The position numbers and the translations under genes are program-made. Below, piece after piece: positions 1 through 42,677 of a DNA stretch of 42,677 nt. The DNA comes from an uncultured Bacteroidota bacterium (GTDB taxonomy: Bacteria; Bacteroidota; Bacteroidia; Flavobacteriales; TMED113): contig CACAKI010000006.1 of the NCBI GenBank assembly GCA_902533035.1, positions 1-42,677 of the forward strand, given 5' to 3'. The notes below the pieces were generated by a model, which was given only the letters and a program-made list of their open reading frames with translations, ran no database searches and had not been told where the DNA came from. Position 1 is the stretch's first letter. Each line of letters starts with the position of its first letter.

Positions 1-398
1 AAAATTTTACTTTGAAAATTAGAGTTATTAGGAGTTTTTTGATTTATAGCATCTTTAAATGAAATCAGAATATTTTTTTTATCTGCATTTATTTCAAAAA
101 GTGATCTTGTGTTTTGTGTAATGTCTTTAGTAGAATTTATCTTTTCATTATTAGTAGTGAAAAGTAAGGCGTTTTCTTTTGAAATAATTTCAAAATCATT
201 TTTAAAAATTAAAGCAGATTCTTTGTTCTGAAAAATAAAAAAATAATTACAATTATTTAAATTATATAAAGCTGCCGCTATAAATGCAATTTGAGATCCG
301 GAAAACCCATTTATATTTGATGTTGAGTCTAGTTGATTAGACAAATTTTTGATAAATGAAGATTGAGTATATATCTTTAATAAATCTTCTTTATTCAT
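1..398 (-). CDS. mfd: Transcription-repair coupling factor Mfd, N-terminal part (truncated by the window edge)
   Basis: Not in the ORF track because it has no stop in the window. The minus strand from ATG at 398 reads open to position 1: MNKEDLLKIYTQSSFIKNLSNQLDSTSNINGFSGSQIAFIAAALYNLNNCNYFFIFQNKESALIFKNDFEII..., which resembles Bacteroidota Mfd N-termini (GSxxxFxxAALY...NKExAxxFxNDxE). Its start overlaps the fbp stop (ATGA). Confidence 0.7.
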   Translation of the reverse strand, partial: MNKEDLLKIYTQSSFIKNLSNQLDSTSNINGFSGSQIAFIAAALYNLNNCNYFFIFQNKESALIFKNDFEIISKENALLFTTNNEKINSTKDITQNTRSLFEINADKKNILISFKDAINQKTPNNSNFQSKI

Positions 399-1357
399 TT
401 TTTGTAAAAACTCAAAAGTTTAGTTACCATGTTTTTTGACCCTACAATAAAGGCTGTTCTTTCATGAATGTTTTTCGGTGTTTTTTCTAATATCAATTCG
501 TTTCCATCGGAACTTTTAGATCCAGAAAATTGAGCAATTAATGCGATTGGATTACATTCATATATTAAACGTAATTGTCCATTAGGTTTGTCTGCAGTTT
601 TTGGGTAAATAAAAATCCCACCTTTCATCATGTTCCTATGAAAGTCTGCTACTAATGATCCAATAAACCTTCCTGTATGTGTTCGTTTTCCATCTTTATT
701 TAATTTTTTACAACATTCTACATATTGAATGATTTCGGGATCAATTGTCTTTATATTGCCTTCATTAATTGAGAATATATTTCCCCATTCAGGTGTTTTT
801 ATATTAGGGTATGTTAGATAATATTTTTTTTCTTTTAAGTTTAATGTAAATCCATTAACTTGATTATTAATGGCAATTATTAATATTGTTGCCGTCCCAT
901 ATAATACATATGCTGCGCATTCTTGCTTAATTCCTTGTTTTAAAAAATCGGCTTCACAAGTAACGGTATTTATATTGTCTTTTTTATGTATAGAAAAAAT
1001 ACTTCCTACAGGAATATTTACACTAATATTTGAAGAACCATCTAATGGGTCCATAGCAATTGAAAAATCACCAGTTTTATGTCCCTGAATGATATTTTCA
1101 TTTTCTTCAGAAAGAACGCCGTTTATTTCTTTATTTTTTAGAAAAAAATCTAAGAAAACATTATTTGCAATAACATCTAATTTTTGAACATCTTCTGATT
1201 GTATATTTTTTGTTCCTTCAGATTTTAAGTGTTCTGGATTCCCATTTAATAAAATTTCATTTATTATCATGGATCCTTCAGAGATATCCTTTAAAATTTT
1301 AAATACAGGACTTTGATGTAATTTTTCTTCTTCAAAAAATTTATTAAAACTCAGCAT
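395..1357 (-). CDS. fbp: Fructose-1,6-bisphosphatase class I
   Basis: 320 aa ORF with class I FBPase motifs: FSIAMDPLDGSSNI, GGIFIYPKTADKPNGQLRLIYECNPIA. Confidence 0.95.
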   Translation of the reverse strand: MLSFNKFFEEEKLHQSPVFKILKDISEGSMIINEILLNGNPEHLKSEGTKNIQSEDVQKLDVIANNVFLDFFLKNKEINGVLSEENENIIQGHKTGDFSIAMDPLDGSSNISVNIPVGSIFSIHKKDNINTVTCEADFLKQGIKQECAAYVLYGTATILIIAINNQVNGFTLNLKEKKYYLTYPNIKTPEWGNIFSINEGNIKTIDPEIIQYVECCKKLNKDGKRTHTGRFIGSLVADFHRNMMKGGIFIYPKTADKPNGQLRLIYECNPIALIAQFSGSKSSDGNELILEKTPKNIHERTAFIVGSKNMVTKLLSFYKK

Positions 1358-1365
1358 TTTTGAAA

Positions 1366-2349
1366 TTAAAATAATCCATCAGTACTTAACGCAACACCAA
1401 ATGTGAACATATTATATTCTGCTTTTGTCCATTGTGCATTTAATGCAAAAACTAAAATTTTCATTCTTACACCAACATCAGTTTTAAATCCATTAATTCC
1501 TCCAAAGTTAATATCAATAGGGTCTGATAAAATACCAGCGTCCTCCCCATTTTCATAAATCATCGTGTAATCTCCATTTATTTTCAATCGACTATTTGAA
1601 AATTGATATCCAACTCCAGTATAAAGAGTAATGAAGCTTAATTTTTTGCTTAAACAAATATATTGATTTAACCCTCTTACTTTAAAGTCTAAATTTTTAT
1701 CTCCGTAAAAATTAAAGGTGCTAGATAATTTAGAATAAGAAATTAGGTAAGATAAATCAATAGGAATTTTATCAGCAATAGGAATCCATTGTAATAAATC
1801 ATGTTTTAAGCCAATACCCCAATATCCAAATTCTAGTTTTCCAAAATCTAATTTAAATGGAGAGACTCGGAATAAAATGTCAGTTTTTTTTGGACCTCCT
1901 ATACTACCTTGAAAGTATGGAATAGGAATAGCTGGCACGTCAGTTCCAACTGGTGCGTTAAAAAGAAAGATATCATCCTCTAAGTTAATTGTAGAGTTTG
2001 TGTTATTTGATCCCACAAAAGTTGGTATGTTTTGATCTCCTTGAATTTCAAATTGATTAAAATCTCCAGATGGGTTAAACGTTTTTGCGCTTGTAGGAAT
2101 AGATATCAAATGTATTCCGGCAGTAATATCAAAACCTCCTAATTTATGAGGCTTTGCAGTGCTATACCACCCTCCATTTAATCCCGATCCTAGAACAGCA
2201 CCTAGAGGAGACATATATCCTTCTAAGATTATTTCACTATCATGAAGGGATCCATCAATAATAACATTATTTAAAAAATCCTCTAAAGCATTTTGAGAGA
2301 AAATAGAAATATGAGAAAGAAATATAAAAGCAAGTATAAATTTTTTCAT
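1366..2349 (-). CDS. DUF6588-like Bacteroidota outer-membrane/secreted protein
   Basis: 327 aa ORF, signal peptide (MKKFILAFIFLSHISIFSQ), beta-rich, GGWYSTAKPHKLGGFDITAG region recalled as typical of DUF6588 proteins. Confidence 0.7.
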   Translation of the reverse strand: MKKFILAFIFLSHISIFSQNALEDFLNNVIIDGSLHDSEIILEGYMSPLGAVLGSGLNGGWYSTAKPHKLGGFDITAGIHLISIPTSAKTFNPSGDFNQFEIQGDQNIPTFVGSNNTNSTINLEDDIFLFNAPVGTDVPAIPIPYFQGSIGGPKKTDILFRVSPFKLDFGKLEFGYWGIGLKHDLLQWIPIADKIPIDLSYLISYSKLSSTFNFYGDKNLDFKVRGLNQYICLSKKLSFITLYTGVGYQFSNSRLKINGDYTMIYENGEDAGILSDPIDINFGGINGFKTDVGVRMKILVFALNAQWTKAEYNMFTFGVALSTDGLF

Positions 2350-2368
2350 GATAATTTTTTTTACAAAA

Positions 2369-3307
2369 CTACTTAATACTTTTCAAATGAGATAATATTT
2401 TTTTTGTTAAAATTTGACACATTAATTTATTAGATTCAAAACTCCATCCTGCTATGTGTGGGGTTAGAATTACTTTGGAAGATTTTTTTAAAAATTCTAA
2501 TTCATGATTTTTATTTAATTTTTCAAAATTTTCATTTTCATTTTCTAGGACATCTAATCCTGCTCCAATTATCTTTCCTGATTTAATATTAGTTATTAAA
2601 TCAGTGGTTTTTACTATTTTTCCTCTTGAAGTATTTAAGAGAAAAATATTTTTAGAAAACTTATTGATAAAATTATTCTTTATTAGGTATTTTGTTTCTT
2701 CATTTAGTGGAATGTGTAGACTCAATACATCAGCATATTTGAAAATGTTTTTCATAGAACTTTGTCTCACAAATTTATTTTGATAATTTTTTTTGTATTT
2801 ATCATAGGCTAAAATTTTACAATTAAATCCAACTAATTTTTTCGAAAATGCTTTTCCAGCATTTCCATACCCTATAATTCCTATTGTTTTTCCGGACAAT
2901 TCCATTCCTCTGTTTGACTCTCTTTTCCATTTTCCATTTCTTACTTCCAAGTTAGATTTTTGAATGTTATTCATAAGGGACAATAATAAACCTAAAGTAT
3001 GTTCTCCAACAGCATTACTGTTTCCTTTTGGCGCATTGATACATTTTATTTTATATTTTTTGGCTTCTAAAACATCAATATTTTCCATACCTGACCCAAA
3101 TCTTGCAATAAACTTTAAATGTGAAGAGTTTTGAATAAAGTTTTTATCAATTTTAATTCTACTTCTTAAAACAATACCATCAAAGGCATTAATTATTTTA
3201 ATTATCTCATTTTTATTTTCAGTAATTTTTTCTTCACAAATAATACCTTTTTCAATTAAGTTACATTTTAAATCAGGGTCTATTTTATCTAGAAAAAGCA
3301 CTTTCAT
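2369..3307 (-). CDS. D-2-hydroxyacid dehydrogenase (phosphoglycerate dehydrogenase family)
   Basis: 312 aa; Rossmann motif GIIGYGNAGKAF, LNTSRGKIV, LTPHIAGWS. Confidence 0.85.
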   Translation of the reverse strand: MKVLFLDKIDPDLKCNLIEKGIICEEKITENKNEIIKIINAFDGIVLRSRIKIDKNFIQNSSHLKFIARFGSGMENIDVLEAKKYKIKCINAPKGNSNAVGEHTLGLLLSLMNNIQKSNLEVRNGKWKRESNRGMELSGKTIGIIGYGNAGKAFSKKLVGFNCKILAYDKYKKNYQNKFVRQSSMKNIFKYADVLSLHIPLNEETKYLIKNNFINKFSKNIFLLNTSRGKIVKTTDLITNIKSGKIIGAGLDVLENENENFEKLNKNHELEFLKKSSKVILTPHIAGWSFESNKLMCQILTKKILSHLKSIK

Positions 3308-4653
3308 TATAGAAACATATATTCAGAAATTAAAAAATAAATTAACAAACCAATTACATCATTCATGGTCGTAATAAATGGTCCTGTGGCAAGTGCTGGA
3401 TCTATGTTTACTTTGTTTAGTATTAGAGGAATAAAAGTACCAAATAATGCAGCATAAATCATGACAATAATTAGTGAAATTGAAAGTGTAAAAGCAAAAT
3501 TGGTTTCATTATTTCCATAGTAAAAATAACAAAATATAAAAATAATAATTCCACAAATTAAGCCATTGATTGTTGCAACAGCAAGTTCTTTGAAAAATTT
3601 ATATTTCCAATTTTCTATTGAATTTTTACTTGCAATATCTTGTACCACAATGGCTGCAGACTGAACACCAATATTTCCTGCCATTGCAGCAATTAAAGGT
3701 ATAAAAGCTAGTTGCAATGAGTCTTTTGGATCTAAAAAAATATGTATTATTTTCGCACCCAGAATACCACCAATTAGACCAATTAACAACCATGGGATTC
3801 TAGCTTTTGTCAATTTTAAAATTGTATCACTTGACTCAATGTTTTTTGTTATACCAGAAGCCATTTGATAATCTTTTTCAGCCTCTTCTTTAATAACATC
3901 AACCACATCATCAATTGTAATACGTCCAACTAATACACCTTGCTTGTCAACTACGGGCAAAACAATTAAGTCATATTTATTCATAATTTTTGCTATTTCT
4001 TCATCATTCTGATCAGTAGAAACAGAGATGATGTTTTTATTGTAAATTTTTTCTACAAATGTTTTTTCTGGTGTTATTAAAAGTTCTTTTAAAGATACTG
4101 TACCAAGAAGTTTTTCATTTTTATCAATCACATAAATAGTATATACTTTGTCAATGTTTTCAGCCTGCTTTCTCATCTCTCCCAAGCATCTTATGATACT
4201 CCAATTTTTCTTTACTTTAATTAACTCTTTTCCCATTAATGCTCCTGCTGAGTTTTCAGAATAAGAAAGTAAATCTTCAATATCTTCTGCATGTTCTTGA
4301 TTTTTTATTTGTGATAACACCTCTTTTTGCATTGGGTCTGACATTTCTTGAATTACGTCAGCGGCATCATCTGTTTCAAGATTCTCAATGAGATTTTTTG
4401 CAATTTTTTTTGTTGTTAAACTAGATAGAATTTCTTCTCTTAAATTTTCTTCTAATTCAATTAATATTTCGGAAGAATTTTCTTTTAATAATTCAAATAA
4501 GTACTTTCCATCGCTTCTATTTAGATTAGAAATTATTTCTGCAAGATCTTGCGGAAAAAAATCAGCAAGGATGGCTTTAATTTTGTTATCATTCTTATTT
4601 TTTATTAAATATTGAATTTGATTAATAAATTTTTCTGTTAATTGGAAGTTCAT
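3307..4653 (-). CDS. mgtE: Magnesium transporter MgtE
   Basis: 448 aa; MgtE N domain, CBS domains, C-terminal TM domain with PLIAAMAGNIGVQSAAIVVQ and DPALATGPFITTMNDVIGLLIYF. Confidence 0.95.
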   Translation of the reverse strand: MNFQLTEKFINQIQYLIKNKNDNKIKAILADFFPQDLAEIISNLNRSDGKYLFELLKENSSEILIELEENLREEILSSLTTKKIAKNLIENLETDDAADVIQEMSDPMQKEVLSQIKNQEHAEDIEDLLSYSENSAGALMGKELIKVKKNWSIIRCLGEMRKQAENIDKVYTIYVIDKNEKLLGTVSLKELLITPEKTFVEKIYNKNIISVSTDQNDEEIAKIMNKYDLIVLPVVDKQGVLVGRITIDDVVDVIKEEAEKDYQMASGITKNIESSDTILKLTKARIPWLLIGLIGGILGAKIIHIFLDPKDSLQLAFIPLIAAMAGNIGVQSAAIVVQDIASKNSIENWKYKFFKELAVATINGLICGIIIFIFCYFYYGNNETNFAFTLSISLIIVMIYAALFGTFIPLILNKVNIDPALATGPFITTMNDVIGLLIYFLISEYMFL

Positions 4654-5423
4654 TATTTAATAATATTGTTTGTTAGTAAAATAAAATCATTTACACTTAA
4701 CTCTTCGGGTCTTTTTCCCATTAAACATTCAATTGATTTATTAGAATTAAAAACTAAATTTTTTAATGAATTTTTAATTTTTTTTCTTCTTTGATTAAAG
4801 CTCATTTTAACAACTTTAATAAATTCTTTTTCATTGCAAGTTAAAGTTTTTGTTGAGTTTCTTCGTAATTCTATAACAGAGGATTCAACATTAGGTGGTG
4901 GGTTAAAATTTCTTCTACTTATGTTAATAATTATTTTACAATTATAATAAGCTTGAATTAAAACTGAACTTATACCATATTTTTTATTATTAGGTTCGCT
5001 GCAAATTCTTTCTGCGACTTCTTTTTGAAACATCCCAATAACAGTTTGAATAGCATCTTTGTGTTCTAAAATTTTAAATAAAATTTGTGTTGAAATGTTA
5101 TAAGGAAAATTCCCAATTATAGCATTTGTGTTTTTCAAGTATAGATTTAAGTTTATTTTCAGAAAGTCACCTAAAATTATGTTATCTAATTCTGGAATAT
5201 TTTTTTTTAAGTAATCTACAGCTTCTTTGTCAATTTCAAAAAGTGTGGGTTTGCAATGTTTAATTAAATATTTTGACAACACTCCTGTTCCAGGACCAAT
5301 TTCAAAGATTTGTTTATGATTTTGAAAATCTAAGGACTGTACAATTTCTCTTGCAATTTTTTCATTAGTTAAGAAATGCTGACCATATTTTTTTTTTGTT
5401 CTAAATTGCTTGTTAGAATTCAT
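4653..5423 (-). CDS. rsmA: 16S rRNA (adenine1518-N6/adenine1519-N6)-dimethyltransferase
   Basis: 256 aa; KKYGQHFLTNEKIA, EIGPGTGVLSKYL, GNFPYNISTQILF; KsgA/RsmA signature. Confidence 0.95.
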   Translation of the reverse strand: MNSNKQFRTKKKYGQHFLTNEKIAREIVQSLDFQNHKQIFEIGPGTGVLSKYLIKHCKPTLFEIDKEAVDYLKKNIPELDNIILGDFLKINLNLYLKNTNAIIGNFPYNISTQILFKILEHKDAIQTVIGMFQKEVAERICSEPNNKKYGISSVLIQAYYNCKIIINISRRNFNPPPNVESSVIELRRNSTKTLTCNEKEFIKVVKMSFNQRRKKIKNSLKNLVFNSNKSIECLMGKRPEELSVNDFILLTNNIIK

Positions 5424-5724
5424 TTTTTAGTGATATAATTAATCTTTCCGCATTAAATTTTCCTTTATATTTTTCAGAGTGTTTTTTCTGAATACTTTTT
5501 GCGTAATTGTTTTTGTATTTATCATAGTCATTTATTGAGTTACAATGATATTCAATACAATAAGATTTTAAATCATGTTTTTTAGGATGTAAAATTTGAA
5601 ATATTTTACTTTTCATAAAGATATTAAGAGACATTATTTCTGGGACATGTTCTTTTTTTATCCAAGACAACCAATCTTGTTCTATCTCTTTTTGGATATG
5701 TATAATTACTTTATAAATAACCAT
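5413..5724 (-). CDS. DUF4286 family protein
   Basis: 103 aa; MVIYKVIIHIQKEIEQDWLSWIKKEHVPEIM; usual Bacteroidota neighbour of rsmA. Confidence 0.8.
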   Translation of the reverse strand: MVIYKVIIHIQKEIEQDWLSWIKKEHVPEIMSLNIFMKSKIFQILHPKKHDLKSYCIEYHCNSINDYDKYKNNYAKSIQKKHSEKYKGKFNAERLIISLKNEF

Positions 5725-7548
5725 CTAATTGTTTCTTAATTTTCTGTATCTTTTTCGGGCTTCTGCCAAAAAGATACTTCCTGGTTGTTCAAGTAGTATT
5801 CTTTCATATTTTTCTTTTGCTTTTTTTTTATCTTCAAAAATTGTTTCTAAAATATAACCTTGTTTATATAATGCATCATCAAAAAGAATAGATTCGCTTC
5901 CATATTGCTGACATATTTTTTCTAAAAACATTAATGCATCGTTATATTTTTTTTTATCGATACTAATTAAAGCTTTCTTAAATAACACTTCATCTATTAA
6001 GCTATGATCTGGAAAAACAGATTCGATATTTTTTAAAGTATTTAATGCGTCATCATAATTATTTTGAAAAATATAAAGTTCAGCTTTTGCATATAATTCA
6101 AGAGCTGTTTTTGTTGTGTCTAAGTTTAAATTATCAGTTATAAGTAGAGATAATTCAATAGCATTATTTGAAATTAGTTTTGAGGTAGATTTTTTTAAAA
6201 CATCAAGTTGTGCTTGGGCCCAATTAAAATCACCATTAAAATAATCTACTTTTATTTTTTTGAATTTTGCTTGTTGACCAATAATGTCATTTTTAAATCC
6301 TTTTTCTACTTGTGAATAATATAATATTGCATCCCATTTTTTTCCTTCACACAAAAGAATATCTCCTAATTCTATTTTTATATGTGCTAAATTTTGATTA
6401 GAATAATATCTTTTTTCTAATATTTTTTCTAATATTTTTTTTGCTTTTTCTTTATTTTTTTGATAGAAAGCGATAATATGTGCTAAATCTCGAATAATTA
6501 AAATAGTTTCGTTGCTTTCACCTAATATAGTAATTGCATTTTCATATTCTTTAATTATTTTTTCAATATCATTATTTGTTTTTAAGGGAATCTTTTTAAA
6601 ATACAAGTATTTTATACTAATTAATTTTAAAATACTTTCTTCATAATAAATTCCTTCTTCGCCTTTTTTTATCAGATAGTCAAATGCACTTTCAGCTATA
6701 TTTAATTGCTCATTAGACATGGAGATTTCCCCTATTTCATATATATTGTTTTCATAAAATTCGAATCTTTTGTCTAGAGCGATTAATTGCTCTAAAGCTC
6801 CTGAAAAATTTTTTTCTTGTAAATAAACCCAGACAAGTAAGTCATTTAATGCTTCAGTTTCATTTTTTTTTAATTTTTTAATGATATTCTTTTTTAATAA
6901 AACATTATTTACATTTTGAGAATCGGTATTAATTGTTCGAATAATTCTAGACTTACAGGTTTGTAAATATGAGGGGGAAATTAGTAATAAATCTAATAGT
7001 TCTTTATACATATTTTCCACTTGTCCTAACTGGGAATATATATTAGAGATTTGTAGTGAATAATTATTTGGATTTTTTTCTTTTGCTATTAGGTATGCTT
7101 TTAATGCATAATTATAATTTTTTTTTTTGTAGAAATTAGAGGCTACTGATAATATAAAATTCGGTTTTTTTTCAATTTCTTCAATAGCATTTTCGAATTG
7201 TTTTTGTGCTAGTTTCTCATCACCTTTTAATATGTATAATTCCCCTAAATCAATCAGTATACTAGGGTTTTTTCCATGTTTTTTATAATAATTTTTTACT
7301 AGTTCTATTGCTTTTTCAAATTCGGATAATTTAACTAAACAATCTAAGTATGAATTATATATTCTTGATGTCTTTTCTTTTTTATAAATTTTTTCAAATA
7401 AAACTACAGCTTGATCATATTTTTTTTCTGCGTATAAATTTTTTGCTTTATTAACATCAATGCTTATGTTTTGACTTTGAACATTAAGATTGAAAATAAA
7501 AAAACTTATTAAAAATAAATAACGAATACTGTTTATGTGACCAACCAT
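5725..7548 (-). CDS. Tetratricopeptide repeat protein
   Basis: 607 aa with signal peptide and repeated TPR-like helices throughout. Confidence 0.9.
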   Translation of the reverse strand: MVGHINSIRYLFLISFFIFNLNVQSQNISIDVNKAKNLYAEKKYDQAVVLFEKIYKKEKTSRIYNSYLDCLVKLSEFEKAIELVKNYYKKHGKNPSILIDLGELYILKGDEKLAQKQFENAIEEIEKKPNFILSVASNFYKKKNYNYALKAYLIAKEKNPNNYSLQISNIYSQLGQVENMYKELLDLLLISPSYLQTCKSRIIRTINTDSQNVNNVLLKKNIIKKLKKNETEALNDLLVWVYLQEKNFSGALEQLIALDKRFEFYENNIYEIGEISMSNEQLNIAESAFDYLIKKGEEGIYYEESILKLISIKYLYFKKIPLKTNNDIEKIIKEYENAITILGESNETILIIRDLAHIIAFYQKNKEKAKKILEKILEKRYYSNQNLAHIKIELGDILLCEGKKWDAILYYSQVEKGFKNDIIGQQAKFKKIKVDYFNGDFNWAQAQLDVLKKSTSKLISNNAIELSLLITDNLNLDTTKTALELYAKAELYIFQNNYDDALNTLKNIESVFPDHSLIDEVLFKKALISIDKKKYNDALMFLEKICQQYGSESILFDDALYKQGYILETIFEDKKKAKEKYERILLEQPGSIFLAEARKRYRKLRNN

Positions 7549-8816
7549 TATGATATCATTTTAAATCCGGTGTATTTATAGAGGGATTCAGGTATTTTAA
7601 TTCCAGATTCGGTTTGATTGTTTTCTAAAATAGCAGCCATGATTCTAGGTAAAGCTAAAGCACTTCCATTTAATGTATGGCAAAAATTTAAGTTAGAGTC
7701 TTCTCTAAATTTTATATTTGTTCTAGTTGCTTGAAAAGATTCAAAATTAGAAACAGAACTTACTTCTAACCATTTATTTTGACCGGCAGAAAACACTTCG
7801 AAATCATATGTCAAAGCTGAAGAAAAACTAAGGTCTCCTCCACACAATTTAACTAATCTAAATGGTAATTTTAATTCTTCAAGAAGATTTGAAATATGTT
7901 TTACCATTTCTTTTAGATTTGAATACGATTTTTCAGGATGTGCTAATTGAACTATTTCTACTTTATCAAATTGATGTAATCTATTTAAACCTCTGACATT
8001 TTTTCCGTATGACCCAGCTTCTCTTCTAAAACAAGGAGTGTATGCAGTTAGTTTTATAGGTAAGTTAACTGAATTAATAATTTCATTTCTGAATATGTTG
8101 GTTAAAGGCACTTCAGCTGTTGGAATTAAATATAAATCATCTTTTTCTATGTGATACATTTGTCCTTCTTTATCAGGAAAGTTACCTGTTCCAAAAGCAG
8201 ATGCTTCATTCACTAATTGAGGAGGCAGGTATTCCGTATAGCCATTTGAAATATTAAAATCCAAAAAAAAGTTAATTAAGGACCTTTGTAGTTTTGCACC
8301 TTTGTTTTTATATAACGGGAATCCAGCCCCAGTAATAATATTACCTTTTTCAAAATCAATTATGTCATATTTTTTTGCAAGCTCCCAATGGGGTAATTTA
8401 CTTTTTTCAAGTTTTGGTATTGTTCCAAAATTTTTTATAATTTCATTTTCTTTTTCTGTATTTCCAATGGGCACATTTTTATTGGCTATGTTAGGGATTT
8501 GAATTAATAATTGGTTTATTTTTTTTATAGCAATTTTTTGCTCATCGTTTTTCGTTTGAATTAAAATCTTCAATTTTCCAGATTCAGATTTTAATTTTTC
8601 TGCTTTTTCTTTATTGTTTTTAGCAAAGCATATTCCAATTTCTTTTGACAAAGAATTCATGTGATTTTGTAGGCTATTTAATTCTTTTTGAATTTTAATT
8701 CGAATATTATCTGTTTCAATAATTTTTTTAATGATTTTTTGGCCATCAAAATTCTTTTTCTTTAAACTTGAAATTATTTCAGGAGTATTTTCTTTTATGA
8801 TACTTGTGCGAAGCAT
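7548..8816 (-). CDS. serS: Seryl-tRNA synthetase
   Basis: 422 aa; coiled-coil N-terminus; class II motifs (TAYTPCFRREAGSYGKNVRGLNRLHQFDKVE; TLNGSALALPRIMAAILENNQ). Confidence 0.97.
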   Translation of the reverse strand: MLRTSIIKENTPEIISSLKKKNFDGQKIIKKIIETDNIRIKIQKELNSLQNHMNSLSKEIGICFAKNNKEKAEKLKSESGKLKILIQTKNDEQKIAIKKINQLLIQIPNIANKNVPIGNTEKENEIIKNFGTIPKLEKSKLPHWELAKKYDIIDFEKGNIITGAGFPLYKNKGAKLQRSLINFFLDFNISNGYTEYLPPQLVNEASAFGTGNFPDKEGQMYHIEKDDLYLIPTAEVPLTNIFRNEIINSVNLPIKLTAYTPCFRREAGSYGKNVRGLNRLHQFDKVEIVQLAHPEKSYSNLKEMVKHISNLLEELKLPFRLVKLCGGDLSFSSALTYDFEVFSAGQNKWLEVSSVSNFESFQATRTNIKFREDSNLNFCHTLNGSALALPRIMAAILENNQTESGIKIPESLYKYTGFKMIS

Positions 8817-8884
8817 AACTTTTCTTTAAAACAGATATAAAGTTAATAGATTATTTTAAAAGAAATAGAGATATTTTCTTTAAA

Positions 8885-8905
8885 TATAAAGTATAAAGTA
8901 TAAAG
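8885..8905. repeat. Short tandem repeat, 3 x TATAAAG
   Basis: Three perfect 7-bp units in the serS-rpmA intergenic region. TATAAAGTTAATA at the downstream end also occurs at 8836-8848. Confidence 0.75.
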
Positions 8906-8923
8906 TTAATAAAATAGAAAGAC

Positions 8924-9178
8924 TTACTTATTTACTACAGAAACATAAGATTTATTGTTTCGTTTCTTTTTAAATTGAACGATACCATCAGTTAGAGCAA
9001 ATAATGTATGGTCTTTTCCCATCCCTACATTTACATCTGGACTGTGAACTGTACCTCTTTGTCTTACGATAATATTTCCTGCAACAACCTTTTGTCCACC
9101 AAAAATTTTCACTCCTAGTCGTTTAGAATGAGACTCTCTTCCATTTTTTGAACTACCAGCTCCTTTTTTATGTGCCAT
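8924..9178 (-). CDS. rpmA: 50S ribosomal protein L27
   Basis: 84 aa; [29 protein letters not shown]. Confidence 0.97.
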
Positions 9179-9184
9179 TGTTAT

Positions 9185-9538
9185 TTATTTTTTTTCTTTA
9201 TTTTCTACTTTTTTAGCAGAGGTTTTTTTTAAAGAAATGTTTTCAATTTTTATTTTGGTAAGATATTGTCTGTGTCCATTTTTAACTTTATAACCTTTTC
9301 TTCTCTTCTTTTTAAAGACAATAACTTTTTCTCCTTTTAAATGATCAATTATAGAAGCAGAAACAGTTGCTTGTTTTAATGAAGGGTTTCCAATAGTGGT
9401 CTTTCCTTTATCTTCAATGAGCAAAACATTATCAAAAGATATTTTTTTACCAGTTTCTTTTTCTAAACGGTTTACTATAAAAGTTTGTCCTTTTTCAACC
9501 TTTAATTGTTTTCCGCTTATTTCTACAATAGCTTTCAT
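9185..9538 (-). CDS. rplU: 50S ribosomal protein L21
   Basis: MKAIVEISGKQLKVEKGQ start used instead of the longer ORF start at 9586, because a good promoter lies between them; lysine-rich C-terminal extension. Start coordinate set by the reading frame of the supplied ORF and may be off by a base. Confidence 0.93.
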   Translation of the reverse strand: MKAIVEISGKQLKVEKGQTFIVNRLEKETGKKISFDNVLLIEDKGKTTIGNPSLKQATVSASIIDHLKGEKVIVFKKKRRKGYKVKNGHRQYLTKIKIENISLKKTSAKKVENKEKK

Positions 9539-9556
9539 TTTCTGAATTTTGGATTG

Positions 9557-9586
9557 CAAATATAATAAAAGAATGTATTTATACAA
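9557..9586 (-). promoter_or_regulatory. Bacteroidota-type promoter for rplU-rpmA (TTG-N19-TATATTTG)
   Basis: Minus strand TTG (9586-9584), 19-nt spacer, TATATTTG (9564-9557), matching the Bacteroidota -33 TTG / -7 TAnnTTTG consensus. Confidence 0.75.
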
Positions 9587-9638
9587 TGTTTTTATACACT
9601 TTGCTACTTAAAAATTCAAATCTTAAATCATTGGATTG

Positions 9639-10085
9639 TTATGATTTTGTTTTAGTTTTCAGATTAATTAATAAAGTATAATTATTTTTTTTACTACAAC
9701 ATGTTTCATTTTTACACTGACAATATTTAAGATTATATAAGTGGAGTAATGCAAGTAGTAAACCTGTCACATAAATAAAACTATTATTTATATTAACAAG
9801 TTGAATTGATTTATCCATTATGGAGATAAAAAACATCAACCAAGTTGTCCATAATAAAATCTTTATAATTTTATTTGATGATGTTTGTGTCGATCTAAGT
9901 ATTGCAAAAAAGGAAATTATAATAAAAATGTAGTCAAGTGAATGCCACCATATTGGCGATTCTGCACAATATGAAATTGTGCATGCTTGTGTAATGAATA
10001 TAAATGGAGTGCTAATACAATGAATTAAACAGAGTATACTAGCTAAAGATCCTACAGCATCTGGTTTTAATACAATTGAGGTCAT
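9639..10085 (-). CDS. MerC-domain-like membrane protein with Cys-rich tail
   Basis: 148 aa; several TM helices; AVGSLASILCLIHCISTPFIF as in MerC-domain proteins; C-terminal CQCKNETCC. Confidence 0.8.
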   Translation of the reverse strand: MTSIVLKPDAVGSLASILCLIHCISTPFIFITQACTISYCAESPIWWHSLDYIFIIISFFAILRSTQTSSNKIIKILLWTTWLMFFISIMDKSIQLVNINNSFIYVTGLLLALLHLYNLKYCQCKNETCCSKKNNYTLLINLKTKTKS

Positions 10086-10108
10086 ATATTATACAAATAA
10101 TTAGACTG

Positions 10109-10137
10109 CAAATATATAATTTTTTTAAATGCAACAA
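10109..10137 (-). promoter_or_regulatory. Promoter of the MerC-like gene (TTG-N18-TATATTTG)
   Basis: Minus strand TTG (10137-10135), 18-nt spacer, TATATTTG (10116-10109). Confidence 0.65.
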
Positions 10138-10148
10138 TGTTGCATTTA
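10126..10148. promoter_or_regulatory. Perfect palindromic operator candidate TAAATGCAAC-AAT-GTTGCATTTA
   Basis: 10-bp perfect inverted repeat with 3-bp centre, overlapping the -33 element of the minus-strand promoter. Confidence 0.7.
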
Positions 10149-10203
10149 ATGGTTTATAAAGTTTTATCTTATTAAAAAACAACTTTCTTAAAAGAAGAAT
10201 GTT

Positions 10204-10211
10204 TATATTTG
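10204..10211 (+). promoter_or_regulatory. Putative -7 element (TATATTTG) of the HMA-domain gene
   Basis: Exact TAnnTTTG match about 60 bp upstream of ATG 10270; no clear -33 TTG. Confidence 0.5.
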
Positions 10212-10269
10212 AAATGTGAATTAGCTACTTATAAGCTATAAAATGATTATTAAATTTAAGATATAAATT

Positions 10270-10701
10270 ATGGTTACAACAAATAGGTTTTTTATAATTA
10301 CAGCAGCATTATTTTTTATTTCATTTACTTTATTTTCTCAGAAAAAAACTATGAAAATCAAAATTGATGGAATGCACTGTGCGGCTGGATGTGCTATGTA
10401 TATACAGAATGAGTTAAATAACATGGATGGTGTTGTTGAGGCAAATATTAATTTCACTGAATCAGCAGGAGAGATAATATTAAAAAAACGAACTAAAGAA
10501 GAAGAAGTGCTTTCTTTTGTGAATGATCTTAAAGGTGGTGCTTATCAAGCTTCAATTTTAAAAGATGAAGTTAAATCTTGTAGTAAAGGAAAATCATGCT
10601 GTAAAAAAACAGGTAATAAGGTTGAGAATTGTGATAAAAAATCTTCTGGATGTTGTAGTAGCTCTAGTTCAAAAAAAGAGTGTTCAAAAAACAAAAAATA
10701 A
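10270..10701 (+). CDS. Heavy-metal-associated (HMA) domain protein with Cys/Lys/Ser-rich tail
   Basis: 143 aa; signal peptide; MKIKIDGMHCAAGCAMYIQNELNNMDGVVEANINF HMA core; tail CSKGKSCCKKTGNKVENCDKKSSGCCSSSSSKKEC. Confidence 0.85.
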   Translation: MVTTNRFFIITAALFFISFTLFSQKKTMKIKIDGMHCAAGCAMYIQNELNNMDGVVEANINFTESAGEIILKKRTKEEEVLSFVNDLKGGAYQASILKDEVKSCSKGKSCCKKTGNKVENCDKKSSGCCSSSSSKKECSKNKK

Positions 10702-10716
10702 CACTTAATTTTATTC

Positions 10717-11751
10717 ATGAAATCATCTAGGCTGTTTTCTAAATTAGCCAAGCTTGCTTTATTATTTACATATTTTATTGTTTTAGCTGGAGGCTTTGTC
10801 AGAATGACGGGGTCTGGGATGGGTTGTCCAGATTGGCCTAAATGTTTTGGTTTTTTTGTTCCTCCAACTTCTGAATTTGAAATTACTTGGCAAAAAAATA
10901 TTGAATATAACATTGGTCAAATGTTAATTCATAATGATACTCTTTGGGTATCGCAAGGTAACTTTATTTCAAATACTAATTTTGATCGAAAAAATTGGGA
11001 GCCTTATAAAAAACATAATTATGCAAAATTTAATGCATTTCATACTTGGGCTGAGTATATTAATAGGTGTATTGGAGCCATAACTGGATTGTTTGTGTTA
11101 GCGTTATTCTTTCTTTCGATTTTTAAAAAAAATATGACATATGAATTTATAGGATCTTTAAGTCTATTGGTATTATTTGGATTACAAGCTTGGATTGGAG
11201 GTGAAGTTGTTTTCTCAGTACTGAATCCATTTAAAATAACAATACATATGTTTGTTGCATTAATTATAGTTTGTATTCTTTTTTTATTAATTCATATTAC
11301 ATCTAAATTGGATTCTCGGAAAATTATAACTTATCAAAAAAATATTAATTTTCTTCTAATCTTAACTTTGGTTTTTTCGTTAATTCAAATATTTTTTGGA
11401 ACTCAAGTAAGGGAGTTTGTTGACGGGTTATCTTCTGATAAATCCACTTGGATATATCAAATAGAAAACAGCCAAATTAAAATTCATCAGTTAATTGCTG
11501 TTTTTATTTTTATTTTTAATGTTTATTTATGTGTTTCTATAGCAGGAAAACACAATTCTATAAAACAAATTCCTAAAGAAGTATTCTTTATTCTAATTAC
11601 ATTAATTTGTTTAATGTTTAGTGGTGTGATTATGTTTGCTTTTAATTTTCCAGGCTTGGCTCAATTAACACATTTGTTTTCAGCATTTATTTTATTTGGA
11701 GCTCAGTTTAATCTTTTTTTGAAAATTAATTTTGGGAATTCCATTGAATAG
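10717..11751 (+). CDS. COX15/CtaA family heme A synthase
   Basis: 344 aa; VLAGGFVRMTGSGMGCPDWPKCFG, HTWAEYINRCIGA, IKIHQLIAV. Confidence 0.9.
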   Translation: MKSSRLFSKLAKLALLFTYFIVLAGGFVRMTGSGMGCPDWPKCFGFFVPPTSEFEITWQKNIEYNIGQMLIHNDTLWVSQGNFISNTNFDRKNWEPYKKHNYAKFNAFHTWAEYINRCIGAITGLFVLALFFLSIFKKNMTYEFIGSLSLLVLFGLQAWIGGEVVFSVLNPFKITIHMFVALIIVCILFLLIHITSKLDSRKIITYQKNINFLLILTLVFSLIQIFFGTQVREFVDGLSSDKSTWIYQIENSQIKIHQLIAVFIFIFNVYLCVSIAGKHNSIKQIPKEVFFILITLICLMFSGVIMFAFNFPGLAQLTHLFSAFILFGAQFNLFLKINFGNSIE

Positions 11752-12310
11752 TTTCAATAATTTTTTCTATATCTTTTTTATAAAAATCTATCACAGGTCT
11801 TAAAGAGTCTCTATTTATTTTGATCATTTTTTTTATAGTGCTAGGATACATTGACCCTCTTAAAAAGTGGTTTTTTTTATCTGTTACATAAAATTGAATT
11901 GGTGTAGCTACTTCTCCACTTAATTCATAAATTGTAAAATTTGAATTAACACCTGATGTTTCCCAAATGCCATCAGCTTTTCTATAATGACCTTCGTATA
12001 CTAAGTTATGAGCATCTTGAAGTAGAGAGTCTAGGTTGTTTTTAATCTTATGATAAGATAGATGAATGTTAATATTATTAGTTTCATTTGTTAAAGTAAT
12101 CCAGCAATTATTTTGAGGATTAATTGAAATTGTTAGATGCTCTGGTATTTCTACAGAAAAATTACAACTTTCAAAATCATGTATTTTGTATTTTTTTTCT
12201 GGAAAATCAATTCTAAAATGAGCATATGGAACAATTTTATTTTTTGTTGTACAAGAAAAAAATGTTATACAAAAAATATTTATAAGTAAGAAGTAAAGGT
12301 TAATTCTCAT
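11726..12310 (-). CDS. gldD: Gliding motility lipoprotein GldD
   Basis: 194 aa; lipobox near FFSC; YAHFRIDFPEKKY; next to gldE-ssb-mutY as in other Flavobacteriia. Confidence 0.88.
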   Translation of the reverse strand: MRINLYFLLINIFCITFFSCTTKNKIVPYAHFRIDFPEKKYKIHDFESCNFSVEIPEHLTISINPQNNCWITLTNETNNINIHLSYHKIKNNLDSLLQDAHNLVYEGHYRKADGIWETSGVNSNFTIYELSGEVATPIQFYVTDKKNHFLRGSMYPSTIKKMIKINRDSLRPVIDFYKKDIEKIIETIQWNSQN

Positions 12311-13568
12311 TGATTTTAACTTTTATTGAAGTGACTCTTTTTTTATTTGCCCCCTCTATTGTGAAATTCAAATTTTTCAATGAATATGTTTCTCCTTTTT
12401 CTGGAATCATTCCAAAGTTCTCTATTATAAATCCAGCTAATGTATCAGCATCACCTTTTTTTGCTTCAAATAGATTTTCATTTAATCCAGTAATTCGATA
12501 AAAATCTTTTAATGTAACTTTCCCTTGAAAGATATAAGTGTGAGTATCTAATTTAGAATAAATAATATCTTCTTGATCGAATTCATCACTAATTTCACCT
12601 ATAATTTCTTCAATTACATCTTCTAATGTAACAATCCCTGAAGTGCCTCCATATTCATCTACTACAATTACCATATGCTGTTTGATTTTTTTTATTTCTT
12701 TTAATAAATCATCTATTTTTTTAGTTTCAGGAACAAAAAATGGAGGTCTTAAAACAGATTTCCAATTAAAATTTTTATTTTCTAAATAAGGTAATAAATC
12801 TTTTATGTGAAGTACCCCTTTAATATTATCTAAATTATTTTCAAAAACAGGGATTCTAGAATATCCAGATTTCAAAATTTGTGTAATTAATTGATGAAAA
12901 GGAGTTTTTATTTCAATTGAAAACACATCTAGTCGTGATTTCATGATTTGCTTTACATCTGTTTTTCCAAATTGCACAATTCCTTCTAGAAATTTATTTT
13001 CTTCATCTTCTTCTTCATTAGAAGTTATATTGACGGCTTTTGATAAATTTTCTATAGATGGGTTTTCTTTATATTGTTCAAAAGAATTATTTAAAAAACC
13101 AGTTAATTTTATCAATAAATATGACAAAGGGGAAACAAGTTTAGAAATAATTTGTATGGGTATTGACATTTTCTTTGCGACAAATTTGGCATTGTTATTA
13201 GCAAATATTTTTGGTAAAACCTCTCCAAATAAAAGCAATATAAATGTTATAAAGATTATTTGAAATAAAGTTTCATTAAGAAAAGGTAGGATGCTATTTA
13301 TCAGATTACTTTCAAAGATATAAGCAGATAAAATTACAATAGCAATGTTAATTATATTATTTCCAATTAAAATAGTTGCTAATAAATTTTTCGGGTGATT
13401 TAAATGGCCAATAATTGTACGATCCCTTCTTGTATTAGATTTTTTTAATTCTAATAAATCAGAGGGACCTAGTGAAAAAAAAGCCACTTCAGATGCTGAC
13501 ACTAACCCCGAAGAGATGATTAGAAGTATCCAGAAAATAATTAAAAAATAAATTGAGGGGTCGTCCAA
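12300..13568 (-). CDS. gldE: Gliding motility-associated protein GldE (CorC/HlyC family)
   Basis: 422 aa; CNNM membrane domain, CBS pair (SGYSRIPVFENNLDNIKGVLHIKDLL; VVDEYGGTSGIVTLEDVIEEIIGEI), CorC_HlyC domain. Confidence 0.9.
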   Translation of the reverse strand: MDDPSIYFLIIFWILLIISSGLVSASEVAFFSLGPSDLLELKKSNTRRDRTIIGHLNHPKNLLATILIGNNIINIAIVILSAYIFESNLINSILPFLNETLFQIIFITFILLLFGEVLPKIFANNNAKFVAKKMSIPIQIISKLVSPLSYLLIKLTGFLNNSFEQYKENPSIENLSKAVNITSNEEEDEENKFLEGIVQFGKTDVKQIMKSRLDVFSIEIKTPFHQLITQILKSGYSRIPVFENNLDNIKGVLHIKDLLPYLENKNFNWKSVLRPPFFVPETKKIDDLLKEIKKIKQHMVIVVDEYGGTSGIVTLEDVIEEIIGEISDEFDQEDIIYSKLDTHTYIFQGKVTLKDFYRITGLNENLFEAKKGDADTLAGFIIENFGMIPEKGETYSLKNLNFTIEGANKKRVTSIKVKINEN

Positions 13569-13584
13569 TTTTATGCTAATTTAG

Positions 13585-14070
13585 TTAAAAAGGTAAATCA
13601 TCTCCATCGGATGATTCTGTTTCTTCTTCTTTCTTTTTTGAAGCTAATTCTTCGTTATCATTTTTTTCAGAAAATGAATTTTGGATTATAGGTTCTTTTT
13701 CTATTAAAGTTATATTTTCAAGGTTTGAAGTGACATCTTTTTTATTGTCGAGCATTTGAAAAGAGAATGATTTGATTTCTGTTGAATATCTTTTTTCTCC
13801 TGCATCATTCTCCCAAGAACGAGTTTCTAATTTTCCTTCTACTAATACTAAACTTCCTTTTCTCAAAAATTTACCTGCTGTTTCAGCAGATTTGTTCCAC
13901 ATGACAATTCTATGCCATTCTGTTTTTTCTACTTTATTTCCATTTCGATCCGTATATGATTCATCTGTTGCTATAGAGAAGTTAGCTACGGTTGAAGTTC
14001 CTACTTCACGAACGTCAGGGTCTTGACCCAACCTTCCAATTAATATTACTTTATTGAGCGAACCAGCCAT
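13585..14070 (-). CDS. ssb: Single-stranded DNA-binding protein
   Basis: 161 aa; MAGSLNKVILIGRLGQDPDVR; acidic tail ending DGDDLPF. Confidence 0.96.
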   Translation of the reverse strand: MAGSLNKVILIGRLGQDPDVREVGTSTVANFSIATDESYTDRNGNKVEKTEWHRIVMWNKSAETAGKFLRKGSLVLVEGKLETRSWENDAGEKRYSTEIKSFSFQMLDNKKDVTSNLENITLIEKEPIIQNSFSEKNDNEELASKKKEEETESSDGDDLPF

Positions 14071-14112
14071 TTTAATTTAGGTGTTTGTTATTAACAAATA
14101 TAGAAAATCCAA

Positions 14113-15174
14113 TTATGTAATTAAATATTCATCTAAATATTTTGAAATTGGTTTAGGAAAAGGGTATTGTGAAACCTCTTTAAAAGGGACTTTTAGTAAA
14201 ATACTTGATTTTTTTTCCTTTAATTTTGATGTAGTTATTTTCCAGAAAAATAAATTCAAATTTTGGTGTGATAATTTATGTTGTGTTTTTTTTATCAAAA
14301 CAAAGTCTTTTAATTTAAAATCTTTAAATAAAGATGCTAGGGATTGTATAATGAGTTTATGCCTTATTCCTTCATTTGTTTCTATCATAGGAAGTTCATA
14401 TAAATTTTTCCAAATATCATTTTGCAATCTTTTTTTTATATATAAATTTTGTTTACATGATATAATCAAATAATTTAAATTTCTTGTTTTTTTTGTTGTG
14501 TTTTTTTTTAATTTAACAGGTCTAGATTGTATGTTTTGAATTTTAAATGATTGACACATATTTTTAATAGGGCAAACATCACATTTTGGGTTTTTTATAG
14601 TGCAGTGAATTGATCCAAAATCCATTAAAGCTTGGTTATAATCTCCAATATTTTTTTTGGGTAATAACTTAAACGTTATTTTATGAATTTTTTTTTTCCC
14701 TCTAGATTGATTTATAGGATCAGAAATATTAAAAACTCTGCTTATTACTCTAAAAACATTACCATCTAGAACTGCTTTTTTTTCATTTTTGCAAATTGAA
14801 CTAATAGCTGATGCAGTATATTCACCAATTCCTTTTAGTTTTATAAGTTCATCATAATTATTTGGGAAGGTTTTGTTTTGTTTAACTAATAATTTTGCAT
14901 TGTTTAACATATTGATAGCTCTTGAATAATAACCAAGACCTTCCCATGTTTTCAAAACATTAGATTCTGTGGATTTTGAAAGTGATTTTAAATTCGGAAA
15001 TGTTTTAATAAAATTTAAATAATAATTTGTTCCTTGTGATATTTGTGTTTGTTGAAGGATTATTTCAGAGACCCATATTTTATAGGGCTCTTTTGTCTTT
15101 CTCCATGGTAAATTGCGTTTATTTTTTTTATACCAATGTAATATTAATTGGCTGAACATTTCATTATTTGTCAT
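14113..15174 (-). CDS. mutY: A/G-specific adenine glycosylase
   Basis: 353 aa; PYKIWVSEIILQQTQ, HhH LKGIGEYTASAI, FeS CTIKNPKCDVCPIKNMC. Confidence 0.95.
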   Translation of the reverse strand: MTNNEMFSQLILHWYKKNKRNLPWRKTKEPYKIWVSEIILQQTQISQGTNYYLNFIKTFPNLKSLSKSTESNVLKTWEGLGYYSRAINMLNNAKLLVKQNKTFPNNYDELIKLKGIGEYTASAISSICKNEKKAVLDGNVFRVISRVFNISDPINQSRGKKKIHKITFKLLPKKNIGDYNQALMDFGSIHCTIKNPKCDVCPIKNMCQSFKIQNIQSRPVKLKKNTTKKTRNLNYLIISCKQNLYIKKRLQNDIWKNLYELPMIETNEGIRHKLIIQSLASLFKDFKLKDFVLIKKTQHKLSHQNLNLFFWKITTSKLKEKKSSILLKVPFKEVSQYPFPKPISKYLDEYLIT

Positions 15175-15203
15175 GATTGTATTTAATATATTATTAAAAA
15201 TAG

Positions 15204-15211
15204 TATATTTG
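15204..15211 (+). promoter_or_regulatory. Putative -7 element (TATATTTG) for the HU gene
   Basis: Exact TAnnTTTG about 20 bp before the HU start; nearest TTG is 24 bp upstream, longer than usual. Confidence 0.45.
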
Positions 15212-15231
15212 CTGCCATAATTTTTATTGAA

Positions 15232-15519
15232 TTGACAAAATTAGAATTAGTAAAACAAATTTCTCAAAGGACGGGTATAGAGAGGCAGGATGTAGTTGCT
15301 GTTTTAGAATCGATGATGATTAATGTACAAGATTCTGTTGCTAATGGAGAAACAATTTACTTGAGAGGTTTTGGGAGTTTTGGACCTAAAAGAAAAGCGC
15401 AAAAAACAGCAAGAAATATTTCGAATAATACAACTATAATTATTCCGGAACATATAGCGCCATCTTTTAAGGCCTCAAAATCATTTATTCAAAAAGTTAT
15501 GCAAAAAAATAGTAAATAA
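15232..15519 (+). CDS. HU-family DNA-binding protein
   Basis: 95 aa, TTG start; MTKLELVKQISQRTGIERQDV ... YLRGFGSFGPKRKAQKTARN. Confidence 0.95.
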   Translation: MTKLELVKQISQRTGIERQDVVAVLESMMINVQDSVANGETIYLRGFGSFGPKRKAQKTARNISNNTTIIIPEHIAPSFKASKSFIQKVMQKNSK

Positions 15520-15532
15520 AAGTATTAGATAT

Positions 15533-15625
15533 ATGCCTAGTGGCTCAAAAAGAAAAAGACATAAGATTTCTACTCATAAACGAAAAAAACGTTTAAGAAA
15601 GAATAGACATAAAAAAAAGAAGTAA
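15533..15625 (+). CDS. 30-aa highly basic small protein, candidate ribosomal protein of bS22/mS38 (AURKAIP1/COX24) type
   Basis: Not in the ORF track. ATG to TAA gives MPSGSKRKRHKISTHKRKKRLRKNRHKKKK. Lies between HU and rng; pattern resembles mycobacterial bS22 and the mS38 C-terminus as I recall them. Confidence 0.75.
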   Translation: MPSGSKRKRHKISTHKRKKRLRKNRHKKKK

Positions 15626-15670
15626 TTTTTTTTTGTATACGGCCAGTATTAGGAAAAAAGATATTGTGGT

Positions 15671-17227
15671 GTGGCTAGTGAATTAATAGTTAGAAATAAC
15701 AGAGATAATATAGATGTTGCTTTATTGAAGAGTGGAAGGTTAGTAGAATTGCATAAAATACTACCTGAAAACAGTTTTTCAATAGGTGATATATATTTGG
15801 GTGAAGTTAAAAAAACCTCACCTCAGTTGAATGCAGCTTTTGTGAATGTTGGCTATGAAAAAGATGGATTTCTGCATTATCATGACTTAGGTCCTCAGTA
15901 TAATACTTTTTCGAATTTTGTAAAACAGACTATGTCTGCTAAGACTTCAAAATGGTCTCTTAATAATATAAAAACTTTTCCAAATTTAAATAAAGATGGC
16001 CTTATTGATGATGTTCTTAAAAAGAAGGAACATATACTTGTCCAGGTTTCTAAGGAGCCAATTTCCACCAAAGGCCCCAGAATAGTTAGTGAGATCTCAT
16101 TAGCTGGAAGATATGTGGTATTATTACCATTTTCTAATAGGATTTCGATATCACAAAAAATTAAATCTCAGGGAGAAAAAGATAGATTAAAGAAACTAAT
16201 CAAAAGTATTATTCCTAAAAATTTTGGAATGATAGTGAGAACAGTGGCTGAGGGTAAAAAAGTAGCAGAGTTAGATGCAGACCTTAGAGCTTTAATTAAT
16301 CAATGGAAAATAGTACATACTAAATTACGAAATGCTGAAACGGGAGCTAAAATATTTGGTGGTATTAGTAAACTATCCTCAATTTTAAGAGATATTTTGA
16401 ATGATTCTTTTAATAAGATAATAGTTGATGATACAGATTTATATAATGAGTTAAAATTATATTTACAAGATAACATTCCCTCAAAAGAAAAAATACTTTC
16501 TAAGTATAGTGGCTCACAGCCTATTTTTGATAGATTTCATATAGAAAAACAAATAAAAAGTTCATTTGGAAAAACAGTTTCTATGAAAAAGGGGTCCTAT
16601 TTAATTATAGAACATACTGAAGCTATGCATGTGATAGATGTTAATAGTGGAAATAGATATGTAAAAGAAACTTCCCAGGAAGAAAATGCTTTTCAAGTTA
16701 ATTTACAGGCAGCGGAAGAAATAGCACGACAACTTAGGTTAAGAGATATGGGAGGTATTATAGCTGTTGATTTTATTGATATGAATCTTGCTGCTAATAG
16801 AAAAAAATTAACAGATTCTTTAGTAGATTTTATGAAAGAAGATAGGGCAAAACATAAAATTTTACCTCCAAGTAGATTTGGAATTATTGAAATTACTAGG
16901 CAGAGAGTGAGGCCTGTTATGCAAATCCAGACAGATGAAAAAATGGATTATAAATATATTGAAGCTCCTATATTGATTATTGATGAGATAAAAGAAAAAT
17001 ATGAAATGTTAGCCTCCAAAAGAAATAAGTTATCTAAAAAAGGGATACATTATATTACTTTATGTGCTCATCCATTTGTTATCACGTATTTAAAGGCTGG
17101 CTTTCCTTCAATTAGAACTAAATGGTATTTTCAATATAAATTAAGGTTACATTTAAGGCCTAACAATTCCTATAAATTCTTACAATATACTTTCTTTGAC
17201 CCATCAAATAATACAATTACGTTTTAG
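15671..17227 (+). CDS. rng: Ribonuclease E/G family protein (RNase G)
   Basis: 518 aa, GTG start; S1-like IGDIYLGEVKKTSPQLNAAFVNVGYEKDGFLH; GGIIAVDFIDM; IIEITRQRVRP. Confidence 0.95.
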   Translation: MASELIVRNNRDNIDVALLKSGRLVELHKILPENSFSIGDIYLGEVKKTSPQLNAAFVNVGYEKDGFLHYHDLGPQYNTFSNFVKQTMSAKTSKWSLNNIKTFPNLNKDGLIDDVLKKKEHILVQVSKEPISTKGPRIVSEISLAGRYVVLLPFSNRISISQKIKSQGEKDRLKKLIKSIIPKNFGMIVRTVAEGKKVAELDADLRALINQWKIVHTKLRNAETGAKIFGGISKLSSILRDILNDSFNKIIVDDTDLYNELKLYLQDNIPSKEKILSKYSGSQPIFDRFHIEKQIKSSFGKTVSMKKGSYLIIEHTEAMHVIDVNSGNRYVKETSQEENAFQVNLQAAEEIARQLRLRDMGGIIAVDFIDMNLAANRKKLTDSLVDFMKEDRAKHKILPPSRFGIIEITRQRVRPVMQIQTDEKMDYKYIEAPILIIDEIKEKYEMLASKRNKLSKKGIHYITLCAHPFVITYLKAGFPSIRTKWYFQYKLRLHLRPNNSYKFLQYTFFDPSNNTITF

Positions 17228-18454
17228 CTTTTTGTAGTAGTAAATAATTGGTCCACAAAAAATTAATAAAATAATGGAACATATTATATAGCCGAACATT
17301 ACATTTTTATTTTCTGAGAAAAAATAAATAGAGAAAATAAAAATCAATGTCATTCTTATAATAGTGTTAATACTAACAAAAATACTAATAACACGACCTA
17401 TTTTTTTATTTGGTACATTGTCAAAAAGAAAGGAATTTCTTAATATTCTCACACCTGAATTAGAAAGCCCTAAGAAGATAGAGATTAAAAATAAAGAGAC
17501 TAAAGATGTATTACTTATCATTAAAAGAATAGAAAAAGCTGTTAAAATAATTAAAATTATTGTCAAGCGAATTTTATCTACGTACACTAACCACTTGTAA
17601 ACAAAAAAGCCTGAAATTAGTGCACCAGAGGCATAACACACATCAGTTATTGCAAAAACATATGCTCCTTTTTGATAAAAATTTTGAATTAAAAGAGGTA
17701 GGAGTGTAAACATTTCTGTTAAAATAAAAGCAAAAATAATGTGAGAACATACCCCATAAATTAATATTAAAGGATTCTTTTCAAGAAACTTGATGCCAAC
17801 TTCTAATCTTTTTAATACTGAGTTAGATTGTTTTTTAATTGTAGATGAAGAGAATTTGATATTGCTAATTATAAATGCCCCAATTAAATAAGTGATGCTA
17901 TCAATGATTAATATTTTTTCAATAGGCATTGGTTTTATGTTAATAAAACCCCATTCTAAACCTGATAATAAAATTGCAGCGAGCCCTCCAGCTGCTACTG
18001 TTGTAGATTGACCTACAATTTCTATGTAAGAATTAATTTTTACATAATTTTCTTTTTGACTGATTTCTTGGGCAAATGCATAAAGAGTTGGGTAATATAT
18101 TATATAATAAAAACATGTTGATGAAAAAACTAATGCAATTAAAATAATGGCAATATTGGTTGAGTTAAAATAAATTATACAAGTAGAAAATAAAAAAATG
18201 ACTAATCCTGTATAAAAGTTCAACTTTTCTAATATCATTTTACGATTATATCTATCAATAATAGTACCGGAATATAATCCCAAAAAAAGTCCTAAAAAAG
18301 TAACAATTCCGAATATTAGAGAAAATGTAGAATTTAAATCTAATGTGTTTGTAAAATACCAAGGTATTGCAATCATGCTTATTCCTGAAGAAACACCAGA
18401 AATAATATGTGATAAAAATAAAAGTAATAATCTATGATTGTTATTTTTAATCAT
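17204..18454 (-). CDS. MFS transporter
   Basis: 416 aa; about 12 hydrophobic segments; GLFLGLYSGTIIDRYNRKMIL MFS loop motif. Confidence 0.88.
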   Translation of the reverse strand: MIKNNNHRLLLLFLSHIISGVSSGISMIAIPWYFTNTLDLNSTFSLIFGIVTFLGLFLGLYSGTIIDRYNRKMILEKLNFYTGLVIFLFSTCIIYFNSTNIAIILIALVFSSTCFYYIIYYPTLYAFAQEISQKENYVKINSYIEIVGQSTTVAAGGLAAILLSGLEWGFINIKPMPIEKILIIDSITYLIGAFIISNIKFSSSTIKKQSNSVLKRLEVGIKFLEKNPLILIYGVCSHIIFAFILTEMFTLLPLLIQNFYQKGAYVFAITDVCYASGALISGFFVYKWLVYVDKIRLTIILIILTAFSILLMISNTSLVSLFLISIFLGLSNSGVRILRNSFLFDNVPNKKIGRVISIFVSINTIIRMTLIFIFSIYFFSENKNVMFGYIICSIILLIFCGPIIYYYKKLKRNCII

Positions 18455-18532
18455 AGGTGCAAATTCGGTTTTTTATTACTAAATTCTATTAAAATAAATG
18501 TTTATTTTTTCAAAATACTAGAATTGTTTTAA

Positions 18533-19621
18533 ATGGTGAGTCAAGATCAAATAAAAGAATTGATTAATAGAGTTTCTAAATTACAGAAAAGTTTAGGTAT
18601 AAAATCAGAAATTGAAGAATTAAAAAAAAAGCATTTAATTTCTCAAGAATCAGGTTTTTGGAATAATCAAAAAAGTGCTGAGAAATTAATGAAAGAGATT
18701 AAATTTTCAGAATCTAAAATAAATAGTTTTCATGAGTGTAAAAACTCAGTTGAGGATTTGGAAGTTTTATTTACGTTTTTTTTAAATAATGATCTTGGAG
18801 AAAAAGAAATAGATAATGCATTTTCCAAAAGTGAGAATTTAATTTCTGAGCTAGAGTTTAAAACTATGTTGAATGACCCTCAAGACAAATCAACAGCAAT
18901 TTTAACTATTAATCCGGGTGCAGGGGGCACTGAGAGTCAAGATTGGGCGGAAATGTTGATGAGGATGTATATTATGTGGTCAGAAAAAAATCAATATAAA
19001 GCAAAGGAAATAAATTATCAAAGTGGAGATGTGGCAGGTATTAAATCAGTTACTTTAGAAATTGAAGGTGATTTTTGTTATGGTTATTTGAAAGGAGAAA
19101 GTGGGGTTCATCGTTTGGTTAGAATTTCTCCATTTGATTCTAATTCTAGAAGACATACTTCTTTTGCTTCAGTGTTTGTGTATCCATTAGTTGATGAAGG
19201 AATTGAAATTATAATTAATCCTTCTGAAATTGAATGGGAAACATTTAGATCTGGTGGGCCTGGAGGTCAAGCTGTAAATAAAATAGAAACAGCTGTTAGG
19301 TTAAGGCATGTCCCTACTGGTATAATTATTGAGAATTCTGAATCGGCTTCGCAGCTAGATAATAAAAAAAAGGCAATGGTGTTATTGAAATCAAGACTAT
19401 ATTTAATTGAACTAGAAAAATTAAATGCAAAAAAAAATGAAGTAGAATCTTTAAAGAAAAAAATTGAGTGGGGTTCTCAAATTAGGAATTATGTTTTGCA
19501 TCCATATAAATTAGTAAAAGATTTAAGAACAAATGAAGAGTCTTCAGATGTGCAGGCTATTTTAAATGGAGACATAGACGTCTTTATAAAGTCTTATTTA
19601 ATGAATAATAATAATAAATAA
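18533..19621 (+). CDS. prfB: Peptide chain release factor 2, single uninterrupted frame
   Basis: 362 aa; INPGAGGTESQDWAEMLMRMY; RSGGPGGQAVNKIETAVRLRHVPTG (GGQ). Confidence 0.95.
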   Translation: MVSQDQIKELINRVSKLQKSLGIKSEIEELKKKHLISQESGFWNNQKSAEKLMKEIKFSESKINSFHECKNSVEDLEVLFTFFLNNDLGEKEIDNAFSKSENLISELEFKTMLNDPQDKSTAILTINPGAGGTESQDWAEMLMRMYIMWSEKNQYKAKEINYQSGDVAGIKSVTLEIEGDFCYGYLKGESGVHRLVRISPFDSNSRRHTSFASVFVYPLVDEGIEIIINPSEIEWETFRSGGPGGQAVNKIETAVRLRHVPTGIIIENSESASQLDNKKKAMVLLKSRLYLIELEKLNAKKNEVESLKKKIEWGSQIRNYVLHPYKLVKDLRTNEESSDVQAILNGDIDVFIKSYLMNNNNK

Positions 19622-19623
19622 AT

Positions 19624-19971
19624 ATGTTTAAAATACTTCATAATCCGAGATGTAGAAAAAGTAGAGAGGTCTTGAAATTGTTACAAGAAAGGGGAATAGA
19701 TCCAGTGGTAATTGAATATTTAAAAACCCCATTAAATAAGAAAAAAATAGAAGAAGTTGTTTCTTTTTTAAATGAGATGGATTTTAAAAAATTAATTAGA
19801 AAAAATGAATTAATCTATAAAGAGAAGTATAAAAATAAAATTCTCTCAAAATCTGATTTAATTCAAGCTATAGTACAAGATCCTATTTTACTTGAAAGGC
19901 CAATTGTGATAAAAGACAAAAAGGCTATTATTGGAAGACCTCCAGAAAATGTGTTAGATTTGTTAAAATAA
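19624..19971 (+). CDS. ArsC-family (arsenate reductase-like) protein
   Basis: 115 aa; MFKILHNPRCRKSREVLKLLQE ... LLERPIVIKDKKAIIGRPPE. Confidence 0.88.
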   Translation: MFKILHNPRCRKSREVLKLLQERGIDPVVIEYLKTPLNKKKIEEVVSFLNEMDFKKLIRKNELIYKEKYKNKILSKSDLIQAIVQDPILLERPIVIKDKKAIIGRPPENVLDLLK

Positions 19972-19980
19972 TATTTCATT

Positions 19981-21390
19981 ATGACAAAAACTCGAAAAGA
20001 ATTTGATAGCTTAGGCTCTATTAATGTTCCAAATGATAAGTTTTGGGCAGCTCAAACAGAAAGATCAAGAAATAATTTTAAAATAGGATCTCCAGGAAGC
20101 ATGCCTATTGAAGTTATTCATGCATTTGCGTTATTAAAAAAATCTATAGCTCATGTTAATTGTGATTTAGGAATTCTTTCGAAAAGAAAAAGAGATTTAA
20201 TATCTAAGGTTTGTGATGAAATATACTCAGGTCATTTAGATGAGCATTTTCCATTGGTAGTGTGGCAGACGGGGTCAGGAACACAAACAAACATGAATAT
20301 AAATGAAGTAATTGTAAATCGAGCAAAAGAAATTTCAACAAAAATTCATCTACACCCTAATGATGATGTAAATAAGTCACAATCATCAAATGATACTTTC
20401 CCAACCGCCATGAATATGGCAGCCTTAAATTTACTAATTAATAATACAATTCCTGGGCTGAAGATGCTATTAAAGTCTTTGAGAAAAAAATCATCTTCAT
20501 TTTCAAAAATAATTAAAATTGGAAGAACTCATTTTATGGATGCAACTCCATTAACTTTAGGTCAAGAGTTTTCCGGATATGTTTCTCAAATAGAAAAAGG
20601 TCTTAAAAAACTACAAGAAAGTTGTCGTGATCTTTCTGAATTAGCAATTGGTGGAACGGCTGTAGGAACAGGCTTAAATACTATAAAGGACTTTGATAAA
20701 ATGGTGGTCAAAAAAATCAACTCATTTTATAAAAAAGATGGTTTTAAAAGTTCTTTTATCATTGCCTCAAATAAATTTGAAGCTCTTTCTGCAAATGAAG
20801 GTATTGTTTCTTCTCATCATGCTTTGAAGCAATTAGGATTATCAATTAATAAAATTGCTAATGATATAAGAATTTCTTCTTCAGGGCCTAGGTCAGGTAT
20901 AGGAGAGTTAATATTACCAGCAAATGAGCCGGGGTCATCTATAATGCCTGGAAAAGTTAACCCAACACAATGTGAAGCTATAACAATGGTGTGTTCACAA
21001 ATAATAGGAAATGATACTGCTATTTCATTTGGTGCGACACAAGGTCATTTTCAGTTAAATGTGTTCAGGCCGATGATGATATATAACTTTATCCTTTCTG
21101 CAAGGATTTTAGGTGATGCTTGTATGTCTTTTTCACTTAATTGTGTGGCAGGTATTAAGGCAAATAAAAAACAGATAAATAAAAACTTACAGAATTCCTT
21201 GATGTTAGTTACCGCTTTAAATACTCATATTGGTTATGATCAAGCTGCAAAAATTGCAAAATATGCTTATGAAAATGATTTAACATTGAAAGAGGCTGCC
21301 CAAAATTTAAACATTTTGAGTGAAGAAGATTTTAATAAATTGGTAAATCCAAATGATATGATAGCTCCAAACAAAAAAAGTCCGAACTAA
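19981..21390 (+). CDS. fumC: Class II fumarate hydratase
   Basis: 469 aa; TGSGTQTNMNINEVI, GSSIMPGKVNPTQCEA. Confidence 0.97.
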   Translation: MTKTRKEFDSLGSINVPNDKFWAAQTERSRNNFKIGSPGSMPIEVIHAFALLKKSIAHVNCDLGILSKRKRDLISKVCDEIYSGHLDEHFPLVVWQTGSGTQTNMNINEVIVNRAKEISTKIHLHPNDDVNKSQSSNDTFPTAMNMAALNLLINNTIPGLKMLLKSLRKKSSSFSKIIKIGRTHFMDATPLTLGQEFSGYVSQIEKGLKKLQESCRDLSELAIGGTAVGTGLNTIKDFDKMVVKKINSFYKKDGFKSSFIIASNKFEALSANEGIVSSHHALKQLGLSINKIANDIRISSSGPRSGIGELILPANEPGSSIMPGKVNPTQCEAITMVCSQIIGNDTAISFGATQGHFQLNVFRPMMIYNFILSARILGDACMSFSLNCVAGIKANKKQINKNLQNSLMLVTALNTHIGYDQAAKIAKYAYENDLTLKEAAQNLNILSEEDFNKLVNPNDMIAPNKKSPN

Positions 21391-21401
21391 CAGACTTTTT
21401 T
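21374..21401 (+). terminator. Putative intrinsic terminator of fumC
   Basis: AAAAAAGTC-CGAACTAACA-GACTTTTTT: inverted repeat with T run overlapping the fumC stop. Confidence 0.6.
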
Positions 21402-21559
21402 GCGATTACCTTTTAAGAAATAGGTAATCAATATACCCCAAATATGAAATGCAACACAATTCTAGTCAAATTATGCAAAAGATTCACTTAGAACTAGATT
21501 TAGTTTTTAACAAAGGAATGTTAATTCTTCTGAATTTCATTCAAATTAATTATTGAATA

Positions 21560-22324
21560 ATGGAAAATGCTATTGGATATATATTGTTTTTATTGTCAGG
21601 TATTTTGTTTGGTTTATTTGGAGCGGGTGGTTCATTGATAACTATTCCAATTTTGATGATTTTTTTTAGTTTATCTTTTAAAATATCTACAACATACTCA
21701 TTAATAATTGTTTTTTTAGTGTCTTTTTTTGGAGTAATCTCATCTTCAAACTCTATGATTTATAGGTTTAAGTCTATTCTTTTTTTTGGAACCACATCAT
21801 TATTCGGAGTGTTTTTTTCCAGGAATTTTTTATTTCATATAGTGCCAGAGGAAATACTTATAAGGATGTTTGTGGGGTTTTTGTTCATTTCAGGATTAGT
21901 TATGTTGTATAAAAAAAGAGAACAGTTTAACCAATTAAGCACAGAAAAAATCAAATATTTTCCATTGTTGTTACAAGGGTTTTTAGTAGGAAATTTAACA
22001 GGATTATTAGGGGTAGGTGGAGGATTTTTAATTGTTCCGATATTAATTATTTTCCAAAAATTTAATATTAAACAAGCAGCAAAAGCATCTATATTCTTAA
22101 TTTTTTTAAATTCTTGGTTTGCAATAATTGTAGATTTATCGAACAATTTTTTCAACTTTGACTCTAAGCTTTTTTTCTTTATTCTTTTATTTTCTATCAT
22201 TGGTTTATTGATAGGAAAAAAAACACAAAATGCAATTAATATAAAAATGATGCACAAGTTATTTGCGTTTTTTTTAATAGTTATATCTTTGCTTTTAGGA
22301 TTTAACATACAATTATTTTTATAA
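21560..22324 (+). CDS. TauE/SafE family sulfite exporter-like membrane protein
   Basis: 254 aa; duplicated G-rich motif: LFGLFGAGGSLITIPIL and LTGLLGVGGGFLIVPILI. Confidence 0.88.
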   Translation: MENAIGYILFLLSGILFGLFGAGGSLITIPILMIFFSLSFKISTTYSLIIVFLVSFFGVISSSNSMIYRFKSILFFGTTSLFGVFFSRNFLFHIVPEEILIRMFVGFLFISGLVMLYKKREQFNQLSTEKIKYFPLLLQGFLVGNLTGLLGVGGGFLIVPILIIFQKFNIKQAAKASIFLIFLNSWFAIIVDLSNNFFNFDSKLFFFILLFSIIGLLIGKKTQNAINIKMMHKLFAFFLIVISLLLGFNIQLFL

Positions 22325-23679
22325 TGTTTATAAAACAGATTTACACAAATTGTCTTTCACAAGCATCTTATTATATAGAGTCAGATGGTGAAGCAATTAT
22401 TATTGACCCAATAAGAGATTCTAATTTATATATTGATTTAGTAAAAAGTCGTCAATCTCAAGTTAAATATATTTTCGAAACACATTTTCATGCTGATTTT
22501 ATTTCAGGGCATTTGGATTTAAAAAATATATTTAATTCTGAAATTGTATTTGGTTCAGTTGCAGAAACAAAATATGATATTATAAAAGCAGAAAACAATT
22601 CAATTTTCAATATTGGTTCAATAAAAATAAAAGTTTTACATACTCCAGGACATACCCCTGAGTCTGTTTGTTATTTACTATATGATGGTAATAATAATGA
22701 ATATTGTGTTTTTACCGGTGACACTTTATTTATAGGTGAAGTAGGTCGACCTGATTTAGCGATTTCTAGTTCTGTCACACAATCTGATTTAGCTTCACAA
22801 TTGTATGACTCATTACATAATATATTAATGAAATTAAATGATAATGTAATTGTTTATCCTGCACATGGGCCAGGCTCAGCTTGTGGAAAGACATTTAGTA
22901 AAGAAACTTTTTCTACCATAGGAGAGCAAAAGAAAAATAATTATGCTCTTCAGAAAATGAGTAAAGAAAAATTTATAGAAGTTGTTTTAGATGGAATTTT
23001 GACACCCCCTCTTTATTTTTCTCATGATGCTAAGATGAATAAAGAAGGCTATCAAGAAACATCTAAAGTCATAGAAAGGAATGTAAAAAAATTTCCTATA
23101 AATGATTTAGAAAAAGAAATTTCAAATGGAGTAGTTATTTTAGATGTCCGAACTGGTAATGATTTTGAAAAGGGTTTTATTAAAAACTCTATTAATATTA
23201 CCAAAACATTTCAATCATTTGCAACTTGGGTAGGTGCTGTTATCCCATTTGATAAAAATATTATTATTGTATGTTACTCTGGTGAAGAAGAAGAAGTTGT
23301 TTCTAGGCTTGCTAGAGTTGGTTATGAGAATGTTTTAGGTTTTATAACATCTTTCAATGATGTTGATTCTGATAAAATTGAAAAATTAGATTCTATTCGC
23401 CCTGAACAAATGTTTTCTTCTAATTTTTCAGATGCCATTTTCTTAGATGTTAGGAAGCCGATGGAATTAGAAACAGTTGGAAAAATGTCTAATTCTGTTA
23501 ATATAAGGCTACAAGAACTTTCTGAAAATTTATCTAATTTAGATCCAGAAAAGAAATATTTAGTTTTTTGTGCAGGTGGATATAGGTCTATGATAGCATC
23601 GTCTATTTTAAAATCTAATGCATTTAAATCTGTGTATAATATATATGGCGGTTTCAATAGTATGCAGAGCTTTTTATAA
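22324..23679 (+). CDS. MBL-fold hydrolase fused to two rhodanese domains (persulfide dioxygenase-like)
   Basis: 451 aa; HFHADFISGH, HTPGHTPESVCYLL, FTGDTLFIGEVGRPDL; rhodanese Cys motifs VCYSGEEEE and FCAGGYRS. Confidence 0.92.
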   Translation: MFIKQIYTNCLSQASYYIESDGEAIIIDPIRDSNLYIDLVKSRQSQVKYIFETHFHADFISGHLDLKNIFNSEIVFGSVAETKYDIIKAENNSIFNIGSIKIKVLHTPGHTPESVCYLLYDGNNNEYCVFTGDTLFIGEVGRPDLAISSSVTQSDLASQLYDSLHNILMKLNDNVIVYPAHGPGSACGKTFSKETFSTIGEQKKNNYALQKMSKEKFIEVVLDGILTPPLYFSHDAKMNKEGYQETSKVIERNVKKFPINDLEKEISNGVVILDVRTGNDFEKGFIKNSINITKTFQSFATWVGAVIPFDKNIIIVCYSGEEEEVVSRLARVGYENVLGFITSFNDVDSDKIEKLDSIRPEQMFSSNFSDAIFLDVRKPMELETVGKMSNSVNIRLQELSENLSNLDPEKKYLVFCAGGYRSMIASSILKSNAFKSVYNIYGGFNSMQSFL

Positions 23680-26600
23680 TCTACCAGCTTCTTCAGCAGC
23701 TTGCATTTGTTGTTCAATAAACATTTCAAATATTTCTGGACAATTTGATCCGGCATTCTCTAATTCTTCTTCGCTTGTAATATTACTAAAGAAATCATTT
23801 AAATAATTAGCGCAATTTTCAGTTAAAGTATTATTTAACACTTCTGTAACACATGAGCACATTTCATTTTCTGGTGATTTTGAACTTGTATTAGGGCTAT
23901 TGTTTTGATTTGAGTTAATTAGTATTGAGATACGTTCAAAGTCTACTAACATACTTTCTAAATTAGGATGGTTATTAGTATTAGAAATTTCTGCATAACC
24001 TCTCAATAGTATTAATAAGTTTTCTATTTCAGAACTATATTTTGTTTTGACAAGGTTTTCTATTAATTCAATAGTTTTTTGGAAGTATTTACTAATTAGT
24101 TCATTTGTTTCCATTCTCAGCATTCCATTTTCAGTTTCTATTGCACTATTTAAAGAGTTTGGGATACTGCTTTTTAAAAGGTATAGTGCATTTAATGCTT
24201 GGGTAGCAAATATCAGTTGACTTTGAGTATTCCAATTTAATTGTATATCCTCATTTTTAAAGGAATTAAAATATTTAACTTCTTGATTGTATCTAATTAT
24301 TAAAGGATTTATTAATTTATTTAAGTTGTCAAAATTTATACTTGAAGAATCAGGAGTAATATTATTTTTTAATTCAGACACTTTTTTTTCTACAATCAAA
24401 TCATAATAATTTTCAAGTAATGGCATGTCATATATTTCTAAAGGAATTAATTCAGGCCGTAGTATATTTAATGACTTTTGAATTAAAGAGTCAGCTTTAT
24501 TTAATTTATTTTCTTTAATTAATTGCGAAGTTAGCCTGTTGAAAATATTTTTAAAATTTCTAATCATTCGAGCATTGGTTTCGTCAATGTAAATATTGTT
24601 TGAAATGTCTATACCTCCCCATTCAAATTCTCTCATTATATTATCATATATAATTTCACTATTTATTCTACCGCTTTCATTATTTGTATTTTTAATAGGA
24701 ACAAGTTGATAAACCATCCCATCTAATTGTAAATAATTATTAAGAAATAAAAATGGTTCAGGATTTGCATTTGGATCTCCAATGGTTATTGCAAAACAAA
24801 TGGGGCGTTCCCAATTGTTCTGTTCTATTAGATCTAATATCATTATGCTTTTTTTGTCTAAGCCCCTAACTTGGTGTTTTGAAAAGTCAATTAATAAGCT
24901 ATCTTCTATCAGATTAAAATCTTCTTTGCTTATAATATTATTAGCTAGAACAGTTTCTTTATTGACAGGGATTTTTAATTTTTGCATAGGTGAATAAACA
25001 AATGATTTATTTTTAGAAAGATGTATTTTGGAATAACTCTGATCACTTTTTATCCACTGATTAAAATCTTTCAAGTCAAATATAGTTTCACTAGCTTTTA
25101 TGGAATCTAAAAAAAACAAATCATGCCTGTTTTTATTATGTATATATAAAATTTCACCTATTTTATTCAAAGCTTCACCTCTTTCTTTTTTCGAAATTAG
25201 TTGGAACATATTCTCTAAATAACTTCTTAATTGTAACGATTGTTGTGGGTTTTGTGTTCCAATAATTTCAAGTTGATATTCAAGTGATTTAATATCTTTT
25301 TCATCTTGAATAAGTGTGGAGTAAGGATAAAAATAAATAACATCTCGAGTTCCTTGTTTATATAAATCTCTTTCTATACTAAAAGGAACAGCTTTACCAT
25401 CATAAGCGTCTTTTTTCATTTGATCAATGTACCAATCTGTATTAAGTAAACTTAAATTAACAACTCTGACATCAGTTCTAAAACCTTCTACTTCTTGCAC
25501 ATACCATAGCGGAAAAGTATCATTATCCCCCATAGTAAATAAAATTGCATTAGGTTCACAAGAAGAAAGATAATTTTTTGCAAAATCTCTTGCTGTATAT
25601 CGGTTTGATCTGTCATGGTCATCCCAATTTTGACATGCCATTATAGTAGGAATTCCTAATAGAAAAATTGATATTGAAATCAAAATAGTTTTAGCTAAAT
25701 TTTTTTGACTTGCATCAATTTTATCTAGGATTTTTATTTTTATAAGCTCTAGTATTCCAAATGCGCCAATTCCAGCCCAAATGCAAAATGCAAAAAATGA
25801 GCCGACATAAGCATAGTCTCTTTCTCTAGGTTGATAAGGTGTTTGGTTTAATTGTATAACAATTGCTATTCCAGTAAAAAAGAATAATAAAAAAATGGCC
25901 CAAAAATCTTTTTTTCTTTTTATTAAATGAAAAATGAGTCCAAAAAACCCTAATAAGAAAGGTAATAAAAAATATGTATTATGTCCGGCGTTATTTTTTA
26001 AATGATCCGGTAATTTTTTTTGTGGACCTAAACCAAGGAGATGGTTGTCTATAAAATTAATGCCTGTAATCCAGTTTCCGTTGAATTTATCACCATGCCC
26101 TTGAATATCATTTTGTTTACCTGAAAAATTCCACATAAAGTATCTTACATACATGTGTTTTATTTGATAGTTCCAAAAAAATCTAAGATTTTCCCTAAAA
26201 GAAGGGGTTTTTTTATTTGGTCCACTTATTTCCCCTCCTAACATTTTACTCCAACCTAAATATCCATCATTTGATGACCTTCCATTTATATGTAATGGAT
26301 TGTCACTCCACATTCTTGGAAAAATACTTAGGTCTTCTTTTTTATAAGTAGTTTTCCATTCTTTTCTTCCATCTGAAATAATATACTTATCATTTATTTC
26401 AAAGGTTAAAACTTTAGTATGTTCTTTTTCTAATTCCTCTTTTTTATCTATTGCTTTTTCTTTAGTAGAAAATTCTTCTTTATAAACGAGTTTACCATCA
26501 GGATTTTTCCATTTAAAATTTCTTGTTGTACTTTTTAACTCATAACCTTGCACGTAAACAGGCCTTCCGTCAATGGCTGATGATTCGGTAGAATTAAAGG

Positions 26601-27723
26601 ATTGTCCATAAATTAAAGGATGACTTCCATATTGTTCTCGATTTAGGTATGCAAGTAAACTAACAGCATCTTCTGGGCTATTTTCATCAATAGGGGTATT
26701 TGCATTAGATCTAATTATTAGAACAAAAAAGGAAGAATACCCAATGAGAAAAACTAAAAAACTTAAAATCAGTGTATTTAAATTAGGTAAGTTTTTTCGG
26801 TGAGAGATTATCAGCCCACCTACAATTAAAATGATTAAGAAAAGTAAAAAAGTTAATGTTCCACTGTTAAAATTAAATCCCAATTCATTAACAAAGTATA
26901 ACTCTGTTTTTCCGAATACGTTAACTATTTGAGGAACGATTACATAGAATATTAAACCAAGAATACCAACACCTATAATATTTATAAATATAAATTTCAT
27001 ATTTATTTTAAATCTAATAATGTTGTACAAATAGGAAAAATTAATAAAATTGTAATCCCATCTTGAAGTGTGCCATTTTTTATATAAATAAATACTAGTT
27101 ATTGCAGGAATAGCAAGTAGGTTTAACATATGAACACCAACGGATAATCCAATTAAAAACGCAATAAAAACTAACCATCGATTAGCATATGTTTTTTTAA
27201 ATTCTTTTTCCCATCTAAGTATAGACCAAAAAACAATTGCGGTGAATAAGGAAGACATTGCGTAGACCTCTCCTTCAACAGCTGAAAACCAAAAAGAATC
27301 AGAGAAAGTATATATTAAAGACCCGATCACTCCACTAAAAATTATACAAAATTTCGAAAATGAGGATATGTCATTTTCGTTCTTTTGTATGATGTTTTGA
27401 GTTAATTGGGTGATAATCCAGAACAAAAACATTATAGTTAACGCGCTACATAGTGCTGACATGAAATTTATCATCCACGCCACATTATTTAAATTGCCAA
27501 ATGCTAAATTTGAAAAGAAATTTGCTACAATGACGAAAAAAGGCGCTCCGGGAGGGTGCCCTACTTGGATTTTATGAGCTGTTGCTATATACTCTCCACA
27601 ATCCCAAAAACTGGTTGTGGGTTCTAAAGTTAATATGTAAACTATTAAAGCAATAAAAAATACTAATCCTGCCCCCAGATTATTAAGTGCTGAAAAAGAA
27701 AGGGATTTGATTGAGTTAATCAT
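23674..27723 (-). CDS. DUF2723 membrane protein (protein O-mannosyltransferase-like) with Cys-containing C-terminal extension
   Basis: 1349 aa; DUF2723 N-terminus TLEPTTSFWDCGEYIATAHKIQVGHPPGAPFFVIVANFFS, many TM segments, tail CSCVTEVLNNTLTENCANYL...NCPEIFE. Confidence 0.9.
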   Translation of the reverse strand: MINSIKSLSFSALNNLGAGLVFFIALIVYILTLEPTTSFWDCGEYIATAHKIQVGHPPGAPFFVIVANFFSNLAFGNLNNVAWMINFMSALCSALTIMFLFWIITQLTQNIIQKNENDISSFSKFCIIFSGVIGSLIYTFSDSFWFSAVEGEVYAMSSLFTAIVFWSILRWEKEFKKTYANRWLVFIAFLIGLSVGVHMLNLLAIPAITSIYLYKKWHTSRWDYNFINFSYLYNIIRFKINMKFIFINIIGVGILGLIFYVIVPQIVNVFGKTELYFVNELGFNFNSGTLTFLLFLIILIVGGLIISHRKNLPNLNTLILSFLVFLIGYSSFFVLIIRSNANTPIDENSPEDAVSLLAYLNREQYGSHPLIYGQSFNSTESSAIDGRPVYVQGYELKSTTRNFKWKNPDGKLVYKEEFSTKEKAIDKKEELEKEHTKVLTFEINDKYIISDGRKEWKTTYKKEDLSIFPRMWSDNPLHINGRSSNDGYLGWSKMLGGEISGPNKKTPSFRENLRFFWNYQIKHMYVRYFMWNFSGKQNDIQGHGDKFNGNWITGINFIDNHLLGLGPQKKLPDHLKNNAGHNTYFLLPFLLGFFGLIFHLIKRKKDFWAIFLLFFFTGIAIVIQLNQTPYQPRERDYAYVGSFFAFCIWAGIGAFGILELIKIKILDKIDASQKNLAKTILISISIFLLGIPTIMACQNWDDHDRSNRYTARDFAKNYLSSCEPNAILFTMGDNDTFPLWYVQEVEGFRTDVRVVNLSLLNTDWYIDQMKKDAYDGKAVPFSIERDLYKQGTRDVIYFYPYSTLIQDEKDIKSLEYQLEIIGTQNPQQSLQLRSYLENMFQLISKKERGEALNKIGEILYIHNKNRHDLFFLDSIKASETIFDLKDFNQWIKSDQSYSKIHLSKNKSFVYSPMQKLKIPVNKETVLANNIISKEDFNLIEDSLLIDFSKHQVRGLDKKSIMILDLIEQNNWERPICFAITIGDPNANPEPFLFLNNYLQLDGMVYQLVPIKNTNNESGRINSEIIYDNIMREFEWGGIDISNNIYIDETNARMIRNFKNIFNRLTSQLIKENKLNKADSLIQKSLNILRPELIPLEIYDMPLLENYYDLIVEKKVSELKNNITPDSSSINFDNLNKLINPLIIRYNQEVKYFNSFKNEDIQLNWNTQSQLIFATQALNALYLLKSSIPNSLNSAIETENGMLRMETNELISKYFQKTIELIENLVKTKYSSEIENLLILLRGYAEISNTNNHPNLESMLVDFERISILINSNQNNSPNTSSKSPENEMCSCVTEVLNNTLTENCANYLNDFFSNITSEEELENAGSNCPEIFEMFIEQQMQAAEEAGRL

Positions 27724-27794
27724 CTACAGATAATATTTAGAAGAACAAAAATACATTTTTGTATTCTATTTATAACTAACTAACTTATTATTTT

Positions 27795-27824
27795 TTGTTT
27801 CTTATTTTTATTAGTGTAATTTTG
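27795..27824 (+). promoter_or_regulatory. Consensus promoter for tRNA-Gln (TTG-N19-TAATTTTG)
   Basis: TTG 27795-27797, 19-nt spacer, TAATTTTG 27817-27824, 13 bp before the mature tRNA 5' end. Confidence 0.75.
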
Positions 27825-27837
27825 GAGTCCTTTAAAT

Positions 27838-27910
27838 TGTCCGATGGTGTAACTGGCAACACGTCTGGTTTTGGTCCAGAAGAGTCTAGGTTCGAGCCCT
27901 AGTCGGACAA
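27838..27910 (+). tRNA. tRNA-Gln (anticodon TTG)
   Basis: Cloverleaf: acceptor TGTCCGA/TCGGACA, D stem GTGT/ACAC, anticodon arm TCTGG-TTTTGGT-CCAGA, T arm CTAGG-TTCGAGC-CCTAG; CCA not encoded. Confidence 0.95.
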
Positions 27911-27940
27911 CAGTAAAGTGTGGAGTATAAAAAAAAAGTA

Positions 27941-27948
27941 TATATTTG
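27941..27948 (+). promoter_or_regulatory. Putative -7 element (TATATTTG) upstream of nusA
   Basis: Exact TAnnTTTG between tRNA-Gln and the nusA leader hairpin; -33 weak (GTG about 20 bp upstream). Confidence 0.5.
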
Positions 27949-27980
27949 CACTGTTTTTGTTTTACGATGATAAGAATAGT

Positions 27981-28004
27981 AGGAGGGGGATACCCCTCTT
28001 TTTT
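27981..28004 (+). terminator. Intrinsic terminator/attenuator hairpin in the nusA leader
   Basis: GAGGGG-GATA-CCCCTC stem (27983-27998), extendable by G-T and A-T pairs, followed by TTTTTT; ends about 27 nt before nusA ATG. Confidence 0.75.
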
Positions 28005-28030
28005 ATTAAGTTTAAATTAAAATTTATAAT

Positions 28031-29272
28031 ATGGATACAGCTGTTTTATTAGAGTCTTTTTCGGATTTTAAGCAAGATAAAAATATTGACAGGGTTACTT
28101 TGATGACTATCGTAGAGGAAGTTTTCAGGGGTGTTTTTGTTAAAAAATATGGTACAGATGAAAATTTTGATATAATTGTTAATGCTGAAAAGGGAGATTT
28201 AGAAATATGGAAAAATCGAACAATAGTTGCAGATGGAGAAGTTGAGGATGTAGATTTTGAGATACAGCTTTCAGATGCTTTAAAAATAGAACCTGATTTT
28301 GAAATAGGTGAAGATTTTCCTGAACAGGTTTTTATGAAAGATTTTGACAGAAGAGCAATACTGACACTAAAGCAAAATTTGGCATCTAAAATCAAAGAAT
28401 ATGATAATAATATTATTTGTGAGAAATATTCTTCTCGAATAGGTGAAATGATTTCGGGTGATGTACATCATATTCGACGTAGAGAGATTATTTTAATTGA
28501 CGATCAAGATAATGAATTAATTCTTGCAAAAGAAGATCAAATACCATCCGATTTTTTTAGAAAGGGAGATACAGTTAGAGCCGTAATTAAAGATGTCAAA
28601 ATAAGAGGAGGAAAACCACTTGTTATTATATCAAGAGTTTCTCCCGAATTTTTGTCTAGATTGTTTGAGTTAGAAATTCCAGAGGTTGCAGATGGAATTA
28701 TTGTTGTTAAAAATGTAAAAAGAATACCAGGAGAAAAAGCAAAAGTATCTGTTGAATCTTTTGATGATAGAATTGATCCAGTTGGAGCATGTGTGGGCAT
28801 GAAAGGATCAAGAATTCATAGTATTGTAAGGGAATTAGGAAATGAAAATATAGATGTTGTTAACTATACAGAGAACACGAAATTATATATTACTCGTGCA
28901 CTGAGTCCAGCAAAAATATCATCTATTAAAATAAATGAAGAAACAAAAAGTGTTGATGTGAACTTAAAACCAGATCAGGTTTCTTTAGCAATTGGTAAAG
29001 GTGGCTATAATATTCGTCTTGCTGGGCAATTAACGGGATATGAAATAGATGTGTATAGAGATATTGATGTTGGAGAAGAAGAGGATGTTCCTTTATCAGA
29101 GTTTTTAGACGAGATAGATGAATGGATTATTGAGGTTTTTAAGAAAATAGGTTGTGATACGGCAAAAAGTGTTTTAGAACTGGATGTTAAGGAATTAGCA
29201 AAAAGAACAGATTTAGAAGAGGCTACCATAGCAGAAATTCACAATATTTTAAAATCAGAATTCGATAAATAA
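28031..29272 (+). CDS. nusA: Transcription termination/antitermination factor NusA
   Basis: 413 aa; S1 and KH domains: RIPGEKAKVSVESFDDRIDPVGACVGMKGSRIHSIVRELGNENIDVV; LAIGKGGYNIRLAGQLTGYEIDV. Confidence 0.97.
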   Translation: MDTAVLLESFSDFKQDKNIDRVTLMTIVEEVFRGVFVKKYGTDENFDIIVNAEKGDLEIWKNRTIVADGEVEDVDFEIQLSDALKIEPDFEIGEDFPEQVFMKDFDRRAILTLKQNLASKIKEYDNNIICEKYSSRIGEMISGDVHHIRRREIILIDDQDNELILAKEDQIPSDFFRKGDTVRAVIKDVKIRGGKPLVIISRVSPEFLSRLFELEIPEVADGIIVVKNVKRIPGEKAKVSVESFDDRIDPVGACVGMKGSRIHSIVRELGNENIDVVNYTENTKLYITRALSPAKISSIKINEETKSVDVNLKPDQVSLAIGKGGYNIRLAGQLTGYEIDVYRDIDVGEEEDVPLSEFLDEIDEWIIEVFKKIGCDTAKSVLELDVKELAKRTDLEEATIAEIHNILKSEFDK

Positions 29273-29285
29273 TTAATTAAATACC

Positions 29286-31775
29286 ATGGCGGCTAGAGCA
29301 CCTAAAATTGCAAAAGAACTAAATATTTCTCTTAGTAGAATAGAGGACTTTTTAAAATCAAAGGGGTTTGATGTTCAAATTAAACCCACTACTAAAATAA
29401 GTAATGAGCAACATGATTTATTATTAAAAGAATTTAGTCAAGATGTTACAGATAAAGTTAATATAAAGGAAGCTATAGATTTAAAAAGAAAAGAAAGAGA
29501 GGCTGTTTTAAGTGATGCAAGTCAAGAAAAACAAGATTCTGTTCAAACCCAAATAACAGAAAACATTGAAGAAAAAAACACTGAAAGTAATGAGAAAAAA
29601 ACATTAAAAGAGGATCCTAAACTATTACAAGATGAGGTGGTAGAAAAAGAACAAATTGAAGTAAAAGAGCAAGTCGAAAAAAAAGAGGCTAAAAAATCTA
29701 AGTCAGATGATCAAAAAACACTAAAGGGACCCGTTGTAACTGGGGAAACAATTGATTTAAGTAAGTTTGAAAAAAAGAAGGAAAAAGTAGCATCTTCTTC
29801 ACAAGTTCTCAAAAAAGAAGGTAAGAAAAAAAGAAAAAGAATTTTTAAAGATCAGCCAAAGCAAGAAAAAAAGAAAAACCCTGAAATTGATAATGTCAAA
29901 ATTCAGAAAAAAATAGCAGAAACTTTAGATAAATTAACAAGTAAAGGTAAATCTAGTTCAGTTAAGTTCAGGAAACAGAAGAGAGAAGAAAGAAGGGAAA
30001 AAGCATTGGAAGAACAAAAAATAGCGGATCAAGAAAAATCGATATTAAAAGTAACAGAATTTGTTACTGTGGGAGAGTTGGCAAGCATGATGGATATTAA
30101 CCCAAATGAAGTTATATCCAGTTGTATGACTTTAGGTATAATGGTTGCTATGAATCAAAGATTAGATGCTGAAACACTGACTATTGTAGCAGAAGAATTT
30201 GGATTTCAAGTTGAATTTGTTAGTGCTGAAGTTCAAGAATCTATAGATGAGGAAAAAGATGATGATTCATTATTGTCTACAAGAGCACCAATAGTAACTA
30301 TTATGGGGCATGTTGATCATGGTAAAACCTCACTTTTAGATTATATTAGAAAAGAAAATGTTATTGCAGGTGAATCCGGCGGAATTACTCAACATATAGG
30401 TGCATATGAAGTGACTTTATCTGATAAAAGAAAAATAACTTTTATAGATACTCCTGGTCACGAAGCTTTTACGGCGATGAGAGCTAGGGGAGCTCAAGTT
30501 ACAGATTTAGCTATTATAGTTATTGCAGTTGATGATAATGTTATGCCTCAAACTAAAGAAGCTATATCTCATGCTCAGGCAGCAAATGTGCCTATTGTTT
30601 TTGCATTTAATAAAATTGACAAGCCTAATACAAGTTCAGATAGTCTTAAGGAACAACTGTCAGGTATGAACTTGTTAGTTGAAGATTGGGGTGGTAAGTA
30701 TCAAAGTCAAGATATTTCTGCTAAAACTGGCTTAGGAGTAGAAGAGTTATTAGAAAAAGTTCTATTAGAATCAGATCTTTTAGAATTAAAAGCGAATCCA
30801 AATAGAAATGCAAATGGGACAATTATTGAAGCTTCGCTTGATAAAGGGAAGGGTTATGTCGCTACTATTCTTGTGCAAAATGGAACATTAAATAAAGGTG
30901 ATTTTATTCTTGCTGGTCAGTATACAGGAAAAATAAAAGCAATGTTTGATGAGAGAGGTAATATTTTAGATAAGGCAGGGCCATCTTGTCCAACTGCTAT
31001 TTTAGGTCTAAATGGTGCGCCGAAAGCAGGTGATAGTTTTAATGTTATGTTTGAAGAAAAAGAAGCTAAGCAGATAGCAACAAAGAGAAATCAATTACAA
31101 AGAGAGCAGAGCATTAGAACGCAAAAACATATTACATTAGATGAAATAGGTAGAAGGTTAGCTATAGGTGATTTTCAAGAGTTAAATATTATTGTTAAAG
31201 CGGATGTAGACGGCTCTATACAAGCTTTGAGTGATTCATTTCTTAAATTAACAACTAATCAAATACAAGTTAATGTAATTCATAAAGGAGTTGGTCAAAT
31301 TACAGACTCAGATGTATTGTTGGCTTCAGCTTCTAACGCTATCATTATAGGTTTTCAAGTTAGACCATCAGTTTCTGCTAGAAAATTAGCTGAAAAAGAA
31401 TCCATAGATATTAGAATGTATTCTGTTATTTATGATGCGATAAATGCAGTAAAAGATGCTTTAGAAGGTATGCATGAACCTGAGTTAAAAGAAGAGGTTA
31501 TAGGAAATGTTGAAATTAGAGAAGTTTTCAAGATACCTAAAGTTGGATCTGTAGCAGGTAGTTATGTTTCTGATGGAAAAATAGAAAGAAATTCGGAAGT
31601 TAGGTTAATTAGAGATGGTATAGTAATTTATACAGGAAAATTAGCTTCTTTAAAACGATTTAAAGAAGATGTTAAAGAAGTTTTAAAAAATTATGAGTGT
31701 GGTTTAAATATTGAAAACTTTAACGATATAAAAGTTGGAGATATTATAGAGGCATTTAATCACGTGAAATCTTAG
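29286..31775 (+). CDS. infB: Translation initiation factor IF-2
   Basis: 829 aa; [40 protein letters not shown]; charged N-terminal linker. Confidence 0.97.
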
Positions 31776-32173
31776 AATTCTTTTAAAGGAATGGATTGTT
31801 CTATAATAAAACAATTGGGAAATATGGTTTGTATAGAATCCATTTTTTGTTGTGCTGATATTTTCGTAGTAAAATATTCTGTTGTTACTTTAAAGTAAGG
31901 AGAGTCATAAAAAAAATCAACTTTTTTATTGGGATATAATTTTTCATACTTTAGTTTTTTTTTCCATGTATAGCTTCTGCTTTCGTGATGAAATAATTGA
32001 ATTTTAAAGACATTGATTTTTCTCTCATGTACATTACTATATGTTTTAAAAAGCTTTTGTATTTCTAAACTTTCTAATATTACACAATTAGAATCTAAGC
32101 TCTCTGATTTTTGACCAAACGTATTGGGGCTAATTATAAAAAATAAACAAAGAAATACAGTTACTATTTTCAA
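31772..32173 (-). CDS. SPOR-like domain secreted protein
   Basis: 133 aa; signal peptide; [59 protein letters not shown]; infB-adjacent SPOR-type protein as in other Bacteroidota. Confidence 0.65.
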
Positions 32174-32197
32174 TTTTTCATTATTAATTTAAACCTA

Positions 32198-32222
32198 TTT
32201 ATTTAGATTAATTCTAAATAAA
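32198..32222. promoter_or_regulatory. Perfect 10-5-10 inverted repeat TTTATTTAGA-TTAAT-TCTAAATAAA
   Basis: Read directly in the SPOR-actA divergent intergenic region. Confidence 0.6.
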
Positions 32223-32234
32223 CAATTTCTTTAA

Positions 32235-32268
32235 ATTTACATATAATATTTCATGTTTTTATGTAAAT
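32235..32268. repeat. Inverted repeat ATTTACATA-N16-TATGTAAAT around the expected -33 position of the act promoter
   Basis: 9-bp perfect arms at 32235-32243 and 32260-32268. Confidence 0.55.
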
Positions 32269-32275
32269 AGATTTA

Positions 32276-32283
32276 TATATTTG
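32276..32283 (+). promoter_or_regulatory. Putative -7 element (TATATTTG) of the act-cox operon
   Basis: Exact TAnnTTTG about 20 bp before actA ATG. Confidence 0.55.
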
Positions 32284-32303
32284 CTTCCAATATTCTTATA
32301 CAA

Positions 32304-33536
32304 TTGATGTTTAAAAAAACTACATTACATCTTTTCTTCATTTTTTGGGTATTTGTTCCATCTTTTTTTTATGGCCAAATTGAGTATTTAAAGGGTCAAA
32401 ATATAAAAAATGGGGAAGAGTTATTTAAGGCTAATTGTACAAGCTGTCATCTTTTAGGTGATGAAAAAAAAGCAAGATTAATTGGCCCTGGATTAAATGT
32501 GGAAATTTTTGAAGAGTATACAGAGGAATGGTTAATTAGTTGGGTTAAAAATTCTTCTGCTGTTATAGAGAGTGGTGATGAACAGGCTATCGCAATTTTT
32601 GAAGAATATAATCAAAGTGTCATGACTGCTTTTCCAACTTTTTCAGATGATGATGTTAGAGATATTTTAGCATATATTGAAACTCCTCCTATTGAGGAAG
32701 TTCAAGAAGTTGTTGTTTCGAGTGATTCAGAATCAGAGTCAAACACTCTTAGCTCACAAACATTAGTATATATTATAGTGGCGCTTTTAGTGGTTTTGAT
32801 GTTTACAGGATTTTTAAAAAATTCATTAAAGAGGGCGTCTAACATAGATGAAACTTTTTTAGAAGGTCTAAAAAAATGGATTGTTTCAAATGTTGCAATT
32901 ATCGTTATCGTTATAATATTTGGGGTATTGTCATTTCTTGTTTGGGGTTGGCAAGAACTTTCGAAAATAGGGATAAGACAAAATTATAAACCTAAACAAC
33001 CAATAGAATTTTCACATAAAATTCATGCTGGAGAACAAGGTATAGATTGTAATTATTGTCATTCTAGTGCTAGAAAAAGTAAACATGCTGGAATTCCTTC
33101 TGCGAATGTATGTATGAATTGTCATGCTAATATTATAGAGGGGACTCATACAGGAACCAAGGAAATAGCTAAGATCTATGAAGCAGTTGGTTATGATGTT
33201 GATACCAGAACATACAAACAAGATTATGAAGAGAAGCCCATTCAATGGGTGAGAGTACATGATTTACCAGATTTATCTTATTTTAATCATTCTCAGCACG
33301 TAGTTGCTGGAAAAATAGAATGTCAAGAGTGTCATGGCCCAGTAGAAGAAATGGATGTGGTATATCAACAAGAAAAATTAACGATGGGTTGGTGCATTAA
33401 TTGTCACAGAGACACAAAAATTGATTTAAACAACCCTTATTATCATGACTATAATGATTGGGTTGAAAAACATAAAAAAGCAGATTTGACTGTGGAGAAC
33501 ATAGGAGGTTTAGAATGTGGTAAATGCCATTATTGA
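32304..33536 (+). CDS. actA: Alternative Complex III multiheme cytochrome c subunit ActA (fused N-terminal monoheme cytochrome c domain)
   Basis: 410 aa; six CxxCH motifs: CTSCH, CNYCH, CMNCH, CQECH, CINCH, CGKCH; TM helices between first and second. Confidence 0.92.
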   Translation: MMFKKTTLHLFFIFWVFVPSFFYGQIEYLKGQNIKNGEELFKANCTSCHLLGDEKKARLIGPGLNVEIFEEYTEEWLISWVKNSSAVIESGDEQAIAIFEEYNQSVMTAFPTFSDDDVRDILAYIETPPIEEVQEVVVSSDSESESNTLSSQTLVYIIVALLVVLMFTGFLKNSLKRASNIDETFLEGLKKWIVSNVAIIVIVIIFGVLSFLVWGWQELSKIGIRQNYKPKQPIEFSHKIHAGEQGIDCNYCHSSARKSKHAGIPSANVCMNCHANIIEGTHTGTKEIAKIYEAVGYDVDTRTYKQDYEEKPIQWVRVHDLPDLSYFNHSQHVVAGKIECQECHGPVEEMDVVYQQEKLTMGWCINCHRDTKIDLNNPYYHDYNDWVEKHKKADLTVENIGGLECGKCHY

Positions 33537-33543
33537 AATAATT

Positions 33544-36500
33544 ATGAAAACAGGAAAAAAATATTTTAAAAGTCCATATATAAAAGGTAATGAAAACTAT
33601 TTGCATAATGAGTTTTCAGAAAAATTACCTTTAGATTCATTTATCGATGAGCAAAAAACAAATGATAACAATACTAGTCGTAGGGACTTTTTAAAGTTTT
33701 TGGGCTTTAGCACTGCGGCGGCAGTATTATCTTCTTGTGAAGCTCCTGTCAGAAAATCAATTCCATATTTAAACAAACCTGAAGAAATTATTCCAGGTGT
33801 TGCTAATTATTATGCAAGCACTTATTTTCAAGAAAATGTGTTTGCAAATATTTTAGTAAAAACAAGAGAGGGGAGGCCAATTTCAGTATCAACGAATAAA
33901 GAATTTGAAAAAAATATAAATTGTGTAGGTGGTCTTAATTCTAGAGGTTACGCTAGTGTACTCTCGTTATATGATTCTAATAGATTAAAATTTCCTTTGA
34001 AAAATAATAAAGAAATTTCTTGGTCTAATTTGGATAATGAAATAATAACTTCTTTAAATCAGTTGTTAAAAACAAATAAAAAAATAACTTTTTTAACATC
34101 TACTATCATTAGTCCTACATTTCAAGAAATTATTTCAAAGTTTTCTGAAAAATATAAAAATTTTGAAGTAGTTTATTTTGATCCAATTTCAAAATCAGGG
34201 ATTTTAGAAGCAAATAAAGAATGTTTTGGAGAAGCTTTTATACCTACCTATAGATTTGATAAAGCAAAAGTAATTGTATCTTTTGAGGCAGATTTCTTAG
34301 GGAATTGGTTAGATAGTAGTCATGGAAAACAATATGCTAAAGGTAGAAACCCAGGAAAAAACATGTCTAAACATTATCAATTTGAATCGCTATTGTCTTT
34401 AACTGGTTCTAATGCAGATAAAAGGGTACCACTTAATCCAGATCAGCAATTTAATTATATGTTATATATATTTGGAAAACTACAGGCTTCTAAAAATTTA
34501 ATTCAAATTAGCAATCAAAATCATAAATTGATTTTAGATCAAATTTGTCAAGAATTAGTAGAGAATAAAGGTGCTAGTTTAATTGTTTCTGGAAGCAGTG
34601 ATGTGAAAAATCAATTAGTTGTTAATGCTATAAATTATTTATTAGATAATTATTCGACAACAATAGACTATAATAGAAAGTCAAATTTATATAGTTCTAT
34701 AAATTCAGATTTTGAAAATTTTATTGAAGATGTTACAAATAATAAAGTGGGAGCAATTATCATCAATGATCTTAATATAGTTTATAATTACCCATCCTTT
34801 AAAGATCAATTAAAGAACATAGATTTAAAAATTTCATTTTCTGAATCTTTAGATGAAACGGCAAGTTTAATGGATTTTGTTTGCGCAAAATCTCATTATT
34901 TAGAAAGTTGGGGGGATGCAAATCCTTATACAGGTGTATATACTTTACAGCAACCAACAATTAATCCAATATTTAACACAAGAGAATCAGAAACTAATTT
35001 ATTACGCTGGATGAATATTAGTCAAGGCTTTTTCAATTACTTAAAATCTTCTTTTAGTAAGCAAGCTTTAGATAAATCTTGGAATAAAACTTTACATGAT
35101 GGTTATTGTTTCCAAAATTTTGAAGAAAAAGATTATATTTTTTCATCTTCAGTTGCAAAAGAAATTATAAATAATTATTCATCTGAATTAAAATCTAGTA
35201 TTGAGGACACATTTTTAATACTGTATTCTAAAACCTCTATGGGTGAAGGAAAACAATCTAATAATCCTTGGTTGCAAGAGTTGCCAGATCCAATTTCTAA
35301 AGTAACATGGGATAATTATTTAACAATTAGTCCTTTTTATGCTAAAAAATTAGGTTTAAAAAATTGGCATGTTGCTAATGGGGGTTTAAATGGAGATATA
35401 GTCAATTTAACTAATGGTAATAAAGTCTTACAAGTTCCTATATATATCCAGCCTGGACAACATGATAATACTTTTGGTTTAGCTTTTGGTTATGGTAAGG
35501 AAAAAGGTGGAAAAGTTGCTAATGGAGTTGGTGTTAATGCGTTTGAATTTTTTAAAGATTTACAGTTTGTTCAAAAAAATGGATTTTCTATAGAAAAAAT
35601 TAAAGGTATTGAACATGAGTTTGCGTGTACTCAGAATAGTCATACTATGATGGGGCGTAGTATTGTTAAAGAAACTACATTAAAGGAATATTTAAAGAAC
35701 CCTAAATCTGGAAATAAAGATTTTAAATTAGAATCCTATAAAGGAAAAGTAAGTCCTAATGAATTAAGTTTATATGAGGAACATGAACCAGCAGTTCATT
35801 TTTGGAATATGTCAATAGATTTAAATAAATGTAATGGTTGTGGTGCTTGTGTAATTGCTTGTCATGCAGAAAATAATGTTCCTGTTGTAGGAAAAGAAGA
35901 AGTTAGAAAAAATAGAGATATGCATTGGCTAAGAATAGATAGATATTATTCTAGTGATATGAATAAAGATTTAGCTAATGAACAAGGAATAGGAGCTATA
36001 GAAATGTATAAATTAATGGAAGAGCCTTCTTCTTCTGAAAATTTAGAAGTTGTTTTTCAACCTGTTATGTGTCAGCATTGTAATAATGCGCCTTGTGAAA
36101 ATGTGTGCCCTGTTGCGGCGACAACTCATTCTAAAGAAGGTTTAAATCAAATGACTTATAATAGATGTATAGGAACTAGATACTGTCTTAACAATTGTCC
36201 TTATAAGGTGAGAAGATTTAACTGGTTTAATTATAAAGACAATGATAATTTTGATTATAACATGAATGATGATCTTGGGAAAATGGTTCTTAATCCAGAT
36301 GTGACTGTTAGAGCTAGAGGTGTTATGGAAAAGTGTTCTATGTGTATTCAAAATATTCAAAAAACAAAATTAGATGCTAAAAAAGAGGGAAGAAAAGTAA
36401 GAGATGGTGAAGTTAACTGTGCATGTGAAACCGCATGTGATACAGGTGCGATTGTATTTGGAGATGCTTTAGATACTAATAGTAGAATTAGTAAAGAGAA

Positions 36501-36597
36501 AAAGCATCCAAGAACATATGCTTTATTAGAAGAATTAAATACTCAACCTTCTGTTTTTTATAAAACTAAGGTTAGAAATAAACAAAAAATTAGTTAA
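33544..36597 (+). CDS. actB: ACIII molybdopterin-like/ferredoxin subunit ActB
   Basis: Start MKTGKKYFKSPYIKG preferred over the ORF start at 33517, which overlaps actA. Tat-lipoprotein-like SRRDFLKFLGFSTAAAVLSSC; FeS motifs CNGCGACVIACHAENN, CQHCNNAPCENVCPV, CIGTRYCLNNCPYKVRRFNW, CSMCIQ. Confidence 0.93.
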   Translation: MKTGKKYFKSPYIKGNENYLHNEFSEKLPLDSFIDEQKTNDNNTSRRDFLKFLGFSTAAAVLSSCEAPVRKSIPYLNKPEEIIPGVANYYASTYFQENVFANILVKTREGRPISVSTNKEFEKNINCVGGLNSRGYASVLSLYDSNRLKFPLKNNKEISWSNLDNEIITSLNQLLKTNKKITFLTSTIISPTFQEIISKFSEKYKNFEVVYFDPISKSGILEANKECFGEAFIPTYRFDKAKVIVSFEADFLGNWLDSSHGKQYAKGRNPGKNMSKHYQFESLLSLTGSNADKRVPLNPDQQFNYMLYIFGKLQASKNLIQISNQNHKLILDQICQELVENKGASLIVSGSSDVKNQLVVNAINYLLDNYSTTIDYNRKSNLYSSINSDFENFIEDVTNNKVGAIIINDLNIVYNYPSFKDQLKNIDLKISFSESLDETASLMDFVCAKSHYLESWGDANPYTGVYTLQQPTINPIFNTRESETNLLRWMNISQGFFNYLKSSFSKQALDKSWNKTLHDGYCFQNFEEKDYIFSSSVAKEIINNYSSELKSSIEDTFLILYSKTSMGEGKQSNNPWLQELPDPISKVTWDNYLTISPFYAKKLGLKNWHVANGGLNGDIVNLTNGNKVLQVPIYIQPGQHDNTFGLAFGYGKEKGGKVANGVGVNAFEFFKDLQFVQKNGFSIEKIKGIEHEFACTQNSHTMMGRSIVKETTLKEYLKNPKSGNKDFKLESYKGKVSPNELSLYEEHEPAVHFWNMSIDLNKCNGCGACVIACHAENNVPVVGKEEVRKNRDMHWLRIDRYYSSDMNKDLANEQGIGAIEMYKLMEEPSSSENLEVVFQPVMCQHCNNAPCENVCPVAATTHSKEGLNQMTYNRCIGTRYCLNNCPYKVRRFNWFNYKDNDNFDYNMNDDLGKMVLNPDVTVRARGVMEKCSMCIQNIQKTKLDAKKEGRKVRDGEVNCACETACDTGAIVFGDALDTNSRISKEKKHPRTYALLEELNTQPSVFYKTKVRNKQKIS

Positions 36598-36599
36598 AA

Positions 36600-37973
36600 A
36601 TGTATAGATCTCCTGTTCGTGAACCATTAATAACTGGCAAAAAAGATTTGCATGATATTACTGAAGATATTGCACGTCCTATAGAGACAAAAGCCAATAA
36701 ATGGTGGTGGTCTTTATTTATATTTTCTGTCATTGCTATGATCTGGGGGTTTGGATGTATTGCTTATACAATAGGTACAGGAATAGGAGTTTGGGGTCTA
36801 AATAATACAGTTGGTTGGGCTTGGGATATTACTAATTTTGTTTGGTGGGTTGGTATCGGTCATGCAGGGACACTTATATCTGCAGTATTATTGCTTTTTA
36901 GACAAAAATGGAGACTATCTATAAATAGAACTTCGGAGGCTATGACAATATTTGCAGTTGTGCAAGCTGGATTATTCCCTTTAATTCATATGGGTAGAAT
37001 ATGGATGGGATATTGGATATTTCCTTTACCAAATCAATTTGGCCCTCTTTGGGTTAATTTTAATTCACCTTTATTGTGGGATGTATTTGCTATTTCAACT
37101 TACTTCTCTGTTTCTTTGGTTTTTTGGTATATGGGTTTGATTCCTGATTTTGCAATGATTAGAGATAGAGCGGTAAAGCCTATTGCTAAAAAAGTTTATA
37201 CGATATTATCATTTGGATGGAGCGGAAGAGCTAAGCATTGGCAACGTCATGAAGTTATGTCTTTAGTTTTAGCTGGATTATGTACACCATTAGTATTATC
37301 AGTACATTCGATTGTAAGTATGGATTTTGCTACATCTGTCATTCCTGGTTGGCACACTACAATATTTCCACCTTATTTTGTTGCTGGAGCTATTTTTGGT
37401 GGATTTGCAATGTGTCAAACTTTGTTATTAGTAGCTAGAAAAGTAGTTAGCCTTGAGGATTATATTACCATGAAACACATAGAGTATATGAATATCATTA
37501 TATTGGTAACAGGCTCTATAGTAGGATGTGCTTATATTACAGAATTATTTATTGCATGGTACTCGGGAGTTGAGTTTGAACAATATGCCTTTTTAAATAG
37601 GGCTACAGGACCTTATTGGTGGGCATATTGGGCTATGATGACTTGTAATGTTATTTCCCCTCAGTTAATGTGGTTTAAAAAATTAAGAAGGAACATATTA
37701 TTTACGTTTATAATAGCTCTTTTTGTACATATAGGTATGTGGTTTGAAAGATTTGTGATTATAGTTACTTCACTACACAGAGATTTTTTACCATCTAGTT
37801 GGTCTATGTTTTCGCCATCTTTTGTTGATATAGGGATTTTTGTTGGAACATGCGGATTTTTCTTGGTATTATTTCTTCTTTATGCAAGAACTTTTCCTGT
37901 TATTGCACAAGCAGAATTAAAAACAATAGTCAAGACTTCAAGTTCAAAATATAATAAAAATAAAAATGAGTAA
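36600..37973 (+). CDS. actC: ACIII quinol-interacting membrane subunit ActC (NrfD/PsrC-like)
   Basis: 457 aa; polytopic; WVGIGHAGTLISAVLLLFRQKWR; directly after actB. Confidence 0.93.
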   Translation: MYRSPVREPLITGKKDLHDITEDIARPIETKANKWWWSLFIFSVIAMIWGFGCIAYTIGTGIGVWGLNNTVGWAWDITNFVWWVGIGHAGTLISAVLLLFRQKWRLSINRTSEAMTIFAVVQAGLFPLIHMGRIWMGYWIFPLPNQFGPLWVNFNSPLLWDVFAISTYFSVSLVFWYMGLIPDFAMIRDRAVKPIAKKVYTILSFGWSGRAKHWQRHEVMSLVLAGLCTPLVLSVHSIVSMDFATSVIPGWHTTIFPPYFVAGAIFGGFAMCQTLLLVARKVVSLEDYITMKHIEYMNIIILVTGSIVGCAYITELFIAWYSGVEFEQYAFLNRATGPYWWAYWAMMTCNVISPQLMWFKKLRRNILFTFIIALFVHIGMWFERFVIIVTSLHRDFLPSSWSMFSPSFVDIGIFVGTCGFFLVLFLLYARTFPVIAQAELKTIVKTSSSKYNKNKNE

Positions 37974-38613
37974 TAAGATTATTTATGGATTATATGCTGA
38001 TGATGAACAGCTTTTAGAAGCGACTAAGAAAATAGTAGCTAAAGGTCATAGAGTAAATGAGGTTTATTCTCCTTATCCTGTTCATGGTTTGGATACCGCT
38101 ATGGGTTTAAAGTATAGTAGATTAGCAATAACTTCTTTTTTATATGGAATGATGGGTGCTATATTAATAACATTATTAATGTGGTATGTTATGGTAGGTG
38201 ATTGGCCTATGGTAATAGGTGGAAAACCAAATTTCACTTATGGTCAAAATTTACCAGCATTTATTCCTGTTACTTTTGAAGCAACTGTTTTTTGTGCTGC
38301 ACATTTGATGGTAATCACATTTTTATTTAGATGTGGTTTGTTTCCTGGGTCAAGTTCTCGGAATCCTGATCCAAGAACAACAGATGATAAATTTTTAATG
38401 GAGGTGCACGAGTCAGATTCTAAAAAAATCACTGAAATAAAAAAGATAATGAAGGAAACAGGTGCAGAGGAGATAAAAGTCAAAAATAACACAAATGAGT
38501 TGTTAGAAGAATTTGAGGAAATTCGACAAAAACAAACACAAAAATTAATGAAAGCAAGTAAAAAAAAGCAATCATTTATGAAAAAAATTTTTAATAAAAT
38601 TTCAAAAAAATGA
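37966..38613 (+). CDS. actD: ACIII subunit ActD (DUF3341)
   Basis: 215 aa; IYGLYADDEQLLEATKKIVAKGHRVNEVYSPYPVHGLDTAMGLKYSRL. Confidence 0.92.
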   Translation: MSNKIIYGLYADDEQLLEATKKIVAKGHRVNEVYSPYPVHGLDTAMGLKYSRLAITSFLYGMMGAILITLLMWYVMVGDWPMVIGGKPNFTYGQNLPAFIPVTFEATVFCAAHLMVITFLFRCGLFPGSSSRNPDPRTTDDKFLMEVHESDSKKITEIKKIMKETGAEEIKVKNNTNELLEEFEEIRQKQTQKLMKASKKKQSFMKKIFNKISKK

Positions 38614-39206
38614 GTAATAATTTTCTTTTAATATTACTCTCTTTAATTGTTCTATCCTGTGGAGGCTCAGGATCTGATGGCATTAAAGAAAAACCCCATC
38701 CTGGATATGAGTATATGCCTGACATGTATCGTTCATTTGCATATGATGCCTATTCAGTAAATCCCAATTTTTCAGATAGCATGACGGCTCGTGAACCAGT
38801 AAAAGGAACCATTCCTAGGGGATTTATGCCATTTGAATATGCAAATACATTAGAAGACTTTAATAGGGCTGGGGAAGAAATGATTAATCCATTAGAAAAT
38901 AATGATAAAAATTTTCAAGATGGTAAAGTATTGTATGGTATGTTTTGTGCTCATTGTCATGGTCAAAATGGAGATGGAAAAGGCTCAATTACACATCCTG
39001 TTTATAGTGCTGTTCCTTCTTATGCTGATGATATTTCAGTTAGACCTCGTTCAAAAACGACTATGAAGAATTTAGAAGATGGACATATTTATCACACTAT
39101 TTTTCATGGCTATAATGCTATGGGACCCCATTATAATTTTGTTACAGATGAGGAAAGGTGGAAGATAGTTTTGTATGTGAACGAATTAAAAAATGTAGAA
39201 AAATAA
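38610..39206 (+). CDS. actE: ACIII monoheme cytochrome c lipoprotein ActE
   Basis: 198 aa; lipobox VLSC; single CAHCH; MPDMYRSFAYDAYS. Confidence 0.92.
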   Translation: MSNNFLLILLSLIVLSCGGSGSDGIKEKPHPGYEYMPDMYRSFAYDAYSVNPNFSDSMTAREPVKGTIPRGFMPFEYANTLEDFNRAGEEMINPLENNDKNFQDGKVLYGMFCAHCHGQNGDGKGSITHPVYSAVPSYADDISVRPRSKTTMKNLEDGHIYHTIFHGYNAMGPHYNFVTDEERWKIVLYVNELKNVEK

Positions 39207-40742
39207 ATGTATAAACTGACAAAAAATATTAAAAACACATCTACTATTTTAATTTTAATAGGGATAGTTTCTTTGGGAATAGGGTTTTATCAATCTTTAT
39301 CTGTTGTAAGTGATGATGAAATTAAAAGTACTGTAAAAGATATAGCAAAGGAATTAGATTTGGAATATTTTGAATCTAATCACAAGGATTTAGATTGGGA
39401 ATCTGAACTAAAAAAAGACAATTTAGTTCTAAATGAAGATGATCAAATAGTTGATCGACCTTTAAACTTTGGAACCTTGATAGAATCGATGGCAATGCAC
39501 GACTTTGAATTAAAAAAAGAAGGAGCTTACACAGAATTAATTCACAAAGTTGAAGAAAAATTACATTGCCATATTGACCCTCATCATGTACACAGTGTAG
39601 AAGATGTTATTTATGCAGCAAAGCATTATTTTCATGCAAAACATCAAAGACCTTGGTCTAGTCTTCTAATAAGTACATTATTCTTTTTAATGGTTTCTGT
39701 TGCTGCCACACTTTGGTGGGCTCTCCAATATGTTGCTCAAGCTGGTTGGTCAGCATTGTTGTTGAGAATTCCTATGGCAATTAGTTCATTTATTCCTTAT
39801 GGTGCTTTTATAATGTTATTTATTATAATTACAGGTGGTTTACATTGGCACCACACCTATCATTGGATGGCAGAAGGCATCATGGATCCAGCAAATCATC
39901 ATTATGATGAAATTATAGCAAACAAATCAGCCTATTTAAACATTCCGTTTTTTATTCTGAGATCAATTATTTATATAGCTGGTTGGATGGGTTTTGCATA
40001 TTTATTAAAACGATATTCTATAAGCCAAGATAGAGATGGAAATGGTATGAAATGGTATAATAAAAGTTATAAAATAGCAGTAATATTTGTTCTTTTTTTA
40101 GGAGTTACCTCTTCTACTGCGGCATGGGATTGGACAATGTCTATAGATACACACTGGTTTAGCACACTTTTTGGGTGGTATTCTCTTGCTTCATTTTTTA
40201 TAACTGCTTGTGCCTTTATTGCTGGGATTACTATTTATTTGATGTATAATGGATATTTCAAAGAGTTAAATAATAGTCATATGCACGATTTTGGAAGATA
40301 TATGCTTGCATTTAGTATTTTTTGGACTTACTTATGGTTTGCTCAGTATATGTTAATTTGGTATGCAAATATTCCAGAAGAAGTTACTTATTTTCAAGAG
40401 AGGTATGAGTATTTTTATCCTTTAATTATCATTACTTTATTAATAAATTTTGTTTCACCTTTCTTATTGTTGATGAATCGTTCTGCTAAAAGATCAAAGG
40501 GTAAATTGTTATTTGTTGCTGGTTTAATTATAATTGGACACTTTTTGGATGTTTTTCTTATGATTACTCCTGGAACAATGCACGATCACTGGCATTTAGG
40601 TTATGTGGAAATAGGAACATTTTTAGGATTTTTAGGATTTTTTATTTGGGTAGTATTTAGAAATCTTTCTAAATATCAATTAATTCAAAAAAATCATCCA
40701 ATGATAGGGGAAAGTGAACATCATGAAATACATATACATTAA
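39207..40742 (+). CDS. actF: ACIII quinol-interacting membrane subunit ActF
   Basis: 511 aa; N-terminal TM plus soluble region then polytopic domain; follows actE. Confidence 0.9.
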   Translation: MYKLTKNIKNTSTILILIGIVSLGIGFYQSLSVVSDDEIKSTVKDIAKELDLEYFESNHKDLDWESELKKDNLVLNEDDQIVDRPLNFGTLIESMAMHDFELKKEGAYTELIHKVEEKLHCHIDPHHVHSVEDVIYAAKHYFHAKHQRPWSSLLISTLFFLMVSVAATLWWALQYVAQAGWSALLLRIPMAISSFIPYGAFIMLFIIITGGLHWHHTYHWMAEGIMDPANHHYDEIIANKSAYLNIPFFILRSIIYIAGWMGFAYLLKRYSISQDRDGNGMKWYNKSYKIAVIFVLFLGVTSSTAAWDWTMSIDTHWFSTLFGWYSLASFFITACAFIAGITIYLMYNGYFKELNNSHMHDFGRYMLAFSIFWTYLWFAQYMLIWYANIPEEVTYFQERYEYFYPLIIITLLINFVSPFLLLMNRSAKRSKGKLLFVAGLIIIGHFLDVFLMITPGTMHDHWHLGYVEIGTFLGFLGFFIWVVFRNLSKYQLIQKNHPMIGESEHHEIHIH

Positions 40743-40753
40743 AAAATTTAATT

Positions 40754-41908
40754 GTGGATTGGAATTTTATACTTAAAATAATAATAGGACTTTTAATCAT
40801 AATAACCTTTTTTCAGGTTATAAGACTTATTGAATTATCTTCAAGATTAGCAAAAAATAAAGATCAGGTAACTGACAGATCAAATAAGATAAATGGGCTA
40901 TTACTTTTAATTTCAGGATTTGCATTAGTCGCTTTTTTCTTTTGGCAAAGAGCAAAGTGGGGACATCTTATTTTACAGGATCCTGCATCTGAACATGGTG
41001 TTTTAATTGATCAGTTATGGCATACTACCATGGGTTTAATAATCATTCTTTTTGTCATATTACAACCTATTTTATTTGGCTTTTCATTTTTGTATAGAGG
41101 AAAAGAAACTAGAAAAGCACATTTTATAAGTCATAACAATAAATTAGAGATATTTTGGACAGCAGTTCCTACAGTTGTATTGGCAGGATTGATAGTTTTT
41201 GGTTTAATTGTTTGGGGAAAAGTAACTGATGTTAATAATGCAAAAGATGCGATTATGATAGAAGTTTATGCGAAGCAATTTAATTGGACAGCTAGATATG
41301 CTGGAGAAGATAATAAGTTAGGTGATGGCCATGTTCGTTTTTACGCTCCATCAAATCCTTTAGGTGTTGTAACTGAAAGCATGTATCAGATCCAATACGG
41401 AGAGTTAGAAACGAAAATAATAGATGATAAAGAAAAATTATTGATTGAAAAAAATATAGGAAAAAAGAAATCCATTGCAGATAGAATAGCGAGAAATATT
41501 TCAAAACAAAAAATGTATAAGGCGTATTATAATTCTATTTCAGAAGAAGAGAAAATGGCAGGTGAGGATGATATAGTGGTGACAGAATTATATTTGCCAG
41601 TTAATCAGAAAGTTGCTATGAAGTTTAGATCACAAGATGTTATACATTCTGCATATATGCCACATTTTAGAGCTCAAATGAATTGCGTGCCAGGACTTTC
41701 TACTCAATTTGTTTTTACCCCTACTATAACAACTAAACAATATCAGGATTACTTAGGCAAGCCAGACTTTGACTATATATTACTTTGTAATAAAATTTGT
41801 GGTAATGCACACTATAATATGAAAATGAAAATAGTTGTTGTTACTGAAGAGGAATATGAATTATGGCTTGCAGAACAAGCAGAAACAAGAATGATAAAAA
41901 ACATGTAA
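40754..41908 (+). CDS. coxB: Cytochrome c oxidase subunit II
   Basis: 384 aa, GTG start; HSAYMPHFRAQMNCVPG and CuA motif CNKICGNAHYNM. Confidence 0.95.
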   Translation: MDWNFILKIIIGLLIIITFFQVIRLIELSSRLAKNKDQVTDRSNKINGLLLLISGFALVAFFFWQRAKWGHLILQDPASEHGVLIDQLWHTTMGLIIILFVILQPILFGFSFLYRGKETRKAHFISHNNKLEIFWTAVPTVVLAGLIVFGLIVWGKVTDVNNAKDAIMIEVYAKQFNWTARYAGEDNKLGDGHVRFYAPSNPLGVVTESMYQIQYGELETKIIDDKEKLLIEKNIGKKKSIADRIARNISKQKMYKAYYNSISEEEKMAGEDDIVVTELYLPVNQKVAMKFRSQDVIHSAYMPHFRAQMNCVPGLSTQFVFTPTITTKQYQDYLGKPDFDYILLCNKICGNAHYNMKMKIVVVTEEEYELWLAEQAETRMIKNM

Positions 41909-41910
41909 CT

Positions 41911-42677
41911 ATGGGACACCATCATAAAGAAAACTTTTTTTCAAAATATATTTTTAGCATGGATCATAAAATGATCTCTAAACAATTTCTTATTACAGGA
42001 ATGTTTATGGGGGTTGTTGCTATGGTTTTATCAGCATTATTTAGAATGCAATTAGCTAATCCGGGATCTAAAAACCCAATATTAGAATTTTTGTTAGGCT
42101 CTAACTATGTGACTGAAGCAGGCGCAATGACACCAGATGCTTATTTAGCTCTTGTTACCATACATGGTACTATTATGGTATTTTTTGTTTTAACTGGAGG
42201 TTTAAGTGGAACGTTTGCTAATTTATTAATACCATTACAGGTTGGAGCTAGAGATATGGCTTCTGGGTTTTTAAATATGCTTTCCTATTGGTTTTTCTTT
42301 TTATCTAGTGTGGTAATGATAGCTTCTTTTTTTGTAACAGGTGGTCCTGCAAGTTCTGGTTGGACAATTTACCCACCTCTTAGCGCAATGGAATTAGCCA
42401 TAGATGGTTCAGGTTTAGGTATGGATTTATGGTTAATAAGTATGACACTTTTTATAGTATCTTCATTACTTGGGGGGCTTAATTATGTTGTGACTATTTT
42501 AAATTTAAGAACTAAAGGTATGTCTATGACAAGGATGCCACTTACAATGTGGGCTATTTTGGTTACTGCTATTTTGGGTGTTTTATCTTTTCCTGTATTA
42601 CTTTCAGCGGCTTTATTATTAGTTTTTGATAGAACGATGGGGACGAGTTTTTATTTGTCAGATATTATGTTAGCAGA
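41911..42677 (+). CDS. coxA: Cytochrome c oxidase subunit I, N-terminal part (truncated by the window edge)
   Basis: Not in the ORF track. ATG 41911 reads open to the end: MGHHHKENFFSKYIFSMDHKMISKQFLITGMFMG... TIHGTIMVFFVLTGGLSGTFANLLIPLQVGARDMA. Confidence 0.95.
   Translation, partial: MGHHHKENFFSKYIFSMDHKMISKQFLITGMFMGVVAMVLSALFRMQLANPGSKNPILEFLLGSNYVTEAGAMTPDAYLALVTIHGTIMVFFVLTGGLSGTFANLLIPLQVGARDMASGFLNMLSYWFFFLSSVVMIASFFVTGGPASSGWTIYPPLSAMELAIDGSGLGMDLWLISMTLFIVSSLLGGLNYVVTILNLRTKGMSMTRMPLTMWAILVTAILGVLSFPVLLSAALLLVFDRTMGTSFYLSDIMLA

Follow-up and report, generated by a model that had tools for sequence, protein, structure and literature searches.

Ribosomal protein bS22 of Flavobacterium johnsoniae, Borrelia and Mycobacterium occupies a single pocket of the 30S subunit, formed by helices h2, h27, h44 and h45 of the 16S rRNA, and contacts helix H68 of the 23S rRNA (PMC10618245). 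The bS22 of Cutibacterium acnes binds at the same site, where a new inter-subunit bridge was proposed, and as a free peptide it inhibits translation and growth (PMC10085706). The Borrelia gene was unannotated until density for its product was seen on the ribosome, and the protein went undetected by mass spectrometry of purified ribosomes (PMC10618245). The mitochondrial protein mS38 (AURKAIP1/COX24) is found in an analogous pocket (PMC10618245). Statements made here on the F. johnsoniae structure are based on PDB names and on PMC10618245. The 30-residue sequence of 7jil chain 5 has been deposited both as "30S ribosomal protein S22" and as "50S ribosomal protein L38"; bL38 is a different protein from bS22 (PMC10618245), and the double naming among the PDB deposits is a naming mix-up.

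We analysed a 42,677-nucleotide contig (the window) of an uncultured member of the Flavobacteriales (Bacteroidota), whose genome is a 1.02-Mb draft that is 83% complete. A 30-codon ORF with an ATG start and a TAA stop lies between a gene for an HU-family DNA-binding protein and rng, which codes for a ribonuclease of the RNase E/G family (Table 1). The coordinates, sequence, start and stop codons and place between HU and rng given in a preliminary description, made from the DNA letters alone, were all exact. The product (MPSGSKRKRHKISTHKRKKRLRKNRHKKKK) is more than half Lys/Arg (17 of 30 residues), with an MPxGxKRK start and a THKRKK core. An identical peptide is encoded by the uncultured Flavobacteriales MAG SP39 (PBCX01000005.1).

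Table 1. Features of the bS22 neighbourhood in the window.
Feature	Position	Strand	Basis and remarks
mutY, divergent neighbour bounding the unit	14113..15174	-	TIGR01084, 293 bits (cut-off 286.5)
TATATTTG, TAnnTTTG motif, candidate promoter of the HU-bS22-rng unit	15204..15211	+	putative function, from the motif
HU-family DNA-binding protein, TTG start, 13-nt gap to bS22	15232..15519	+	PF00216, E 5.5e-24; adjacency kept in relatives
bS22, small-subunit ribosomal protein gene	15533..15625	+	ORF; PDB matches; conservation; synonymous bias
rng, RNase E/G family, GTG start, 45 nt past the bS22 stop	15671..17227	+	PF10150, E 1.7e-94; TIGR00757, 407 bits (cut-off 326)

A search of PDB sequences with the window peptide hit three distinct chains and no others, and each alignment began at residue 1. 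The match to 7jil_5 ("S22", F. johnsoniae) had an E-value of 1.4e-9 (6.4e-16 with the family profile), that to 9i5v_10 ("AURKAIP1/COX24 domain-containing protein") 2.9e-9 (1.3e-14) and that to 8fmw_V ("bS22", Borrelia) 2.1e-6 (1.8e-11). The F. johnsoniae protein (7jil chain 5; same sequence in 9oz9, 9ozn, 9ozz and 9p0e) is also 30 residues long and aligns end-to-end with 25/30 identical residues and five substitutions (S5K, I12V, S13A, L21A and K23A). One relative within the order encodes the 7jil sequence exactly. The bS22 of Borrelia burgdorferi (8fmw chain V) is alike in length class and motif and has 22/28 identical residues, but its gene starts with GUG and it carries Leu-Lys where the Bacteroidota form has R9-H10. 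No model fired in Pfam and NCBIfam scans of the window peptide.

Judged by sequence, the window protein is an ordinary bS22 orthologue, a member of a family that is already known and has a solved structure. The bS22 assignment proposed in the preliminary description is upheld by the full-length matches to solved bS22 chains, by conservation throughout the phylum and by purifying selection. The same description had raised the prospect of a ribosomal component missed by annotation; the gene is indeed an unannotated bS22, but the protein is not an undiscovered one, since it has been modelled in the F. johnsoniae ribosome. Minimum-length ORF filters drop bS22 because it is only 30 residues long, and the Pfam and NCBIfam models used here miss this near-universal, lineage-specific ribosomal protein. 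Its inclusion sets right the inventory of ribosomal proteins for Bacteroidota genomes and adds no new kind of component. Taken as a whole, the observations are almost certainly best explained by a bS22 gene whose product would serve as an rRNA clamp in the 30S pocket and would be expressed within an HU-bS22-rng unit.

Going by the published structures of its relatives, the window bS22 would sit as a short basic helix within the 30S pocket of h2, h27, h44 and h45, near the decoding region and the neck, and would touch 23S helix H68 upon subunit joining. As a clamp on rRNA it may stabilise the base of h44 and add an inter-subunit contact. That it would work like mS38/eL41 is supported by published structures.

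The origin of this likeness was addressed by sequence and profile comparison. The bS22 of Mycobacterium and Cutibacterium (DUF1713) is likewise highly basic, has about 30 residues and shares the 30S pocket (PMC10618245, PMC10085706), but its sequence likeness to the window protein is weak and the Bacteroidota form lacks its KHRKLL hydrophobic pattern. For mitochondrial mS38 the register is readable by eye; it is, however, a far longer protein, and its profile match to the window bS22 was not significant. Profile comparison with actinobacterial bS22 and mammalian mS38, for which the letters were checked against the PDB chains, gave a probability of 10.6% in a sensible register. Column-shuffled controls reached the observed score in 7/60 cases for actinobacterial bS22, 16/60 for mS38 and 1/60 for both together. 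The comparison is thus not clearly above shuffled columns, and we therefore make no claim that the window protein and mS38 are homologous in sequence. Common ancestry of the window bS22, mS38 and actinobacterial bS22 (the "universal uS22" proposal), as opposed to convergent basic helices, is nevertheless the origin towards which we lean. It is favoured by the binding site shared among the published structures (PMC10618245, PMC10085706) and by pairwise comparisons in which few shuffles reached the score of Msm bS22 (40/2000; ungapped, full-length) or human mS38 (12/2000; local alignment). For C. acnes bS22, the score was reached by 279/2000 shuffles. The Pfam model COX24_C (PF08213) was also touched below threshold by 3/27 relatives (best E 0.17). 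Against common ancestry stand the shuffle ties, the low profile probability and the fact that COX24_C gave no hit at E 10 anywhere in the window genome, where nothing reached the Pfam curated cut-off of 23 bits. The preliminary description had likened the peptide to mS38/COX24 and to mycobacterial bS22 and had suggested a profile comparison with the AURKAIP1/COX24 domain; the likeness holds in position and structure (PMC10618245, PMC10085706), but at the level of sequence, with between 1 and 16 of 60 shuffles reaching the score, the data point only faintly to homology. The "universal uS22" reading concerns origin and is compatible with a bS22 gene coding for a 30S rRNA clamp.

The neighbourhood of bS22 was surveyed with every locus oriented to the bS22 strand, counting rng up to 1.3 kb downstream and HU up to 1.5 kb upstream. 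HU lay upstream and rng downstream of bS22 in 18/18 loci of the order and in 11/11 loci from the rest of the class (29/29). In the other classes of the phylum, rng was near bS22 in none of 19 loci and HU in 3/19. The link between bS22 and rng drawn in the preliminary description therefore stands for the window's class, but not for the other classes sampled. The mutY neighbour upstream is also kept in many relatives. The fixed place of bS22 in an HU-bS22-ribonuclease cluster appears to have been little discussed, and this conserved operon appears to be the only new angle of the locus. In several other lineages of the Bacteroidia, HU and bS22 are separated by an additional gene of roughly 260-280 codons, with a hydrophobic stretch at the N-terminus of its product. 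The window HU gene apparently starts with TTG, as it does in three relatives of the family, and bS22 has the only ATG start within the three-gene unit.

Every one of the 18 loci of the order has a TAnnTTTG motif, which we take to be a Bacteroidota-type -7 promoter element, in the 110 nt that precede HU; in 17 of them its position relative to the HU start is between -27 and -61. A sigma-70 scan performed no better than chance, and a search for a terminator found none. The conserved -7 motif upstream of HU suggests that HU, bS22 and rng are carried on one transcript, so that the unit would be expressed from a single promoter upstream of HU.

The conserved HU/rng neighbourhood leads to a testable idea on 16S maturation. 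The bS22 site is near those parts of 16S rRNA that adjoin its 5' and 3' ends (h2 and h45), and the RNase E/G, probably co-expressed, would trim the precursor ends, so docking of bS22 could time trimming. This link between docking and 16S trimming is speculation. In its full form, in which the HU-bS22-rng cluster of the Bacteroidia is a functional unit, bS22 docking marks or times the final trimming of 16S precursor ends by RNase E/G, and the HU-bS22 pairing (seen also in Latescibacterota and Cloacimonadota) couples the supply of nucleoid protein and ribosomes, we consider the proposal improbable. Less probable still is a main role with the operon partners, in which bS22 would regulate RNase E/G or HU, or serve one of them as a cofactor, and bind the ribosome only secondarily. 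The presence of both HU and rng beside bS22 at every one of the 29 loci sampled in the class would fit such a role, as would the inhibition of translation and growth by free C. acnes peptide (PMC10085706), but bS22 is kept in other classes where rng is not nearby (0/19 loci) and HU seldom is (3/19), and solved ribosome structures include it as a modelled component. We very much doubt this role and retain the reading of bS22 as a component of the 30S subunit.

The 5 kb around bS22 contain 32 ORFs of at least 25 residues, so ORF length alone is uninformative and conservation decides gene status. Compared with a same-genus relative, bS22 showed four nucleotide differences, all of them (4/4) synonymous. 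Compared with 16 further genomes of the order, there were 10-32 nucleotide differences and only 1-6 amino-acid changes, against a mean of 7-19 amino-acid changes expected for the same comparisons from random substitution under a simple AT-biased model. Among 27 sequences, 19/30 positions were invariant. An Rfam scan found no known RNA family over the bS22 region, its only hit being a tRNA at 27838-27910. Conservation, together with the pattern of substitution, identifies the ORF as a real gene, evidently under strong purifying selection. A chance ORF, Lys-rich by accident, in the AT- and A-rich DNA that separates HU from rng is a vanishingly improbable reading, because the frequency of short ORFs around bS22 and the ease with which Lys arises from A-rich DNA are outweighed by its presence in 374/389 genomes, its synonymous-biased changes and its full-length match to solved ribosomal chains; on these sequence comparisons, conservation has already refuted it.

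bS22 was intact in 18 of the 21 genomes searched, including 9/9 near-complete relatives, and over the phylum it was present in 374 of the 389 near-complete genomes sampled. The window bS22 therefore belongs to a near-universal, single-copy family under purifying selection. Both signs of a genuine gene that the preliminary description had looked to, conservation of the ORF across Bacteroidota and mostly synonymous codon changes, were borne out, and the similar MPSGKKRKRHK... peptides that it mentioned for other Bacteroidota are real and were found in relatives. No bS22 was found, profile search included, in any of the seven genomes of one family (f44) or in five near-complete genomes of one genus (g104); at least one other member of g104 retains a diverged copy. 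These absences are not random and look like losses of a ribosomal protein in particular lineages. With no detectable copy in either group, bS22 is therefore dispensable for at least some ribosomes of the phylum. The three other absences were single genomes inside bS22-bearing groups and are likely assembly gaps.

A degenerate DNA pattern used to search genome contigs required a fixed residue set, so its list shows presence and not prevalence. Outside the Bacteroidota, a search by phylum found bS22 in 40/42 genomes of the phylum that contains a Latescibacterota MAG, and HU also directly precedes bS22 in loci labelled Latescibacterota and Cloacimonadota. An occurrence in Gemmatimonadota, put forward from a single MAG labelled "Gemmatimonadetes", was rejected, as the phylum search on this MAG also returned a Latescibacterota genome; its label at NCBI is probably outdated. 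In six Latescibacterota-like MAGs, this one among them, HU has a TTG start and runs 32 nt into the bS22 ORF, in a different frame, before it stops (6/6), a shared overlap that suggests translational coupling.
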